DNA of 64,000 nucleotides from Fundidesulfovibrio magnetotacticus (GTDB lineage: Bacteria > Desulfobacterota > Desulfovibrionia > Desulfovibrionales > Desulfovibrionaceae): assembly GCF_013019105.1 (NCBI RefSeq), contig NZ_BLTE01000002.1, positions 186,001 to 250,000 on the forward strand. Direction: 5' to 3'. The stretch's first letter is position 1. Each line of letters opens with the position of its first letter. Below the pieces are notes generated by a model. The model was given only the letters and a program-made list of their open reading frames with translations. It did not search any database and was not told the DNA's origin. This document shows, in pieces, positions 1-64,000 of this stretch. The translations under genes and the position numbers were made by a program.

Positions 1-1
1 C

Positions 2-541
2 CGCGCCGTGCGCGCCTACCCGGACGCCGGGGTCTGGGGCTGCAAGGTGTGCGACCGCGACTTCCTCCCCCGCGTCCAGAACGCCGACCACCACCTGGAG
101 GAGTCCCCGGACCCGGAGGGCGGTTTCGCGAGCCCCTGCGCCGACGACCCGGACTTCGGCCAGTTCGACTCCCTGCGGCCCTGCGTCTCGGTGACGGGCT
201 GCTTCCATCTCCTGCGCACGGAGCTTCTGCGGGAGCAGGGCGGCTTCGACATCCGCTTTTCGCCCACCCAGTACGACGACCTGGACCACGACCTGCGCCT
301 GGCCGCGCGCGGCCTGCCGCCCGTGTACAACGGCCACCTGCGCGTGGCCCACGCCGGACTTTCCGGGCGTTCGCCCACCCGCGCGTACCAGGGCCTGAGC
401 CGGGGCAACCTGCTCAAGCTCAAGGCCAAGCACCCGCCCGAGGCGCGCGAGGCCCTGCGCCGCGAGGACGCCGACCGGGCGCTCGCGGACCTGGAGGCCA
501 AACTCGCCCGCCTGGCCCTTGGGAATCGTCTGACGGATTGA
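2..541 (+). CDS. Glycosyltransferase family 2-like protein, C-terminal part (5' end outside window)
   Basis: The reading frame is open to the left edge, so only about the last 179 residues are seen. The part present resembles the C-terminal half of a GT-A fold family 2 glycosyltransferase: a GCFHLLR stretch, then GGFD, then an acidic DDLDHDLRLAARG segment that matches the usual (E/D)D-x-(E/D)-x-x-x-R acceptor-site region. This would transfer a sugar from a nucleotide donor to a surface glycan or protein. The C-terminus is charged and probably helical. Substrate cannot be told. It ends 65 bases before the next gene, on the same strand. Family assignment is by motif only. Confidence 0.6.
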   Translation, partial: RAVRAYPDAGVWGCKVCDRDFLPRVQNADHHLEESPDPEGGFASPCADDPDFGQFDSLRPCVSVTGCFHLLRTELLREQGGFDIRFSPTQYDDLDHDLRLAARGLPPVYNGHLRVAHAGLSGRSPTRAYQGLSRGNLLKLKAKHPPEAREALRREDADRALADLEAKLARLALGNRLTD

Positions 542-606
542 AACCATGCCGGAGCGGAATCGTCATTGCGGCGACCCCTAAAAAAAGGCATTTTCCATCT
601 CGGGAA

Positions 607-1485
607 ATGAACCAATTGGAGCAAGCGTCCATGCCCATCCGCCAGCTGCTGCATCTGAGCTTCGATCCCGCCTGCCTGGCCGACTCCAACGGCCGCGTGC
701 TGGCCGTCAACGCCGCCTTCCAGGACGTTCTGGGCGTGGACGCCGCCGGGCTGGAGGGCCTGGGCCTGGCCGGATTTCTGGGCCAGGCGGCGTACCTGGA
801 CATCTCGCGCAACGCCTCGGTCGATGCGCCGCTGTTCCGCCGCCTCAAGGCGCTCTCGCGCGAGGGCGCGCACCAGCCCATGGAGGTCAATTGCCTGCGC
901 CTGCCGGAGGGCGGCCTGGCCCTGGTCCTGCGCCCGGCCCTCTCCGCCCTGCCCCACGAGGGCGCGGAGCACATGGCTCTGCACGACGCCCTCACCGGGC
1001 TGCCCAACCGCGTCCTGCTGCTGGACCGCCTGCGCCAGACCCTGGCCCGGGTGCGCCGCCACCAGGACTTCGCCGCCGTGGTCTTCATCGACCTGGACGG
1101 CTTCAAGCCCATCAACGACACCTACGGCCACGAGTGCGGCGACGAGGTGCTGCGCGTGACGGCCGCCAGACTCCTTGAGGTAACCCGCGAGGGCGACACG
1201 GCCTCGCGCATCGGCGGCGACGAGTTCGTAATGGTGCTGGGGGAGTTGAAAAACGGCCTGCACGCGGGGCTCACGGGCAACCGGGTGATCAAGTCCATCA
1301 CGCAGCCCATCCCCTGGCAGGGCGGGAGCGTGCGGGTGAGCGCGAGCCTGGGCATCTCCGTGGCCCCCACCGACGGGCTCGACCCCGAGACCCTGCTCAA
1401 GAAGGCCGACGAGGCCATGTACGTGGCCAAGAAGTCCGGCAAGAACGGCTATTCCTTCGCCAACGAGTCCGTCTACTTCGAGTGA
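607..1485 (+). CDS. PAS-GGDEF diguanylate cyclase
   Basis: A 292-residue protein predicted to make cyclic di-GMP from two GTP. Residues about 8-110 look like a PAS sensor domain (DPACLADSNGRVLAVNAAF). The rest is a GGDEF domain that starts at HDALTGLPNR and has an intact GGDEF signature at residues 203-207. An RxxD product-inhibition site (R194-E-G-D197) lies the canonical five residues upstream, so feedback inhibition by c-di-GMP is likely. There is no signal peptide or membrane segment, so the protein should be cytoplasmic. I used the ATG at 607; an in-frame ATG at 631 has a better-placed GGAG (618-621) and may be the true start. The cheZ gene follows six bases later, probably in the same transcript. 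Confidence 0.85.
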   Translation: MNQLEQASMPIRQLLHLSFDPACLADSNGRVLAVNAAFQDVLGVDAAGLEGLGLAGFLGQAAYLDISRNASVDAPLFRRLKALSREGAHQPMEVNCLRLPEGGLALVLRPALSALPHEGAEHMALHDALTGLPNRVLLLDRLRQTLARVRRHQDFAAVVFIDLDGFKPINDTYGHECGDEVLRVTAARLLEVTREGDTASRIGGDEFVMVLGELKNGLHAGLTGNRVIKSITQPIPWQGGSVRVSASLGISVAPTDGLDPETLLKKADEAMYVAKKSGKNGYSFANESVYFE

Positions 1486-1491
1486 GGCCCC

Positions 1492-2193
1492 ATGAATCCG
1501 GAAGCATTGGATCAATTGGCCCGGCTCGTGGCCGAAGCGCTCAAGCCCGCCCTGCGCGAGAACATCCGCGAAATCCTGCGGGAGGAGCTGCACTCCTGCA
1601 CCCCCAAGCTCTCGGCCAAGGAGTTGGCCGACGACGGCTTCTTCAGGCGTCTCAACGAGGAAATCATGGGCCGCCTGGGCGACATCTACCGGGAGATATC
1701 CTCCTTCCAGGGGCCGCCCTCGGGCCGGGGAACCCCGGAAGACGCCCTCCAGGCCGGGGAACTCATGGACGAGGCCTCCCACCGCCTGGACCAGGTGATC
1801 CAGGCCACCGAGAAGGCCACCTTCGAGATCATCGAGCTGGTGGAGCGCAGCATGTCCGTGCCAGACGAGATCTTGCACCTCTTCCGCTCGAGCGTCTGCG
1901 ACGGCCACGTGCAGGAGCAGGCCCAGGCCCTCTGCCAGCGCCTCTCCCAGGACATGGTGCAGATCATGACCTGCCTCTCCTTCCAGGACCTCACGGGACA
2001 GCGCATCAAGCGCGTCATCGACATGCTGGGCAGGGTGCGCGACATGGTGGCCGAACTCTACGTGTCCACGGGCCTGCTGGTGAAGGCCCAGGAAATGGAC
2101 CCGGGCCAGCCCCTGGAGGAGCTCAAGCGCGACGCCAAGGCCAAGGTCTCCCAGTCCGACGTGGACGACCTGCTGGCCCAGCTGAACACCTAG
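1492..2193 (+). CDS. cheZ: Protein phosphatase CheZ
   Basis: A 233-residue protein of the usual CheZ size. CheZ dephosphorylates the response regulator CheY-P and so resets flagellar motor switching. The diagnostic region is the helical hairpin segment CLSFQDLTGQRIKRVID at about residues 160-176, where D and Q correspond to the catalytic Asp/Gln pair known in CheZ. The C-terminus SQSDVDDLLAQL matches the short amphipathic tail that docks on CheY, joined by a charged linker. The protein is otherwise helical and cytoplasmic. It lies next to a diguanylate cyclase rather than in a chemotaxis operon; no cheY or cheA is visible here. The start ATG follows the GGDEF stop by six bases. Confidence 0.88.
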   Translation: MNPEALDQLARLVAEALKPALRENIREILREELHSCTPKLSAKELADDGFFRRLNEEIMGRLGDIYREISSFQGPPSGRGTPEDALQAGELMDEASHRLDQVIQATEKATFEIIELVERSMSVPDEILHLFRSSVCDGHVQEQAQALCQRLSQDMVQIMTCLSFQDLTGQRIKRVIDMLGRVRDMVAELYVSTGLLVKAQEMDPGQPLEELKRDAKAKVSQSDVDDLLAQLNT

Positions 2194-2303
2194 CGCCGTG
2201 GCGCTTTTAAGCCTCGCCGACCGTCCGCCCCGGCCGCCCGCATGAACGGCCCCGGGGACGCGCACCGGCCGCGCACCGGCGCTCCCGCTCCGGCGGCTTG
2301 ATC

Positions 2304-5300
2304 CTAGAACACCCGGCGGAACTGGTTGAGCACGTCGCCGGGGATGTTGAAGAGCCCCTTGAACACGTTGACGATGGTGTCTCCGATCACCTTGGACTTG
2401 TCCACGTCCATCTTGGGGTCGTAGAGCGGCCCGGAGACGCGCACGGGCACCTCGCCCACGTCGGGCACCTGGGCTATGAGGTTCAGGTCGATGCGCTCGT
2501 CCACCAGGCTCACCCAGCCGTCGCCCTTGGCCGTGATGCCCTGGCCCGCCAGAACGAAATCCCGCGTGACCCCGAGACCCTGATGCACGGTGAACGAGGC
2601 TCCCATGCGCGTGAAGGCCAGGCCCTTGCCCGGGGGCGGGGGAGGTACGGGAGCCTCTTCCTTGGGCTTCACGCCCGGGGCCGGGGTGTTGCGCGCGGGG
2701 CGGCCGTCGGCGTCGCGGATGGCCAGCAGCCCGCCCTGCACCTCGAAGGAGGCCTGGCCCTGGGAATTTCGGCGCATCTGGCGGTCGGTAGCCCCGTGGG
2801 CGGTGAGGCTCAGGTGGAAGTTGGTGGTGCCCTGCACCAGGCCGGAGCCGTCGGCCAGGTCGCGCAGGAGCACGGGGGCCGAGAACCCGGTGAGGTGGAT
2901 GTCCACGCGCGCCTGCACCGTGTCCCCGCGCGCGTCGCCCCGCAGCTCCAGGGAGTAGGGGCCGCCGTAGAACGAGGGGGCCGTCTGGCGCAGCAGGAAC
3001 CGGCCGCCCTGGGCCTGGGCCTCCACCAGGGCGTTCTCCCAGACCAGGCGGTCCTTCTTGAGCCTGCCCAGGCGGATGCGGGCGTCCAGGTCCAGCTCGC
3101 GCATCTCGTTCATGGGCAGGGGCTCCTCGGGGCGCTGGCCCACGTCGAGGTGCTTGGCCTCCGGGGCCAGCAGGTCCAGGTCCAGGCCGGTCACGGCAAG
3201 GTCGAGCTTCAGGCGCGTGCCCGCCAGGGAGACCTGGCCCGTGAGCGCGGCGTCGTCCAGGCTGGCCTGCACGCGTGTGAGGGCCGGGTCCTTGAGCGTG
3301 CCGCCCAGCTCCGCCTGGAAGCGCGCCCGCCGCCAGGACTGCGGACCCGCGCCGCGCGGCAGCTCCAGGCCCAGACGCTGGGCCGCGTCCCGGGGGTTGA
3401 ACTCCGCCACGTCCAGCGCGCCCGAGAGGCCCCAGCCCCCCTGGCCCTGGGCAAGCCCGGCCTGTCCGCGCAGCGAAAGACCCGCCACGTCGGCCTCCAC
3501 GCCCGACAGCGAAAACGTCCCCTTCTCGCAATCGGCCTCGGCCCGCCCGGCCCAGGAGGCGCGCGCCGTGCGCCCCTGCGTCCCCGGCGCCACGAAGACG
3601 AGCGAGCCCTCCAGGCGCGGCTGGCGCACCCAGAGGAGGCGGCCCGCCTCGTCCAAGCCCGCCGTGGCCCGAACGTCCGCCTGCGCCGAGCGCACTCCCG
3701 AAGGCGACTCCAGGCGCACGGGGCCGACAAGCTCCGCCTGCACCGTCTCCCGGGGCTTCTCCCCCGCCTGCACCGCGCCCTGGCCCGGAGCGGGCTTCAG
3801 GGCGATGCGCAGCTGGGCCTGGGCGCGCGTCACGGGCCAGGGCTTCCCGGACTTGGCGTCCTGGGCCTGGAATCCGCCCTGGCCCATCTGCATGTCCAGC
3901 TGTCCGCGCCCGGACTGCCAGCCCGCCAGGCCGCCCCGCCAGGGGCCTTCCAGCGAAAGGCGGGCGTCCAGCGGCCCCGTCGCCCGCAAGCCCAGGGGCA
4001 CGGCCTCGGCGAGCCTGGCCCCCTGCACGCCCTGGGCCGCGAGCGTGAGCTGGAACGAGCCCGCCTGGGCGTGCGCCCCGTGGGGAGGCTGGCCCGCCGC
4101 GTGCTGCTGGGACGCCGCCGCCGGCTGGGGGTGCGTCAGCTCCAGTGAGCCCGAGAATCTTCCGCCGAGGGCCGCCCCCGCGAACGCGGGGACCCGCACG
4201 CCCTCGGGCGTGGCGCGCAGGGTCAGGGAGAGGTCGTCCACCTCCAGGCCCTTGCCCGCGTCCAGGCGACCGGCGGCAAGTCGCAGCTCCAGCGGGAAGG
4301 ACGCGGCCTTGCCCGCGTCCAGGAGGCGCTCCATGCGCCGCAGCTCCTCCAGATCCAGCCGTCCGGCGCGCAGATCCAGCAGCGCCTGCCCGTCGGTCCA
4401 GGAGGCCGAGCCGCCCAGGGACGTGGCCCCGAGGCGAGCGTCCAGGTCCGTGACCTCCCACGACGTCTGGCCCGGCGCGCCGGCCCGGAAGGACGCCTGG
4501 GCCGTCACCGCGCCCAGCTCCTCCAGGAGCCGGGGGACCAGTTCGGGAATCCAGTCCTGACGCCACGCCGCCTCCTGGGCTCTGGCTTCCAGGCTGGCCA
4601 CGCCCCAGGTTCCGGCGGGGCCGGATTCGCCCTCGGCCGAGGCCTCCAGGGCCTGGGGGAGCCCCTTGCCGGGCGCGCCGCCCTCCAGGGCCGTGAGCCC
4701 CACCCGGGCCTTGAAGCGCATGGTCCCCTGCCCCGGCTCCAGGCGAACGTCCGCCCCGGCCACGGCCCGGCCCAGGTTCACCGTGAAGGGATAGAGTCGC
4801 AGCGCGCCGCCCGCGCCCGTGAGCGTGAGGTCCACCCGCTCCAGGGAAGCCTCGCCCGCGCGCAGTCCGCTGCCCTGGAAGCGCCCCGTAAGGGACTCGG
4901 GAACGCCGCCCCGGGCCTTGTGCGCCAGCACGACGAGCCCGGCCCAGGGGGTGAGGTCCAGGCCCCGGGCGGTCACGTCGAAGGCGGCGCGACCGCGCCC
5001 CCCGCTGGCCGTGCCCTCCAGGACGCCCGCGCCCTCGGAGAGCGACCCGTCCAGGAGCACCCACCCTGCCGGGGTGACAGCCAGCTTCAGGCGCGCGCGA
5101 ACGGCGGCGTCGCTCCCCTCTGCGCGCAGCGAGGGCGACGGCGCGACGGCGGGCACGAGCACGGGGAAGCCCGGAGCCAGGCCGCCCCGGCGCAGGGCCT
5201 CGCGCCAGAGGCCGTCCGGGCTGGCCTGGGCCTTGAGGTCCACCAGGAGGTGGCGGTCGGCGTCCCAGAGCCCGGCCAGGTTCACCTGTCCGGTCACGCG

Positions 5301-6143
5301 CGCGCCCAGGCCCTCCAGCACAAGGTTGGCGGCCTCCACGGCCCCGTCGCCGTGCACCATCAGGTCGGTGGAAAAGAGCACGCGCGCCTCCGCGCCGGGC
5401 AGCGCCCCGGGGGCGGCCAGCCACCCCGCCGCCTGGGCCTTGTGCACGTGAAGCCGCGAACCTTCCTCGGAATAGCTGGCCACTCCCTTGGCGTGGAACT
5501 CGCCCGCCAGGTCCAGGTGGCCGGCTTCGGCCGAGAAGGACACGGAAAACTTGAAGGGCCGCGACGCGGTGGTGTGCAGGTTGAGCCCGCGCACCGTGAA
5601 GCTCGCGCCCGTGGAGCGGTCGGTGAAGTGGACGGCGCCTCTCTCCAGGCGCAGGCCCCGGGGCAGGCCCGGACCCCGCCTGCCCGGCGAGCGGTCCGAG
5701 GCCTCCAGACCGGGGAGCGCCCAGTTGGGGCGGCCCTCTTCGTCGCGCCCCAGGTGCAGTTGCGGGGCGTCCAGCGAGACCGACTCCACCGCCACCCGGC
5801 GCGCGAACAGGGCCGGGATGTCCAGCCCCACGGCCATCTCCCCGGCCGTGAGCAGCGGCTCGGGGCCGAAGGAGGGCTCGCCCGCCACCTCCACGGAGCC
5901 CGCGCGAAGGCCCAGCCAGGGCACCATGGTCAGGCGCACGTCTCCGCCCACGCGCACCGCGCGGCCCAGGGCCTCGGTCATGGCCTCCTCGGCGGCGCGG
6001 CGCAGGGTCTCGCGGCCCACCAGCCGCGTGGCCGCCAGGGGCAGGAGCCAGGCCAGCACGGCCAGCAGCGCCAGCGAGGCCGCGAGGGTCCGCCAGGTGA
6101 GGAGGCGCGCGACGCCTGGGCGTTTCGAGCTCGGTGCGTTCAT
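2304..6143 (-). CDS. AsmA-family envelope protein (very large)
   Basis: A 1279-residue protein with one N-terminal membrane segment (about residues 15-38, LAASLALLAVLAWLLPLAA), followed by the conserved AsmA N-terminal region (VGRETLRRA...ALGRAVRVGGDV). AsmA-like proteins are anchored in the inner membrane, span the periplasm as long beta-rich structures and are linked to phospholipid or lipopolysaccharide transport to the outer membrane. The long central part is repetitive beta-strand sequence. The C-terminus (VRVSGPLYDPKMDVDKSK) matches the typical AsmA C-terminal domain and is followed by a short amphipathic tail. The gene stands alone: convergent with cheZ on one side and 97 bases downstream of the cobalamin fusion gene on the other. 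A specific cargo cannot be inferred. Confidence 0.82.
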   Translation of the reverse strand: MNAPSSKRPGVARLLTWRTLAASLALLAVLAWLLPLAATRLVGRETLRRAAEEAMTEALGRAVRVGGDVRLTMVPWLGLRAGSVEVAGEPSFGPEPLLTAGEMAVGLDIPALFARRVAVESVSLDAPQLHLGRDEEGRPNWALPGLEASDRSPGRRGPGLPRGLRLERGAVHFTDRSTGASFTVRGLNLHTTASRPFKFSVSFSAEAGHLDLAGEFHAKGVASYSEEGSRLHVHKAQAAGWLAAPGALPGAEARVLFSTDLMVHGDGAVEAANLVLEGLGARVTGQVNLAGLWDADRHLLVDLKAQASPDGLWREALRRGGLAPGFPVLVPAVAPSPSLRAEGSDAAVRARLKLAVTPAGWVLLDGSLSEGAGVLEGTASGGRGRAAFDVTARGLDLTPWAGLVVLAHKARGGVPESLTGRFQGSGLRAGEASLERVDLTLTGAGGALRLYPFTVNLGRAVAGADVRLEPGQGTMRFKARVGLTALEGGAPGKGLPQALEASAEGESGPAGTWGVASLEARAQEAAWRQDWIPELVPRLLEELGAVTAQASFRAGAPGQTSWEVTDLDARLGATSLGGSASWTDGQALLDLRAGRLDLEELRRMERLLDAGKAASFPLELRLAAGRLDAGKGLEVDDLSLTLRATPEGVRVPAFAGAALGGRFSGSLELTHPQPAAASQQHAAGQPPHGAHAQAGSFQLTLAAQGVQGARLAEAVPLGLRATGPLDARLSLEGPWRGGLAGWQSGRGQLDMQMGQGGFQAQDAKSGKPWPVTRAQAQLRIALKPAPGQGAVQAGEKPRETVQAELVGPVRLESPSGVRSAQADVRATAGLDEAGRLLWVRQPRLEGSLVFVAPGTQGRTARASWAGRAEADCEKGTFSLSGVEADVAGLSLRGQAGLAQGQGGWGLSGALDVAEFNPRDAAQRLGLELPRGAGPQSWRRARFQAELGGTLKDPALTRVQASLDDAALTGQVSLAGTRLKLDLAVTGLDLDLLAPEAKHLDVGQRPEEPLPMNEMRELDLDARIRLGRLKKDRLVWENALVEAQAQGGRFLLRQTAPSFYGGPYSLELRGDARGDTVQARVDIHLTGFSAPVLLRDLADGSGLVQGTTNFHLSLTAHGATDRQMRRNSQGQASFEVQGGLLAIRDADGRPARNTPAPGVKPKEEAPVPPPPPGKGLAFTRMGASFTVHQGLGVTRDFVLAGQGITAKGDGWVSLVDERIDLNLIAQVPDVGEVPVRVSGPLYDPKMDVDKSKVIGDTIVNVFKGLFNIPGDVLNQFRRVF

Positions 6144-6240
6144 GGCTGCCCGCCGGGGCGCGAGGCCCCGTGCATGGTGAATCTAGACCGTTCCCCGTCG
6201 CTGTTCAAGTGTCGCGCGGCCCGGGCTGGAGGAGCGGCGC

Positions 6241-8835
6241 TCACCGAAGGCCCATGAGGGCCGTGACGGCTTCCATGTCCAGGGCGGCCTCCACCGTGTC
6301 GGCCAGGCGATCCAGGGCGGCCTCCACGCTGCCTTCGGCCTCGTGCAGGGCCGCGCGCTCCAGGGGGGGCAGGCCCTTGCGCGCGCGCAGAGCGTCCAGC
6401 CACCAGCCCCGGAAGCCGGGCGCGTCGAAAAGCCCGTGCAGGTAGGTGCCCCACACGCGCCCGGGCTCGCCCCAGGCCACGGCCTGGCCGTCCGCTTCGC
6501 GCGCCGCCAGGAGCCCCGCGCCGCTTCCGGCCCGCGTGACGCCGTGGTGGATCTCGTAGCCCTCCATCATCTGGCCCGAGGCCGCGTGGAGCGCCCGGGC
6601 CTGGCGCAGGGTCTTGCCCGGCAGAAGCTCCGTGGCCAGGTCCAGAAGCCCCAGGCCCGGCGCGCGCCCCAGGCCCGATTCCAGGCCCGTGGGGTCGCTC
6701 AGTTCCCGGCCCAGCATCTGGAGCCCCGCGCAGACGCCCACGATCTCCGCGCCTTCGGCGGCCAGGGCGGCCAGGGCGTCGGCCAGGCCCCGGGCGCGCA
6801 GGTCCGCCAGGTCGGCCAGGGTGTTCTTGCTGCCGGGCAGGATCACGGCGTCGGGGCGTCCCAGGTCGGCCACGCGACGCACCACCCGCAGCCCCGCGTC
6901 GGGCTCCCGGGAGAGGGCGTCGAAGTCGGTGAAGTTGGAGATGTGGGGCAGGTCGATCACGGCGATGTCCAGCTCGCGGCCCACGGCCCCGAGACTCCCG
7001 GACCAGAAAATTCCGGCCTTGAAGCTCACGGAGTCCTCCTCCGGCAGCCCCAGCGCCGCGATTTCCGGGACCACGCCCAGCACGGGTTTTCCCGTGAGGT
7101 CGAGCATGTACCGGTGGGCCGGCTCCAGCAGCGAGGGGTCGCCCCGGAAGCGGTTGAGCACGTAGCCGCCCACCAGGGCGCGCTCGTCCTCGGGCAAAAG
7201 CTCCATGGTGCCCGCCAGGGCCGCGAACACGCCGCCCCGGTCGATGTCTCCGGCCAGGAGCACCCGGGAGCGGGCGTACTTGGCCATGGCCATGTTCACC
7301 ATGTCGTGGGCCTTGAGGTTCACCTCGGCGGGGCTGCCCGCGCCCTCCAGGATCACGGCGTCGAAGTCCGCCGCCAGGGAGTCGTAGGCTTCCTTGGCGG
7401 CCCGGAAGGCCGTGGGCTTGTAGGCCACGTACTCGCGCACGCGCATGGTCCCCACGGGGCGGCCCAGGACGATCACCTGGGAGCCCGTGTCCGAGCAGGG
7501 CTTGAGCAGCACCGGGTTCATGCGCGCCTCGGGGGCCAGGCCGCAGGCCTGGGCCTGGAGCGCCTGGGCGCGGCCCATCTCCTCGCCCCGGGCCGTGACG
7601 AAGGAGTTGAGCGACATGTTCTGGGCCTTGAACGGGGCCACGCGCACCCCCCGGCGGCGCAGGATGCGGCACAGGGCCGCCGCCAGCACGGACTTGCCCG
7701 CGTTGGAGGTGGTGCCCTGCACCATGAGCGCCGGTGTGGGACGCCTGCGCGCCGGACGGGGACGCGCCGGGTCCAGGTGGTCCGCCAGGGCGTCCAGCAG
7801 GCGCTCGTTGTCGGCCTGGGGGCGCACGGCCACGCGGAAGAAGCGGGCGTCCAGGCCCGCGAAGTTGGAGCAGTCGCGCACGGCGATGCGCCGTTTCAGA
7901 AGCGCCGCGCGCAGGGCCGGGACCTCCGGGCGCTCCAGGCGGCAGAGCAGGTAGTTGGCCCGCCCGGGCCAGACGCTCACGCCCGGCAGCCCGGCCAGCT
8001 CCCGGGCCAGGGGCTCGCGCAGGGACGCGGCGGCCTTGCGGGAGCGCTCCTCGAAGTCCTGGTCCGCGAGGGCGCGCTCGCCCACGGCCTGGGCCAGCAC
8101 GTTGACGTTCCAGGGGGCCAGCCCGGCGCGCAGTTTCCCGGCCAGGGCCTCGTCCATCACGGCCAGGCCGAGCCGCAGCCCCGGCACGGCGAACATCTTG
8201 GTGAGCGAGAGGAGCACCGCCACGTTGCCCGTAGCCTCCCCCGCCAGGGACTCGAAGCCTTCCACGAAGGAGCCGAAGGCCTCGTCCACAACGAAGAGGT
8301 GTTCCGGGAACTCCCGGGCCAGGCCGCGCACGTCCTGGGCGGGAACGTCCAGGCCCGTGGGGTTGTTGGGGCGGGCGATGAAGACGGCCCGGCGCGCGCC
8401 GGAGGCGGCCAGGCGGGCGCGCAGGGCCCCGGGGTCCAGGGCCAGGGCGTCCTCGTGGCGCAGGGGCAGGCCCTCCACGTCCATGCCCGCGGCCAGGCAG
8501 GCGCGGCGGTAGTCCACGTAGGAAGGCTCCGGGACCAGGGCGTTTGAGAGCCCGCAGGCCCGGGCCAGGGCGAAGAGCAGCTCGCTGGTGCCGTTGCCCG
8601 CCACGACGCGCGCCTCGTCCACGCCGTGGCGCTCCCGGGCGCGGGCGCGCAGCTCCCGGCAGTGGGGGTCCGGATAGTGCGCCAGGCGCGAGACGGCCCC
8701 CGAAAGGACGGGCCGCAGCCACTCGGGCGGCCCCAGGGGGTTGATGCTGGCCGAGAAGTCCAGGATGTCGCCGGGCGCGCACCCGGCCTCGCGGGCCAGG
8801 GCGTCCACGTCGCCGCCGTGGGAGGGGAGGCTCAT
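6241..8835 (-). CDS. cobD-cobQ: CobD-CobQ fusion: L-threonine-O-3-phosphate decarboxylase / cobyric acid synthase
   Basis: An 864-residue two-domain protein of cobalamin biosynthesis. Residues 1 to about 365 form a class I PLP aminotransferase fold of CobD type ([12 protein letters not shown] near the start, RPNNPTG, Schiff-base lysine in [10 protein letters not shown]), which makes (R)-1-aminopropan-2-ol phosphate from threonine phosphate. From about residue 375 follows a complete cobyric acid synthase: P-loop-like [18 protein letters not shown], and a class I glutamine amidotransferase part with the catalytic Cys in [10 protein letters not shown] and His in GTYLHGLFD. CobQ amidates four side chains of adenosylcobyrinic a,c-diamide. 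Both halves are about normal length and all key motifs are intact. Its ATG overlaps the LysR stop by four bases (ATGA), which implies translational coupling. No cobalamin riboswitch was seen near it. Confidence 0.92.
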
Positions 8836-9803
8836 GCGCCGCACGCCTCCCCGCCCGCCTCCGGGGCCGTGTCCGGGGCGTTCCCCCGGACCGTCCCCTC
8901 GGACGCCGCCCGGGCCGCGCGGTCCAGGCCCCAGGCCTCGGCGGCAGCGTCCAGGGCGGCCTTCACCTCGGGCTCGTGGAGCCGTTTCGTGAGCGCCACG
9001 AGGTTGATGGGAATGCCCAGCGCCCCCCCGGGCCACACGGCCAGCTCCCGCCCCGGATTGTCCGGGCGGGCCATGTCCTCGCGCAGCAGCGAGAGCCCCA
9101 TGCCCGAGGCCACCAGGGAGCGGATGGTGTCCTCGTCGTTGATCACGGCCGCCGTCCTGGGCGGAGTCCCCTCCTCGGCCAGGAGGTCGCGGGCCATGAG
9201 CACGAAGGGGCAGCGCTCGTGGAACCAGACCCAGGGCATGGCGGCCAGATCGCTCACGGCGGCCTGTTCGAGCCGTTCCCTCCAGGCGGGCGGCCCCACC
9301 ACCCGCACGCAGGCCATGCCCAGGGGCAGGGCAGTCAGCTGCGGCTCGTCGTCGAAGCAGCCGTAGGCGAAGCCCGCGTGGACCCTGCCCGCCTTCAGGG
9401 TCTGGGCGACGTTGTAGGAGTCGCAGCAGTCCACGTGGACCAGGGACCTGGGATGCTCGCGCCCCAGGACGGCCAGCATGCGGGGCAGGCGCAGGAACTC
9501 CGGGTCGGTGTTGCGGGAGAGCACGATGTCTCCTGCCGCCTCGCCGCGCAGGCTGCGGGCCTGGGCGAAGAGGTCCTGGGCGCGGGAGAGGGCGTCGCGG
9601 GCGGTCTCGCAGAGCCGCCTTGCCGCGCCGGTGGGTTCCATGCCCCGGGCGGAGCGGTTGAAGAGGCTCACGCCCAGCTCCTCTTCCAGGCTCTTCACGT
9701 GGGCGCTCACGGCCGGGAGCGAGAGGTTCAGACGCTCGGCCGCGCGCGAGAGGTTGCCCTCCTCGGCCACGGCGACGAAGGTGCGCAGGTGGTGGAATTC
9801 CAT
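8832..9803 (-). CDS. LysR-family transcriptional regulator
   Basis: A 323-residue LysR-type regulator. The N-terminal winged helix-turn-helix is clear ([20 protein letters not shown], then [20 protein letters not shown]), with a periplasmic-binding-fold effector domain from about residue 90. Family members bind DNA as tetramers and respond to a small ligand. The effector domain has several cysteines ([18 protein letters not shown]), which is unusual and could be redox-relevant, but no ligand can be named. The C-terminal 25 residues are Ala/Gly-rich and look like a disordered tail. I chose the ATG at 9803 because MEFHHLRTF is the canonical LysR start; further upstream codons lack homology. It is translationally coupled to the downstream cobD-cobQ gene, which makes that gene a possible target. 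Confidence 0.88.
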
Positions 9804-9807
9804 GGCT

Positions 9808-11313
9808 TCACGAATCCTTAAGCAGGGCTTCAGGCATTGCGATTGGATCGTTTTCCCAGGGTTCGCTAGCAGGGGTTTCATGTCCTGCGTCGGAAAGTTC
9901 CCAGGCGATGCGTCCCAGCGTCTTCACGGCGGCCTCCAGCTCCGGCCCCTGGCGCACGCCCGCCGAGAGGCGCACGAAGCGCCGGAAGCAGCCCTGGGAG
10001 GAGAAGAGCGCCCCGGGCGCGGCGCTGATGCCCGCGTCCATGGCCAGGCGCATGAACTCCACGCCGTCCCCGCCGCCGGGCAGTTCCACCCAGCAGACCG
10101 TGCCGCCCGAGGGCCGGGTGGCGCGCGTGCCGGGCGGGAAGTGGCGCTCGATGAGCCCCAGCATGTTGTCCATCATGGATTTGAGCGCCGGGCGCAGGCG
10201 CTTGAGGTGGCGGTGCATCAGGCCCTGTCGCAGGAACTCGGCCACGGCCATCTGGGTGGGGGTGGCGGTGGCCACGCTCACGGTGGCCTTGATCTCCAGG
10301 GCCTTGTCCAGGAACCGGCCGGGCATGAGCCAGCCCACGCGGTAGCCCGGGGAGAGGCTTTTGGAGAACGAGGAGCAGTGGAGCACCAGGCCCTCTCGGT
10401 CGTAGCTCTTGCAGCAGCGGGGGCGCTCGGGGCCGTGGTGCAGGTCGCCGTAGACGTCGTCCTCGATGAGGGGCGTGCCCGTGCGGGCGAGGATCTCCAC
10501 GATCTCGGCCTTGGCCGGGTCCGGGGTGAGCGCGCCGTCGGGATTGTTGAAGTTGGGGGTGAGCACGCAGGCCGCCACGCGGAAGCGCTCCGTGATCAGG
10601 GCCAGGTCGGCCGGTCGCACGCCCTCGCCGGGGCGCGAGGGCACCTCGATGACCCGCAGGCCCAGATTCTCCAGGAGCTGGAGGAAGCAGTAGTAGGTGG
10701 GCGAGGCGATGGCCACGGTGTCGCCCGGGCGCGTCACGGAGCGCAGGGCCACGTGCAGGGCCTCCATGGCCCCGTTGGTGACCACCACCCCCGAGGGGCC
10801 GCACTCGATGCCCGCGTCCAGGCAGTGGGAGGCGATCTGCACCCGCAAGGACTCCAGGCCCGGCACGGGGCCGTAGTAGCCGGTGCGCTCGCCTTCGTCG
10901 CGCAGGGTCTGGGCCAGCATGCGGTTGAGTTGCGCCAGGGGGAGCAGGGCCTCGTCGGTGCGGGCCACGCCCAGGGGCACCAGGTCGCGCCGGGCCATGT
11001 TCTCCAGGAGCTTCCCGATGAGCCGGGCGCGGTTGAGCGTCTCGGGGAACTCGTCCGGGCAGGACTTCACCCGGGGCAAGGGCAGGCGCTTCTGCCGGGC
11101 GCGCACGAAATACCCCGACTTGGGGCGGGCCTCCAGCACGCCTTCGCTCTCCAGCTGGCCATAGGCCAGAAGCACCGTGGAGAGGCTCACGCGCATGCGC
11201 TGGGCCAGGCGACGCAGGGAGGGCGCCTTGTCGCCGGGCTTGAGCCCGCCGGACTCGATCTGCTCCAGCACGCTCTGACGCACGGTCTCGTAGCGGTAGG
11301 ACTCGGGCTGCAC
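9808..11313 (-). CDS. MocR-type (GntR/PLP aminotransferase) transcriptional regulator
   Basis: A 501-residue regulator with an N-terminal GntR winged helix-turn-helix (residues about 8-75; SLRRLAQRMRVSLSTVLLAYGQLE) joined to a fold type I aminotransferase domain. The PLP-binding lysine is kept in SSFSKSLSPGYRVGW, and TPNFNNPDG and IEDDVYGD match the cofactor pocket, so it should bind PLP and probably sense an amino compound, as PdxR, GabR and TauR do. The start is GTG, placed eight bases after GGAG. It is divergent from the DUF2917 gene across 91 bases, the classic arrangement for a MocR regulator and its target. A perfect 5-bp inverted repeat sits in that gap. Confidence 0.88.
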   Translation of the reverse strand: MQPESYRYETVRQSVLEQIESGGLKPGDKAPSLRRLAQRMRVSLSTVLLAYGQLESEGVLEARPKSGYFVRARQKRLPLPRVKSCPDEFPETLNRARLIGKLLENMARRDLVPLGVARTDEALLPLAQLNRMLAQTLRDEGERTGYYGPVPGLESLRVQIASHCLDAGIECGPSGVVVTNGAMEALHVALRSVTRPGDTVAIASPTYYCFLQLLENLGLRVIEVPSRPGEGVRPADLALITERFRVAACVLTPNFNNPDGALTPDPAKAEIVEILARTGTPLIEDDVYGDLHHGPERPRCCKSYDREGLVLHCSSFSKSLSPGYRVGWLMPGRFLDKALEIKATVSVATATPTQMAVAEFLRQGLMHRHLKRLRPALKSMMDNMLGLIERHFPPGTRATRPSGGTVCWVELPGGGDGVEFMRLAMDAGISAAPGALFSSQGCFRRFVRLSAGVRQGPELEAAVKTLGRIAWELSDAGHETPASEPWENDPIAMPEALLKDS

Positions 11314-11349
11314 CTGATCTGCTCCGGTCGAAATTCGTTTGATCTGTGT

Positions 11350-11364
11350 CTGTTCCGGTAACAG
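11350..11364. promoter_or_regulatory. Inverted repeat, candidate MocR operator
   Basis: CTGTT-CCGGT-AACAG is a perfect 5-bp inverted repeat with a 5-bp centre, in the 91-bp gap between the divergent MocR-type regulator and DUF2917 genes. It lies 36 bases upstream of the regulator GTG and 40 bases upstream of the DUF2917 ATG. Position and symmetry suggest an operator serving both promoters. Five-base arms also occur by chance, so this rests mainly on context. Confidence 0.4.
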
Positions 11365-11404
11365 TTATTCTGGTTGACGAAAAGCGAAAACAAGGAGGCA
11401 TCCC

Positions 11405-11758
11405 ATGGCATACGAATCCACCCCCCGCAACTGGCCCTGCGAGTCCCGCGGCCTGGCCGACGACGCGCGCGACGCCCTGTTTCCCAACGCGTTCTCGGCC
11501 TTCGTCCAGCGCCTGCTCTTCGCCTTGACCCCGCGCGGGCGCGCAGTGGTGACGCTCGCGCCGGGCCAGACCGCCGTGCTGGAGGGCCAGCGCCTGGCGC
11601 GCGTGGCCTGCCTGGAAGGACAGGCTTGGGTGACCAACCCCGACATCGGGCGCGACGTGCTGCTCAAGGGCGGCGAGATCGTGGAGTCCCAGGGCGGGGC
11701 GTCCATGGCCGTCACGGCGGTGCGCGGCCCCTCGCGGGTGAGCCTGGGCTGGAAGTAG
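11405..11758 (+). CDS. DUF2917 family protein
   Basis: A 117-residue protein whose second half matches the DUF2917 pattern: a small beta-barrel region with LAPGQTAVLEG, then LEGQAWVTNPDIGRDVLLKGGEIVE. The conserved G-x-A/x-W-(V/I)-T and D-x-x-L-x-x-G-E positions are present. The function of the family is unknown; the fold is cupin-like by pattern. The N-terminal 40 residues are specific to this protein and carry one cysteine. There is a strong ribosome-binding site (AAGGAGG, six bases before ATG). It is divergent from a MocR-type regulator and followed by a strong hairpin, so it is probably a single-gene transcript under that regulator. Confidence 0.75.
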   Translation: MAYESTPRNWPCESRGLADDARDALFPNAFSAFVQRLLFALTPRGRAVVTLAPGQTAVLEGQRLARVACLEGQAWVTNPDIGRDVLLKGGEIVESQGGASMAVTAVRGPSRVSLGWK

Positions 11759-11763
11759 CGGCG

Positions 11764-11798
11764 CGTCCGGGCGGGCAAGCCCCAAGCCCGCCCGGACG
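11764..11798 (+). terminator. Strong hairpin after the DUF2917 gene
   Basis: The 13-bp arms (CGTCCGGGCGGGC and its exact complement) enclose a nine-base loop, beginning six bases after the DUF2917 stop. No T-run follows, so it may act as a weak or Rho-assisted terminator or as a 3' stabiliser. Confidence 0.6.
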
Positions 11799-12003
11799 GC
11801 GCGGGCGGCCGCCGCGTCGCGAGTCCGCCCGGGCGCAAGCCGCGCCTCCCGCACTGGCTGGCGCGGCCGGTCGCTGCCCCTCACGGGAGCCTCCCAGGCG
11901 CCGCCCGCAGGCGGGAGCATACACCCCGCGCCAGCCTCGCACCGCGCAGGCTGGCGGATCAATGACTCGGCGCCCCACGCGGGGGCTTGGCAAGGCCGTT
12001 GCT

Positions 12004-13053
12004 ATGGGCTATCGGATAGGCATGAAGTCCCATGCGCCTGTCAATCCTGAAGGGAAACGCTGTTTCGACGGCATCTGCGAGACGCTGGACCGCCTGGGGG
12101 TGCCCCGCAACTCCAAGTGGCGGGCGCTCATCCTGTTCATGCGCTCCATCCGCGACTACGACATCTACACTCCCGAGCAGAAGCGCCAGATCCAGGCCCT
12201 GGTCGTCCAGGTGCTCAAGGAGGGCGACCTCACGGAAACGCGCTTCGACGACATTTCCCGCAAAACCGAGGCCATCCTCTCCGCGCCCTGGCGCACCAAG
12301 CTCCAGAACGCCCTGAACGACCTCTCCCGCGCCATCGGGGATTCCCGGGGCATCATCCTCAAGCGCAAAGGCGACATCGAATCCCTGGGCCAGGAAACCG
12401 TGGAGAACGTGCAGAGCGGCAAGGACCTGGACGCCCTCCTGGAAGACATCCGCAAGGGTTTCACCGACGTGGTCCGCTACATGGAGCAGGACGCGGAGAA
12501 CCTGGCCAGGCTCTCTTTCACCGACGCCCTCACGGGTCTGGCAAACCGCCGCGCCTTCGAGGACGCCCTGGCCAAGGCCGTGGCCGGGGCCCGCGCCCGC
12601 AAGACCCCCCTGTGCGTGCTCATGGTCGACGTGGACCACTTCAAGGCCTTCAACGACCTCCACGGCCACCTCATCGGCGACCAGGCCCTCAACGCCGTGG
12701 CCTCCGTGATCCGCGACTGCCAGAAACAGGTCGAGGAACGCGGCGGCAAGGTCCTGAGCGCCCGCTACGGCGGCGAGGAGTTCACCGTCATCGCCCAGGA
12801 CATGGCCCTCAAGCAGGCCGTCGCGCTGGCCGAGCACATCCGCCACCGCATCGAGACCTACAACTTCATCATCCGCGACGTGGACGGCGAAATCCTCAAC
12901 TCCGGCATCACCCTCACCGTGAGCCTGGGCGTGGCCTGCCTCGACGACGCCTGGAAGGACTCCCTGGAACAACGCCTGATCAACGCCGCCGACGAGGCCA
13001 TGTACCAGGCCAAACTCGCCGGTCGCAACAAAGTGTTCTCCAAAGGAGACTGA
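12004..13053 (+). CDS. GGDEF diguanylate cyclase with N-terminal helical domain
   Basis: A 349-residue protein. The GGDEF domain starts near residue 170 (LSFTDALTGLANRRAF) and has the catalytic signature as GGEEF in RYGGEEFTVIAQ, the common active variant. It ends with DEAMYQAKLAGRNKV, typical of full-length domains. The RxxD inhibition site is not apparent in front of GGEEF. Residues about 15-165 are charged and helical with no recognised sensor fold; a coiled coil may lead into the catalytic domain. No membrane segment is seen. The ATG at 12004 has AAGG eight bases upstream; an ATG at 12022 is also possible. It stands between DUF2917 and a large oxidoreductase on the same strand, with no obvious functional link. 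Confidence 0.85.
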   Translation: MGYRIGMKSHAPVNPEGKRCFDGICETLDRLGVPRNSKWRALILFMRSIRDYDIYTPEQKRQIQALVVQVLKEGDLTETRFDDISRKTEAILSAPWRTKLQNALNDLSRAIGDSRGIILKRKGDIESLGQETVENVQSGKDLDALLEDIRKGFTDVVRYMEQDAENLARLSFTDALTGLANRRAFEDALAKAVAGARARKTPLCVLMVDVDHFKAFNDLHGHLIGDQALNAVASVIRDCQKQVEERGGKVLSARYGGEEFTVIAQDMALKQAVALAEHIRHRIETYNFIIRDVDGEILNSGITLTVSLGVACLDDAWKDSLEQRLINAADEAMYQAKLAGRNKVFSKGD

Positions 13054-13172
13054 CGCCCACCCGGCAAACCGCCGCCGGTTCCTCCCCCCGGCCCGGACGC
13101 CTCGCCTGCCAGGCCTTTCGCCGCCAATCCCAACCGCCCGGGAACGCCCCCCGGGCCGCCCGGAGACTCCCC

Positions 13173-16058
13173 ATGCCTTCCCCCGACCACCCCGTTGCCG
13201 AGGACTTCGCCTCGTTGGCGCGCATGGCCGCGCACGACCCCGCCATGACCCTCCAATCAATCAAGCGGAGCGACCAGCGCGACCTCGCGCTCCCCTGCTG
13301 GCCCGTCTGGCTCGCATGGAGCGCCCAGCGCGGAAGGCAGGGCATCCTGGTTGCCGACGCCCGCGAGGCCTGCCCCACGGGACTGCTCCCCGAACTGGCC
13401 GCGCGCGAACACCCCCAACGCCTGGCCCGGGGCCTGGCACTGGCCGCACTGGCCCTGGGCCGCCAGCGCCTGCACCTGATCGTCTCCCCCGGCCGCGAGG
13501 GCCTGGCTGGCATTGTACGGCAGGCCCTGGACGCCCTGGCCGCCTCACTCGCCGACCCCGGCGCGGCCCCCGGCATCGTCCTGGAGACCCACGTGGAGCC
13601 GCCCTCCCCCGACGTGCCGCCCATGGCCCTGAACCCCGATGCCTTCTCCCTCTCGCTGGCCGCCTGGACGCGCCTGCCCCTGGCCCTGGCCGGGCAGGCG
13701 GCGGGCATTCCCCTGGAGCACGGCGGCAGGCTCGTTGAACTCCCCGAAGGCGCGGACCTGCGCCAGGCCCTGGGCCTGGAAGGCCTGGCGGTCCTGGACG
13801 AAGGCCTCTCGGGCTTCGCCGCGCCGGACACGCCCCTTATCCTGGACCCCGAGGACCTGGCCGCCCGGGGGCTCGCACCCGCGCCCCACGGCGCGCGCGC
13901 CCTGGCCAAGGGCGAATGTCCCGTGGACCTGACCCGCCAGGCCCTCTACCAGCACTGGCGGCGCTCCGCCGTGCGCGAAGGCCACCCTCACCGCGTGCTC
14001 CTGGCGCGCTGCGCCCGCCTGGCCGCCCTGCTCTCCCTGGGCCGGGGCGGACGCGAGGAGCTCGAAGAGCTCACCCAGTGCGCGAAGCTCCTGGACGACG
14101 CCGGGCTCAAGGCCGCGCACACCCTTGGCTCGGCCCTGGCGGCCTTTCCGGAACAGTGGCAGGCCCACGCCGCCGGGCGCTGCGAAACCGGGGCCTGTCA
14201 GGCCCGCCGCGTGGCCCCCTGCCAGGAGCGCTGCCCAGCGGGCATCGACATCCCCAGCTTCCTCTCGCTCACCGGGCGCGGCGAACACGCCAAGGCCGCC
14301 GCAGTCATGGTGCAGGACAACCCCCTGCCCTACTCCTGCGGGCTCATCTGCCCCGCGCCCTGCGAAAAGGTCTGCCTGCGCGGCAAGGTGGACAAGCCCA
14401 TCCACATCCGGGCCATGAAGGCCGTTTCGGCACGCGCCCTCTTCGCCCAGGACAAGGACTACCCCGTGACCACCGCCCCCGCCCCCTCTGGCAGGCGCGT
14501 GGCCGTGGTGGGCGGAGGCCCCGCCGGTCTGGCCTGCGCCTCGTTCCTGGCCCGCGCGGGGCACGCCGTCACCATTCTGGAGGCCATGCCCAAGCTCGGC
14601 GGCATGATGCGCTACGGCATCCCCGAATACCGCCTGCCCAAGGCCATCCTGGACCGCGAGATCGCCACCGTGACCGGCCTGGGCGTCGAGGTGGCCACCG
14701 GCAAGGCCCTGGGGCGCGATTTCACCCTGGCCGAACTGGAGGCCCAGGGCTTCCACGCGGTGTTCCTGGCCCTGGGAGCCTGGTCCAGCCGCGCCCTGGG
14801 GCTCGACGGCGAGCGCCTGCTCACGGGCGTGGTCTCTGGCACGGAATTCCTGGTGGAGCTGGGCCTGGGCCGCAAGCCTGCCATCGGACGCAAGGTCGTG
14901 GTGGTGGGCGGCGGCAACACGGCCATGGACTGCGCCCGCACCGCCGTGCGCCTGGGCGCCGAGGAGGTGCGCGTGGTCTACCGCCGCTCCCGCACCGAGA
15001 TGCCCGCCGCCGTGGAGGAGGTGGAAGAGGCCGAGCACGAGGGCGTGCACTTCACCTTCCTGGCCGCCCCCACGCGGCTCGTGGGCGAAGGCGGCAGGCT
15101 CGCGGGCATGGAGGTGGTCACCATGGCCCTGGGCGAGCCCGACGCCTCGGGCCGCCGCCGCCCCGAACCCAAGCCCGGCAGCGAGCGCGTGATCGCCTGC
15201 GACATGATCATCTCGGCCATCGGCCAGTTTTGCGACGAGTCCTTCACCAGGGGCTCCGACGGCACCCTGGGCGACGTGTGCCTCACCAAGTGGAAGACCA
15301 TCCAGATCGACCCCGTCTCCCTGGCCACGGACCGCCCCGGCGTCTACGCAGGCGGCGACGCGGCCCAGGGACCGGCCACCGTGGTGGAGGCCATCCGCGA
15401 CGGCAAACGCGCCGCCCTGGCCATCGACGCCCATCTGGAAGGCCGGGCCTTCGATCCCTCCCTGGCCCTGCCCAAGCCCCGGCTGGAACGCGAGATCGTC
15501 TGTTCGCCGCGCGGCTGCGGCTGGGCCGAACACGACCGCCCGGAGATCCCCATGATCCCGGTGAGCGCCCGCCAGGGCAACTTCGAGCTGGTGGAGCTGG
15601 GCCTGGACCAGGAGATGGCCGTCACCGAGTCTCGCCGCTGCCTGCGCTGCGACGTGTGCATAGGCTGCGGCCTGTGCCAGCTGGTCTGCTCCGAGGCCGG
15701 TGGCGACGCCCTGCGCTTCAAGGAGGTGGGTGGCCGCCTGGTCTTCGAGGACTTCGACCGGCCCACGGACAAGTGCGTGGGCTGCGGGGCCTGCACGCGC
15801 ATCTGCCCCACCGGAGCCATGAGCCTGGTGCTTGGCAAGGGCGAGACGGCCATCGCCTTCACTGGCCACTCCATTAGCGAGCACGCCACGCCCAGCTGCC
15901 CCGAGTGCGGCGCGCCCCTGCCCGCCGGGGAATACCTGGAGCACCTGCGCCAGCGCCTGGGCGGCCAGGCCGACAGCGCCCGTCTGACCCTGGAGCTGTG
16001 CCCCGAATGCGCACACAAGAAGCGCGGCGCCAGCTTCGTGGCCTCCTTGCTGCGCTGA
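13173..16058 (+). CDS. GltD-like FAD/Fe-S oxidoreductase with degenerate NuoF-like N-terminus
   Basis: A 961-residue, probably cytoplasmic electron-transfer protein. Residues about 340-790 are a GltD/NfnB-type flavoprotein: N-terminal cysteine block (CQERCPAG with C354, CGLICPAPCEKVC), FAD motif VVGGGPAGLA near 447, NAD(P) motif VVVGGGNTAMD near 580, and GVYAGGDAAQGPATVVEA for FAD. Two [4Fe-4S] ferredoxin motifs follow (CDVCIGCGLCQLVC near 826, CVGCGACTRICP near 868). The tail has a Cys4 ribbon (CPECGAPL, CPECAHKK). The first 320 residues align by eye with NuoF/HndC (PTGL, SLBB-like GGRLVELPEGADLRQAL, then DTPLILDPEDLAARG), but the glycine-rich FMN loop and the cysteines of the NuoF cluster are mostly lost. 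GGAG precedes the ATG. Likely role: NAD(P)H-linked reduction of an unknown acceptor. Confidence 0.78.
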   Translation: MPSPDHPVAEDFASLARMAAHDPAMTLQSIKRSDQRDLALPCWPVWLAWSAQRGRQGILVADAREACPTGLLPELAAREHPQRLARGLALAALALGRQRLHLIVSPGREGLAGIVRQALDALAASLADPGAAPGIVLETHVEPPSPDVPPMALNPDAFSLSLAAWTRLPLALAGQAAGIPLEHGGRLVELPEGADLRQALGLEGLAVLDEGLSGFAAPDTPLILDPEDLAARGLAPAPHGARALAKGECPVDLTRQALYQHWRRSAVREGHPHRVLLARCARLAALLSLGRGGREELEELTQCAKLLDDAGLKAAHTLGSALAAFPEQWQAHAAGRCETGACQARRVAPCQERCPAGIDIPSFLSLTGRGEHAKAAAVMVQDNPLPYSCGLICPAPCEKVCLRGKVDKPIHIRAMKAVSARALFAQDKDYPVTTAPAPSGRRVAVVGGGPAGLACASFLARAGHAVTILEAMPKLGGMMRYGIPEYRLPKAILDREIATVTGLGVEVATGKALGRDFTLAELEAQGFHAVFLALGAWSSRALGLDGERLLTGVVSGTEFLVELGLGRKPAIGRKVVVVGGGNTAMDCARTAVRLGAEEVRVVYRRSRTEMPAAVEEVEEAEHEGVHFTFLAAPTRLVGEGGRLAGMEVVTMALGEPDASGRRRPEPKPGSERVIACDMIISAIGQFCDESFTRGSDGTLGDVCLTKWKTIQIDPVSLATDRPGVYAGGDAAQGPATVVEAIRDGKRAALAIDAHLEGRAFDPSLALPKPRLEREIVCSPRGCGWAEHDRPEIPMIPVSARQGNFELVELGLDQEMAVTESRRCLRCDVCIGCGLCQLVCSEAGGDALRFKEVGGRLVFEDFDRPTDKCVGCGACTRICPTGAMSLVLGKGETAIAFTGHSISEHATPSCPECGAPLPAGEYLEHLRQRLGGQADSARLTLELCPECAHKKRGASFVASLLR

Positions 16059-16084
16059 ACGCGGCCTTCGCGCATGGACGAAAC

Positions 16085-16116
16085 AGCCCCGGCGAGCGAC
16101 GCTCGCCGGGGCTTTT
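16085..16116 (+). terminator. Intrinsic terminator of the oxidoreductase gene
   Basis: A perfect 13-bp stem (AGCCCCGGCGAGC with its complement) has a three-base loop and is followed by TTTT, 26 bases after the stop. The next gene is convergent, and the reverse strand also shows GTTT after the stem, so it may terminate both sides. Confidence 0.9.
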
Positions 16117-16144
16117 GCGTGCAGCAGGCCAAGGACCGCCCCGG

Positions 16145-16753
16145 TCAGCGGCCCGTGGCCACCAGGGATACGAAGTTGGAGAGCGCGGCAGGCATGGGAA
16201 CGCTGGAGCACTTGCCCCAAAGGGTGAACCACGTGCGGGCGTGCACGATGCGCAGGTGCTGCCCGATGATCCGCTTCCACTCTTCCAGCGGCCGGTAGAA
16301 ATGGTATTTGTCGCGGCAGAAGGGCGGATCGCGGAACGGAAAGCGCAGGAAGACGATCCCGCCGGGGGAGAGGAAGGACGCCAGCCGCGCCAGCACCGGC
16401 GCCGGGTCCTCGAAGTGCTCGATGACGTTGAACATGGTCACCACGTCGAAGGTCCCCGGGTAGGGAACGTCCTGGGCCGCGAAATCCCGGACCTCGAAGC
16501 GGATGCTGCCGCCATGCTCGGCGCGGGCGCGCTCCACGGCGTCGGGGGAGACGTCCAGTCCGTAGCGCTCGTAGGCGTCGCCCGCCGCGGCCAGGAAGTG
16601 GCCGAAGGCGCAACCGATGTCCAGGAGCCGTCCGCGCGGCTTGAACCGGGCCAGGGTGGCCAGCTCATCGCGCCAGAAGAACGGATGGCGCAGGATGTCG
16701 TAGCTCAGCACATAGCCCGAATTTTTGCCCCGATAGTAGTCTTTGTCGTACAT
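16145..16753 (-). CDS. Class I SAM-dependent methyltransferase
   Basis: A 202-residue methyltransferase of the Methyltransf_11/23 type. SAM motif I is LLDIGCAFGHFL (about residues 43-54), the acidic residue of motif II is in YGLDVSPDAVE, and the post-motif MFNVIEHFEDPAPVL carries the common V-I-E-H-F signature. SPGGIVFLRFP is motif III. The opening MYDKDYYRGKNSGY is typical of methyltransferases found in surface-polysaccharide clusters. It sits ten bases downstream of a GT2-GtrA gene and is probably co-transcribed with it, so a lipid- or glycan-linked sugar is a plausible substrate. The exact acceptor is unknown. Confidence 0.82.
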   Translation of the reverse strand: MYDKDYYRGKNSGYVLSYDILRHPFFWRDELATLARFKPRGRLLDIGCAFGHFLAAAGDAYERYGLDVSPDAVERARAEHGGSIRFEVRDFAAQDVPYPGTFDVVTMFNVIEHFEDPAPVLARLASFLSPGGIVFLRFPFRDPPFCRDKYHFYRPLEEWKRIIGQHLRIVHARTWFTLWGKCSSVPMPAALSNFVSLVATGR

Positions 16754-16763
16754 GATTGCCCCG

Positions 16764-17810
16764 TCAGGCGTTGTCCCTGTCCTCGCCGAACACCAGCAGG
16801 CGTTGCACGGCGAAGCTTGTGAAGAAGCCGAACAGCTCGGCCAGGGGTTTCACCAGGGCCGGGCTCAGGCCGTAATAGCCGGTGAAGAGCACCATGAGGC
16901 TCGTGGTGACCAGCAGCACGACGCCCGCCGTCACGAGGTACGCAACGTATTCGCGCATGAAAGGCCGGTCGCTCTTGAATACGTAGTACTTGTTCAGCAC
17001 GAAGTTGCCCAGCGACGTGAAGGCGCGCAGCACCACGTGGAGCACCACCGGATCGGGTCGGAACACGGCAAGAAGGATCACGTAGAGCAGATAGTCTCCA
17101 AGGAAGGACACCAGCGAAACGGAGAGAAAGCGCGTGAAGACGAAGTAGACCTTGAACGAGTCCAACAGCGGATTGAAATGGGATGACGCGTTGCCTTCAA
17201 GGTAGACGGTGCTGATGGGGGTCTCCACCAATTCGATCTTGCCTTCCACGGCGCGCACAAGCATCTCCAGCTCGAAATCGTAGCGTGTGGCGGCGATGCG
17301 CAGAAGCGGCGCCAGCAACGCGCGCGGTATGCCGCGCAGGCCCGTCTGGGTGTCCGAGACGCTCCGGCCCGTGAGGAAGGCGAAGATGCGCCGTGTGCAC
17401 TCGTTGCCGAAGCGGCTGCGCAGGGGAACGTCGCCCGAGAACGCGCGGACCCCCAGCACAAGGGCGTCGGGGTGCTCAAGGAGCGAGCGCCCCACGGCCA
17501 GTGCGTCCGCCGTCAGGTGCTGGCCGTCGGCGTCCAGGGTGACCACACCCGCGCAATGGGGGTGGTTGCAGAGCACGTGGTTGAAGCCCGTCTTGAGGGC
17601 CGCGCCCTTCCCAAGGTTCACCGCGTGGCGCAGGAGCGTAACGCCGGGCAGGGCCGCCAGGGCGTCAAAGATGGCGGAGCTCTCCGGCCCGCTGCCGTCG
17701 TCCACCGCCACCACCTCGCCGAAGAGTCCGGAAGCCGCCAGCTCGGAAGCGATGCGCACCACCTCGGGGCTGGGCTTGTAGGCGGGTATCAGAGCGATCA
17801 GTTGAGGCAT
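16764..17810 (-). CDS. Family 2 glycosyltransferase fused to a GtrA-like membrane domain
   Basis: A 348-residue protein with two parts. Residues 1 to about 220 are a GT2 catalytic domain like dolichol/undecaprenyl-phosphate sugar transferases: LIPAYKPSPEVV, VVAVDDGSG, the donor metal site TLDADGQH, and SDTQTGLRGIPR. Residues about 225-348 hold four hydrophobic segments of GtrA type (FLGDYLLYVILL, NFVLNKYYVFKSD, VVLLVTTSLMVLF, FFTSFAVQRLLVF). Fusions of this kind are thought to make an undecaprenyl-phosphate-linked sugar and help flip it across the inner membrane. The neighbouring polytopic protein (17839-19422) would be a fitting partner that uses the lipid-linked sugar outside the cytoplasm. 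Confidence 0.88.
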   Translation of the reverse strand: MPQLIALIPAYKPSPEVVRIASELAASGLFGEVVAVDDGSGPESSAIFDALAALPGVTLLRHAVNLGKGAALKTGFNHVLCNHPHCAGVVTLDADGQHLTADALAVGRSLLEHPDALVLGVRAFSGDVPLRSRFGNECTRRIFAFLTGRSVSDTQTGLRGIPRALLAPLLRIAATRYDFELEMLVRAVEGKIELVETPISTVYLEGNASSHFNPLLDSFKVYFVFTRFLSVSLVSFLGDYLLYVILLAVFRPDPVVLHVVLRAFTSLGNFVLNKYYVFKSDRPFMREYVAYLVTAGVVLLVTTSLMVLFTGYYGLSPALVKPLAELFGFFTSFAVQRLLVFGEDRDNA

Positions 17811-17838
17811 GGAGTTCTCCGTGCGTCCGGCGTGGCGG

Positions 17839-19422
17839 TCACGGCGCGGCGAGGCGTGCGGGGACGCTTTCCCGACGGTAGACCCCGAAGGGCGTGTGCA
17901 GCCCGAAGAGGTGGTAGTCGCAGACGCGTGTAAAGGTGTTCCCCGCGTTGTCGCGCAGCTCCTGGGCCTTGGCGGCCTCGGCCCATCCCTGGTGCTGCGG
18001 GAAATAGGCGGTGCTCTCCGGAACGAGCAGGAAATCGAGCGCCGCGTTGCGCGTGCCCTGCCGGAATGCTTCGTAGGAGGCGGGCAGCAACACGGCCCGC
18101 GCGCCCAGGATGGCGGAAGCGCGAAACGCCTCCTGGAGCGACGGACACCCCACCACGGCCCCGGCCGGCACGGCCAGCGGTCCGGCGGAGCAGGCCATGT
18201 CGGACTGGCGGAACTTGCGGGCCACGTCGGCAGGGGGATAGGGCAGCACAGCCAGGGCCAGCAGCCCCGCCACAGCCAGCCAGGCGCCCCCCGCCAACCA
18301 GGGCGCGGCGGCGCGGCCGGGCGACCCCTGCGGGCCGAAGGCCATGTCGCGCGCGGCCAGGAGCGCGGCCAGCAGTGCGAAGGGCATGCCGTAGATGAAA
18401 TAGCGCGGCGCCTGCCCGTCCGTCATGCTGAGCGACATGACGAACCACCCGAAGAAGGCCATGCCCGCCACGCAGAGCGCGAAGCGGGACAGCCTGCGCG
18501 TGGCGTCCAGGAGCCTGCGCGAGAAGAGCGCCGCGCCCAGGAAGGCCGCCACCACGGCCAGCCCGTGGAGCATGGGCTCGTTCCAGACCATGGCGATGGT
18601 GCGCGGCAGGGCGGTCTTGGCCAGAGCCACGTCGATGGACGCGAAAAACGTCCGTGCATAGAATCCTGTGCTGGAACCCTTGGGTTCCAGCTGGAAAAAC
18701 AGTCCGAAGAGGGCGTTCTCCAGGAGCATGACGGCCGCGAACACGCCAAGATAGAGCGCCACGGAGCGTTTGGACGCCCGCGCGTCCAGCAGCGGCACGA
18801 AGGGCAGCACCTGGATGGCCTGGGCGCGGAAGAGAAACCCGACGCCCATGGCCGGACCGGCCCACGCCACCCCCCTGCGCACGGCCAGAAAGGCAGCCGC
18901 GCAGACCATGGCCATGAGGTATGGGTCCGAGAGGGGGCGCACCATGGTGAGCCCGTAAAGCCGGAAAGGCCAGGCCAGGTTAAGCGTGGCCAGCACCAGC
19001 GCCGAGGCCGTCGGCCCGCAGTGCAGGCGCGCCAGCAACCAGAAGAGGCCGTTGGCCGCCAGGAGCACGGCGCAGGACAGCAGGGCCATGGACGAGGGCT
19101 GCCGGTCCGGGGCCAGGGTGACGGAATAGAGCCCCAGCGTGAGCTGAAAGAGCTTGTTGGGGTAGCCCGTGAACCTGCCCGCGCTGCCCGGCCGGTCCAG
19201 ATCCTCCACGGCCACGGGCATGTCGGGCTCCGCGCCCTGGAGCACGAAGGCCATGCCCCCGGCCATGTAGGAGCTGAAGTCCTGGTAGTCGTGCACGCCG
19301 TGGATGCCCAGGGCCATCCAGGCCCCCGCCGCGCTAAGGGCCAGGACCAGGAGCGCCTCGGACAGGAGGCCCAGGGTCCGGCGTCCCAGTGAACGTGCGT
19401 CGTGGTGGAGCATTGCGGTCAT
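17839..19422 (-). CDS. Polytopic membrane protein, possible GT-C glycosyltransferase
   Basis: A 527-residue membrane protein with about ten hydrophobic segments (among them LLVLALSAAGAWMALGI, ALLSCAVLLAANGLFWLLA, ALLAALLAARD, AWLAVAGLLALAVL). After the first segment comes a loop with HDYQDFSSYMAGG, holding acidic residues where GT-C transferases of the PMT/ArnT type keep their catalytic Asp, and TGYPNKLFQLTLGLY follows. The C-terminal 120 residues are soluble and probably periplasmic. I do not recognise a named family with certainty. Position just upstream of a GT2-GtrA protein supports a role in transferring a polyprenyl-linked sugar to a surface molecule. Confidence 0.6.
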   Translation of the reverse strand: MTAMLHHDARSLGRRTLGLLSEALLVLALSAAGAWMALGIHGVHDYQDFSSYMAGGMAFVLQGAEPDMPVAVEDLDRPGSAGRFTGYPNKLFQLTLGLYSVTLAPDRQPSSMALLSCAVLLAANGLFWLLARLHCGPTASALVLATLNLAWPFRLYGLTMVRPLSDPYLMAMVCAAAFLAVRRGVAWAGPAMGVGFLFRAQAIQVLPFVPLLDARASKRSVALYLGVFAAVMLLENALFGLFFQLEPKGSSTGFYARTFFASIDVALAKTALPRTIAMVWNEPMLHGLAVVAAFLGAALFSRRLLDATRRLSRFALCVAGMAFFGWFVMSLSMTDGQAPRYFIYGMPFALLAALLAARDMAFGPQGSPGRAAAPWLAGGAWLAVAGLLALAVLPYPPADVARKFRQSDMACSAGPLAVPAGAVVGCPSLQEAFRASAILGARAVLLPASYEAFRQGTRNAALDFLLVPESTAYFPQHQGWAEAAKAQELRDNAGNTFTRVCDYHLFGLHTPFGVYRRESVPARLAAP

Positions 19423-19490
19423 CCCGTCATCCTCCTCCGAGGGAGAGCGCGTGGTCGCGGCGCAAGGGGGGCGAGAGCTTCACGGCCGGA

Positions 19491-20184
<694 letters not shown>

Positions 20185-20192
<8 letters not shown>

Positions 20193-20958
20193 CGTCGGAC
20201 TCCCCCAGGTAGGCCTCGATCACGGCCGGGTCGGCCTGCACGGCGTCGGGCGCGCCCACCGCGATGAGCTCCCCGAAGTTGAGCACCGCCACCGACCGGC
20301 ACAGCCCCATCACCATGGGCACGTTGTGCTCGATGAAGAGCACCGTGAGCCCGAAGCGGTCGCGGATGTCCAGGATGAAGCGGGAGAGGTCCTGCTTTTC
20401 GGAAGGGTTCAGCCCGGCGGCGGGCTCGTCCAGGAGCAAAAGCTTGGGCGAGAGGGCCAGGGCGCGGGCGATCTCCAGGCGGCGGCGCTCCCCGTAGGAG
20501 AGGCTGCCCGCCTGGGCGTCCATGCGCCCGGCGAGGCCCGCGTACGCCACCAGCTCGCGGGCGCGCTCAAGGGCCCTGGCCTCGTGGGCGCGTGAGCCGC
20601 GCGAGCCGAAGAGGCCGCCCCAGAAGGAGGCGTCGGACGTGGCGTGCAGGGGCACGCGCACGTTGTCGAGCACCGAAAGCCCCGCGAAGAGCCGGATGTT
20701 CTGGAAGGTGCGCGCCATGCCCAGGCGCGCCACCTGGGCCGGGTCGGCCCCGGTGATGTCCCGGCCCTGGAAGCGCACGGTCCCGGCGCTGGGCCTGGTG
20801 AGCCCGGTGAGCATGTTGAAGAGGGTGGTCTTGCCCGCCCCGTTGGGGCCGATCAGCCCGAAAATCTCACCCTCCTGCACGGTGAAGCCCACGCCCATCA
20901 CGGCCATGAGTCCGCCGAAGCTCTTGGAGAGCCCCTGCACTTCCAACACGGCGCTCAT
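20185..20958 (-). CDS. livG: Branched-chain amino acid ABC transporter ATPase LivG
   Basis: A 257-residue ABC ATPase. Walker A is GPNGAGKTT, the signature is LSYGERRRLEIARAL, Walker B is LLLDEPAAGLNP and the switch region is VLFIEHNVPMVMG. The longer insert between Walker A and the signature (GLFGSRGSRAHEARALERA) and the LSYGERR signature are typical of LivG rather than LivF. The ATG overlaps the livM stop by four bases. It works with LivF on the cytoplasmic face of the LivH-LivM permease. Confidence 0.95.
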
Positions 20959-21827
20959 TTGTCCCTCCCGGACAGAAGGCCCGCGATGCCCCGGGGCATG
21001 TAGACGCAGGCCAGCACGAGCACCACGCCGTTCAGGATCATGCGCGAATCCTTCAGGGGCCGCAGGATCTCCGGCAGGCTCACCAGCAGGGCCGCCCCCA
21101 GGAGCGCCCCCCACTTGGAGCGCGAGCCGCCGATGAGCACATAGGCCAGGCAGGCCACGGCGGCGTCGAAGGTGCCCTGGCGCACGTTCCAGGTGTTCAG
21201 GAAGGGCGCGCTCATGGCTCCGGTGACGCCCGCCAAGGCGCACCCGGTGACGAAGGCCTGCACCTTGCGGAAGGTCACGTCCACGCCCATGGCCCGGGCG
21301 GCCAGCTCGTCCTCGCGGATGGAGAAGAAGAGCCTGCCCGCGCCGGAGCGCTCCAGGCGGTGGATGAGCGCCAGCGTGAGCAGAAGCAGCGGCCCGAAGA
21401 ACCAGATGTAGGCCAGGCGCGACTCGAACGGCTGCGGGATGCCGAAGATGCCCACGGCCCCGCCCGTGACGGGCATGTTCAGGGCCGCCACGCCCACCAC
21501 CTGCACGAAGGCGATGGTGGCCAGGGCCAGGTAGATGCCGCGCAGGCGCAGGGCCGGATAGCCCAGGGCCACGCCCAGCGCCACCGAGAGCGCCAGGGCC
21601 GCCAGCCACTGCACGGGGTAGATCATGAAGCCCAGGGCGTCGCGCAGGGGGGCCAGCGCCGGGTGCGTGCCCATGACGGCGGCCACGTAGCCGCCCAGGG
21701 CGTAGAAGCCGATGCTGGCCAGGGAGAGCTGCCCGGCCATGAGCGGGAAATAGAGCGAAAGCCCCAGGAGGGCCTGCTGCACCACCGCGACGAAGAGAAA
21801 GCCGTAACGCGCGACGAATTCTTCCAT
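20955..21827 (-). CDS. livM: Branched-chain amino acid ABC transporter permease LivM
   Basis: A 290-residue integral membrane protein with about eight hydrophobic segments. The conserved LivM elements are present: ALGVALGYPALRLRGIYLALATIAF near the middle (read as a run of helices) and ARAMGVDVTFRKVQAFVTG, which contains the EAA-like loop that contacts the ATPases. ASIGFYALGGYVAAV near the N-terminus is also typical. It overlaps livG by four bases and follows livH by three. It forms the channel with LivH. Confidence 0.94.
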   Translation of the reverse strand: MEEFVARYGFLFVAVVQQALLGLSLYFPLMAGQLSLASIGFYALGGYVAAVMGTHPALAPLRDALGFMIYPVQWLAALALSVALGVALGYPALRLRGIYLALATIAFVQVVGVAALNMPVTGGAVGIFGIPQPFESRLAYIWFFGPLLLLTLALIHRLERSGAGRLFFSIREDELAARAMGVDVTFRKVQAFVTGCALAGVTGAMSAPFLNTWNVRQGTFDAAVACLAYVLIGGSRSKWGALLGAALLVSLPEILRPLKDSRMILNGVVLVLACVYMPRGIAGLLSGRDK

Positions 21828-21830
21828 GGC

Positions 21831-22781
<951 letters not shown>

Positions 22782-22833
22782 GATTGTGGGCCGGATGTGC
22801 TAGGAGGTTTCGCCTCTCCCGCCGGAGCGGGAA

Positions 22834-22861
22834 GGGGCCGGGCGAAGCGTCGCCCGGCCCC
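22834..22861 (-). terminator. Stem-loop between livK and livH
   Basis: A perfect 11-bp stem (GGGGCCGGGCG and its complement) with a six-base loop starts a few bases after the livK stop. A second 6-bp stem (TCCCGC/GCGGGA) follows in the direction of transcription at 22817-22832. There is no long T-run, so partial termination or mRNA stabilisation of the livK message is more likely than a full stop. Confidence 0.6.
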
Positions 22862-22869
22862 GGAGCGGA

Positions 22870-24042
<1,173 letters not shown>

Positions 24043-24080
24043 GCGGTCCTCCAAACGGTTGATGTTCTCGGAAACACCGG

Positions 24081-24110
24081 AGAATCCACCCGTTTGACGC
24101 ATTTTGTCAA
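24081..24110 (-). promoter_or_regulatory. Candidate sigma-70 promoter of livKHMGF
   Basis: On the minus strand a perfect TTGACA (24110-24105) is followed by an 18-bp spacer and GATTCT (24086-24081, three of six matches to the -10 consensus). It lies about 40 bases upstream of the livK ATG and faces it. Confidence 0.6.
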
Positions 24111-24150
24111 GCCGAATCCCGTTGGTCCGCCGCGCGGAACGTTCTGCCCG

Positions 24151-24188
24151 CGAAACGAAAGGGCCGCGCGGCGTTCGCCGCGCGGCCC
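24151..24188 (-). terminator. Terminator at the end of the nhc operon
   Basis: A perfect 12-bp stem (GGGCCGCGCGGC and its complement, 24161-24188) with a GTTC loop is followed on the minus strand by TTTCGTTTCG. It lies 26 bases after the nhcD stop. Confidence 0.8.
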
Positions 24189-24213
24189 AAGGTTGCAGCC
24201 CGGGGGCCGGGTT

Positions 24214-24354
24214 CTAGTGGTGGTTCTTTTCCTTGGGCTCCTTGCCCGTGAGGAACTTCCACCAGCCCACGGCGCAGGCCAGGGCGACGGCCATCAGGAT
24301 GTAGGCGGCCGCTTTGGCGAAGACCATCTGGTCGTGATAGACGTGGAATTCCAT
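24214..24354 (-). CDS. nhcD: Small membrane protein NhcD (HmcD-like)
   Basis: A 46-residue protein with one membrane helix (AAAYILMAVALACAVGWWKFL, quoted in part, residues about 15-34) and a charged tail ending KEKNHH. In the Hmc and nine-heme cytochrome operons of Desulfovibrio a membrane protein of about 47 residues (HmcD, NhcD) follows the NrfD-like subunit in the same position. Identification rests on size, topology and gene order, since so short a sequence has few conserved residues. It starts ten bases after the nhcC stop and is followed by a terminator, closing the operon. Confidence 0.72.
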   Translation of the reverse strand: MEFHVYHDQMVFAKAAAYILMAVALACAVGWWKFLTGKEPKEKNHH

Positions 24355-24364
24355 GGAGATGCTC

Positions 24365-25606
24365 CTAGTGGTGGTCCTTGTAGGCCGGGTGGTCCGAGAA
24401 GATGGCCATGTACTTCGAGATGAAGCGGAAGCACAGGATGATCAGGGTGACCACGAACACCGACACGATGATCTCCTGCACCGAGGGGAAGTACCGCTGG
24501 TCGGGAGTCAGGTTGATGTTGAAGGCGAACCAGGACACGTTGAAGCGGTTGAACACGATGCCCAGCACCGAGATGGTGGCGGCAGCCTTGATGGTGCCGG
24601 TGTTCTTCGAGCGGTAGCCCACGGCGTAGAGGAAGCAGGGCAGCGCGACGAAGCCCAGCATCTCGGCCCACCACATGAGGGCGAACTTGCCGTCGAGCAG
24701 GTAGGCCCACTTGTGTTCCCCGGCAATGGGGACCCACTTCATGAAGAAGTAGCCGAAGAGCACGATGGAGCACGCCTTGGCGAACATGAACATGACGCCG
24801 TCATGGTCGTTGTTGTACTCGGAGCTCATGCGGCTGTGCATGTAGTGGTGCGAGATGGTGCCCTCGAAGATGACCATGGACATGCCCGCGACCATCGAAG
24901 AGATGAAGAACTGCAGGGGCAGGTGCGGGGTGTACCACAGGGGGTGCATCTTGGTGGGCGCGATCAGATAGAGCATGCCCAGCGAGGACTGGTGCATGGT
25001 GGAGAGCACGATGCCCATGATGGTCAGGGCGATGGTGGCCTTGTGGATGATGTGGCTGATTTTCTGCCAGCCCACCCAGTCGGTGAAGTTGGGCAGCCAC
25101 TCGATGGCCAGCACCGTGACGTAGAGCATGACGCACAGGCCCACTTCGAAGAGGACCGAGCTGGTGCCCTGGGAGACGAACACGGGATAGGGCAGCTTCC
25201 AGGGCTGGCCCACGTCGTAGAGCAGCGCGTAGACGACGAAGGCATAGCCGAGAAACGCCGTGAGGATGGCGGGTTTCACCGCCGTGCGGAAGCCCTTGAT
25301 GTTGAAGATCAGGGCGGCGCAGGTGGTGGTGTAGCCGCCGGCGGCCAGCGCGACGCCGCAGAGCAGGTCGAAGCTGATCCAGATGCCCCAGGGGTTGTTG
25401 TTGTCGAGGTTGGTCGTCTTGGCCAGGCCGCCGATGAAGAAGCGGTTGATGGTGACGAACACGCCCACCACGAAGATGGCCGAAAGGATGGGGTGCTCCT
25501 TGGCGAACTTCAGGTAGGTGACGGGGTTCATGAGACTCTTGATGACGTCCCAGGCCCCGCTCGGCGGCAGAATGACCGGCTCAGCGCCGTGACCGTGATG
25601 GCTCAT
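24365..25606 (-). CDS. nhcC: NrfD-like integral membrane subunit NhcC
   Basis: A 413-residue polytopic membrane protein of the NrfD/PsrC/HmcC family with about ten hydrophobic segments. Family-typical parts include PVTYLKFAKEHPILSAIFVVG near the N-terminus (shown in part), GIWISFDLLCGVALAAGGYTT, and HHYMHSRMSSEYNND. Proteins of this family bind menaquinone and carry electrons between the quinone pool and a periplasmic Fe-S partner. It starts twelve bases after the nhcB stop. It probably anchors NhcB and passes electrons to or from the nine-heme cytochrome NhcA. Confidence 0.87.
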   Translation of the reverse strand: MSHHGHGAEPVILPPSGAWDVIKSLMNPVTYLKFAKEHPILSAIFVVGVFVTINRFFIGGLAKTTNLDNNNPWGIWISFDLLCGVALAAGGYTTTCAALIFNIKGFRTAVKPAILTAFLGYAFVVYALLYDVGQPWKLPYPVFVSQGTSSVLFEVGLCVMLYVTVLAIEWLPNFTDWVGWQKISHIIHKATIALTIMGIVLSTMHQSSLGMLYLIAPTKMHPLWYTPHLPLQFFISSMVAGMSMVIFEGTISHHYMHSRMSSEYNNDHDGVMFMFAKACSIVLFGYFFMKWVPIAGEHKWAYLLDGKFALMWWAEMLGFVALPCFLYAVGYRSKNTGTIKAAATISVLGIVFNRFNVSWFAFNINLTPDQRYFPSVQEIIVSVFVVTLIILCFRFISKYMAIFSDHPAYKDHH

Positions 25607-25618
25607 GGTCGGTCTCCT

Positions 25619-26584
25619 TTACTTTTTGGCCCGTTCGGCGGCGAGGGCCTCGGCCACGGCTTGTTGTTTCTCGTCCTCGGCGCGCTTGTCCTTCCACTTG
25701 GTGATCTGCCAGATGCCGCCCAGCAGGACGGGCCAGAGGCAGGCCACCAGGGGCACGAGGCCCAGGGCGCCGGAGGTCAGCTCGGGAGCGGGGGTGTTGC
25801 CCACGTTCTCGGGCAGGCCGATCTGGGTGAAGGGCACGCTGGAGATGTAGAGCCAGTTGGTGCCGCCCATCTCGCGTTCGCCGTAGACGTGGGGGATGTA
25901 GCGCCCGGGCACCTGGCCGATGCGGGCCCAGGCTTCCTTGATGAGGTCTTCGCGCTTGCCCCACACCAGGGCTTCCATGGGGCAGGAGCTCACGCAGGCC
26001 GGGAGCTTGGCCTTGCCCGCCTTGATGTGCGGATGGCACATGTGGCACTTCTGCACGTAGGGGATGAGCTTGTCGTACTCGTAGGCGGGCACGTTCCACG
26101 GGCAGGCCACCATGCAGTAGCGGCAGCCCACGCACACGGAGCCGTCGTAGACCACCGCGCCTTCGGGGGTCTTGGTGAAGGCCTTGACGAAGCAGGCCGA
26201 GGCGCAGGCCGGCTCCTTGCAGTGGAAGCACTGGGCTTTCTTGTAGACCGGGGTTTTGCCGCCCGCGGCAGCCGGCATGTACTTGTTCACCAGGGTGTAC
26301 ATGGTGGCGTCGGTGCGGGCCTTGTCGTTCATGCCCTTGGTGTCCTCGAAGGACTTGGGGTCCTTCTTGGGCAGGGTGGTCCAGGGCTTGGTGACGTTTT
26401 CGGAGTTGATCTGGTTGCAGCCCAGTTCGCACTGGCGGCAGCCGATGCAGCGGCTCGCGTCGAAGAGCACGCCGTAGGAGTTGGGATAGCCGTTGAAGGA
26501 GTGCCCGCCTGCCGCGTTGGCCTGTCCGGTCAGGGCAGTGGCCGTGGCCGCGCCGGCGAGTCCCAGGAAGTGTCTGCGATTCAT
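25619..26584 (-). CDS. nhcB: Tat-exported four-cluster ferredoxin subunit NhcB (HmcB-like)
   Basis: A 321-residue periplasmic iron-sulfur protein. It starts with a twin-arginine signal ([19 protein letters not shown], cut near the Ala-Asn-Ala-Ala), so it is exported folded. Four cysteine sets for [4Fe-4S] clusters are visible: [37 protein letters not shown], and CHMCHPH with [12 protein letters not shown]-terminal membrane helix ([19 protein letters not shown]) would anchor it beside NhcC. The layout matches HmcB and DsrO-type subunits. It begins ten bases after nhcA, which also supports the Nhc assignment. Confidence 0.88.
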
Positions 26585-26594
26585 GGGTACCTCG

Positions 26595-27443
26595 TTATTT
26601 CTTGGGCGCGTGACATCCCTTGCAGTCCGTGGCGGCGACGGGCTCCACGCCCATGGCCTTGTGACACTGGATGCACTGGATGTGGTAGGCGGCCATCAGG
26701 CCGGGACGTTTGGGCTCGTCGGCCGAATTGGCCTTGCCGTGACAGGTGCCGCACTTGGGGGGAACCATGTCGGCCGGGGTGTTGTGGTGGCAGCCCTGGC
26801 AGAGGGTTCCGGCCTCGGAGTGGAAGGCCTTGGCCAGGTCGCCCTTGGCGGCGGCCTTCAGGTAGTCCACATGGGCGGAGTGGTTGAAGGACACGGGCAT
26901 GTACTTCTTGGAGATGGAGCCGATGTCCACGGTGTCGGGCTGGGCCAGCTTGGCGGGCTGGGCGGCCGGGGCCTTGGGGTCCTTGTGGCAGGTCGCGCAG
27001 GAGGCGTCCTTGGGGCCGGGCGCGATGCCCTGGTGGCATCCGGCGCAGTTGGCCTTCTTGGTGGCCTGGAAGTGGCAGCCCACGCAGGAGAACTTGGAGG
27101 TGGCGGAGTGCATGGCCTGGGAAAGCTGGACGTTGCCGCCGTCCGGGGAGCCCTGGCTGGTGTGGCACGTGGAGCAGGCTTCCTGCGAGCCCGTGTGGTG
27201 GCAGGAATCGCAGTTGGAAACCGCGGCCTCGTGCTTTTGATGGTTGAACACCGCCTTGGACAGGGGACCCTGTCCGGGCTTCCCGCCGATGGCGGTTCCG
27301 CTCATGACGATCTGGGGCGATTGCGCCTTGGCCTGCCTGCCCTCGCCCACTTCCAGCCCGGCCAAAAGGGCCGCTGCCAGCGTAAGCGTCAGGGCCAGGA
27401 GACAGACTCTGCCCCAGCGTGACCTGGAAACACGTTTCACCAT
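26595..27443 (-). CDS. nhcA: Nine-heme cytochrome c NhcA
   Basis: A 282-residue exported multiheme cytochrome. A Sec signal peptide covers about residues 1-40 (hydrophobic core [16 protein letters not shown]). The mature part has exactly nine CXXCH heme sites: CDSCH, CSTCH, CVGCH, CAGCH, CATCH, CQGCH, CGTCH, CIQCH and CKGCH. Size and heme number match the nine-heme cytochrome of Desulfovibrio desulfuricans, a periplasmic electron carrier that takes electrons from type I cytochrome c3. The ATG at 27443 has AAGGA nine bases upstream; an in-frame GTG six bases earlier is less likely. It is the first gene of nhcABCD and has a long, partly AT-rich upstream region. Confidence 0.92.
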
Positions 27444-27691
27444 ACGCACCCGTCCTTGCCTCTAGGGTTGAACGCCTGAACCCGCGCCATCCGGGACCCC
27501 ACCCCCCAGGCAACGCGGCGCTGCTGTAAACAGCTGGCCAGAAAACGATTTCCCAGTGGAACTAGAACACATGCAAGAGCTTCGTCAAGAAGTTCGTGAA
27601 AGTTGGGACAATGCCGCCAGCCCGCTCCCTCCCTGGCTTCCCGGCCCCTGCCCCTGCGGAGGGCCCGCAAAACCGGACACTTTTGGAGCAG

Positions 27692-27697
27692 ATAATA
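27692..27697 (-). promoter_or_regulatory. Candidate -10 element of the nhcABCD promoter
   Basis: TATTAT on the minus strand lies in the most AT-rich part of the gap. There is no good TTGACA at 16-18 bp upstream. The quasi-palindrome at 27717-27730 covers that position instead, which fits an activator-dependent or repressed promoter. Confidence 0.4.
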
Positions 27698-27716
27698 CGT
27701 TCGACCACAACATATT

Positions 27717-27730
27717 CATACCATATTGGT
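27717..27730 (-). promoter_or_regulatory. Quasi-palindrome shared with the tmc upstream region (nhc copy)
   Basis: On the minus strand the sequence reads ACCAATATGGTATG, with TACCA-ATA-TGGTA as a 5-bp inverted repeat. Thirteen of 14 positions match the copy at 31121-31134. A further TGGT half-site occurs 16 bases downstream, before the candidate -10 element. It is a plausible regulator binding site. Confidence 0.5.
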
Positions 27731-27951
27731 AGTATTGAGCCATGCTCCACAGCGCCCCACCATCAAGGCAAACATGCATTCTTCCAGAGGGTTGCATGCT
27801 CGGACGATTGTCCTTGGCTCTCCAAGAGCCCCACGGGATCTGCCCGCAAGCGTTTCAGCCTTCGCCTTCACGACGTCACGGCCAATGCGTCAACCCCATG
27901 GCCAGGAAGACACTTTCTCGATCCGGCCCCGCGCAAAGGCCAGCTTCAGCG

Positions 27952-27969
27952 GAATGGGCGCGCCCATTC
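27952..27969. repeat. Perfect 18-bp palindrome
   Basis: GAATGGGCGCGCCCATTC is identical on both strands. It lies in the non-coding gap between tmcA and nhcA, about 510 bases upstream of nhcA. It could bind a dimeric regulator or form a hairpin; no second copy was noticed. Confidence 0.55.
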
Positions 27970-28168
27970 GCCGCACGCAGCACCCGGGGTTGAAGCACTC
28001 CAAGGCATCCCTGGCGGGTGATCGCCAAGACGCCGCCATGCCTTGCAACCTTTGGTATTCTGCCGTCTGACAGGCTTGCCACCCGACCAGACTCCGCCCA
28101 AGAGGTCGGGCCTGCCTGCTGCGGATGCACGTCCGGCTTCACCGCGCAACCGTCCCTCCGAATACGGA

Positions 28169-28201
28169 CGTGCGCTTGTTCCACTCTGGAACAAGCGCAC
28201 G
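28169..28201. repeat. Perfect 15-bp inverted repeat with 3-base loop, downstream of tmcA
   Basis: The arms CGTGCGCTTGTTCCA and TGGAACAAGCGCACG flank CTC. It directly follows the tmcA terminator hairpin in the direction of tmc transcription. No T-run follows on either strand. It may be a backup terminator, an RNA processing site or a protein binding site. Confidence 0.7.
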
Positions 28202-28248
28202 AAAAGGCCCCGGCTTCCGGTGTCTCAAGTTTCTCCGGAAGCCGGGGC
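28202..28248 (-). terminator. Terminator of the tmcCBA operon
   Basis: A perfect 14-bp stem (GCCCCGGCTTCCGG and its complement) with a 14-base loop is followed on the minus strand by CTTTTCG. It begins 37 bases after the tmcA stop. Confidence 0.85.
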
Positions 28249-28284
28249 GGCGGGGATGGGGACTTCCCGGCCAAATGCGTCGGT

Positions 28285-28692
28285 CTACTTCACTTCATGG
28301 CACCCGGCGCAGGAGCGCGGTCCGTAACTGAGCTTCTTGTCGGCGGGCATCTTCTCGTGACAGCCCCAGCACTGCTTGTGGTAGGCCTGCTGGAGGCCGA
28401 TGGAGCTGGTGGGCTTGGCTCCCGCGTGGCAGGAGGCGCAGGCCGTCTCGTCGCCCTCGGTCCAGAGGTTCTTTCCGGGCTGCTTGGGGTCGTACTTGTG
28501 GTGGCAGTCGGTGCACTTGAGGCCGTAGCCGGTGTGCTTGTCGTGGTTGTAGACCACCACGCCGCGTTCCTTGGCCTTGTAGGCCTTGGCGTTGTTGATC
28601 TTCATGCCGTCGCTCTGGGCCAGGGCGGCCAGGGAGAAGGCGCAGGTCAGGAGAGCCGCGAAGAGCGCGGTGAGCAGTTGGGAGCGGCGCAT
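28285..28692 (-). CDS. tmcA: Type II tetraheme cytochrome c3, TmcA
   Basis: A 135-residue periplasmic cytochrome. The Sec signal peptide ends near ALAQ (residues about 1-26). Four CXXCH sites are present: CTDCH, CASCH, CWGCH and CAGCH, with HDKHTGYGLKC supplying distal histidines as in cytochromes c3. Four hemes rather than three rule out DsrJ. The type II cytochrome c3 of Desulfovibrio receives electrons from periplasmic hydrogenase through type I c3 and hands them to the Tmc membrane complex. Its ATG shares one base with the tmcB stop, so translation is coupled. In the known operon tmcA comes first; here it is the last gene. Confidence 0.85.
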   Translation of the reverse strand: MRRSQLLTALFAALLTCAFSLAALAQSDGMKINNAKAYKAKERGVVVYNHDKHTGYGLKCTDCHHKYDPKQPGKNLWTEGDETACASCHAGAKPTSSIGLQQAYHKQCWGCHEKMPADKKLSYGPRSCAGCHEVK

Positions 28693-29990
28693 TATTCAGC
28701 TTCCTCCTCGTCTCCGGGTTGCATGTGCGGCGGCAGATCCATGAGTTCGCAGATGAGTTCCTTGAAGCTCATGACCTTGATGCCCAGATCGTATTCCTTG
28801 TTGAGGTCGTTGATCTGGTCGGTGCAGTTGTGGCAGGGCACCAGCACGTACTTGCAGCCGGTCTTCTTGATCTGTTCGGCCTTCACCTTGCCCGCCACCA
28901 TGCGGATCTTCTTGTAGTCGGCGCCCATGGGGATGAAGCCGCCGCCGCCGCAGCAGCAGTGGCTCCACTCGGCGTCGGGCTGCATGGGCACGTAGTTGTC
29001 GCAGAGCATCTCCATGAGGCCGTCGCCGTACGCGCCCAGGTCGCCGGAGCGCGAGAGGTTGCACGGGTGCTGGTAGGTCATGGGTTCTTTGAACTTGTGC
29101 TTGAGCTTGATGCGGCCTTCTTTCAGGTAGTCGTGGAAGAGCTTCACGGCGTGGGTGACTTCCACGGGGGCCTGTCCATTGGGCTGCTTGGTCCAGTAGG
29201 GGCCTTCGTACTTGGCGGCGCGGTAGGCGTGGCCGCACTCGGTGATGCAGATCTTCTTGGCGCGCAGCTTCTGGGCGGCGTCGTAGAGGGTCTGGGTCAC
29301 CTGCCCGGCCACCTTGAGGTTGCCCGAGAACATGGAGAGGTTGGTGGCTTCCCAGCCGTGGGAGGGCATGGTCCAGTTCTCGCCGGCGGCGTGCATGACC
29401 ATGGCCGCTTCCTGGATGTCCTGGGGGTAGTACTTGGGCTCGCGGGAGTTCACCACGAACATGATGTTCGCGTCTTCCTTGTCGATGGGGATTTCCAGGT
29501 CCTTGAGGCGGTCCTGTCCTTCCTCGGCCATCCACTCGCAGGTCTCGACGAATTCCTCGTCGGGGATCGACATCTGGTTGCCGAACTCCACGTAGGACTG
29601 GTCGATGGTCATGAGCCTGTCGGGGCACACGTTCTGGGTGCGCATGCACTGGCGGGCGATGTTGATCATCAGGGCGATCTCGATGCCGAAGGGGCAGTAC
29701 TGGGAGCAGCGGCGGCACATGGTGCAGCGGCCCCAGGCCACTTCCTTCATCTCCTGGAGCTGCTCGCGGGAGACGTTGCCCTTCTTCTTGATCAGCTCGC
29801 CCAGGGTGACCCTGGCCTTGTACTGGGGCATGAACTCGGGCTTGTTGTCGTTGGCCAGGTAGAAGAAGCAGGACTCGGAGCACAGGCCGCAGGACATGCA
29901 GGTCTTGAGCCAGGCGCGCAGGCGAGCGGTGTCGTTGCGCTCGATGACCGCCATGATCTCTTCGGCGTTGACGGGCTTTTGATCGGACAT
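28692..29990 (-). CDS. tmcB: TmcB, cytoplasmic Fe-S/CCG-domain subunit (HmcF/DsrK-like)
   Basis: A 432-residue protein of the HdrD/DsrK/HmcF type. Two [4Fe-4S] motifs lie in the first third (CMSCGLCSESC near residue 36, CTMCRRCSQYCPFG near 90). The C-terminal half has CCG-type cysteine clusters: HPCNLSRSGD, then WSHCCCGGGGF and VLVPCHNCTDQ, which in relatives bind a special cluster for thiol-disulfide or similar chemistry. There is no membrane segment, so it should sit on the cytoplasmic face beside TmcC. At 432 residues it matches TmcB/HmcF rather than the longer DsrK. It starts ten bases after the tmcC stop. Confidence 0.87.
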   Translation of the reverse strand: MSDQKPVNAEEIMAVIERNDTARLRAWLKTCMSCGLCSESCFFYLANDNKPEFMPQYKARVTLGELIKKKGNVSREQLQEMKEVAWGRCTMCRRCSQYCPFGIEIALMINIARQCMRTQNVCPDRLMTIDQSYVEFGNQMSIPDEEFVETCEWMAEEGQDRLKDLEIPIDKEDANIMFVVNSREPKYYPQDIQEAAMVMHAAGENWTMPSHGWEATNLSMFSGNLKVAGQVTQTLYDAAQKLRAKKICITECGHAYRAAKYEGPYWTKQPNGQAPVEVTHAVKLFHDYLKEGRIKLKHKFKEPMTYQHPCNLSRSGDLGAYGDGLMEMLCDNYVPMQPDAEWSHCCCGGGGFIPMGADYKKIRMVAGKVKAEQIKKTGCKYVLVPCHNCTDQINDLNKEYDLGIKVMSFKELICELMDLPPHMQPGDEEEAE

Positions 29991-30000
29991 ATGGCGTCTC

Positions 30001-30651
30001 CTACCAGGTCTTGGTGCCGCGGCGGGCGAATTCGCTGCCGATGAAGGCGCGCGTCAGGAAGAACAGGAACGCGTGGGCCAGCTTGGTGAAGGGCAGCAGG
30101 ATGAGCATCATGCAGCCGAAGAGCACATGCAGGAAGAGCATCTGGTCCGGGGGCAGCAGCATCTTGTGGTAGGCAAGAAAGCCCGTCAGGAACGGCAGGA
30201 AGGTGACGCACCAGACGAAGTAGTCCTTGGGCTCGGTGACGATCTTCACGTGGGGCAGCACGAAGCGGCGGCCCAGCATGAACAGGGCCGAGGCCAGGAA
30301 GAGCAGGGTGAGCACGTCGGTGAGGCCGTCGGGCAGGCTCGGCCAGTGGATGCCCCGGTTGAACTCGAAGGTGACGGCGTGGCCCAGCGCGAAGAGCGGG
30401 GTGAGGATAAGGCAGACGTGGAACACGAAGAAGCCCAGGGCCGTGGCCGGGCTTTCGCGCAGGGGGCGCGACCCCAGGGGCATGAGCCAAGCCCACACGG
30501 AGGCGCGGGCCGCTCCGGGGTTGTAGTGGTCGTAGAAGACCTTGTCCGTGCGCTTGGACATTTTGTAGAGGCTCATGACCTGCCACAAGCTGCCCACGAC
30601 GAACACGGCGAAGGCAATCCATACCAATGGACCGTTCACGAATGCGTACAT
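30001..30651 (-). CDS. tmcC: TmcC, NarI-like cytochrome b membrane subunit (HmcE-like)
   Basis: A 216-residue membrane protein with about five hydrophobic segments (VWIAFAVFVVGSLWQVM, ALGFFVFHVCLILTPLFALG, LTLLFLASALFML, FVWCVTFLPFLTGFLA, MLFLHVLFGCMMLILLPF). Histidines in segments two, four and five (FHV, AYHK, LHV) are placed to ligate b hemes, as in NarI, DsrM and HmcE. It would link the quinone pool or TmcA to TmcB. DsrM is notably longer. I chose the ATG at 30651, which has AAGGAG six bases upstream. It is the first gene of tmcCBA. No tmcD-like gene is visible next to it. Confidence 0.83.
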   Translation of the reverse strand: MYAFVNGPLVWIAFAVFVVGSLWQVMSLYKMSKRTDKVFYDHYNPGAARASVWAWLMPLGSRPLRESPATALGFFVFHVCLILTPLFALGHAVTFEFNRGIHWPSLPDGLTDVLTLLFLASALFMLGRRFVLPHVKIVTEPKDYFVWCVTFLPFLTGFLAYHKMLLPPDQMLFLHVLFGCMMLILLPFTKLAHAFLFFLTRAFIGSEFARRGTKTW

Positions 30652-30744
30652 GGCGTCTCCTTTCAAAAGTGATGGGCCTACGTCGCCTTGCCGGACGCCA
30701 GGGCGACCGGCCGCCAACTGCTTTCCGCCCCTGCCCGGGACGGA

Positions 30745-30762
30745 TTGTGCACGAATTCACAT
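30745..30762. promoter_or_regulatory. CRP/FNR-like palindrome upstream of tmcC
   Basis: TTGTGC-ACGAAT-TCACAT resembles the TGTGA-N6-TCACA sites of CRP/FNR-family regulators; in Desulfovibrio, HcpR is reported to use such sites. It is centred about 100 bases upstream of the tmcC ATG. Each half-site has one or two mismatches, so this is a candidate only. Confidence 0.4.
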
Positions 30763-31120
30763 GGAGTGGATGATGGGGCGCGCGCTGACGTGCCCGCCCG
30801 GCCGCCCTGGAGCCTCCCGGCTCCGCGCGTCCGGCGGGTCGTACGCCGCGTTGCGGCAAGCGGACCGCTACGAAAGCGGACCGGTGTCCCCCCACCCCCT
30901 CCCGTCTGTCGCGTGCAGGCCCTCACTGCCCTGTGCGTCGCCAGCCGGGGACCCCGGCCCCGAAGCTTCCTGCCCTGGCGCATTGGCTGCGCCGTTGAGG
31001 GAGGGCAAGATACTTTGGAACTCAGGTATATGCCGCCTACGCTTCCGGGAACACTCTGTCAAGCCGCCGTTTTCCTACCTTCCGAGGAGGTGTATTGCAG
31101 AGTGCACCAATTCCTTTCTG

Positions 31121-31134
31121 ACCAATTTGGTATG
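31121..31134. promoter_or_regulatory. Quasi-palindrome shared with the nhc upstream region (tmc copy)
   Basis: ACCAATTTGGTATG on the plus strand matches the nhc copy (27717-27730) at 13 of 14 bases. ACCAA-T-TTGGT is a perfect 5-bp inverted repeat. On the minus strand (tmc direction) the next TGGT half-site is 15 bases downstream, and CAATAC, a possible weak -10, begins 23 bases after the core. Confidence 0.5.
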
Positions 31135-31345
31135 GTAATGCGGTCAGGCCGCCCCGCTACCTACGCTCAAACGACAGGAACAGGAGGGTGCGGCGGATGG
31201 TTTGCACGGACCGTGAAACGCTGGGGACCAAACAGGCCGGAGGGCCTTTCAGGCGGGATGGCCCGCGGCCCTGCCGAATACGGTCGGTGGGGAAACGACG
31301 CGGGCCGGACGCGGCTACGCCCCGGGAGAGGGCGAACCCGCCGAC

Positions 31346-31381
31346 CCGGCGGCCCACCGCACTGGAGGGGTGGGCCGCCGG
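31346..31381 (-). terminator. Stem-loop downstream of the Rrf2 gene
   Basis: A perfect 13-bp stem (CCGGCGGCCCACC and its complement) with a ten-base loop lies 25 bases after the stop. No T-run follows, so termination may depend on Rho or be incomplete, in which case transcription could read on toward tmcC. Confidence 0.6.
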
Positions 31382-31406
31382 AAGAGATGCTGTAGGTGAG
31401 GGGCGA

Positions 31407-31841
31407 TCACTCGCAACAGGGCGTTGCGTCCTCGGGGGTGCTGGCCTTGAGCAGTTCTTCGAGGGTCATGGAATCGAGGCGTTCCAGCAGGGCCTTGCTC
31501 ACCTCCTGCCAGAGGCGGCTGGTGACGCAGGTCTTCAGGCGCGGGCAGCTGGTGCGCTCGGTCCAGCAGGTGACGAGGTTCAGGTCGCCCTCCAGGGCGC
31601 GCACGATCTCGCCCATGGAGATGGACGAGGGCGGCTTGGCCAGCAGATGCCCGCCCTTGGAGCCGCGCATGCTGCGGATAAGGCCGGCCTTCTTGAGAAT
31701 GCGCGACAGTTTTTCCAAATATTTCACGGAAATTCCCTGGCGATGAGCGATTTCGCTCACGCGCACGGGGCCGTTGCCTCCGTTCTGGGCCAGATCGAGC
31801 AGCATGCGCGTTCCGTAACGGCTGCGGGTGGTCAGCTTCAT
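31407..31841 (-). CDS. Rrf2-family transcriptional regulator
   Basis: A 144-residue winged helix-turn-helix regulator. The N-terminus MKLTTRSRYGTRMLLDLAQN and the recognition region ISVKYLEKLSRILKKAGL are diagnostic of the Rrf2 family (IscR, NsrR, RsrR). Three cysteines in the dimer region (CWTERTSCPRLKTC; spacing C-x6-C-x5-C) match the Fe-S ligand pattern of IscR/NsrR-type members, so it may sense cluster status, oxygen or nitric oxide. The founding Rrf2 gene was described beside the hmc redox operon of Desulfovibrio vulgaris, and here the gene lies upstream of tmcCBA on the same strand. It also diverges from mdcA. The ATG at 31841 is at the conserved start. Confidence 0.88.
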   Translation of the reverse strand: MKLTTRSRYGTRMLLDLAQNGGNGPVRVSEIAHRQGISVKYLEKLSRILKKAGLIRSMRGSKGGHLLAKPPSSISMGEIVRALEGDLNLVTCWTERTSCPRLKTCVTSRLWQEVSKALLERLDSMTLEELLKASTPEDATPCCE

Positions 31842-31894
31842 GCGGGGGAGTCCTTGTTCGGTTGCCTGGAGCATCTGCTTGATGCTTTTGAAGA

Positions 31895-31923
31895 AGATTA
31901 CGCTTTGTTCATCCTTCTGACAA
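31895..31923 (-). promoter_or_regulatory. Candidate sigma-70 promoter of the Rrf2 gene
   Basis: On the minus strand TTGTCA (31923-31918, five of six to consensus), a 17-bp spacer and TAATCT (31900-31895, three of six) lie about 55 bases upstream of the ATG. Confidence 0.5.
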
Positions 31924-32071
31924 GCCGTCGCGGCCCGGATGATCTTCGCGGTTCCCATTCGCCGCGCCGTGGGCTAGCATCGGCCGGGCAAACAGACGCG
32001 GCGCTGGCCCGCCCGACGCCCGCAAGGCCCGTCGCGCGGCGCGCGACCAACTTCCAAGCCCGGGGGCACGC

Positions 32072-33718
32072 ATGGTCACCGACGCCCGGTTCAGCACTCG
32101 CATGCGGGCGCGCGCCCGCAAACTGGAGGCCGCGTCCGGCGTCGCCCGGGGACAGTTCGTCCCCCCAGGCGACGTGGTGCGCCTTCTGGAGGCGGTGATC
32201 GCCCCGGGAGACCGGGTCTGCATCGAGGGCGACAACCAGAAGCAGGCCGACTTCCTGGCCCAGTGCCTGGCCCGGGTGAACCCCGACCGGGTGAACGGCC
32301 TGCGCATGACCCAATCCTCGGTGATCCTCCCGGAGCACCTGGACGTCTTCGAGCGCGGCATCGCCGCCACCCTCGACTTCGCCTACGCCGGGCCCCAGGG
32401 GGAACGCCTCTTCCGCATGGTGGACGAGAAACGCCTGACCATCGGCGCCATCCACACCTATGTGGAGCTCTACGCCCGTTCCTACACCGACCTCTGCCCC
32501 GACGTGTGCCTGCTCGCCGCCGCCCAGGCCGACAGGGCCGGGAACGTCTACACCGGCTTCAGCACCGAGGAGACCCCGGCCCTCATCGAGGCCACGGCGT
32601 TCAAGGACGGGGTGTCCGTGGTGCAGGTCAACGAGGTGGTGGACAAGCTCCCCCGGGTGGACATCCCTTCGGACTGGGTGGACTTCATCGTGGAGAGCCC
32701 CAGGCCCTTCTACATCGAGCCGCTCTTCACCAAGGACCCCGCGCGCATCAGCGACGTGCAGGTGCTCATGGGCATGATGGCCATGAAGGCCATCTACGCC
32801 CGGTATCTGCCCCGGACCATCAACCACGGCGTGGGGTTCAACACGGCCGCCATCGAACTGCTCCTGCCCACCTACGGCCAGGAGCTGGGGCTCAAGGGCA
32901 GGGCCTGCCGCTTCTGGGCGCTCAACCCGCACCCCACCATGATCCCGGCCATCGAGGAGGGCTTCGCGGAGATCGTCTACCCCGTGGGCGGCGAGGTGGG
33001 CATGGAGGCCTACGTCAACAACAAGCCCGACATCTTCCCCGTCGGCCCCGGCGGAACCATGCGCTCAAACCGCTTCTTCAGCCAGATGAGCGGCCACTTC
33101 GCGGACATCTTCGTGGGCGCCACCCTTCAGATAGACACCCAGGCCAACAGCTCCACGGTAACGTCGGGGCGTCTGGTGGGCTACGGCGGCGCGCCCAACT
33201 TCGGCTGCGAGTCGCGCGGGCGCAGGCATGCCAGCCCCGCCTGGCTCGCGGCAGGCGCCGAGGGCTACGCAGGGGCCGCCATGCCCCGGGGCAGGAAGCT
33301 CGTGGTTCAGATCGTGGAAACCTTCCGCGGCAGGATGCTGCCCACCTTCGTGGAGCGGCTCGACGCCTGGGACTTCCAGGAAAAGGGCTTCTTTGAGACC
33401 CCTCCGGTGATGATCTACGGCGACGACATCACCCACATCGTCACCGAGGAGGGGGTGGCCAACCTGCTGCTGTGCCGCACGCCCCAGGAGCGCGAGCAGG
33501 CCGTGCGCGGCGTGGCCGGATTCACGCCCGTGGGCCTGGCCCGCGACAAGGCCATGGTGGACCGCCTGCGCGAGCGCAAGGCCGTGCAGTGGGCCTGCGA
33601 CCTGGACATCAAGGAGAGCCGCGCCACCCGCGACATGCTGGCGGCCAGGAGCATCAAGGATCTGGTGGACTGGTCCGGCGGCCTCTACGATCCGCCCAGC
33701 CGCTTCAGGAACTGGTAG
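32072..33718 (+). CDS. mdcA: Malonate decarboxylase alpha subunit (acetyl-S-ACP:malonate ACP transferase)
   Basis: A 548-residue protein matching MdcA in length and sequence (DRVCIEGDNQKQADFLA, TQSSVILPEHLDVF, PRTINHGVGFNTAAIELLLP shown in part, RSNRFFSQMSGHFADIF, KLVVQIVETFRGRMLPTF). MdcA belongs to the CoA-transferase group: it swaps acetyl for malonyl on the acyl carrier protein, the first step of biotin-independent malonate decarboxylation to acetate and CO2. It is the first gene of mdcACDEGBH, all on the same strand with tight spacing. Upstream are 230 bases shared with the divergent Rrf2 gene; no clear mdcA promoter was seen there. Confidence 0.95.
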   Translation: MVTDARFSTRMRARARKLEAASGVARGQFVPPGDVVRLLEAVIAPGDRVCIEGDNQKQADFLAQCLARVNPDRVNGLRMTQSSVILPEHLDVFERGIAATLDFAYAGPQGERLFRMVDEKRLTIGAIHTYVELYARSYTDLCPDVCLLAAAQADRAGNVYTGFSTEETPALIEATAFKDGVSVVQVNEVVDKLPRVDIPSDWVDFIVESPRPFYIEPLFTKDPARISDVQVLMGMMAMKAIYARYLPRTINHGVGFNTAAIELLLPTYGQELGLKGRACRFWALNPHPTMIPAIEEGFAEIVYPVGGEVGMEAYVNNKPDIFPVGPGGTMRSNRFFSQMSGHFADIFVGATLQIDTQANSSTVTSGRLVGYGGAPNFGCESRGRRHASPAWLAAGAEGYAGAAMPRGRKLVVQIVETFRGRMLPTFVERLDAWDFQEKGFFETPPVMIYGDDITHIVTEEGVANLLLCRTPQEREQAVRGVAGFTPVGLARDKAMVDRLRERKAVQWACDLDIKESRATRDMLAARSIKDLVDWSGGLYDPPSRFRNW

Positions 33719-33729
33719 CAGGAGGCCCC

Positions 33730-34038
33730 ATGGAACATCTGGAATTCACCCTCCCCGGCAGGACCGGCGGCCCGCGCGCCAACGAATGGGCCATCGCGGG
33801 GGTGGTCACCTCGGGCAATCTGGAGGTCCTGGCCGAGGCCATGGACCTTGGCGGAGCGTGCCGCTTCGTCATCGACACCTCCGCCAAGGGCTACCGGGAC
33901 ACATGGCGGGCCGTGGTGGAGGACTTCATGGCCAAGCACGCCCCGGGCGACGTGCTGTTTTCCATCAACGACTCGGCGGCCAGCCCCGCCGTGGTCGGCC
34001 TCCGGCTGGCCCAGGCGCTGGAAGCCCTCAACGGCTGA
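33730..34038 (+). CDS. mdcC: Malonate decarboxylase acyl carrier protein (delta subunit)
   Basis: A 102-residue protein. MdcC carries the prosthetic group 2'-(5''-phosphoribosyl)-3'-dephospho-CoA on a serine near residue 25-28; here the motif VVTSGNLEVL contains Ser28, in the expected place. It also has FVIDTSAKGYRDTW and VLFSINDSAASPAVV, typical of the family. It starts eleven bases after mdcA with GGAGG upstream. Malonyl and acetyl groups ride on the thiol of this carrier during catalysis. Confidence 0.93.
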   Translation: MEHLEFTLPGRTGGPRANEWAIAGVVTSGNLEVLAEAMDLGGACRFVIDTSAKGYRDTWRAVVEDFMAKHAPGDVLFSINDSAASPAVVGLRLAQALEALNG

Positions 34039-34050
34039 ACGGAGCGGTCC

Positions 34051-34947
34051 ATGCGCGCCACCAGACGCAGCTATTTCGAGGCCACGGCCAGGCAGCGGGT
34101 CTCGGGCATCGCGGACCCCGGGAGCTTCAAGGAAATCTGCGGCCCAACGGAGCGCCGCACAAGCCCCAGCCTGCCCTTCTTCGGGCTTCCGGCGGCCTTC
34201 GACGACGGCGTGGTGGTGGGCGACGCCCTGATCGGCGGCCGGCCCGTGTCCCTGGCCGCCCAGGAGGGCCGCTTCATGGGCGGGGCCTTTGGGGAGGTCC
34301 ACGCCGCCAAGGTGGCGGGCCTGCTCCGGCGCGCCCTGCGCACCCGTCCCGAGGCCTTCGTCTTCCTGCTCGATTCGGGCGGAGTGCGCCTGCAGGAGGC
34401 CAACGCAGGGGAGATCGGCGTCACGGAGATCATGCGCGCCATCTTCGACCTGCGCCATGCGGGCGTTCCGGTGATCGGCGTGGTGGGGGGCTCCTGCGGC
34501 TCTTTCGGCGGCGCGGGGATCGTCAGCGGCTGCTGCGACACGCTCATCGCCTCGCAAGAGGGGCGCATGGGCGTCTCCGGCCCGGAGGTCATCGAAACCA
34601 CCATGGGCGTGGAGGCCTTCGACTCCCGCGACAGGGCGCTGGTCTGGCGCACCACGGGCGGCAAGAACCGCCGTCTGTTCGGCGCGGTGAGCGCCCTGGT
34701 GGAGGACCACATCCCGGCCTTCCGGGAGGCCCTCCTCAAGGCCCTGGACCGCCCCGCCTCCTTCACCCTGGAAGCCCTGGCCGCCAGGCGCGCGGCGCTC
34801 AAGGCCCGGTTCGAGACGTACGGATCGGCCGGGGACGCCCTGGACATCTGGCGCGCCATGGGGTTCGACCGGCCGGAGGACGTGCCCGCCATGGACGTCC
34901 GCGATCTTGAGGCGCGGCTTGAGCCCGCGCGGGAGGAAACGCCGTGA
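34051..34947 (+). CDS. mdcD: Malonate decarboxylase beta subunit
   Basis: A 298-residue carboxyltransferase-fold protein. Typical MdcD segments are SYFEATARQRV, EICGPTERRTSPSLP, FLLDSGGVRLQEANAGE, and VVGGSCGSFGGAGI, the last forming the oxyanion-hole glycine stretch of crotonase-like decarboxylases. With MdcE it forms the unit that removes CO2 from malonyl-S-ACP. It is about normal length for MdcD. Its stop overlaps the mdcE start by four bases (GTGA), so the two subunits are translationally coupled. Confidence 0.94.
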   Translation: MRATRRSYFEATARQRVSGIADPGSFKEICGPTERRTSPSLPFFGLPAAFDDGVVVGDALIGGRPVSLAAQEGRFMGGAFGEVHAAKVAGLLRRALRTRPEAFVFLLDSGGVRLQEANAGEIGVTEIMRAIFDLRHAGVPVIGVVGGSCGSFGGAGIVSGCCDTLIASQEGRMGVSGPEVIETTMGVEAFDSRDRALVWRTTGGKNRRLFGAVSALVEDHIPAFREALLKALDRPASFTLEALAARRAALKARFETYGSAGDALDIWRAMGFDRPEDVPAMDVRDLEARLEPAREETP

Positions 34948-35651
34948 AGCTCGACGAGGCGCTCAAAAGCCTGTTCCCGGCAGGATGCTCCGTGCGGACC
35001 GAGGGGAACGTGGTCCTGGGCGAGGCCCGCGTCGGGACGCGCGGCGAGGCCGTGGCCGCGGTTCTGGGCACCACGGACAACGCCTTCATCGGCCTGGAGG
35101 AGATCCTGGCCCTGGGCGAGGGCCTGCTGGACGTGCTGCGCGACCATCCGGGCCGCCCCGTGGTCCTGCTGGTGGACAACGCCGGGCAGCGCATGGCCCT
35201 GCGCGAGGAGCTGCTGGGACTCTTCGAATACATCGCCAACCTTGCCGCCCTGCAGGACCTGGCCCGCCGCAGGGGCCACAAGATCCTGGCTGTGGTCTAC
35301 GGCAACTCCGTCGCGGGGGGCTTCATCGCCTGCGGGATGCTGGCGGACCGGATCTGCGCCCTGGCCGACGCCCGCACCTCGGTCATGAACCTGGCGTCCA
35401 TCGCCCGGGTGACCCGCCTCTCCCAGGACTTCCTGGAGGAACTGAGCAAAACCCTGCCCGTGTTCGCGCCCGGGCTCCAACCTTTCTTCAAGATGGGCGG
35501 CATCCACGAAATCTGGGACGCGGACCACGCCCAGCGCCTGGAGGCCGCCCTGGCCGCCTGCTCGCCCCAGGACGAGCGGGCCGCCCTGGGCCGGGAGCGC
35601 GCCGGACGCACCCTGGCCCGGGACATCATGGACCGCGTGGCCTCGGCCTGA
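34944..35651 (+). CDS. mdcE: Malonate decarboxylase gamma subunit
   Basis: A 235-residue carboxyltransferase-fold partner of MdcD. VVLLVDNAGQRMALREELLG and KILAVVYGNSVAGGFIACGM (each shown in part) match MdcE. It starts with GTG inside the mdcD stop, with GGAGG a few bases upstream. Fused or separate MdcD and MdcE occur in other bacteria; here they are separate. Confidence 0.93.
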   Translation: MKLDEALKSLFPAGCSVRTEGNVVLGEARVGTRGEAVAAVLGTTDNAFIGLEEILALGEGLLDVLRDHPGRPVVLLVDNAGQRMALREELLGLFEYIANLAALQDLARRRGHKILAVVYGNSVAGGFIACGMLADRICALADARTSVMNLASIARVTRLSQDFLEELSKTLPVFAPGLQPFFKMGGIHEIWDADHAQRLEAALAACSPQDERAALGRERAGRTLARDIMDRVASA

Positions 35652-35654
35652 CCC

Positions 35655-36317
35655 ATGCGGCTCGTCGCGGCGCATCGCCATTGGTTCGCGCGGCTTGCCC
35701 CCGAAGCCTGGGCCGAAGGGCTCGTGCGCCCCGACGGATGCGCGCCCCGGAACCCGGAGCGCATCGGCCGGTGGATCGGGGCCGGGCTGCCGCTGGTGGT
35801 GCGCCGCCCCTGCCGGACGCCCGATGGGCTGCTCTGCTGCGGCCTGGCCCTGCCTCCCGGGGAGGGCGGCCTGCGGCTGCCGTACGCGGTCCATGCCCGG
35901 GCCGTCCTGGCGCTCGACCCGCCCCCCCTGCTGCGCCAGTGCCTGGAGGCCGCGCCCGCCCCCTGGCGCTCGGGCCTCGCCCGGCTCCTCCAGGTCCTGG
36001 AGGATGCGGGCCTTGCCCCGCGCGTGTTCGGCAGCCTGGCCTGGGCCGGTCTGACCGGCCTGGATTTCCTCCATGCTGGGTCCGACGTGGACCTGCTGGT
36101 GGCCGTGGACCGGCGTGAAGCGCTGGACGCCCTCGGGCGCGCGCTGGCCGACCCGGGCGGGGACGCCCCCCCGGTGGAGGCGGAGGTGCTCCTGCCGGAC
36201 GGTGGAAGCTTCCAGTGGGCCGAATACGCCAGAAACACTCCCAAGGTGCTCGTCAAATCCGATGCAGTCGTCCATCTTGCCAGCCGGAACTCCCTCCTGG
36301 ACTCCCTGGGGGCCTGA
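35655..36317 (+). CDS. mdcG: Phosphoribosyl-dephospho-CoA transferase (malonate decarboxylase holo-ACP synthase)
   Basis: A 220-residue nucleotidyltransferase-fold enzyme that attaches the phosphoribosyl-dephospho-CoA group to Ser28 of MdcC. The nucleotidyltransferase signature is RVFGSLAWAGLTG with SDVDLLV some 20 residues later, where the two aspartates would bind metal. The N-terminal half (RHWFARLAPEAW, PLVVRRPC) is also MdcG-like. It begins three bases after mdcE and is followed closely by mdcB. Confidence 0.88.
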   Translation: MRLVAAHRHWFARLAPEAWAEGLVRPDGCAPRNPERIGRWIGAGLPLVVRRPCRTPDGLLCCGLALPPGEGGLRLPYAVHARAVLALDPPPLLRQCLEAAPAPWRSGLARLLQVLEDAGLAPRVFGSLAWAGLTGLDFLHAGSDVDLLVAVDRREALDALGRALADPGGDAPPVEAEVLLPDGGSFQWAEYARNTPKVLVKSDAVVHLASRNSLLDSLGA

Positions 36318-36333
36318 GGCCCCTCCCGCGCGC

Positions 36334-37266
36334 GTGCTGCCCGAGGCCCCGACCGGGTGCGGCCTCGCGAACGCGCGCGCGGTCGCGCCCGCAATCTGCC
36401 CCGAGGCCATCGCCCGCGCCGCCTGCGCGGCGCTCCTGCGGGAGCTTGCGACCTATCCCAAGCCCGGGCTCGTCAGCTTCCGCGACTCCGGCAGCCACCG
36501 GGACATGGACGCGGGCACGTTCCTGGCCAGCATCAAGGCCCTGCGCTCCCCGCTGCGGGAGCTGGCCCGGGCGGGTGGCCAGGGCGCGGAGCTGGCCGCG
36601 CTGCGCGCCATCGGGCTGGCGGCCGAGGCGCGCATGCTGGAGGCCACGGGAGGCGTGAACACCCACAAGGGGGCCATCTTCTGCCTGGGCCTGCTGGCGG
36701 CGGCCGCCGGAGCCCTGGCCGCCGGGGGCCGCGCCCTGGACTTCCAGGGGCTTTCGGGGCACGTCCGGACGCGGTTCGGGGAGGAGCTCGCGGCGTCGTT
36801 CCCCCTGGCGGCCCGCAGCGCCGGGGAGCGCGCCCGCAGCCTCCACGGCCTGGGCGGCGCGCGCCTGGAGGCGGCCCGGGGCTTTCCCAGCGTCGCGCGG
36901 GCCGGACTTCCGGCCCTGGACGAAGCGCTGGAGGCGGGCCTGCCCCTGGCCAGCGGGCGCGTGCACTGCTTCTTCGCGCTGCTGGAAACCGCCGAGGACA
37001 CCACCCTGGTCCATCGGGGGGGCCTGCGCGGCCTGGACTACGCCAGACGCCGCGCCCGGCGTTTCAACCGGCAGGGCGGGGCCTTGGCGCGGGGCTGGGA
37101 GCAACACGCCCTGGAAATCCACCGGGCGTTCACGGCCCGCAACCTGAGCGCCGGGGGCGTGGCCGACCTGCTGGCCGCCACGCTCTTCTGCCGCTCCATG
37201 GAGACTCTCCGATGGCCGCATTCGCCGTGCTCTGCTCCGGGCAGGGCCGCCAAACCCCGAACCTGA
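36334..37266 (+). CDS. mdcB: Triphosphoribosyl-dephospho-CoA synthase
   Basis: A 310-residue protein of the CitG/MdcB family, which makes the prosthetic-group precursor from ATP and dephospho-CoA. Conserved parts are ELATYPKPGLVSFRDSGSHRDMD (in part), GVNTHKGAIFCLGLL and EDTTLVHRGGLRGL. The start is uncertain: I used GTG at 36334; an ATG at 36262 would overlap mdcG by 56 bases. The last 18 residues run over the mdcH start in another frame by 55 bases and look poorly conserved, a long overlap for this operon. Confidence 0.85.
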   Translation: MLPEAPTGCGLANARAVAPAICPEAIARAACAALLRELATYPKPGLVSFRDSGSHRDMDAGTFLASIKALRSPLRELARAGGQGAELAALRAIGLAAEARMLEATGGVNTHKGAIFCLGLLAAAAGALAAGGRALDFQGLSGHVRTRFGEELAASFPLAARSAGERARSLHGLGGARLEAARGFPSVARAGLPALDEALEAGLPLASGRVHCFFALLETAEDTTLVHRGGLRGLDYARRRARRFNRQGGALARGWEQHALEIHRAFTARNLSAGGVADLLAATLFCRSMETLRWPHSPCSAPGRAAKPRT

Positions 37267-38150
37267 TCGCCAGGGCGTCCGGCAGCCCCGGGGCCGCGCG
37301 CCTGCTGGACGCGGTGCGCCCGCACCTGCCCGCCGGACTGCGCGAAGCCCCCGGGGACGTGGATCCGGACCTGCTGTTTCTGGACGCCATCGCCCAGCCG
37401 CTCATCTGCCTTTACCAGTTGATGGCCTGGGAGACGCTCGCGCCGTCCATGCCCCGGCCGGACCTGCTGGCGGGGTACAGCCTCGGGGAGTTCAACGCCT
37501 GCGCCCTGGCGGGGTGTTTCGCGCCAGGCCAGGCCCTGGACCTGGCGGCCCGCAGGGCGCGGGAGATGGACCAGGCGGCGGCCGGGACGCCTTCCGGGCT
37601 GATGGCCGTGCTGGGCCTGTCCCCGGAGACGGCGGCGCGCGTGGCGGGGCAATGCCGGGGGAGCCTGGCCATCGTCGTGGGGCCGGACCATGTGGTGGCC
37701 GGCGTCGGGAGGGAACGTTTCGAGGAGCTTTCCCGGGCGTTCGCCGCCGCGGGCGCGACGCGGGTGGAGCCCCTGCCCGTGCCCCTGGCCTCCCACACCC
37801 CCTTCCTGGCCCAGGCCTCGGCGCGCTTCGGGGAGGCGCTGCGCCAGACGATGCCGACCCCACCCGCCGTGCCGGTGCTCTCCGGGGTGAGCGCCGAGGC
37901 GCAGTGGGACCCAGCCCCTATCGCGCGGGCCCTGGCAGCGCAGATCAGCACCACCATCCGCTGGGACCTGTGCATGGAGACCATGCTCTCGCGCGGATGC
38001 CGGGTGTTCCTGGAACTCGGCCCCGGCAGGGACCTGTCCCACATGATACTGGCGCGCGACCCCGGCGCGGCCGCCCGCTCCCTGGATGAATTCCACGACA
38101 TTTCGGCCGCCTCCGCGTGGGTGGCGAAGGAGCTCTCCAGGCAGGAATGA
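37212..38150 (+). CDS. mdcH: Malonyl-CoA:ACP malonyltransferase of the malonate decarboxylase
   Basis: A 312-residue acyltransferase of FabD type. The nucleophile elbow is GYSLGEFNACALAG (GXSXG) and the partner histidine is in PLASHTPFLAQA. MdcH loads the first malonyl group on MdcC and so primes the enzyme. It is the last gene of the operon. The next gene is convergent, and no malonate carrier (mdcL/M, madL/M or mdcF) follows. Confidence 0.92.
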   Translation: MAAFAVLCSGQGRQTPNLIARASGSPGAARLLDAVRPHLPAGLREAPGDVDPDLLFLDAIAQPLICLYQLMAWETLAPSMPRPDLLAGYSLGEFNACALAGCFAPGQALDLAARRAREMDQAAAGTPSGLMAVLGLSPETAARVAGQCRGSLAIVVGPDHVVAGVGRERFEELSRAFAAAGATRVEPLPVPLASHTPFLAQASARFGEALRQTMPTPPAVPVLSGVSAEAQWDPAPIARALAAQISTTIRWDLCMETMLSRGCRVFLELGPGRDLSHMILARDPGAAARSLDEFHDISAASAWVAKELSRQE

Positions 38151-38213
38151 GCGCGCCCCCGCCGGGCGGCGGCGGGAAGCCCTTCCTCAGGACCGGCGGC
38201 GGGGCGGCCTTCC

Positions 38214-41200
38214 TCAGGACCGGCGCGCCGGGCCGGGAGCGGCCAGGTCCGGGAACGGGTCCGGTACGGCCTCGCTCCACGTGGCGGGGCAGCGCACCAC
38301 GTTCCCGGCCTTGTTGGCGTAGAGCACGTAGCCGTGGTCGCGCCCGAAGCGCCAGAGGTCGCGCGTGACGGCCACGTCCGCCTTGCAATAGTGGATGATC
38401 TCCTCCACGCGCCCCTCCTTCCACCACTGCAGGGCCTTGAGGCCGTCGGCGGTCTTGGAGGCCCCCAGGGTGGCCCGGGCCAGGGTGTCCAGGGAGACGC
38501 GCACGCCCAGGCGCGCCTTGATGCGCTCCAGGAGGTCCAGGGTGGGCAGGCGGGAGAAGTCCAGGGAGGTGTAGCGGCGGAGCACCTCGTAGTCGAAGCG
38601 CAGGCAGTTGAAGCCCACCACGAGATCGGCCCGGGTCAGGGTCTCTACGAGCTCCTGCGCGCGCTCCTCGGTGAACGTCAGGAAATCGTCCGCCTGGGAG
38701 TCCCAGACCACGCCCACGGAGAGGCGCATGTCGCGCGCCTTGTGCCAGCCGCCCACCTCGGCGGCGGAGAGCTGGGTCTCCACGTCGAAGACCATCACCC
38801 GTCCGGGGTCGCGGGGCGGCTCGACGCGGGGAGCGCCGGGGACCTGCGCGGACCCGGCGAAGGGCGGCGCGGCGCGCGGCGCGTCCCTGCCAGAGCCGGG
38901 GCCGGATGCCCCCCCGGGCTGCGTGTCGCGGCGCGGTATCACGCCGGACGCGTCCGGCCCCACGGCGGCATCGCCCTCCTCCCGCGCGGGCGCCGCCGGT
39001 CCGACCGCCGCGAAAACCTCGCCCCTGGGGAGCGCGCCCTGCTCGGCCGCCTCGTCCTCCCGGGCGATCTCCAGGGCCGGGCGCTCCTCGGGCGCGCCGC
39101 GCAGGATGCGCTCCAACAGGAACCGGGCGGCGATCTTGTCGATGGGCCGGTTGCCGGAGCCGCACTTGGGCGAGTGCACGCAGGAGGGGCAGCCCGACTC
39201 GCACGGGCAGCCCGCGATGGCCGCCAGGGTGCGCTCCAGGAGTTCCGCGCGCCGGGCGTAGGCCTGGCGCGTGAGCCCCACGCCGCCGGGCACGCCGTCG
39301 TAGACGAACACCGCCGCGCGGCCCAGCTGGGGGTGCAGGGGCGTGGAGATGCCGCCCAGATCGTTGCGGTCGGTCATCACCAGCAGCGGCAGGATGCCGA
39401 TGGCCGCGTGCTCCACGGCGTGGATGCCGCCCATGAAGTGGAAGAGCCTGCGCTCGGCCTCGTCCTGGTCCTGGCGGCCGATCTCGAACCAGAGGCCTTC
39501 GGTCTCGAAGGTGAGGGGCGGCAGGTCCAGGGGCACGATGTTCAGGAGCCGCCCCCCGCGCACCGAACGGCGCTCGTAGCCCGTGACCGTCTCCGTCACC
39601 CGGAGCCGCCCCAGGCCGACGCGCGCGCCGAAAGCGACCCCCTGCTCGCGCACCTCCAGGATCTCCGTGGACTTCTGGCCGCGCGTGCGCGTGTAGTAGT
39701 CCACCTTGCGCTCCGAGGCCACGGCCAGGCGCTCGGCCAGGGAAAGCGACTCCACCACGAAGCTCGTGCCCCGGTGGATGTACACGGCTCCGGGGTGGGT
39801 CTCGCGGAAGGCGCGGTGCTCGTCCACGTGGCCGATGGAGTGCCCCCGCGCGTCCTGGATGTGGTAGAGCCCGCCGGAGCCGCGCAGGTCCACGTCGCGG
39901 TGGGGAGCCTTGCGCGCGGCGTGGATGCGGCTGCCTTCGGCGTCCAGGAGGAGCCTGCCCTGGTCCGCCAGGGCGCGGACGCCCTCGCGCGCGGCCTGAG
40001 TCTGGAGATACGGTTCGTGGGGGCGCAGGGCGTACTCGGCGGCGGCGCACTCAAGATGGCGGGCCAGGATGGCCGGGTTGTCGGGGTTGACCACGGCGTC
40101 CTCGGGGGGCCGGTCGAAGAAATCCTCGGGGTGGCGCATGAAGTACTGGTCCAGGGCGTCCTCGCCCGCCACCAGGATCACGGCGGACTCGCCCCCGCCG
40201 CGCCCCACGCGCCCGCCGCGCTGCCAGGTGGACATTACCGTGCCCGGGTAGCCCGCCAGGATGCACAGGTCCAGGCCGCCGATGTCGATGCCCAGCTCCA
40301 GGGCCGAGGTGGAGATGACGGCCAGCAGGTCGCCCGAGGCCATGCGGGCCTCGATGTCCCGGCGCTCCTCGGGCAGGAAGCCGGAGCGGTAGGCGCTGAT
40401 ACGCGGGGCCATGGCCCCGGCCTTCTCGGCAGCCCACAGGGCCACCAGCTCGGTCATCTTGCGCGACTGGCAATAGACGATGGTGCGCAAGCCCCTCGCC
40501 AGGGCGGCCTTGAGGAGCATTATGGCCGTGCGCGCCGCGCCCTCCAGGGGGTTGACGAAGAGCACGTGCCGCCTGCCCGTTGGCGCGCCCGAGCGCGAGA
40601 CCACCTCCACGGGCAGTCCCGAGAGGGCCTGGGCCAGCTCGCCGGGGTTGCCGATGGTGGCCGAGGAGAACAGGTGCGCGGGGCGCGCGCCGAAGCGCTC
40701 GCAGACGCGGCCCAGGCGGCGCAGCACGTGGGCCATGTGGGAGCCCATGACGCCCCGGTAGGCGTGCATTTCGTCCACCACCACGAAGTTGAGCCCGGCC
40801 AGGAAGGTGGTCCAGGTCTCGTGGTGGGGCAGGATGGCCAGATGGAGCATCTCGGGGTTGGTGATGAGCACGTGGGGCGGGTCCAGGCGGAGCTTGCGCC
40901 GGGCGTATGCGGTGGTGTCGCCGTCGTAGACCGCCGCGCGGGGCCTGGCCGAGGCGGGCAGGCTTCCGGTGAGGCGCTCGAAGGCCTTGAGCTGGTCCTG
41001 GGCCAGGGCCTTGAGGGGGAAGACGAAGAGCGCGCGGGAGGAGGGATCGGCCAGGAAGCGTTCCAGCACGGGCAGGGAGTACGTGAGGGTCTTGCCCGAA
41101 GCCGTGGGCGTGGCCGAGGCCACGTTGCGCCCGCCCAGGGCCAGGGAACAGGCCAGGGCCTGATGGCTGTAGAGGCGCGCGATGCCCCGCGCGGCCAGGA

Positions 41201-41348
41201 TCTCGCGCAGGGCCGGGGAGAAGGGGCGCACGGGCTCGCCGTATTCGGCCGGGGCGGGCTCCAGCGTGCGGTGGCAGCAGATGCGGTCCTTGAGACGCTC
41301 GGAGGCCTTGAGGGCCGCCACGTACTCGGCCACGCCGCCGGGAATCAC
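38214..41348 (-). CDS. MrfA/YprA-type DExH helicase fused to a YprB/MrfB-type DEDDy exonuclease
   Basis: A 1044-residue fusion. Residues 1 to about 470 are a superfamily 2 helicase: Walker A PTASGKT (81-87), Walker B VVVDEMH, SSATIGNP, and the motif VI QRGGRVGRGG. Residues about 470-740 are the DUF1998-like module of the MrfA/YprA family with the four-cysteine zinc set CPCESGCPSC...CGSG near 711-730. A low-complexity Ala/Pro/Gly linker (about 750-845) leads to an RNase H-like exonuclease: FDVETQ (Asp and Glu), GFNCLRFDYEVL (Asp) and YCKADV (Tyr-x-x-x-Asp), the DEDDy set. In Bacillus subtilis MrfA and MrfB are separate proteins that repair mitomycin-type DNA damage. The GTG start overlaps the preceding gene by four bases. 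Confidence 0.88.
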   Translation of the reverse strand: MIPGGVAEYVAALKASERLKDRICCHRTLEPAPAEYGEPVRPFSPALREILAARGIARLYSHQALACSLALGGRNVASATPTASGKTLTYSLPVLERFLADPSSRALFVFPLKALAQDQLKAFERLTGSLPASARPRAAVYDGDTTAYARRKLRLDPPHVLITNPEMLHLAILPHHETWTTFLAGLNFVVVDEMHAYRGVMGSHMAHVLRRLGRVCERFGARPAHLFSSATIGNPGELAQALSGLPVEVVSRSGAPTGRRHVLFVNPLEGAARTAIMLLKAALARGLRTIVYCQSRKMTELVALWAAEKAGAMAPRISAYRSGFLPEERRDIEARMASGDLLAVISTSALELGIDIGGLDLCILAGYPGTVMSTWQRGGRVGRGGGESAVILVAGEDALDQYFMRHPEDFFDRPPEDAVVNPDNPAILARHLECAAAEYALRPHEPYLQTQAAREGVRALADQGRLLLDAEGSRIHAARKAPHRDVDLRGSGGLYHIQDARGHSIGHVDEHRAFRETHPGAVYIHRGTSFVVESLSLAERLAVASERKVDYYTRTRGQKSTEILEVREQGVAFGARVGLGRLRVTETVTGYERRSVRGGRLLNIVPLDLPPLTFETEGLWFEIGRQDQDEAERRLFHFMGGIHAVEHAAIGILPLLVMTDRNDLGGISTPLHPQLGRAAVFVYDGVPGGVGLTRQAYARRAELLERTLAAIAGCPCESGCPSCVHSPKCGSGNRPIDKIAARFLLERILRGAPEERPALEIAREDEAAEQGALPRGEVFAAVGPAAPAREEGDAAVGPDASGVIPRRDTQPGGASGPGSGRDAPRAAPPFAGSAQVPGAPRVEPPRDPGRVMVFDVETQLSAAEVGGWHKARDMRLSVGVVWDSQADDFLTFTEERAQELVETLTRADLVVGFNCLRFDYEVLRRYTSLDFSRLPTLDLLERIKARLGVRVSLDTLARATLGASKTADGLKALQWWKEGRVEEIIHYCKADVAVTRDLWRFGRDHGYVLYANKAGNVVRCPATWSEAVPDPFPDLAAPGPARRS

Positions 41349-43018
41349 GGGGTCGCCGGGAAGGCCGTGACCCAGAACGCGCGGCTGCCGTCGCCCTGGC
41401 TCCCGGAGCGTTCGGTGTAGAGCCGGGCCTTGCCCGCCAGGGCGACGCGCAGGAAGAAGCGGGAGGCGCTGGCCTCGCGCACGCGCCGGTCGAGCACGCT
41501 GAAGGTTTCATAGCCCTCGGGGCGCTCCAGGGCCTCGCCCGTGCGGCGCAGCAGGGGCTCCCAGGCCTGTCCGTCCAGGGAGAAGTCCACGCCCAGTGCC
41601 GATTCCGCGCCGCGCTCCAGGCGCGCGGGCAGGCGGACCTCCACGCGGCCCACGGGGCCCTGCGCGGCGCACTCCAGCACCAGTTCCCCCTGGCGGGCCT
41701 GCACGGCCCCCAGCCAGTCGATGGCCACCGAGCCCTCGGCCATGCTCTCCAGGCCCCGGGAGGAGACCGCCCACACATGGAGCGCCGCGCCGGGCTCCGC
41801 CTTCACTGCCCCGCCCGGGGCCACGGCCAGCCGCGCGCCCTGGGGCCGGGCCATGGCGTCCATGGGGTCGCCCGGGGCCACGGCCAGCAGGGGCGCGCCC
41901 TCGGGGGTGGCCGCCAGGCGCAGCCTGTCGGCCACGGCCAGGGCCACGAGCTGGTTGCCCTCGGGGGAGCAGTGGCCGTCGCGCGGGGTCAGGTAGGGGT
42001 GCACGCCCCGCACGAAGAGCGAGCGCCGGAAGGGTTCGAGCATGTCCACGGCGGGCAGGCCCATGGCGTTCACGGCCGGGGCCAGCTCCTGGCGGGCGGC
42101 GTAGAGGCGGCCCTCCACCTCCATCAGGTCCGGCACGGCCAGGAAGACGAGCCTGGCCCCGAAGTGCTCCGTGAAGCGGCGCATGCCCTCCAGGGCCGCG
42201 CGGTAGGCGCTCCAGACGCGGGCCAGCTCCTGCCCGGAGGCGGGGCCGAGGATGTCCCGGGCGTTTTCGCTGCGGGCCTTCTCGTAGTCCGTGGCCTTGA
42301 AGCGGAAGGGGTCGAGCCCGGGGTTGGTCTTGTGCTCGCCGCTGGTCATCTGGGGGGGGCTGCTCACGGCCCTGGCCCCGGTGCGGAAGAGGAAGCCGAT
42401 GTTGGCCGCCGCCTGGTAGACCCGCGACCAGGAGAACCAGCGCGAGAGGAGCCCCCGGGCGGTGTAGACCGGATCGTTGGCCAGGCCCTCGCGGAAAAGC
42501 ACGTCGCGGGTGTGGTCGTGGATGTCGTTGGGGAAGAACTGGAGCACCACCACGTCGGGCATGAGGGCCGCGCCTTTCGTGAGGTAGTAGTCCATGGCGT
42601 CGAGGATGCCGAAGATGGGGATGCCGGCGTTGACCACCTCGAACTTCTGGCCCGGGTAGCGGCGTTCCAGCTCGCGGCGCAGCAGTTCGGGGTAGGTGTG
42701 CTCGTCGTCCACGCCGTAGCCGTAGGTGAAGGAGTCGCCCAGGCAGAGCACGCGCAGCACGCCCTCGGGCTTGGACGAGGAGTAGTCCGCCAGGCCCCGG
42801 GAGCCCTGGTTGTTGGCCGTTACGCGGTAGGGCAGCGCGGGGACGGTGCGGTCCACCACGCGCAGGTGGGGCTCCAGGTCGCCGTGCACGCCCGCGAAGT
42901 AGCGGGGCACGGCCGCGCCGGAGGGCACGCGGCCGGTGAGGCGCAGAACGCCCTCCGCGCCCGCGAAGCAGAGCGCCGTGAACGCCAGAAGGTAGAAGCC
43001 GTACCAGACGGGACGCAT
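41345..43018 (-). CDS. SGNH/GDSL-type hydrolase, membrane-anchored
   Basis: A 557-residue protein with an N-terminal signal anchor (FYLLAFTALCFAGAEGVLRL, about residues 8-27) that places the rest in the periplasm. The SGNH blocks are present: block I LCLGDSFTYGYG with the nucleophile Ser, block III FFPNDIHDH, and block V DGHCSPEGNQ with the catalytic Asp and His. Such proteins often remove or move acetyl groups on exopolysaccharides or cell wall (AlgX/AlgJ relatives). The C-terminal 150 residues look like a beta-rich carbohydrate-binding type region, not clearly identified. Its stop overlaps the GTG of the helicase gene, though no functional link is evident. Confidence 0.75.
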   Translation of the reverse strand: MRPVWYGFYLLAFTALCFAGAEGVLRLTGRVPSGAAVPRYFAGVHGDLEPHLRVVDRTVPALPYRVTANNQGSRGLADYSSSKPEGVLRVLCLGDSFTYGYGVDDEHTYPELLRRELERRYPGQKFEVVNAGIPIFGILDAMDYYLTKGAALMPDVVVLQFFPNDIHDHTRDVLFREGLANDPVYTARGLLSRWFSWSRVYQAAANIGFLFRTGARAVSSPPQMTSGEHKTNPGLDPFRFKATDYEKARSENARDILGPASGQELARVWSAYRAALEGMRRFTEHFGARLVFLAVPDLMEVEGRLYAARQELAPAVNAMGLPAVDMLEPFRRSLFVRGVHPYLTPRDGHCSPEGNQLVALAVADRLRLAATPEGAPLLAVAPGDPMDAMARPQGARLAVAPGGAVKAEPGAALHVWAVSSRGLESMAEGSVAIDWLGAVQARQGELVLECAAQGPVGRVEVRLPARLERGAESALGVDFSLDGQAWEPLLRRTGEALERPEGYETFSVLDRRVREASASRFFLRVALAGKARLYTERSGSQGDGSRAFWVTAFPATP

Positions 43019-43025
43019 GGTCGGA

Positions 43026-44399
43026 CTAGTGCCCCGCGATGTTGTACTTCTTGAGCTTGTACTGCAGCAGGCTCTTGGAGACGCCCAGCATCTCGGCGGC
43101 CTTCACCTGCACGAAGTCGACCCGGGCCAGGGCGCGGCGCACCAGGGCGGCCTCGATGCGCTCCAGGGTCTCGCCCAGGTTGATCTGCACGGGCAGGAGG
43201 TCCACGGCGGACTTGTACTGCGTCTCCTCGTCGCGCACCTCGGCAGGCAGCTCCTCCACGCCGATGAGTTCTCCCGAGGCCAGCACCACGCAGCGCTCCA
43301 CCACGTTCTGGAGCTGGCGCACGTTGCCGGGCCACTCGTAGCCCGTGAGGGCGTCCACGGCCTCGGTGGCGAAACCCTGGACGTTCTTGGCGTTCTCCTC
43401 GGCGTATTTGCGCAGGAAGTGGACGGCCAGCAGGGGCACGTCCTCGCGGCGTTCGCGCAGGGCGGGCATTTGTATGGAGACCACGTTGAGGCGGTAGAAG
43501 AGGTCTTCCCGGAAGGTTCCGGCCTTCACGGCCTCGGTGAGGTTTTTGTTGGTGGCGGCCACCACGCGGATGTCCGCCTCCACGGTCTGCGTCCCGCCCA
43601 CGCGCTCGAAGGAGCGCTCCTGGAGCACGCGCAGGAGCTTCACCTGGATGTCGGCGGAGAGTTCGCCGATCTCGTCGAGGAAGAGCGTGCCTCCCTGGGC
43701 GGCCTCGAAGCGGCCCCTGCGCTTGGCCACGGCCCCGGTGAAGGAGCCCTTCTCGTGGCCGAAGAGTTCGCTCTCCAGGATGCCCGGGTTCAGGGCCATG
43801 CAGTTCACGGAGACGAAGGGCTGGTCCTTGCGGGGCGAGGCGAAGTGGATGGCCTTGGCGATGAGCTCCTTGCCCGTGCCCGACTCGCCCGTGATGAGCA
43901 CCGTGGAGCGAGAGGGCGCGGCGCGCTCCACCAGCTCCAGCACCTGGCCCATGGCCTTGGAGCGCCCGATGATCTGGTGCACGGCGAAGCGTTCTTCCAG
44001 GGTCTGGCGCAGGAGGATGTTCTCGCGCTGGGCGCGGGCGAACTGGGCGGCCTTGCCCACGGTGAGCAGCAGCTCGTCGTTGGAGAAGGGCTTGGTGACG
44101 TAGTCGAAGGCCCCCACGCGCATGGCCTCCACCGCGCCCTCGATGGAGCCGAAGGCGGTCATGATGATCACGGGCACGTGGGGGTAGGAGCGCTTCACGC
44201 GCTCCAGCACTTCCTGGCCGGTCACCTTGGGCATCTTCATGTCCGTGATGACCACGTCCACCTCGGATTCCTCAAGGTAGGCCAGGCCCATCTCCGGGTC
44301 GTCCAGGGCGGTGACGGCGTAGCCGGCGTCGGCCAGGAGGGCTTCGAGGATGAGCAGGTAGTTGCGCTCGTCGTCGAGGATGAGGACTTGGGTTGCCAT
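43026..44399 (-). CDS. NtrC-family sigma-54 response regulator
   Basis: A 457-residue regulator with three domains. Receiver at 1-120 with phosphoacceptor Asp53 (ITDMKMP); AAA+ ATPase at about 140-380 with Walker A GESGTGKE, the sigma-54 contact loop GSFTGA in ELFGHEKGSFTGA, and Walker B LFLDEIGEL; Fis-type HTH at the C-terminus (KAAEMLGVSKSLLQYKLKKYNI, in part). The GAFTGA loop has Ser for Ala at position two, a common tolerated change. It should activate sigma-54 promoters when phosphorylated. Its partner is the histidine kinase twelve bases upstream. Target genes cannot be told. Confidence 0.93.
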   Translation of the reverse strand: MATQVLILDDERNYLLILEALLADAGYAVTALDDPEMGLAYLEESEVDVVITDMKMPKVTGQEVLERVKRSYPHVPVIIMTAFGSIEGAVEAMRVGAFDYVTKPFSNDELLLTVGKAAQFARAQRENILLRQTLEERFAVHQIIGRSKAMGQVLELVERAAPSRSTVLITGESGTGKELIAKAIHFASPRKDQPFVSVNCMALNPGILESELFGHEKGSFTGAVAKRRGRFEAAQGGTLFLDEIGELSADIQVKLLRVLQERSFERVGGTQTVEADIRVVAATNKNLTEAVKAGTFREDLFYRLNVVSIQMPALRERREDVPLLAVHFLRKYAEENAKNVQGFATEAVDALTGYEWPGNVRQLQNVVERCVVLASGELIGVEELPAEVRDEETQYKSAVDLLPVQINLGETLERIEAALVRRALARVDFVQVKAAEMLGVSKSLLQYKLKKYNIAGH

Positions 44400-44411
44400 G
44401 GCCCGGAGATA

Positions 44412-46085
44412 CTAGGGCCTGGGGAAGAGGATGTCCACCCTGGCCCCGCCCTCGGGGTTGTCGCCCAGGCGCAGCTCGGCCCCGTGGCTGCGCAGGATGC
44501 TGGCGGTGATGGCCAGGCCCAGGCCCGTTCCCTGGGGCTTGGTGGTGAAGAAGGGGTCCAGGAGCTTGTCGCGGATGGCGGGGGGGATGCCCGGCCCCGT
44601 GTCCGTGACGCGCAGGCGGATGCGCCCGCCCTCCTCGCCGGACTCCACCACGATCTGGCCGCGCAGGGTTTCGGGGCCGTCGCCTTCCGGGTTCTGGGCG
44701 CAGGCCTGTCCGGGCTCCTGGGCCATGGCCTCCAGGGCGTTGGCCAGGATGTTGTAGAGGGCGCGGTAGAGCAGGTCCTTGTCGCCGGGCACCATGACGC
44801 CGGGCTCGCAGGCGCGCACCACCTCCACGCCCTGGGCGCGGCACTTCTGCTCCAGAAAGGCCAGGCACTGGTCGAGCACGGCGCAGAGGTCCACGGGTTC
44901 GAGCTTGAGGGCCTTGGGCCGGGCGTAGTCCAGGAAGTCGCCCACGGTCTTGGAGAGGCGCACGGCCTCCTCGTGGATGGCGGCCAGGATCTTGGCGGTG
45001 AGGGGGTCCTTGTCCTTGGCGCGCGCCAGCAGCAGCTCGGAACTGGAGCGGATGATGCCCAGGGGGTTGCGGATCTCGTGGGCGATGCCCGCCACCATGC
45101 GGCCCATGCTCACGAGCTTCTCGTTCTGCAGGGCCTCGCGTTCGTACTCCTCCTTTTCGCGCATGCGCTGGGCGCCCAGGCGGTCGGCGCGGTGGATGAG
45201 CATGCGCAGCACGAAGAAGAGCACCAGGGAGGAGCCCAGGGCCGAGAGGGTGATCAGGCGCTGGAAGGTGACGAGCTTGCGGTAGTCGGCGGTGATGTCC
45301 AGGGTGAACTCCAGCCCGCCGATGACGCCCTCCACCTCCACGAGGCTGCCGCCGGGGGCCTCCCCTGGCGAGGGGGGCTCGCCCTGCTCCTGGGCCTGCT
45401 CCTGGCCCTGGGCGGGCGGCTGGTCGGCCACGGGCACGAAGCCCTTGATGCGCAGCGGCCCGCGCGTGCGCATCACCACGGAGTTGGGCGCGATCTCCGC
45501 CGAGAAGAAGGCCCCCAGCGCGCCGGTCTGGTAGATGAACTCGTAGGCGTACTTCTCCTGGTCCATGGCCTGGGCCAGGGCCTCTCCGCCCAGGCCCTCG
45601 CGGCCCAGGAGGGCGCGGTCCTGGGCGTAGACCACCACGCCCGAGAGGTCGTAGAGGCGCACGTCGCGGGCCGGGGACTCGTCCATGGCCCCTTTGATCA
45701 CCTCGTCCAGGCGCTTGTACTGCTCAGGGTTGGAGAGGTCCGGGCGGCCGAACACCCAGAAGTTGGGAATGTAGAAGCGTTTGGACACCGCCGCGTTGAG
45801 CGTGGCGGCCAGGAGCTGCGCGAAGTCGTGCTGCTTTTCCAGGAGCACGTCGCGGGCCTGGTTGGCCAGGAAGAGCGAGAGGAAGAGGCTCGAAAGCAGC
45901 GTGAGCGCGAGCGTGCCCCAGGAGACGAACTTGAGCAGCCCGAAGGAAGCGCCCGGGCGGCCGCCCTGGGCTGCGTCAGCGGGCGTCACGGGGCCTCGCG
46001 GAGGGGATGGCGCGGTCCCGGGGCGTGGCCCGGCGTCGCCGCGAAAGCCCCCGGCGGGCCGCATGGCCCGCCGGGGACGGCGCAT
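44412..46085 (-). CDS. Membrane sensor histidine kinase
   Basis: A 557-residue kinase that probably phosphorylates the neighbouring NtrC-type regulator. First membrane helix at about residues 50-72 (FVSWGTLALTLLSSLFLSLFLA), a periplasmic sensor region to about residue 270, second helix LITLSALGSSLVLFFVLRML. The HisKA domain has the phosphoacceptor His in VAGIAHEIRNPLG, and HATPase_c has the N box NILANALEA, DTGPGIP and GTGLGLA. The sensor region contains a Gln/Glu/Pro-rich insert (QGQEQAQEQGEPPSPGE), likely disordered. The start is unclear: the ATG at 46085 has no good ribosome-binding site, and the first 45 residues are low complexity, so a later start is possible. Confidence 0.88.
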   Translation of the reverse strand: MRRPRRAMRPAGGFRGDAGPRPGTAPSPPRGPVTPADAAQGGRPGASFGLLKFVSWGTLALTLLSSLFLSLFLANQARDVLLEKQHDFAQLLAATLNAAVSKRFYIPNFWVFGRPDLSNPEQYKRLDEVIKGAMDESPARDVRLYDLSGVVVYAQDRALLGREGLGGEALAQAMDQEKYAYEFIYQTGALGAFFSAEIAPNSVVMRTRGPLRIKGFVPVADQPPAQGQEQAQEQGEPPSPGEAPGGSLVEVEGVIGGLEFTLDITADYRKLVTFQRLITLSALGSSLVLFFVLRMLIHRADRLGAQRMREKEEYEREALQNEKLVSMGRMVAGIAHEIRNPLGIIRSSSELLLARAKDKDPLTAKILAAIHEEAVRLSKTVGDFLDYARPKALKLEPVDLCAVLDQCLAFLEQKCRAQGVEVVRACEPGVMVPGDKDLLYRALYNILANALEAMAQEPGQACAQNPEGDGPETLRGQIVVESGEEGGRIRLRVTDTGPGIPPAIRDKLLDPFFTTKPQGTGLGLAITASILRSHGAELRLGDNPEGGARVDILFPRP

Positions 46086-46112
46086 CGTGCTGGGTCGGAA
46101 AGGCCACGCTCC

Positions 46113-47462
46113 CTAGAACCCCGTGGTCCGGCGCTGGGCCGAGAGGAACTGGGCCAGATCGGCCTTTTCCTTGGCCAGGCCGTCGGCCCCGAGGCGGGCC
46201 TTGGCCAGGCGCTTGCCCAGCTCCACGGCGGGCTGGTCCAGGGGGTCGATGGAGAGCAGCCACCCGGTGAAGAGGGTGGAGAGCTCCAGGAGGGCCATGA
46301 GGCGGCCGCACTCGTGCTCGGTGCAGCTAGCGAGGCTGGCCTCCACCAGGGGGATGCCGCGCTGGGTCATGGCCATGCGCGAGCCAAGGGCCTCGGCCGG
46401 GAGCAGCTCGCCAAGCATCTTGCCGCGCAGGAAGCCGAACTCGGCGGGGAGGTCGTCGGGGAAGGCCGTGCCGGGGTCTTCCTCGCGGCTGGTGATGAAC
46501 AGGCAGCCCTTGTCGCGAGGGCCGTCCAGGAACATCTGCTGCAGGGAGTGCTGGTCGGTGACGCCCACGGCGGGCAGGGGCATGGAGCCCTTGCCTTCCT
46601 TGCCCAGGCTTTCGGCCCAGAGCTGGCCGAACCAGGCCCCCAGGGTGGCCAGGCGCGGCACGTAGCAGAAGAAGATGAGCTGGGTGAAGCCCGAATCGAT
46701 GATGGACCAGTTCCAGCAGGCCAGCTCCCAGGCGGGGTGCGCGGCGAGGATCTTGGGCGAGAGGATGGTCTCGGTGAGGGGCTTGGTGACGGAGAGCGCG
46801 CCCTCCACCAGGGCCTCGCAGTCGATGCCCAGGAAGGCGGCAGGGATGAGCCCCACGGCCGAAAGCACCGAGTAGCGCCCGCCCATGTAGGTGGGCACGG
46901 GCAGGGTGGTGAAGCCGTGGCGCGCCGACTCCTTGCGGAAGAAGCCGTCCTCGCCGGTGACCATGATCAGGTGGTCCTTCCAGGAGTCGCCCAGGGCTTC
47001 CCTGAGCCAGCGGCAGGCCAGGAAGTACTGGCTGGCGGTCTCGATGGTGCCGCCGGACTTGCTCACGGCCACCACCACGGTCTCGGCGGGGTCGAGCTTG
47101 GTGAAGTAGGCCATGAGCGAGCCCGAGTCCACGTTGTCGGCGATCCAGAGCCAGGGTCCCTGGTGTCCGGGCAGGTCCTGGCCCGGGGCGAAGGCCTTCT
47201 GGAGGGCGCGCGCGCCCAGGGCGGAGCCGCCGATGCCCAGGAGCAGCATGTGCTTGAAGCCCTTCAGGCGCGGGGCCAGGGCGGCCAGGTCGCGCTTGAG
47301 GGCGGGCCAGTGGGGCAGGTTGATGAAGGGCAGCCTGCCGCCTTCCGGCCCGGAGAGGTCGGCGGCGAGGCGTTCCACGAAGGCCCCCAGCCGGGCCTGT
47401 CCGGCGCTGGGGGAGACCTTTTCGGGGTAGGCGCTGGTCCAGTCGAGCACGTTGTCGGACAT
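46113..47462 (-). CDS. pgi: Glucose-6-phosphate isomerase
   Basis: A 449-residue enzyme, the length of the shorter bacterial Pgi type. It interconverts glucose 6-phosphate and fructose 6-phosphate in glycolysis and gluconeogenesis. Conserved segments include LLLGIGGSALGARAL, VVAVSKSGGTIETASQY (phosphate-binding loop), GGRYSVLSAVGL (the PGI signature region with the catalytic Arg/Glu area), and TDQHSLQQMFLDGP. The ATG at 47462 follows a clear homology start (MSDNVLDW). It lies between the kinase and an aspartate aminotransferase on the same strand. Confidence 0.94.
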   Translation of the reverse strand: MSDNVLDWTSAYPEKVSPSAGQARLGAFVERLAADLSGPEGGRLPFINLPHWPALKRDLAALAPRLKGFKHMLLLGIGGSALGARALQKAFAPGQDLPGHQGPWLWIADNVDSGSLMAYFTKLDPAETVVVAVSKSGGTIETASQYFLACRWLREALGDSWKDHLIMVTGEDGFFRKESARHGFTTLPVPTYMGGRYSVLSAVGLIPAAFLGIDCEALVEGALSVTKPLTETILSPKILAAHPAWELACWNWSIIDSGFTQLIFFCYVPRLATLGAWFGQLWAESLGKEGKGSMPLPAVGVTDQHSLQQMFLDGPRDKGCLFITSREEDPGTAFPDDLPAEFGFLRGKMLGELLPAEALGSRMAMTQRGIPLVEASLASCTEHECGRLMALLELSTLFTGWLLSIDPLDQPAVELGKRLAKARLGADGLAKEKADLAQFLSAQRRTTGF

Positions 47463-47557
47463 GCGGGGGCTCCTTGTCGGTTCGTGTGGGTCCGCCTTGG
47501 CGGGCGGACGCTTCGGGCGTCGTACCACCCTTGGGCGAAGATGTCTCGCCCGGCGCG

Positions 47558-48730
47558 TTACCCTTTGAGCACTTTGCCCACGGCCTCCAGGGCCTTGAGC
47601 AGCGTCTCGTCGGAGACGGCGTAGGAGAAGCGCAGGCAGCGGTCGTCGCCGAAGGCGGAGCCGGGCACCAGGGCCACCAGGGCCTCTTCCAGGATGCGCT
47701 TGCAGAGGCTGGCCGAGTCCGGGGTCTGGGCGTTGAAGCGCGCGCTCACGTCGGGGAAGAGGTAGAACGCGCCGCCGGGGTTGGGGCACTTCACGCCCTC
47801 CCAGGAGGAGACGATCTCCATGGCCAGGTTGCGGCGGCGCTCGAAGCCCTGGCGCATCTGCTCCACGCAGTCGAAGCTGCCGGTGAGCGCGGCCACGGCC
47901 CCCTTCTGGGCGAAGGAGCACACGTTGGACGTGGACTGCCCCTGGATCTTGGACTGGGCCTTGATCAGATCCGGGTGGGCCACGCAGTAGCCGATGCGCC
48001 AGCCCGTCATGGCGAAGCTCTTGGCCAGGCCGTTGACCACGGCCACCTTTTCGGGGTGGCGCTCCCACCAGTGCACCACGGAGAGGCGCTCGGCGGGCGG
48101 GTAGACCAGCTGGTCGTAGATTTCGTCGGAGATCACGAAGATGCCGCGCCCCACGGCCCATTCCATGATGGCGTCCAGCTGGGCCTTGGAGTAGCAGCAG
48201 CCGGTGGGGTTGGAGGGCGAGTTGAGCACCAGCGCGCGGGTGAGCGGCGTGCGGGCCTTCTCCAGGGCCTCCACGGAGACGAGGAAGTCGTCCTCGGGCT
48301 CGGTGGGCACGGCCACGGGCTCGCCGCCCGCCAGGAGCACCATGTCGGGGTAGCTCACCCAGTAGGGGGCGGGGATGAGCACCTGCTCGCCGGGGTTGAG
48401 CAGCGCCGTGAAAAGATTGTAGAGCACCTGCTTGCCGCCGTTGGAGACGATGACGGCCTCGCGCGGCGGGGTGACGCCGTAAAAACGCCCGAAGTAGCCG
48501 CCCACGGCGTCGCGCAGCTCGGGGATGCCGGGCACGGGGGTGTAGCGGGTGAAGTTGTCGTCCAGGGCCTGCCGGGCGGCCTGTTTGACGTGCTCGGGCG
48601 TGGGGGAGTCGGGCTCGCCCACGGCCAGGCTGATCACTGGCTTGCCCTGGGCCTTGAGTTCCTGGGCCTTGGCGTTGATGGCCAACGTCGCCGACGGCTG
48701 GATGCGGGAGAGCTTCAGGGAAATGCGCAT
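47558..48730 (-). CDS. Aspartate aminotransferase (class I, PLP)
   Basis: A 390-residue fold type I aminotransferase of the 1-gamma subgroup. Key motifs: SLAVGEPDSPTPEHV, TRYTPVPGIPELR, VSNGGKQVLYNLF, LNSPSNPTG, the PLP lysine in VNGLAKSFAMTGWRIGY, and an Arg in RFSYA for the substrate carboxylate. It would interconvert aspartate and oxaloacetate with 2-oxoglutarate/glutamate; some relatives also accept prephenate. The start at ATG 48730 gives the standard N-terminus MRISLKLSRIQPSATL. It diverges from sfsA across 63 bases. Confidence 0.9.
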   Translation of the reverse strand: MRISLKLSRIQPSATLAINAKAQELKAQGKPVISLAVGEPDSPTPEHVKQAARQALDDNFTRYTPVPGIPELRDAVGGYFGRFYGVTPPREAVIVSNGGKQVLYNLFTALLNPGEQVLIPAPYWVSYPDMVLLAGGEPVAVPTEPEDDFLVSVEALEKARTPLTRALVLNSPSNPTGCCYSKAQLDAIMEWAVGRGIFVISDEIYDQLVYPPAERLSVVHWWERHPEKVAVVNGLAKSFAMTGWRIGYCVAHPDLIKAQSKIQGQSTSNVCSFAQKGAVAALTGSFDCVEQMRQGFERRRNLAMEIVSSWEGVKCPNPGGAFYLFPDVSARFNAQTPDSASLCKRILEEALVALVPGSAFGDDRCLRFSYAVSDETLLKALEAVGKVLKG

Positions 48731-48793
48731 GAGGGTCTCGCTGCTGGTTGGATGTGACGGGCGCGGGATGCCTTCGGGACAGTAGAGAAAAAA

Positions 48794-49534
48794 ATGGAAA
48801 CAGTAAATTCTTCGGCGCATCCCGGCCCCGTTCTCCTGCCGCTTTCCGGTCCGGCGCGGGTGGCCCGGCTCGTGGGGCGCAGGGCGCGCTTCCTCATGGA
48901 CCTTGAAGACGGCGCGGGGGAACGCTTCACCGCCCACACCAACAACACCGGGACCATGCTGGGGCTTCTGCGCCCCGGCGCGCAGGTGCTCGCCACGCGG
49001 CGCGACACGCCCGGGCGCAAGCTGCCCTGGAGCGTGGAGGCCGTGCGGCCGGGCGCTTTCTGGGTGGGCGTGGACACCTCCGTGCCCACCCGGGCGCTGC
49101 GGGCCGCCTGGGCGGCCGGGCTTCTGCCCGAGACGGCCGGATACGAGACCTTCAAGGCGGAGCCGCGCTTCGAGGGCGGCCGCCTGGACGCCCTGCTGGA
49201 AGGACCGGCCGGGCCGCTCTGGGTGGAAACCAAGAACGTGACCCTGGTGGAGGACTGCCAGGCCCAGTTCCCGGACGCGCCCTCCGAGCGCGCCCGCAAG
49301 CACCTGACGGAGCTTTCGCGCCTGGCCCGCAAGGGGGAGCGCGCGGCGCTCTTCTTCTGCGTGCAGCGCCCGGACGCGCGGTGCTTCGGCCCGGCCTGGG
49401 CCGTGGACGAGGCCTACGGCCGGGAGTTCCACCAGGCCCTGGAGGCCGGCGTGGAGGCCTGGGCGTACGTTCTGGACGTGGGGGAGGACGGGTATCGCCT
49501 GGGCGGAAGGCTGGCGGTGGGGGGCGCGCCCTAG
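48794..49534 (+). CDS. sfsA: SfsA-family sugar fermentation stimulation protein / nuclease
   Basis: A 246-residue SfsA protein. Conserved pieces are RRARFLMDLEDG, AHTNNTGTMLGLL, WVGVDTSVPTRAL, the catalytic-type core WVETKNVTLVE (acidic and Lys residues of a restriction-enzyme-like fold), and FPDAPSERARKHLTEL. SfsA was first linked to maltose metabolism and later described as a DNA-binding nuclease-like protein; its role is still unclear. It is convergent with a small hypothetical gene, overlapping it by four bases at the 3' end. Confidence 0.9.
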   Translation: METVNSSAHPGPVLLPLSGPARVARLVGRRARFLMDLEDGAGERFTAHTNNTGTMLGLLRPGAQVLATRRDTPGRKLPWSVEAVRPGAFWVGVDTSVPTRALRAAWAAGLLPETAGYETFKAEPRFEGGRLDALLEGPAGPLWVETKNVTLVEDCQAQFPDAPSERARKHLTELSRLARKGERAALFFCVQRPDARCFGPAWAVDEAYGREFHQALEAGVEAWAYVLDVGEDGYRLGGRLAVGGAP

Positions 49535-49806
49535 CCCTCGGCCTCGTGGTGCTCGCCGGGCTCGCCCTTCCTGAGCTTCTCCCCGTACTTCACCCGGGCC
49601 TCCCAGACCTTGTGGCCCACGCGCCGCCCCAGGTCGGCCTGGCGCGCCTTGAGGAGGGCCTCGGCGGCCTCGCGGTTGCCCTGGGACTTGAGCAACGTGG
49701 CGCTCTCCAGGTCTCGCAGGTATTTGGCGCACTCGTGCACCAGCCCCGTCAGGTCCAGTTCGTCGAGTTCCGCCGGGACGCGGACGCTTCGCACGCGGCG
49801 TTGCAT
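49531..49806 (-). CDS. Conserved-looking small hypothetical protein
   Basis: A 91-residue charged protein, probably helical (ELDLTGLVHECAKYLRDLES, in part), with no signal peptide or membrane segment. I do not recognise a family. Support for it being a gene comes from a strong ribosome-binding site (GGAGGAG, seven bases before ATG 49806) and a codon pattern like its neighbours. It is convergent with sfsA, with a four-base overlap of the ends, and divergent from the AMIN-domain gene. Confidence 0.65.
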   Translation of the reverse strand: MQRRVRSVRVPAELDELDLTGLVHECAKYLRDLESATLLKSQGNREAAEALLKARQADLGRRVGHKVWEARVKYGEKLRKGEPGEHHEAEG

Positions 49807-49937
49807 GGCTTGCTCCTCCGTTGGATGAATCGTATTACGATACGTCACGCGAAAGGGCAAGGATTCCAGGACGCGCGCACCCCGCCGGGCCTTGCCCACC
49901 CCGCGCCATCAATGATACCGCCTGCAGAGGAGACGCG

Positions 49938-50999
49938 ATGGCCCTGACACGCAACGACAAGCTGCTCATTCTGGGCGCGGTGATCCTGGCCGCCGTGGTG
50001 GTTGGCGGACTCGCCTGGTGGCGCGCCTCCTCCCAGGAGGCCCCCGCGCCCGTGCAGGAGGCGGCCCCGGCGCAACCTGCCCCGGCCCCCCAGCCCCAGG
50101 AGCCCCCCGCGCCCGAGCGCAAGGTGGCCTTGCCGCCCCAGGCCCCGGCCCCCGTGGTGGCCCCCCTGACCCCGCCCGCCGCGCCGGACAGATCCCTGGA
50201 CACCATCTTCGCGGAGAAGCCCCAGCCCGAGCCGGAGCCTCTCCCGGCGCTTCTTCCGCCGCCGCCCCCGCCGCCTCCGGCCGAGCCCCCCAAGGCCCAG
50301 CCGGAACCGGCTCCCAAGCCCGAAATGCCCGCCGAGCGCCGCGCGAGGCAGGCCCTGGAGCGCAAGGCTCAGGCCGACGCCAAACAGGCCGAGGCCTCGG
50401 CCCGCAAGTCCCGCGAGGAAACCCTGCGCCGCGCCCAGGAAGAGTTGCGCAAGGCCGAGACCGACCTCAAGCGCGCCCAGGAGCGCCTGAAAAAGGAACA
50501 GGACAAGGCCCGCCCCGCCCAGCAGGGCCAGGCCCAGGAACCCCAGGCCCAGCAGACCCCGCCCCAGCCCGCTCCGGCGGCCCCCCAGGCCCCGGCCGCG
50601 CCCCAGGCCCAGCAGCAGGCCCCGGCCAAGGCCCCCGAGGCCAAGCCCAAACCCGAGCCCGAACGCCGCGTGGTGGACAAGCTTTCCGTGTTCGAGTCGC
50701 CCGAGGAGATCGTCTTCACCCTGCACGGCGCGCACACCCAGGCCAAGGCCGAGGCCATGCTCCTGGGAACGCCCTCCCGGCTGGTGATCGACCTGCCGGG
50801 ACAATGGACCTACCAGCGCCCCGAAAAGCCCGCGGGCGGCCAGGTGCAGGCCATCCGCCTGGGCAGGCACCCGGACAAGCTGCGCATCGTCCTCGACCTG
50901 GCCCACCCGCCCAAGGGCGGCAAACGCCCTGCCGTGGAGAAAACCGCCGACGGCCTGACCATCAGGCTGGGCAAAGGACCCAACGGAGGAACGCCTTGA
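49938..50999 (+). CDS. AMIN-domain membrane-anchored protein with long Pro/Ala-rich linker
   Basis: A 353-residue protein: one N-terminal membrane helix (LLILGAVILAAVVVGGLAWW, residues about 9-28), then about 210 residues of Pro/Ala/Gln/Glu-rich sequence with a charged coiled-coil part (ETLRRAQEELRKAETDLKRA, near 153-172), and a C-terminal AMIN domain (about 240-345; VVDKLSVFESPEEIVFTLHG, RLVIDLPGQW, VRLG-like AIRLGRHPDKLRIVLDL). AMIN domains bind peptidoglycan or localise periplasmic machinery. The design resembles a TonB-like periplasm-spanning arm. GAGGAG precedes the ATG. It is coupled to the DUF1134 gene by a four-base overlap. Confidence 0.8.
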   Translation: MALTRNDKLLILGAVILAAVVVGGLAWWRASSQEAPAPVQEAAPAQPAPAPQPQEPPAPERKVALPPQAPAPVVAPLTPPAAPDRSLDTIFAEKPQPEPEPLPALLPPPPPPPPAEPPKAQPEPAPKPEMPAERRARQALERKAQADAKQAEASARKSREETLRRAQEELRKAETDLKRAQERLKKEQDKARPAQQGQAQEPQAQQTPPQPAPAAPQAPAAPQAQQQAPAKAPEAKPKPEPERRVVDKLSVFESPEEIVFTLHGAHTQAKAEAMLLGTPSRLVIDLPGQWTYQRPEKPAGGQVQAIRLGRHPDKLRIVLDLAHPPKGGKRPAVEKTADGLTIRLGKGPNGGTP

Positions 51000-51886
51000 A
51001 CAAGACGGCCCCCCTGCTCATTCTCGCGCTGGCCCTGACCCTCTGGGCCGCGGACGCCCCGGCCCTCCAGGAGCGCACGCTCACCGACGAGCCCACCGTG
51101 GAGAAGCCCCAGGCCCCGGCGCTCAAGGACCCCGCGCCCGCGCCCAAATCCGCGCCCGCGCCTGCCCCGGCCCCCGAGGCCAAGCCCGCGGCGGACGGCA
51201 AATCCCCCTTCAACTCCCAGGCCCCGGCCGTGGAGAAATACCCGCCCCCGCCCGCCTCCTACGGCAAGGGCTCCGGCGGCGCTCCCGGCGGCACCTGGAC
51301 CCCCGGCGGCCAGCCTCCGGCCGCCGAGACCCCGGCCGAGCCCCCCGCTTCGGGCCAGGGCTCCGGGAGCCGCATCTTCGACATGCCCGAGGCCCGGCAG
51401 GTGACCACCTACTCCCGCAAGGAGGTGGACGAGCAGGTCATGGGCTTCTTCGAGGGCGGGGCCAGGGGCCTGGCCGACCTGATCTCCCGGGCCTTCGAGA
51501 AATACGGCGAGCCCACGGGCTTCATCAAAGGCAGCGAGGGCGCCGGCGCGCTGGTGGTGGGCTTCCGCTACGGCGAGGGCTGGCTCTACCTCAAGAACGG
51601 CCAGAAGGCCTACGTCTACTGGCAGAGCCCCTCCGTGGGGCTGGACCTGGGCGTCAACGCCTCCAAGGTGTTCTGCATGGTCTACGGCATGACCAGCGTC
51701 GACCAGATCTACCAACGATTCCCCAGCGTGGACGGCAGCGCCTACGTGGTGGGCGGCTTCGGCATGAACTACCAGCGCTCCTCCCCGGTGGTGCTGGCCC
51801 CCATCCGCTTCGGCGTGGGGCTGCGCCTGGGGGCCAACCTGGGCTACATGCACTTCACCAAGGAACGCACCATCAACCCGTTCTGA
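50996..51886 (+). CDS. Exported DUF1134 (EipA-like) envelope protein, TTG start
   Basis: A 296-residue exported protein. The signal peptide is about residues 1-24 (LLILALALTLWAADAPA). A Pro/Ala-rich stretch follows to about 120. The rest (RIFDMPEARQVTTYSRKEVDEQVMGFFEGGARGLADLISRAFEKYGEPTGFIKG and on, described here only in part) matches DUF1134; in Brucella such a protein, EipA, is needed for envelope integrity. The start is a TTG that overlaps the preceding stop (TTGA) with GGAGGAA seven bases upstream; no ATG fits the signal peptide. A role in the cell wall or outer membrane with the AMIN protein is inferred from the pairing. Confidence 0.8.
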   Translation: MNKTAPLLILALALTLWAADAPALQERTLTDEPTVEKPQAPALKDPAPAPKSAPAPAPAPEAKPAADGKSPFNSQAPAVEKYPPPPASYGKGSGGAPGGTWTPGGQPPAAETPAEPPASGQGSGSRIFDMPEARQVTTYSRKEVDEQVMGFFEGGARGLADLISRAFEKYGEPTGFIKGSEGAGALVVGFRYGEGWLYLKNGQKAYVYWQSPSVGLDLGVNASKVFCMVYGMTSVDQIYQRFPSVDGSAYVVGGFGMNYQRSSPVVLAPIRFGVGLRLGANLGYMHFTKERTINPF

Positions 51887-51892
51887 TCCCCC

Positions 51893-51918
51893 GGCGGCGC
51901 GGCCCCTGTCGCGCCGCC
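51893..51918 (+). terminator. Stem-loop after the DUF1134 gene
   Basis: A perfect 9-bp GC stem (GGCGGCGCG and complement) with an eight-base loop begins six bases after the stop; a second 6-bp stem (GCCCGC/GCGGGC) lies at 51927-51943. No T-run follows. Confidence 0.5.
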
Positions 51919-51970
51919 GCCCCCCTGCCCGCCCCGAGCGGGCGCTCAGGACAGCAGGAACTCAAGCGTC

Positions 51971-54900
51971 ATGATCGGCAAGGTAATCAAGGTGCTGGTC
52001 GTCACCGGCTTGCCGGACAGGGCCAGGGAACTGGCCGATGTGCTGCGGCGCGCGGGGGCCCCACTCCCGGCAACGGCCGCTAACCTCCAAGAGGCCCTGG
52101 ACCGCGTGCTGCGCGACCCGCCCGGCGTGGCGCTCCTCGACCTCGACGATCCCTCCCTCGACGCCGCCCAGGCCTGCCGCGCCCTCAAGAACGGCCCGGG
52201 GATTGCCGTGGTGTGCGCCACGGCCCGCACCGACGCCCAGGCCCTGCGCGCCCTGGCCCAGGCCGATCCCGACGGGACGCTCCTCCTGCCCCAGGACCCC
52301 CGGCACACCCGCGCCGTGCTGGAGCTGGCCATCCTGCGCCACGCCGCCCCGCCCGGCCCCCCGTGCGACCCCGCCCCCCTGGAGGACGCCCTGCGCCGCC
52401 TCTCCCGCGAGATGAAGGAGCGCCGACGCGCCGAGGAGGCCCTGCGCCAGGCCGAGGAGCGCTACCGCACCATCGCCGACTTCACCCACGACTGGGAGTA
52501 CTGGCAGTTCCCCGACGGCTCCCTGGCCTACGTCTCCCCCTCCTGCGAGCACATCACCGGCCGCTCGCCGGGGGCCTTCATGGCCAACCCGTCGCTGCTG
52601 GAAGCCATCATCCTGGAGGAAGATCTCCCCTCCTGGTACGCCCACCGCGACCACGTGCGCGCCGACCAGTCCTGCGGCAGGGCGCGCTTCCGCATCCGCC
52701 ACGCGGACGGCTCCGTGCGCTGGATCGGACACGTCTGCCAGCCCGTCACCGGCAAGGACGGCCGCTTCGCGGGCACCAGGGCGAGCAACCGCGACATCAC
52801 CCCCGAGGTGCGCGCCCTGGAGGAACTGCGCCGCCTGGAGGCCTGGCACAGGCTGCTCCTGGAAGCGCTGCCCGCCCCCATCTCGGTCACCACGCGCGAG
52901 GAGGGGAACGTCCTCTACATGAACCGCGCCTGCCGAGACCTCCTGGCTGTCCCCGCGCCGGACGCGAACCTCCGCATGTCGGTGAACTTCTACAAGAACC
53001 CCGAGGACCGCGCGGAACTCATCGCCACCCTGGAGCGCCACGGCAGCGTACGCCGCGAGGTGGAGATGGTCTCGGGCGACGGGCGCGTCTTCTGGGCGCT
53101 CATCTCGGCCGTGTTTTTGGATTACGGGGCCACGCGCGCCGTGTTCGCCGTCCTGCTCGACGACACCGAGCGCCGTCTGGCCCAAGAGGGCCTGCGCGAA
53201 TCGCGCGACATCTTCTCCACGTTCATGGACCAGATCCCCGCCGTGGTCTTCCTCCAGGACCAGGACACCCGCGCGCAATTCATCAACCGCCACTTCCGCG
53301 ACATGCTGGGCCCCGAGACGGACTGGAACGGCAAGACGCCCCAGGAGCTCTTCCCCGGCGAACTCGGCGAGGCCATGGCCCGCGACACCCGCGAAGCCCT
53401 GGCCGGCCGGGTGGTCGTTCGCGACGAACGCATCGGCGGCCGCGCCGGCGCCTCCCTGTGGCGCACCACCAAGTTCCCCATACTGCGCGAGGGCAAGGCC
53501 CCCCTTGCGGGCGGACTGGCCTGGGACGTGAGCGAACCCGCCGCCCTGAGCACCCTCGGCCGCGCCGTCAACCAGGCCGTCACCCTGGATGAGACCGCTC
53601 GGACAGCTGTGGAATCCGTGGCCGAACTGCTCAGCATGGACCTCGCCGTGCTCTACCTCCTGGACGGAGACCTGCTCCAGGCCCAGGCCCTCCAGACCAG
53701 CCTGCCCGGCTACTCCGATCCGGCCGCCTTGACCCACGCCCTCGGCGACTGCCTCTGCGGCCAGGCCGCCCAGGAACGCCACTCCCTCTTCTCGCGCGAC
53801 ATCCACGGCGACCGGCGCTTCACCCGCAAAGCCTGCACGCGCGGAGGGATCACCTCCTTCGCGGCCCTGCCCCTCTGGGTGGGCAGCGAACTCATAGGCG
53901 TGCTGGGCCTGGGCAGCGTGCGCCCACGCGACATGGAGGCCCGGGCCGAGCACCTGGAGTCCATGGCCTACGTGGTCTCTCTGGGCGTGCACAAGGCCCG
54001 GCTCTACGAAGAAGTGGCCCGCCAGGCCCGCGACCTGGACCTCAAGGTGGCCGAACGCACCGAGGAACTGCGCGTCACCAACCGCCAGCTGGAGCTTTAC
54101 TCGGCGCGCGCCCAGGAGCTGGCCGCGCGCTCCGCCGCGGCAAGCCGCGCCAAAAGCGAATTCCTGGCCAAAATGAGCCACGAAATCCGCACCCCCATGA
54201 ACGCAGTGGTGAACATGACCCGCCTCGTGCTCGATTCACCGCTCTCCCCCGAACAGCGCGAACGCCTGGACATGGTGGACCGCGCCTCCCATCACCTGCT
54301 GGGCATCATCGACGACATCCTCGACTTCTCCCGCATCGAGGCCGGGCACCTGATTCTGGCCAGCGAGCCCTTCGAGACCGCCCCGCTGCTGCACGCCTGC
54401 CTGGAGCCCTTCGAGCGCCAGGCCGCCCAGAAGGGCGTGTCCCTGGACGTCCGGCTGCACCCGGAGCTCCCCCGCGCGGCCAAGGGCGACCCGGGCCGCC
54501 TGCGCCAGATCCTCACCAACCTGGTGGGCAACGCCGTGAAATTCACCGCCTCGGGCAGCGTGACCCTCTCGGCCGAGGCCTGCCCCCTGCCCGGCGGCGA
54601 CGATTTCGAGCTGCGCGCGCGGGTGACCGACACGGGCATCGGCATCTCCCCGGAGCTGCAGGAGCGCATCTTCGACCTCTTCCGCCAGGCCGACGACTCC
54701 ACCAGCCGCAAACACGGCGGCACGGGCCTCGGACTCTCCATCGCGCGCCAGCTTGCGGAGATGATGGGCGGGAGCGTGTCCGTGCGCAGCGAGGAGGGCC
54801 GGGGCAGCGAGTTCACCGTGCGCCTGCCGCTGGGCGTCTGCGGCCCGGGCGAGAGGACCGTCCCCGCCACTGCGTCGCGGAAGGCCCTGCGCCCCCTGCC

Positions 54901-55714
54901 GCGACTGCGCGTCCTGGTGGTGGAGGACAACGAAGAGAACAAGAAGGTGGCCAAGGCCCTGCTGGAGAAACTGGGCCAGCGCACGGACATCGCCGGAGGC
55001 GGCGTCGAGGCCCTGGAGCGCCTGCGCCGCGAACCCTTCGACGTGGTGTTCATGGACGTTGAAATGCCCGGCATGGACGGACTGGAGGCCACACGGCGCA
55101 TCCGCGCCGGGGAGGCCGGAGAGCCCGCGGCGGGCGTGCGCATCCTGGCCATGACGGCCCACGCCGTCTCGGGCTACCGGGAGATGTGTCTCGAAGCGGG
55201 CATGGACGGCTACCTCACCAAGCCCCTGGACCTCTCCCGGCTGGAGCAGGCCCTTGCCCAGGCGGCCGCCGCGCAGGGGCGGCGGACGTCCGGCCCGGCT
55301 CCGGAGCAGCCCGCGCAACCGATCCCGGAACCTGTCTCGCACGCGCCCCTGCCGGAAGCCGCCTTCGCACGGCTCCCAACCCTTGACCGCCAGGAGGCCC
55401 TGAGCCGCCTGGAGGACGAAGACCTCTTCCGGGAGGTGGCCCAGGTGCTGGTGGACGGCTTCGCGGAGCGGCTGGCCGCTCTGCGCGACCACCTCTCCTG
55501 CGGCCGCTCGACGGAGCTGGCCCTGGCGGCCCACGCCCTGAAGGGCGCGCTGGCCACCGTGGGCGCGGCGCGCTCGGCGGACCTTGCGCGGAGACTGGAG
55601 GAGGCCGCGCGGGGCAACACGCTGGAACAGGCCCCCTTTCTGGTCGAGGAGCTGGCCCAAGACTTCAAGGCTCTGTGCAGGCAGCTCGCGCCGGACGGCG
55701 TGAAAGCGCCCTGA
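51971..55714 (+). CDS. Hybrid histidine kinase: receiver-like, three PAS, GAF, HisKA, HATPase, receiver, HPt
   Basis: A 1247-residue cytoplasmic phosphorelay protein. An N-terminal receiver-like domain (1-115; [10 protein letters not shown]) lacks a clear acidic pair and may be degenerate. Three PAS domains follow (about 160-285, 290-410, 415-535), then GAF (about 540-690, with [13 protein letters not shown]), a coiled coil, HisKA with His737 (KMSHEIRTP), HATPase_c ([22 protein letters not shown]), a true receiver with Asp1029 (FMDVEMPG), and an HPt domain with His1188 ([12 protein letters not shown]). All relay residues from His737 onward are intact, so the protein can pass phosphate internally to an outside receiver. 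No cognate regulator is next to it. There is no membrane segment. Confidence 0.93.
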
Positions 55715-55748
55715 AGTGCACTTTTCGCGTCGGCCTCTGAAAAAGTAG

Positions 55749-55777
55749 TTGCCAAGAGTCCGTGAAGAGGCTAATTG
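55749..55777 (+). promoter_or_regulatory. Candidate promoter of the tRNA-Phe gene
   Basis: TTGCCA (five of six to the -35 consensus), a 17-bp spacer and TAATTG end 13 bases before the tRNA 5' end. The -10 match is weak. Confidence 0.4.
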
Positions 55778-55790
55778 CTCACTTCCTCGT

Positions 55791-55866
55791 GCCGAGGTAG
55801 CTCAGTTGGTAGAGCAGGGGACTGAAAATCCCCGTGTCGGGGGTTCAACTCCCTCCCTCGGCACCA
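55791..55866 (+). tRNA. tRNA-Phe (GAA)
   Basis: A 76-base cloverleaf with the CCA encoded. The acceptor stem GCCGAGG pairs with CCTCGGC. The D arm has AGCTCAGTTGGTAGAGC. The anticodon stem GGGGA/TCCCC encloses loop CTGAAAA with anticodon GAA at 55824-55826. The T arm has GGTTCAACTCC. All bases match a standard tRNA-Phe. Confidence 0.98.
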
Positions 55867-55875
55867 CGAACATCA

Positions 55876-55909
55876 GGGGCTTGCGGGTTACACCGCGAGC
55901 CCCTTTCTC
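55876..55909 (+). terminator. Terminator of tRNA-Phe
   Basis: An 11-bp stem (GGGGCTTGCGG with CCGCGAGCCCC, one G-T wobble) has a six-base loop and is followed by TTTCTCTTT, nine bases after the tRNA. Confidence 0.85.
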
Positions 55910-55995
55910 TTTGGGAGGCAATTTCCTCCCCGCCCTCTTTGCGCTTCGCGGCCCGCAAGACCCCCGGCAGGGTCAGGCAGGGACGCCTTGCAGGC

Positions 55996-56169
55996 CTACC
56001 GCTCCTTGCTGACGAAGCGCTCGTACATCTCCTTGCCTTTGTAGCCGTCGAAGTCCACGCGCACGAAATGATTGGTCTTGCCGCGCGACTGGCCGCGCAG
56101 GAGGCGGACCCCGGCGATGAGAACGATCAGGGCCAGGGCCACGAGCAGGAATGTCAGGATGTCGGGCAT
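55996..56169 (-). CDS. Small membrane protein, hypothetical
   Basis: A 57-residue protein with an N-terminal membrane helix (ILTFLLVALALIVLIAGVRL, residues about 4-23) and a charged cytoplasmic-type tail (GKTNHFVRVDFDGYKGKEMY, in part). The clean helix plus soluble tail suggests a real gene. I do not recognise the family, and no strong ribosome-binding site precedes the ATG. It is convergent with tRNA-Phe. Confidence 0.55.
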   Translation of the reverse strand: MPDILTFLLVALALIVLIAGVRLLRGQSRGKTNHFVRVDFDGYKGKEMYERFVSKER

Positions 56170-56433
56170 GGACTGATCGTATCAGGCCCGGGCCGGAAAC
56201 GAAAGAAACTCCTCGCCGCGCCCCTGCCGCCGACGCACCCTGCCGCGTCCACGGCGGCAATTGCCGACGCACACATCGAAACCAAACGTCCGACACGGCA
56301 AGGTCGCCAGGATGCCGTGAGCCGACCGCTTCCGCCCGCACCCTCCCTTCAGGCCCGAGTGACAGTTTCCGTCCCTGTCGCCGCCGCGACGCGCTCCCAC
56401 CAGCCAATTTTAACATAATTGTAAACCTTTCGT

Positions 56434-56463
56434 TTGACAGACGGCCAGGGGCGGGCGTAATCG
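56434..56463 (+). promoter_or_regulatory. Candidate sigma-70 promoter of the phosphonate operon
   Basis: A perfect TTGACA (56434-56439), an 18-bp spacer and TAATCG (56458-56463). It would give a leader of about 160 bases before the binding-protein gene. Confidence 0.5.
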
Positions 56464-56541
56464 GATATCAACAGCCCGAAACGCGCAGCGGCGGAGCCAT
56501 TCCATGCGGATTGAAACAACAACAGACCGGAATTGCAGCAC

Positions 56542-56559
56542 ATCGTCATTTTTGACGAT
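56542..56559. promoter_or_regulatory. Inverted repeat in the phosphonate operon leader
   Basis: ATCGTCA-TTTT-TGACGAT is a perfect 7-bp inverted repeat with a four-base centre, 73 bases upstream of the first gene and downstream of the candidate promoter. It could be an operator or a small hairpin. Confidence 0.45.
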
Positions 56560-56632
56560 TGTGTGAAAGACAGCTCCGCCACCCGTCACAGAGTCCCACC
56601 CGTCAACGGCTCCAACCTCAAGGAAGGCTCCA

Positions 56633-57658
56633 ATGCTCGCAACCGTCCGCTCCCTGGCGCTCTTGATGTTCCTGGTCCTCGCCCTCGCCCCGGCCGCCAA
56701 GTCCGCCGAACTGCTGGTCTACACCGCCCTGGAGGACGACCAGATCCCCGTCTACATCAAGAGCTTCAAGGAGAAATATCCCGACATCCAGCTGAAGTTC
56801 GTCCGCGACTCCACGGGCGTGGTCATCGCCAAGCTCCTGGCCGAAAAGGACAACCCCCAGGCCGACCTCGTGTGGGGCACCGCCGCCACCGGGCTCATCC
56901 TCCTGGAAGAGGCGGGGCTCCTGGAACCCTACGCCCCCAAGGGCCTGGAGCGCATCACGCCCCGCTTCAGGGACTCCAAGCCCGTGCCCTCCTGGGTGGC
57001 CAACGACATCTTCGAGACCGGCTTCTGCGTCAACGAGATGGAGCTTCAGGCCAAGAAGCTGCCCACGCCCAAGAGCTACCAGGACCTGATCAAGCCCGAA
57101 TACAAGGGCCAGATCGTCATGCCCAACCCCGCCTCGTCGGGCACCGGCTACCTCACCGTCGCGGGCCTCATCTTCCTGCTCGGCGAGGAAAAAGGCTGGG
57201 CCTACCTGGACAAGCTCCACGACAACATCGCCATGTACACCCACTCGGGCTCCAAGCCCTGCAAGATGGCCGGCACCGGCGAGATCCCCATCGGCATCAC
57301 CTTCGGCTACCGGGGCATCATGCAGAAGCGCAAGGGCGAGCCCGTGACCACCGTGTTCCCGGCCGAAGGCTCGGGCTGGGACTGCGAAGCCAACGCCCTC
57401 ATCAAGAAGGCCGCCATGAAGCCCGAGGCCAAGCTGTTCCTGGACTGGGCCATCTCCGACCCGGCCATGCAGGAATACGCCAAGAGCTACCCCATCCTGG
57501 CCGCCAAGGACGTGCCGGGCCTCAAGCTGCCCGAAGGCTACCCCGCCGACCCGCTCAAGCAGCTCATCAACCTGGAAATGTCCTGGGCCGCCAAGAACCG
57601 CGCCAGGATCCTGGCGGAGTGGGAAAAGCGCTACGCCACCAAGTCCGAAGCCAAATAG
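56633..57658 (+). CDS. Putative 2-aminoethylphosphonate ABC transporter substrate-binding protein
   Basis: A 341-residue periplasmic binding protein of the iron(III)/spermidine-like type II fold. The signal peptide is residues about 1-24 ([18 protein letters not shown]). The mature part begins [20 protein letters not shown] and has [17 protein letters not shown] and [19 protein letters not shown], typical of the PhnS/AepX group. Assignment to 2-aminoethylphosphonate rests on the following phnX and phnW genes, since the fold alone does not fix the ligand. A strong ribosome-binding site AAGGAAGG precedes the ATG. A 9-bp stem-loop follows the stop, as often seen after binding-protein genes. Confidence 0.82.
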
Positions 57659-57673
57659 CATCCCTTCAGCCGA

Positions 57674-57696
57674 CCCGGGGCGCCCCGCGCCCCGGG
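57674..57696 (+). other. Stem-loop between the binding-protein and ATPase genes
   Basis: A perfect 9-bp stem (CCCGGGGCG and complement) with a five-base loop lies 15 bases after the stop and before the next ribosome-binding site. It may raise binding-protein expression over the membrane subunits by protecting the upstream mRNA. Confidence 0.55.
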
Positions 57697-57708
57697 AAAG
57701 GGCCACCC

Positions 57709-58847
<1,139 letters not shown>

Positions 58848-58851
<4 letters not shown>

Positions 58852-60620
58852 GCGGACCTTCCATCGCCCCGCTCCAGGCCCGGCACGTCCCGTCCCCGGC
58901 CGGATCGGCCCTGGCCGCGGCGCTGGCCGGGCGCGGCGTCAAGACCCTGTGCATCGTCGCGGTCCTGCTCTGGCTCACCGTCACGGTGGCGCTGCCCCTG
59001 GCGGGCCTGCTGGGCAAGAGCCTCTACGACCAGAAAGGGAACTTCACCGGGCTGGCCAACTTCCTGCGCTTCTTTTCCGAGCCGGCGCTGTTCTCCTCGC
59101 TCACCCACAGCCTGTGGGTCTCGACGATCACCACCCTGGCGGCCGTCCCCCTGGGCTTTCTCTACGCCTGGAGCCTGAACCGGACCACCATGCGCGGCAA
59201 GAAGTTCTTCCGCGCGCTGGCCATGGCCCCCCTGCTGGCCCCCACGCTGATGCACGGCATCGTGCTCATCTATTTGTTCGGCCGCAAGGGCCTGGTCACC
59301 ACGGGGTTCTTCGGGGCCATCCCCGGCTGGGACATCGGGCTCTACGGCTCCACGGGCATCGTCATCGCCGAGGCCCTCTACGCCTTCCCGCCCTGCTTCC
59401 TCATCCTCTCCACGGCGCTTTCCCTCACGGACGCCAGGCTCTACGAGGCCGCCCGGGCCCTGGGGGCCTCCAGGTGGCGCATCTTCACCACCGTCACCCT
59501 CCCCGGCGTGAAATACGGCCTCATCAGCGCCGTGTTCGTGAGCTTCGTCTCCAGCTTCACGGACTTCGGAGCCCCCAAGGTGGTGGGGGGTTCCTACAAC
59601 GTGCTGGCCACCGACATCTACAAGCACGTCATCGGCCAGCAGAACTTCGTCATGGGGGCCACCGTCAGCGTCATCCTGCTCATCCCCACCGCCCTCGCCT
59701 TCCTGGCCGACCACATCGTGCAGCGCCGCCAGTCCACGGCCATGGCCTCCAAGGCCGTGCCCTACCAGCCCAAGCCCAACGCGGGCCGCGACGGGCTGGC
59801 CATGACCGTGTGCTGCCTGCTGGGCTCTGTGTTCATCATCTACCTGCTCACGGGGCTCTATGCCTCCCTGGTGAAGGTCTGGCCCTACAAGCTCTCGCTC
59901 ACCCTTGCCCACTTCGATTTCGAGGCCACGGCGGGAGGCGGCTACCGCGCCTTCCACAACAGCCTGAAGATGTCCGCCTGGTCGGCGCTGCTGGGCACGG
60001 CAACGGCCTTCTTCACCGGCTACGTCCTGGAAAAGTTCAAGGAATGCCCGCGATTGCGCCAGGTCTGCTCCGTGCTCTCGCTGCTTCCCATGGCGCTGCC
60101 GGGCCTCGTGATCGGCCTGGCGTACATCTTCTTCTTCAACGCCCCGGGCTGGGATTTCCACGGCCTGCGCATCCCCAATCCGTTCACCTTCCTCTACGGC
60201 ACCATGGGCCTGCTGGTGCTCTCCAACCTGATCTATTTCCATACGGTGTCCTTCCTCACGGCGCGCACGGCCCTCAAGCAGCTCGACAGCGAGTACGAGG
60301 CCGTCTCGGAGTCGCTCAGCGTCCCCTTCACCCGGCTCCTGCGCACCGTGACCTTCCCCGTGTGCCTCCCGGCCGTGCTCGAGATCGGCTACTATTTCTT
60401 CGTGCGCTCCATGACGACGCTCTCGGCCGTCATCTTCCTCTACAGCGCGGACCTGCCGCTGGCGGCCGTGGCCGTGGCCAACATGGACGACGCGGGCGAC
60501 ACCGCGGCGGCCCTGGCCATGTGCGTGGTGATCGTGGCCACAAACCTCGCCGTGCGCATCCTCTACGGGGCGTGCACGGCGGGCCTGCAACGCCGGGCCA
60601 GGGCCTGGCAAACCCGTTGA
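58848..60620 (+). CDS. 2-aminoethylphosphonate ABC transporter permease (two-domain fusion)
   Basis: A 590-residue membrane protein that contains two permease units in one chain, each with about six helices and an EAA loop (EAARALGASRWRIFTTVTLPG in part in the first; EAVSESLSVPFTRLLRTVTFP in part in the second). The N-terminal 30 residues are soluble. Fused permeases of the FbpB type are known in this transporter class, so the fusion fits a complete channel without a second gene. It is followed by phnX after 15 bases. Confidence 0.88.
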
Positions 60621-60635
60621 GCAAAAGGATTTCCC

Positions 60636-61466
60636 ATGGCGATCAATCCCCTGAAGTACGTCAAGGCCGTCGTGCTGGACTGGGCCGGAACCGTGGTGGA
60701 CCACGGCTGCATCGGCCCGGTGGCCGTGTTCGTGGAAGTGTTCAAGCGCCACGGCGTGGACGTCACCGTGGCCCACGCCCGCAAGCCCATGGGCCTGATG
60801 AAGAAGGACCACGTGCGCTCCATGACCCGGGACCCTGAAGTGGCCGCACTCTGGCGCGCCGCCCACGGCCGCGACCCCGACGAGGCCGACGTGGACGCCA
60901 TGTACCTGCTCACCGAGCCCCTCATGGTGGAATGCATCGCCCGCCATGCCGACATCATCCCGGGCGCGCTGGACGCCGTGGCCGCCTTCCGCGCCATGGG
61001 GCTCAAGGTGGGCTCCACCACGGGCTACACCCGCCCCATGATGGACGTGATGACCGTGGAGGCCGCGAAAAAGGGCTACGTTCCAGACACCATGGTCTGC
61101 TCCTCGGACACGCCCGCCGGACGCCCCACCCCCTTCATGTGCTACCAGGCCGCCCTGAACCTCGGGGTCTTCCCCTTCTGGGAGATGGTCAAGATCGGCG
61201 ACACCGAGTCCGACGTGGCCGAGGGCAAGAACGCCGGCATGTGGACCATCGGGCTCTCCACCAGCGGCAACGAGATGGGCCTGACCGAGGCCGAGCTGGC
61301 CGCCCTGGACCCGGCCGAAAAGGCCGCGCGCCAGGAGGCCGTGACCAAGCGGCTCCTGGCGGTCGGCGCGCATTACGTGGTCCCCTCCCTGGCCGATTGC
61401 CCGCCCCTGCTGGCCGAGATCGACGCCCGCCTCGCCCGAGGCGAACGCCCCAGCTGCAAGGCTTGA
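60636..61466 (+). CDS. phnX: Phosphonoacetaldehyde hydrolase (phosphonatase)
   Basis: A 276-residue HAD-superfamily enzyme that splits phosphonoacetaldehyde to acetaldehyde and phosphate. The nucleophile Asp15 is in VLDWAGTVVD. The Schiff-base lysine is Lys56 in KPMGLMKKDH, which together with the cap domain is diagnostic of phosphonatase. TTGYTRPMMD is HAD motif II and KIGDTESDVAEGKNAG is motif IV with magnesium ligands. It lies between the transporter and a PLP enzyme, 15 bases after the permease and three bases before the next gene. Confidence 0.96.
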   Translation: MAINPLKYVKAVVLDWAGTVVDHGCIGPVAVFVEVFKRHGVDVTVAHARKPMGLMKKDHVRSMTRDPEVAALWRAAHGRDPDEADVDAMYLLTEPLMVECIARHADIIPGALDAVAAFRAMGLKVGSTTGYTRPMMDVMTVEAAKKGYVPDTMVCSSDTPAGRPTPFMCYQAALNLGVFPFWEMVKIGDTESDVAEGKNAGMWTIGLSTSGNEMGLTEAELAALDPAEKAARQEAVTKRLLAVGAHYVVPSLADCPPLLAEIDARLARGERPSCKA

Positions 61467-61469
61467 CCC

Positions 61470-62840
61470 ATGGAACCACCCCTTCCGGCCGCCCCCCCGC
61501 CGGGCGAGGGCGACGTGAACACCTCGGAAAGGCGCGCCGCCTGGCGGGCGGGCCTTTCCGAGGCCGCCCGGGCGCTCCTGGACCGCGATGAGCGCGTGTT
61601 CCTCAGGCAGTCGCTCTCCACCCCGTGCCTGGACGCCCTCTCCGGCTGCGAAGGCTCCACGCTGACCACCCTGGACGGCCGGACCCTGCTGGACTTCCAC
61701 GGCAACTCCCTGCACCAGGCCGGGCACGCCCATCCCGCCGTGCTGGAGGCCATCCGCCGCCAGCTGGACGACATGGCCTTCTGCCCGCGCCGCTTCACCA
61801 ACGAACCAGCCGTGCGCCTGGCCGAGGCCCTGGTGGAGCGGGCCCCGGGGAAACTCGGCAAGCTCCTCTTCGCGCCGGGGGGCACGCTGGCCGTGGGCAT
61901 GGCCCTGAAAATCGCGCGGGTGGCCACCGGGCGGTTCAAGACCGTCTCCATGTGGGACTCCTTCCACGGCGCGTCCCTGGACGCCTGCTCCGTGGGCGGC
62001 GAGGCCCTCTTCCGCTCCGGCATCGGCCCGCTCTTGCCCGGCACGGCCCACGTGCCCCCGCCCGACCCCTACCGCTGCGTGCTGGCCCCCGGGGACGGCG
62101 GCTGCGAAAGCTGCGGCCTGGCCTGCGCCCGCTACCTGGACTACGTGCTGGAAAAGGAAGGCGACGTGGCCGCCGTGATCGCGGAACCGCTGCGCTGCAC
62201 CACGGTGAACGTGCCGCCCCCGGGCTACTGGCCCGCCGTGCGCGCGGCCTGCGACCGCCACGGGGCGCTGCTCATCCTGGACGAGACCGCCACCTGCCTG
62301 GGCCGCACCGGGCGGCTTTTCGCCTGCGAACACTTCGGGGCCGACCCCGACATCCTGGTGCTGGGCAAGGGCCTGGGGGGCGGTGTGATGCCCCTGGCCG
62401 CCGTGCTGGCCGATCCGGCCCTGGACAGGGCGGGGCATCTGGCCCTGGGGCACTACACCCACGAGAAGAACCCCACGGCCTGCGCCGCCGGACTGGCCAT
62501 GCTGGAGGTCATCGAGTCAGAGGGCCTGGTCGCACGCTCCCGCCGCCTGGGGGAGATGGCCCTGGCCCGCCTCGAGGGCATGGCCCGGCGCTTCCCCCTG
62601 GTGGGGCAGGTCCGGGGCCTGGGGCTCTCCCTCGCCGTGGAGCTCGTCACGGACCGCGCCACCCGCGCCAAGGCCTCGGACCAGGCGGACGCCGCGCTCT
62701 ACCGCTGTCTGGAACGCGGGCTGAGCTTCAAGACCAGCCACGGCAACGTGCTCACCCTCACGCCGCCGCTCACCATCGCCGAAACCGACCTGGACCGCGC
62801 CCTCGACATCGTGGAGGACGCCCTGGCCCGCGTCAGCTGA
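61470..62840 (+). CDS. pbfA: Class III PLP enzyme, likely PbfA ((R)-1-hydroxy-2-aminoethylphosphonate ammonia-lyase)
   Basis: A 456-residue class III aminotransferase-fold protein. The PLP lysine is Lys333 in YTHEKNPTACAAG; LLILDETATCLGRTG carries the cofactor Asp. Proteins like this in phnX-phnW operons were shown in other bacteria to be ammonia-lyases (PbfA) that turn (R)-1-hydroxy-2-aminoethylphosphonate into phosphonoacetaldehyde, which PhnX then cleaves. The position between phnX and phnW supports that role over a transaminase, but sequence motifs seen by eye do not separate the two. A cysteine pair CESCGLAC near residue 211 is notable. The first 17 residues are low complexity, so the real start could be later. 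Confidence 0.75.
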   Translation: MEPPLPAAPPPGEGDVNTSERRAAWRAGLSEAARALLDRDERVFLRQSLSTPCLDALSGCEGSTLTTLDGRTLLDFHGNSLHQAGHAHPAVLEAIRRQLDDMAFCPRRFTNEPAVRLAEALVERAPGKLGKLLFAPGGTLAVGMALKIARVATGRFKTVSMWDSFHGASLDACSVGGEALFRSGIGPLLPGTAHVPPPDPYRCVLAPGDGGCESCGLACARYLDYVLEKEGDVAAVIAEPLRCTTVNVPPPGYWPAVRAACDRHGALLILDETATCLGRTGRLFACEHFGADPDILVLGKGLGGGVMPLAAVLADPALDRAGHLALGHYTHEKNPTACAAGLAMLEVIESEGLVARSRRLGEMALARLEGMARRFPLVGQVRGLGLSLAVELVTDRATRAKASDQADAALYRCLERGLSFKTSHGNVLTLTPPLTIAETDLDRALDIVEDALARVS

Positions 62841-62856
62841 CCCCAAGGAGCACACC

Positions 62857-63975
62857 ATGGACCTCTCCTGCTATCCCGACAATCCCTACATCCTCCTCAC
62901 GCCCGGGCCGCTTTCCACCTCCAAGGCCGTCAAGGCGGCCATGCTGCGCGACTGGTGCACCTGGGACCTGGACTACAACTCCATCGTCCAGGACCTGCGC
63001 GCCCGCCTCTGCGCCCTGGCCTGCCCGGGACAGGCCTTCACCGCCGTGCTCATGCAGGGCAGCGGCACCTTCTGCGTGGAGTCCTGCGTGGGCACGCTGG
63101 TCCCGCGCGACGGCGCGCTCATGGTGCTGGCCAACGGGGCCTACGGACAGCGCATCGGCAAGATCGCCAACGTCCTGGGCATCCCCCTGGTGCTCGAGGA
63201 CTTCGGCGAGACCGCCCCGGTGGACCCCGCCCGCGTGGAGGCACTGCTGGCCCGGCACCCGGAAGTGACCCACGTGGCCGTGGTCCACTGCGAGACCACC
63301 ACGGGCATGCTCAACCCCATCGAGGCCATCGGCAAGGCGGTCAAGGACGCGGGGCGCACCTACATCGTGGACGCCATGAGCAGCTTCGGGGGCATCCCCA
63401 TCGACGTGGACGCCATCGGGGCCGACGCGCTCATCTCCAGCGCCAACAAGTGCATCCAGGGCGTGCCGGGCTTCGGCTTCGTGCTGGTGCGCCGCGAGGT
63501 GATCGAGGCCTGCGCGGGCCGGGCGCGCTCCTTGAGCCTGGACCTGTACGACCAGTGGAAGGGCATGGAGCAGGGCGGCGGCAAGTGGCGCTTCACCTCG
63601 CCCACCCACGTGGTGCGCGCCTTCGTGGCCGCCATGGACGAACTCGACGCCGAGGGGGGCGTGGCCAAGCGCTTCGAGCGCTATTCCACCAACCAGCGCG
63701 TCCTCGTGGACGGCATGGAGAAGCTGGGCTTCAAGACGCTCCTGCCGCGCAAGTGGCAGTCGCCCATCATCACCTCCTTCATAAGCCCCGACCACCCGGA
63801 CTACGCCTTCAAGACGTTCTACGACAAGCTCAAGACGAAAGGCTTCGTGGTCTATCCCGGCAAGGTGACCGACGCGGTGGACACCTTCCGCATCGGCAAC
63901 ATCGGCGAGGTCTATCCTGCCGACATCGAGCGCCTGCTCGACGCGGTGAAAGAGTCCATGTACTGGCAGGGCTAG
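62857..63975 (+). CDS. phnW: 2-aminoethylphosphonate:pyruvate aminotransferase
   Basis: A 372-residue fold type I aminotransferase of the PhnW group that converts 2-aminoethylphosphonate and pyruvate to phosphonoacetaldehyde and alanine. Typical parts: ILLTPGPLSTSKAVK, the Arg/Asp-rich RDWCTWDLDYN, MQGSGTFCVES, HCETTTGMLNP, VDAMSSFGG, and the PLP lysine Lys198 in SSANKCIQGVPGFGF. It is the standard length. It starts 16 bases after pbfA with AAGGAG upstream. With PhnX it forms the full route from 2-aminoethylphosphonate to acetaldehyde and phosphate. Confidence 0.96.
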   Translation: MDLSCYPDNPYILLTPGPLSTSKAVKAAMLRDWCTWDLDYNSIVQDLRARLCALACPGQAFTAVLMQGSGTFCVESCVGTLVPRDGALMVLANGAYGQRIGKIANVLGIPLVLEDFGETAPVDPARVEALLARHPEVTHVAVVHCETTTGMLNPIEAIGKAVKDAGRTYIVDAMSSFGGIPIDVDAIGADALISSANKCIQGVPGFGFVLVRREVIEACAGRARSLSLDLYDQWKGMEQGGGKWRFTSPTHVVRAFVAAMDELDAEGGVAKRFERYSTNQRVLVDGMEKLGFKTLLPRKWQSPIITSFISPDHPDYAFKTFYDKLKTKGFVVYPGKVTDAVDTFRIGNIGEVYPADIERLLDAVKESMYWQG

Positions 63976-63986
63976 GAGGCCCGGGT

Positions 63987-64000
63987 ATGCGCGGGATCAC
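63987..64000 (+). CDS. Possible start of a further operon gene (cut by window end)
   Basis: An ATG at 63987 follows GGAGG (63975-63979) with seven-base spacing, twelve bases after the phnW stop. Only four codons and part of a fifth are visible (MRGI), so product and even reality are unproven. Confidence 0.35.

Follow-up and report, generated by a model that had tools for sequence, protein, structure and literature searches.

In the Fundidesulfovibrio magnetotacticus window (the whole 64,000-nucleotide stretch of DNA that was analysed), seven genes make up what we read, with slightly more confidence than doubt, as a genus-wide electron-transfer locus of two units. One unit, c9-B-C-D, would replace Qrc as cytochrome c3:menaquinone reductase, and the other, E-F-c4, would feed the cytoplasm, the two acting as linked complexes with one donor. 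This reading builds on gene content, protein families, adjacency, the failure to find QrcD, residues of the quinone site and proton path, and sequence signals between the units.

Gene content and signals between the units

All seven genes were verified on the minus strand at 24214-30651, and the set listed in the earlier note (a nine-CXXCH cytochrome, a Tat ferredoxin, an NrfD-like protein, a 46-residue protein, a NarI-like protein, a CCG protein and a tetraheme c3) is complete. Its same-strand adjacency stands; its order, 'nhc' then 'tmc', does not, as transcription runs from E-F-c4 (the 'tmc' part) to c9-B-C-D (the 'nhc' part). E (30001..30651, 216 aa) is a NarI/HmcE/TmcC-like membrane cytochrome b subunit, assigned by NCBIfam scores, conserved histidines and the E tree; its match to Pfam Nitrate_red_gam (22.0 bits) is slightly below the cut-off of 22.9. 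F (28692..29990, 432 aa) is a cytoplasmic 4Fe-4S and CCG-domain protein, recognized by Pfam CCG and Fer4_8, HmcF/TmcB scores and the F tree. The tetraheme c3-type cytochrome c4 (28285..28692, 135 aa; four CXXCH motifs; Cytochrom_CIII, 54.1 bits) starts with a one-base overlap of the F stop. The second unit begins with c9 (26595..27449, 284 aa), a nine-CXXCH cytochrome equivalent to hemes 8-16 of HmcA. It continues with B (25619..26584, 321 aa), a ferredoxin-type protein of the HmcB family with a twin-arginine start (RRHFLG), a Fer4_11 domain, a match to the HmcB model and a C-terminal stretch that is hydrophobic as judged by eye. C (24365..25606, 413 aa) is an NrfD-like quinone-reactive membrane subunit of the HmcC family, identified by the HmcC model and its quinone-site and proton-path residues, and D (24214..24354) is a 46-aa membrane protein matched by the HmcD model. 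In the window, an intrinsic-terminator-like hairpin 3' of D on the same strand (24161..24188; 12-pair all-GC stem, then TTTCGTTTCG) marks the end of the second unit.

The two units are probably transcribed separately. An intrinsic-terminator-like hairpin lies directly 3' of c4 (28207..28248, minus strand), with a 14 bp stem, a 14-base loop and a U-rich tail. Its RNA fold z is -3.9, and a hairpin with a U-run follows c4 in all six loci (the window and five congeners); a pattern scan with a loop limit of 8 did not list it. Upstream of c9, the aligned loci suggest a promoter-like block, TTGACG-16-TCTAGT (27561..27588, minus strand), whose TTGACG and TCTAG are present in 6/6 loci; a consensus promoter scanner reported no promoter at this block. 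Rfam gave no matches in 23900-31700. A shared operator, ACCA-N-TGGT, was considered upstream of E and c9 in the window and was not used, the pattern being unmatched in the other five loci. The hairpin and the promoter-like block between the halves argue against one operon, as does the finding of tmc beside hmc operons already equipped with E and F. The earlier reading as one route through an operon pair, and with it the idea of one complex, is weakened by this separation.

Affiliation of the two units

The earlier label 'tmc operon' could not be maintained for the upstream unit, because the TmcA, TmcB and TmcC cut-offs are failed, TmcD is absent and the TmcB and TmcC clades exclude F and E. 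Under the NCBIfam models, E scores 218.3 for TmcC (cut-off 240) and 188 for HmcE (cut-off 275), and F scores 459.8 for HmcF (cut-off 750) and 415.9 for TmcB (cut-off 735), each protein being below both thresholds. For c4, the scores are 82.6 for TmcA (cut-off 114) and 59.8 for HmcA, and it also aligns to HmcA positions 176-254. His78, 91, 175 and 193 of E are kept in 17/17 aligned E proteins. The E tree places E outside both the hmc and tmc clades. The F tree, whose rows include 18 stand-alone proteins (15 of the 50 from loci L106-L155 and three from genomes G075 and G037) as well as four split-F proteins that were joined, places F outside the HmcF clade and the five-row TmcB clade (100/100). 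Judged by sequence, E-F-c4 falls outside both the TmcB and the HmcF lineages.

The remark in the earlier note that no tmcD is visible was borne out: tblastn (E <= 1e-4; two TmcD queries in the window) detected no TmcD in the window, in five genus loci or in five stand-alone loci. TmcD was found in 10 of 11 tmc loci searched (L038, L057 and L198-L205; not L159, where the piece ends just there), the name tmc for L198-L205 coming from TmcD, and for five of these eight also from the E tree, rather than from the TmcB model. All ten run D-C-B-A, so that the C-B-A order, once taken as a departure from the known one, is no peculiarity. They include the true tmc of the host genome, which lies on another contig (G000:C10) and passes the TmcB (853.6) and TmcA (161.9) models. 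The nearest E-F-c4 modules, those of G037 and the two copies of G075, have neither B nor C beside them. Within the best 80 named F relatives, E-F was also seen at 50 loci (L106-L155, L106 and L067 being one locus); a c4 match accompanies it at 31 of these, and no B or C was seen near E-F in the DNA examined. Since c4 accompanies stand-alone E-F and scores higher for TmcA than for HmcA, the idea that it is the detached N-terminal half of a split HmcA was dropped. A DsrMKJOP-like reading of the order M-K-J-O-P was dropped on model scores (DsrK 166, cut-off 400); a dsrMKJOP-looking set, named by arrangement and not by model, is found separately at G000:C8. A pI test for an 'acidic TmcA', with guessed cut sites, was set aside (c4 8.9, true TmcA of the host 8.7, L198 5.4).

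In the downstream unit, B (HmcB 496, cut-off 420), C (HmcC 608, cut-off 550) and D (HmcD 69.3, cut-off 34) pass their models. The Nhc C protein of L085 likewise passes HmcC (596.5). With nine hemes instead of 16, c9 remains below the HmcA model (236.7, cut-off 400), and it is also below 9HemeCytC (199.7, cut-off 640), a threshold exceeded by L085 (642.2), which belongs to the reference Nhc group. The layout, a cytochrome with hemes 8-16 plus B-C-D and no E-F downstream, is that of Nhc, and the fetched Nhc loci are without E-F. The label 'nhc operon' is apt in heme number and layout and inapt under the 9HemeCytC model. In searches and trees of the kind proposed in the earlier note, B, C and D are within Hmc models, and E and F are outside the TmcC/TmcB and HmcE/HmcF clades.

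Conservation, missing QrcD and a proposed mechanism

E-F-c4 and then c9-B-C-D, on one strand and in the same order, are found in all five Fundidesulfovibrio congeners with an intact locus (G001-G005); G006 (66% complete), in which a contig end breaks the locus inside C, was excluded from this count. Such conservation means that the seven-gene block is not due to chance, and it supplies the adjacency in relatives that the earlier note proposed to look for. The MdcA-like gene that lies upstream in the window is unmatched in the five congener regions, each covering about 4-5 kb upstream of E, and LivK has matches in two of the five and in the truncated G006. The flanking genes have changed and the seven-gene block has stayed whole. 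No separate hmc was found elsewhere in the genus, each genome giving a single HmcC-type match at E <= 0.001, and F matches at E <= 1e-60 are restricted to this locus and the true tmc of G000 and G002. Every Hmc subunit is matched here, and the claim of a counterpart of each core Hmc subunit therefore holds. A full-length NiFe hydrogenase occurs in 6/7 genus genomes (G006 has weak partial matches only), and a separate c3 cytochrome is present at G000:C27.

QrcD, the Qrc subunit by which presence was scored (genomes not individually listed being counted absent), was found in none of the seven genus genomes, compared with 93/112 other family genomes at E <= 1e-80 (a count of matches) and 140/198 genomes in all above the curated cut-off. 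It is missing from 13/13 nine-heme genomes and from 3/20 genomes with 14-16 hemes, one of the three, G153, being only 53% complete; L094, with its cytochrome cut by a contig end, was excluded from this comparison. The association amounts to at most two independent tree contrasts (sign test p 0.5), and the three QrcD-less genomes with 14-16-heme HmcA indicate that Qrc loss does not need the nine-heme form. In the mostly open-access literature searched, none of the titles listed concerned Qrc-Nhc exclusion, and Fundidesulfovibrio is unmentioned in the 15 listed of 60 papers. According to the available text of one study (PMC13059093), changing D70, Y110, S138 or Y150 of QrcD abolished activity. 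These residues correspond to D80, Y121, S150 and Y162 of C, identical in 6/6 genus proteins. R358 was left out, its numbering fitting 0/3 QrcD proteins, one of which has Glu in place of D120. The five quinone-site residues of NhcC given in Table 2 of PMC8076601 are also retained in C. In the N-side half-channel, Tyr87 -> Leu99, Arg99 -> Lys111 and Glu163 -> Asp176 are seen in 6/6 genus proteins; proton delivery could therefore differ.

A mechanism can be proposed in which E-F-c4 would be a Tmc-like transmembrane conduit. Electrons from the soluble c3 pool would enter at periplasmic c4, cross the membrane through the heme-b subunit E and reach a cytoplasmic acceptor, for example DsrC, by way of the CCG protein F. 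The other unit would be a quinone reductase of the Hmc family that lacks E and F of its own; in it, c9 would draw on the same c3 pool, B would relay electrons to C, and C would reduce menaquinone at the periplasmic face with cytoplasmic protons. By reducing menaquinone from c3, c9-B-C-D would stand in for the missing Qrc. The units are probably kept adjacent because one electron supply (hydrogen or formate to c3) is shared out to the quinone pool on one side and the cytoplasm on the other. The predicted parts of this scheme are the direction of electron flow, its donors and acceptors, the transcription and the existence of two complexes rather than one.

Rival readings and known systems

It is conceivable, if rather doubtful, that c9-B-C-D is simply Nhc, sharing a nine-heme ancestor with Desulfovibrio NhcABCD, and that E-F-c4 is a Tmc relative that adjoins it by coincidence. 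The heme set is the same (hemes 8-16), the c9-only tree unites the genus with Nhc (94/94), and AU tests do not reject that grouping (p 0.056 for B+C; p 0.19 for A+B+C). The low 9HemeCytC score of c9 beside that of L085 speaks against it, as do the B+C tree (98/98) and a quick A+B+C tree (SH-aLRT 100), in both of which Nhc groups with L079, L101 and L103, all hmc rows, and is separate from the genus. The B+C tree took in L086, L095-L098 and L102, which have other cytochromes and enter no heme/Qrc count. Two origins of the nine-heme form are favoured by B+C and contradicted by the c9 tree, and the AU tests are non-decisive.

A single composite Hmc complex, in which E-F replace the lost HmcE and HmcF and free c4 replaces part of the lost N-terminal half of HmcA, appears unlikely. 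It would account for the full Hmc subunit set, given that the thresholds applied revealed no further HmcE/F-type genes in the genus, for adjacency in 5/5 intact loci despite changed flanks, and for the match of c4 to HmcA. Against it stand the hairpin and promoter-like block between the halves, the position of E and F outside the HmcE and HmcF clades, and the stand-alone E-F-c4 type in G075 and G037, the latter additionally carrying a complete hmc. Its evolutionary form is similarly improbable: with hmcE, hmcF and the first seven HmcA hemes gone, the Fundidesulfovibrio lineage would have paired the remaining hmcABCD with a foreign-lineage E-F-c4 module into one c3-fed supercomplex, reducing menaquinone electrogenically in place of Qrc and sending electrons to the cytoplasm. 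We give as little credence to adjacency as an inherited neighbourhood, with tmc-type and hmc-type units side by side by ancestry and not functionally coupled. Such neighbours exist: in L204 and L205, from another family (f4), a complete, co-oriented hmc is preceded by tmc (D-C-B-A) at a distance of about 355 and 456 bases, tmc adjoins hmc divergently in L057, and the accessible description of Desulfococcus multivorans has tmc near hmc too (PMC5109826). However, the upstream unit here is of a different lineage, and the block stayed whole while its flanks changed.

Two papers (PMC6303296, PMC4215793) still describe as uncertain in which direction Hmc-type complexes of sulfate reducers work and what purpose they serve. 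Fundidesulfovibrio, where searches for QrcD gave no match and the two halves of Hmc, one facing the quinone pool and one facing the cytoplasm, are divided over two units, would be a natural dissection of Hmc. The association of nine-heme forms with a missing Qrc offers a testable rule for interpreting such genomes. Caution is advisable with 'tmc' and 'nhc' labels, which misfit these genes under NCBI's cut-offs.

Compared with HmcABCDEF, B, C and D are HmcB, HmcC and HmcD by curated models, c9 retains hemes 8-16 of HmcA, and E and F are homologous to HmcE and HmcF. However, seven HmcA hemes are absent, E-F lie upstream past a hairpin terminator instead of downstream in the same operon, and both proteins are below the HmcE/HmcF cut-offs and outside those clades. 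The Tmc complex (operon D-C-B-A) shares the E-F-tetraheme cytochrome order C-B-A and the architecture of a transmembrane conduit; it differs in TmcD, in model scores and clades, and in its presence elsewhere in the host genome. Desulfovibrio NhcABCD has the same nine hemes and B-C-D, no E/F downstream and a host without detected QrcD, whereas here c9 fails 9HemeCytC, the B+C tree is apart from Nhc (not decisively) and E-F-c4 lies upstream. QrcABCD shares the proposed c3-to-menaquinone role and the four activity residues of QrcD kept in C; its gene set is different, and C scores 92.7 vs the QrcD cut-off of 570. The Tmc2-type tmcA2B2C2 of Desulfococcus multivorans (27-35% to D. vulgaris), set beside these modules by description only, may be a published form of the stand-alone E-F-c4 modules, and the accessible part of that description mentions no c9-B-C-D neighbour.

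Gene order and conservation of the locus

In this genome of 4.46 Mb, the seven genes of the locus lie on the minus strand of the window in two groups. Transcribed first are E, a NarI/HmcE/TmcC-like membrane subunit (30651-30001), F, a protein with 4Fe-4S and CCG domains (29990-28692), and c4, a c3-type cytochrome with four heme motifs (28692-28285). After a gap of 835 bases come c9, a cytochrome with nine heme motifs (27449-26595), the ferredoxin-type B (26584-25619), the NrfD-like, quinone-reactive subunit C (25606-24365) and, last, the 46-residue membrane protein D (24354-24214). For the conservation survey, C was searched in 198 relatives and 20-kb regions were then fetched. The gene set described in the earlier note and the adjacency of its two units both held up, as the seven genes occur in identical order in 5/5 congeners with an intact locus (G001-G005, loci L041-L045); a sixth, G006, whose contig ends inside C, stands outside this count. 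Fundidesulfovibrio agrisoli SG106, a named member of the genus, carries the same seven genes (L105). The same fetch gave standard hmc operons, with a 14-16-heme HmcA followed by B-C-(D)-E-F, in 11 non-genus genomes of eight genera (L047-L057). No separate hmc was found in the genus: the search of 198 relatives gave one HmcC-type match per genus genome, and no further F was found in these genomes beyond this locus at E <= 1e-60, except the tmc of the window's own genome and of G002.

The seven-gene block stayed intact while its flanks changed. The upstream malonate decarboxylase gene had no match in any of the five congeners, whose fetched regions each cover about 4-5 kb on that side, and the LivK-like downstream gene was matched in two of five congener regions and in truncated G006. 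These flanks are unrelated to the finding: at 19491-24102 lie genes for the binding protein, two permeases and ATPase of a branched-chain amino acid ABC transporter, and at 32072-33718 one for the alpha subunit of malonate decarboxylase.

Identity of the two units

The label tmcCBA, earlier given to E-F-c4, is not sustained by model scores. E scored 218.3 for TmcC (cut-off 240) and 188 for HmcE (275), F 415.9 for TmcB (735) and 459.8 for HmcF (750), and c4 82.6 for TmcA (114), all below cut-off. In an F tree of 56 rows, TmcB (5 rows) and HmcF (20 rows) were each monophyletic at 100/100. The genus F fell in neither clade and was closest to E-F-c4 modules that stand alone, those of G037 and of G075, which has two copies (100/100); the F proteins outside both clades are not supported as one clade. 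The E tree was concordant. The true tmc of this genome lies on another contig (C10), with TmcB and TmcA above cut-off and TmcD in front, and G002 likewise has a tmc. The C-B-A order, previously taken as a departure, is normal for tmc because all ten tmc loci with TmcD detected run D-C-B-A. A passage of PMC5109826 describes a divergent second set, tmcA2B2C2, in Desulfococcus multivorans, which is possibly of the same kind as E-F-c4. Four E histidines are kept in 17/17 homologues and would suit two b hemes.

Named genomes gave 570 F relatives, and in the best 80 of these c9-B-C-D stood beside E-F-c4 only in L105; 50 of these loci (L106-L155, several short) had no B or C and 31 of them had a c4 match, and hmc genes lay upstream of E-F in 25/29 others (L156-L184). 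In many stand-alone modules (L071-L075, L147, L149, L150, L152-L155, L158), two neighbouring open frames take the place of a single F gene, so the ferredoxin part at the N terminus may be made as one protein and the CCG part as another.

The label nhcABCD fits c9-B-C-D in part. The nine hemes of c9 align to HmcA hemes 8-16, as in Desulfovibrio-type Nhc loci; c9 itself fell below both cytochrome models (HmcA 236.7/400; 9HemeCytC 199.7/640), and B, C and D exceeded the HmcB, HmcC and HmcD cut-offs, respectively. L085 served as a stand-in for reference Nhc: the 20 residues given for NhcC of D. desulfuricans all match at offset 0, and its cytochrome passes the 9HemeCytC cut-off (642.2). On a common origin with Nhc the data conflict. 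In the B+C tree, Nhc fell outside the genus, in a group with L079, L101 and L103 (all hmc rows) and related forms (98/98), and a genus + Nhc grouping had AU p 0.056; the A+B+C tree (quick method) was concordant (AU p 0.19), whereas the c9-region tree joined genus and Nhc at 94/94; these last data did not reject the B+C-tree grouping (p 0.094). HmcB/HmcC-like pairs also adjoin other multiheme cytochromes (L086 6197-8722, with 16 motifs in 841 residues; L095-L098, with six in L096 and L097). These add variants to the Hmc/Nhc scheme.

Transcription signals and the question of one complex

Directly 3' of c4, 6/6 loci have a hairpin rich in G+C and, after it, a U-rich run, with differing sequences and fold z of -2.4 to -6.2 (in L042, 6/200 shuffles fold equally well). 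The pattern scanner, with a loop limit of 8, did not report this hairpin and listed one after D (24188-24161, minus strand). Upstream of c9, CTTGACGAA and TCTAG recur at equal spacing in 6/6 loci; a consensus scanner found no promoter there. E-F-c4 and c9-B-C-D are probably separate transcription units. More blocks of the c9 leader (27449-27600, minus strand) are conserved in the six loci, such as AGAGGCAAGGACGGG immediately before the start, and are possibly regulatory; Rfam gave no match on this leader. In the window, an ACCA-N-TGGT palindrome precedes each unit (27727 and 31110 regions); its pattern had no match in the five congener loci.

A jointly complete Hmc-like set, as the earlier note proposed, is correct at the level of parts, and a single complex of both halves is unproven. 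A single complex would agree with the complete subunit set, the conserved adjacency and the finding of no other Hmc-kind E/F. However, transcription signals separate the halves, each half has stand-alone relatives, and in two loci of another family (f4) a co-oriented tmc (D-C-B-A) precedes, by about 355 and 456 bases, a complete hmc operon on the same strand that needs no outside E-F (L204 2176-11116; L205 2060-10999). We favour two functionally linked complexes, E-F-c4 and c9-B-C-D. A tmc-hmc supercluster recurs outside the genus; in L057, tmc and hmc are divergent.

QrcD not found in the genus, and a proposed route

The missing Qrc is an added result, and makes the locus worth testing. QrcD was above cut-off in 140/198 relatives; at E <= 1e-80 it was found, by row count, in 93/112 other family genomes versus 0/7 of the genus, and a second search gave 44/59 above cut-off and again 0/7. 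Among genomes whose HmcA-type cytochrome was read, QrcD was lacking in 13/13 with nine hemes (6 genus, 7 Nhc) and in 3/20 with 14-16 hemes (G014, G153 and G184, G153 being 53% complete). Fisher p was 1e-6, uncorrected for kinship, and at most two contrasts are independent (sign test p 0.5).

We infer electron donor, acceptor and direction for both units. Most likely, a soluble c3 would be fed by periplasmic hydrogenase and formate dehydrogenase; c9-B-C-D would send part of the electrons to menaquinone, using cytoplasmic protons, which is the Qrc role, and E-F-c4 would send part to a cytoplasmic acceptor via the CCG protein F. Full-length NiFe hydrogenase is present in 6/7 genus genomes, and a c3 cytochrome lies on contig C27 of this genome.

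Residues D80, Y121, S150 and Y162 of C align with QrcD D70, Y110, S138 and Y150, any of which, according to a passage of PMC13059093, abolished Qrc activity when changed. The five quinone-site residues listed for NhcC are retained in C, and three N-side channel residues (L99, K111, D176) differ in 6/6 genus proteins. A section of PMC8076601 classes Nhc as a c3:quinone oxidoreductase, and an excerpt of PMC4215793 links D. piger Nhc and D. alaskensis Tmc to hydrogen use.
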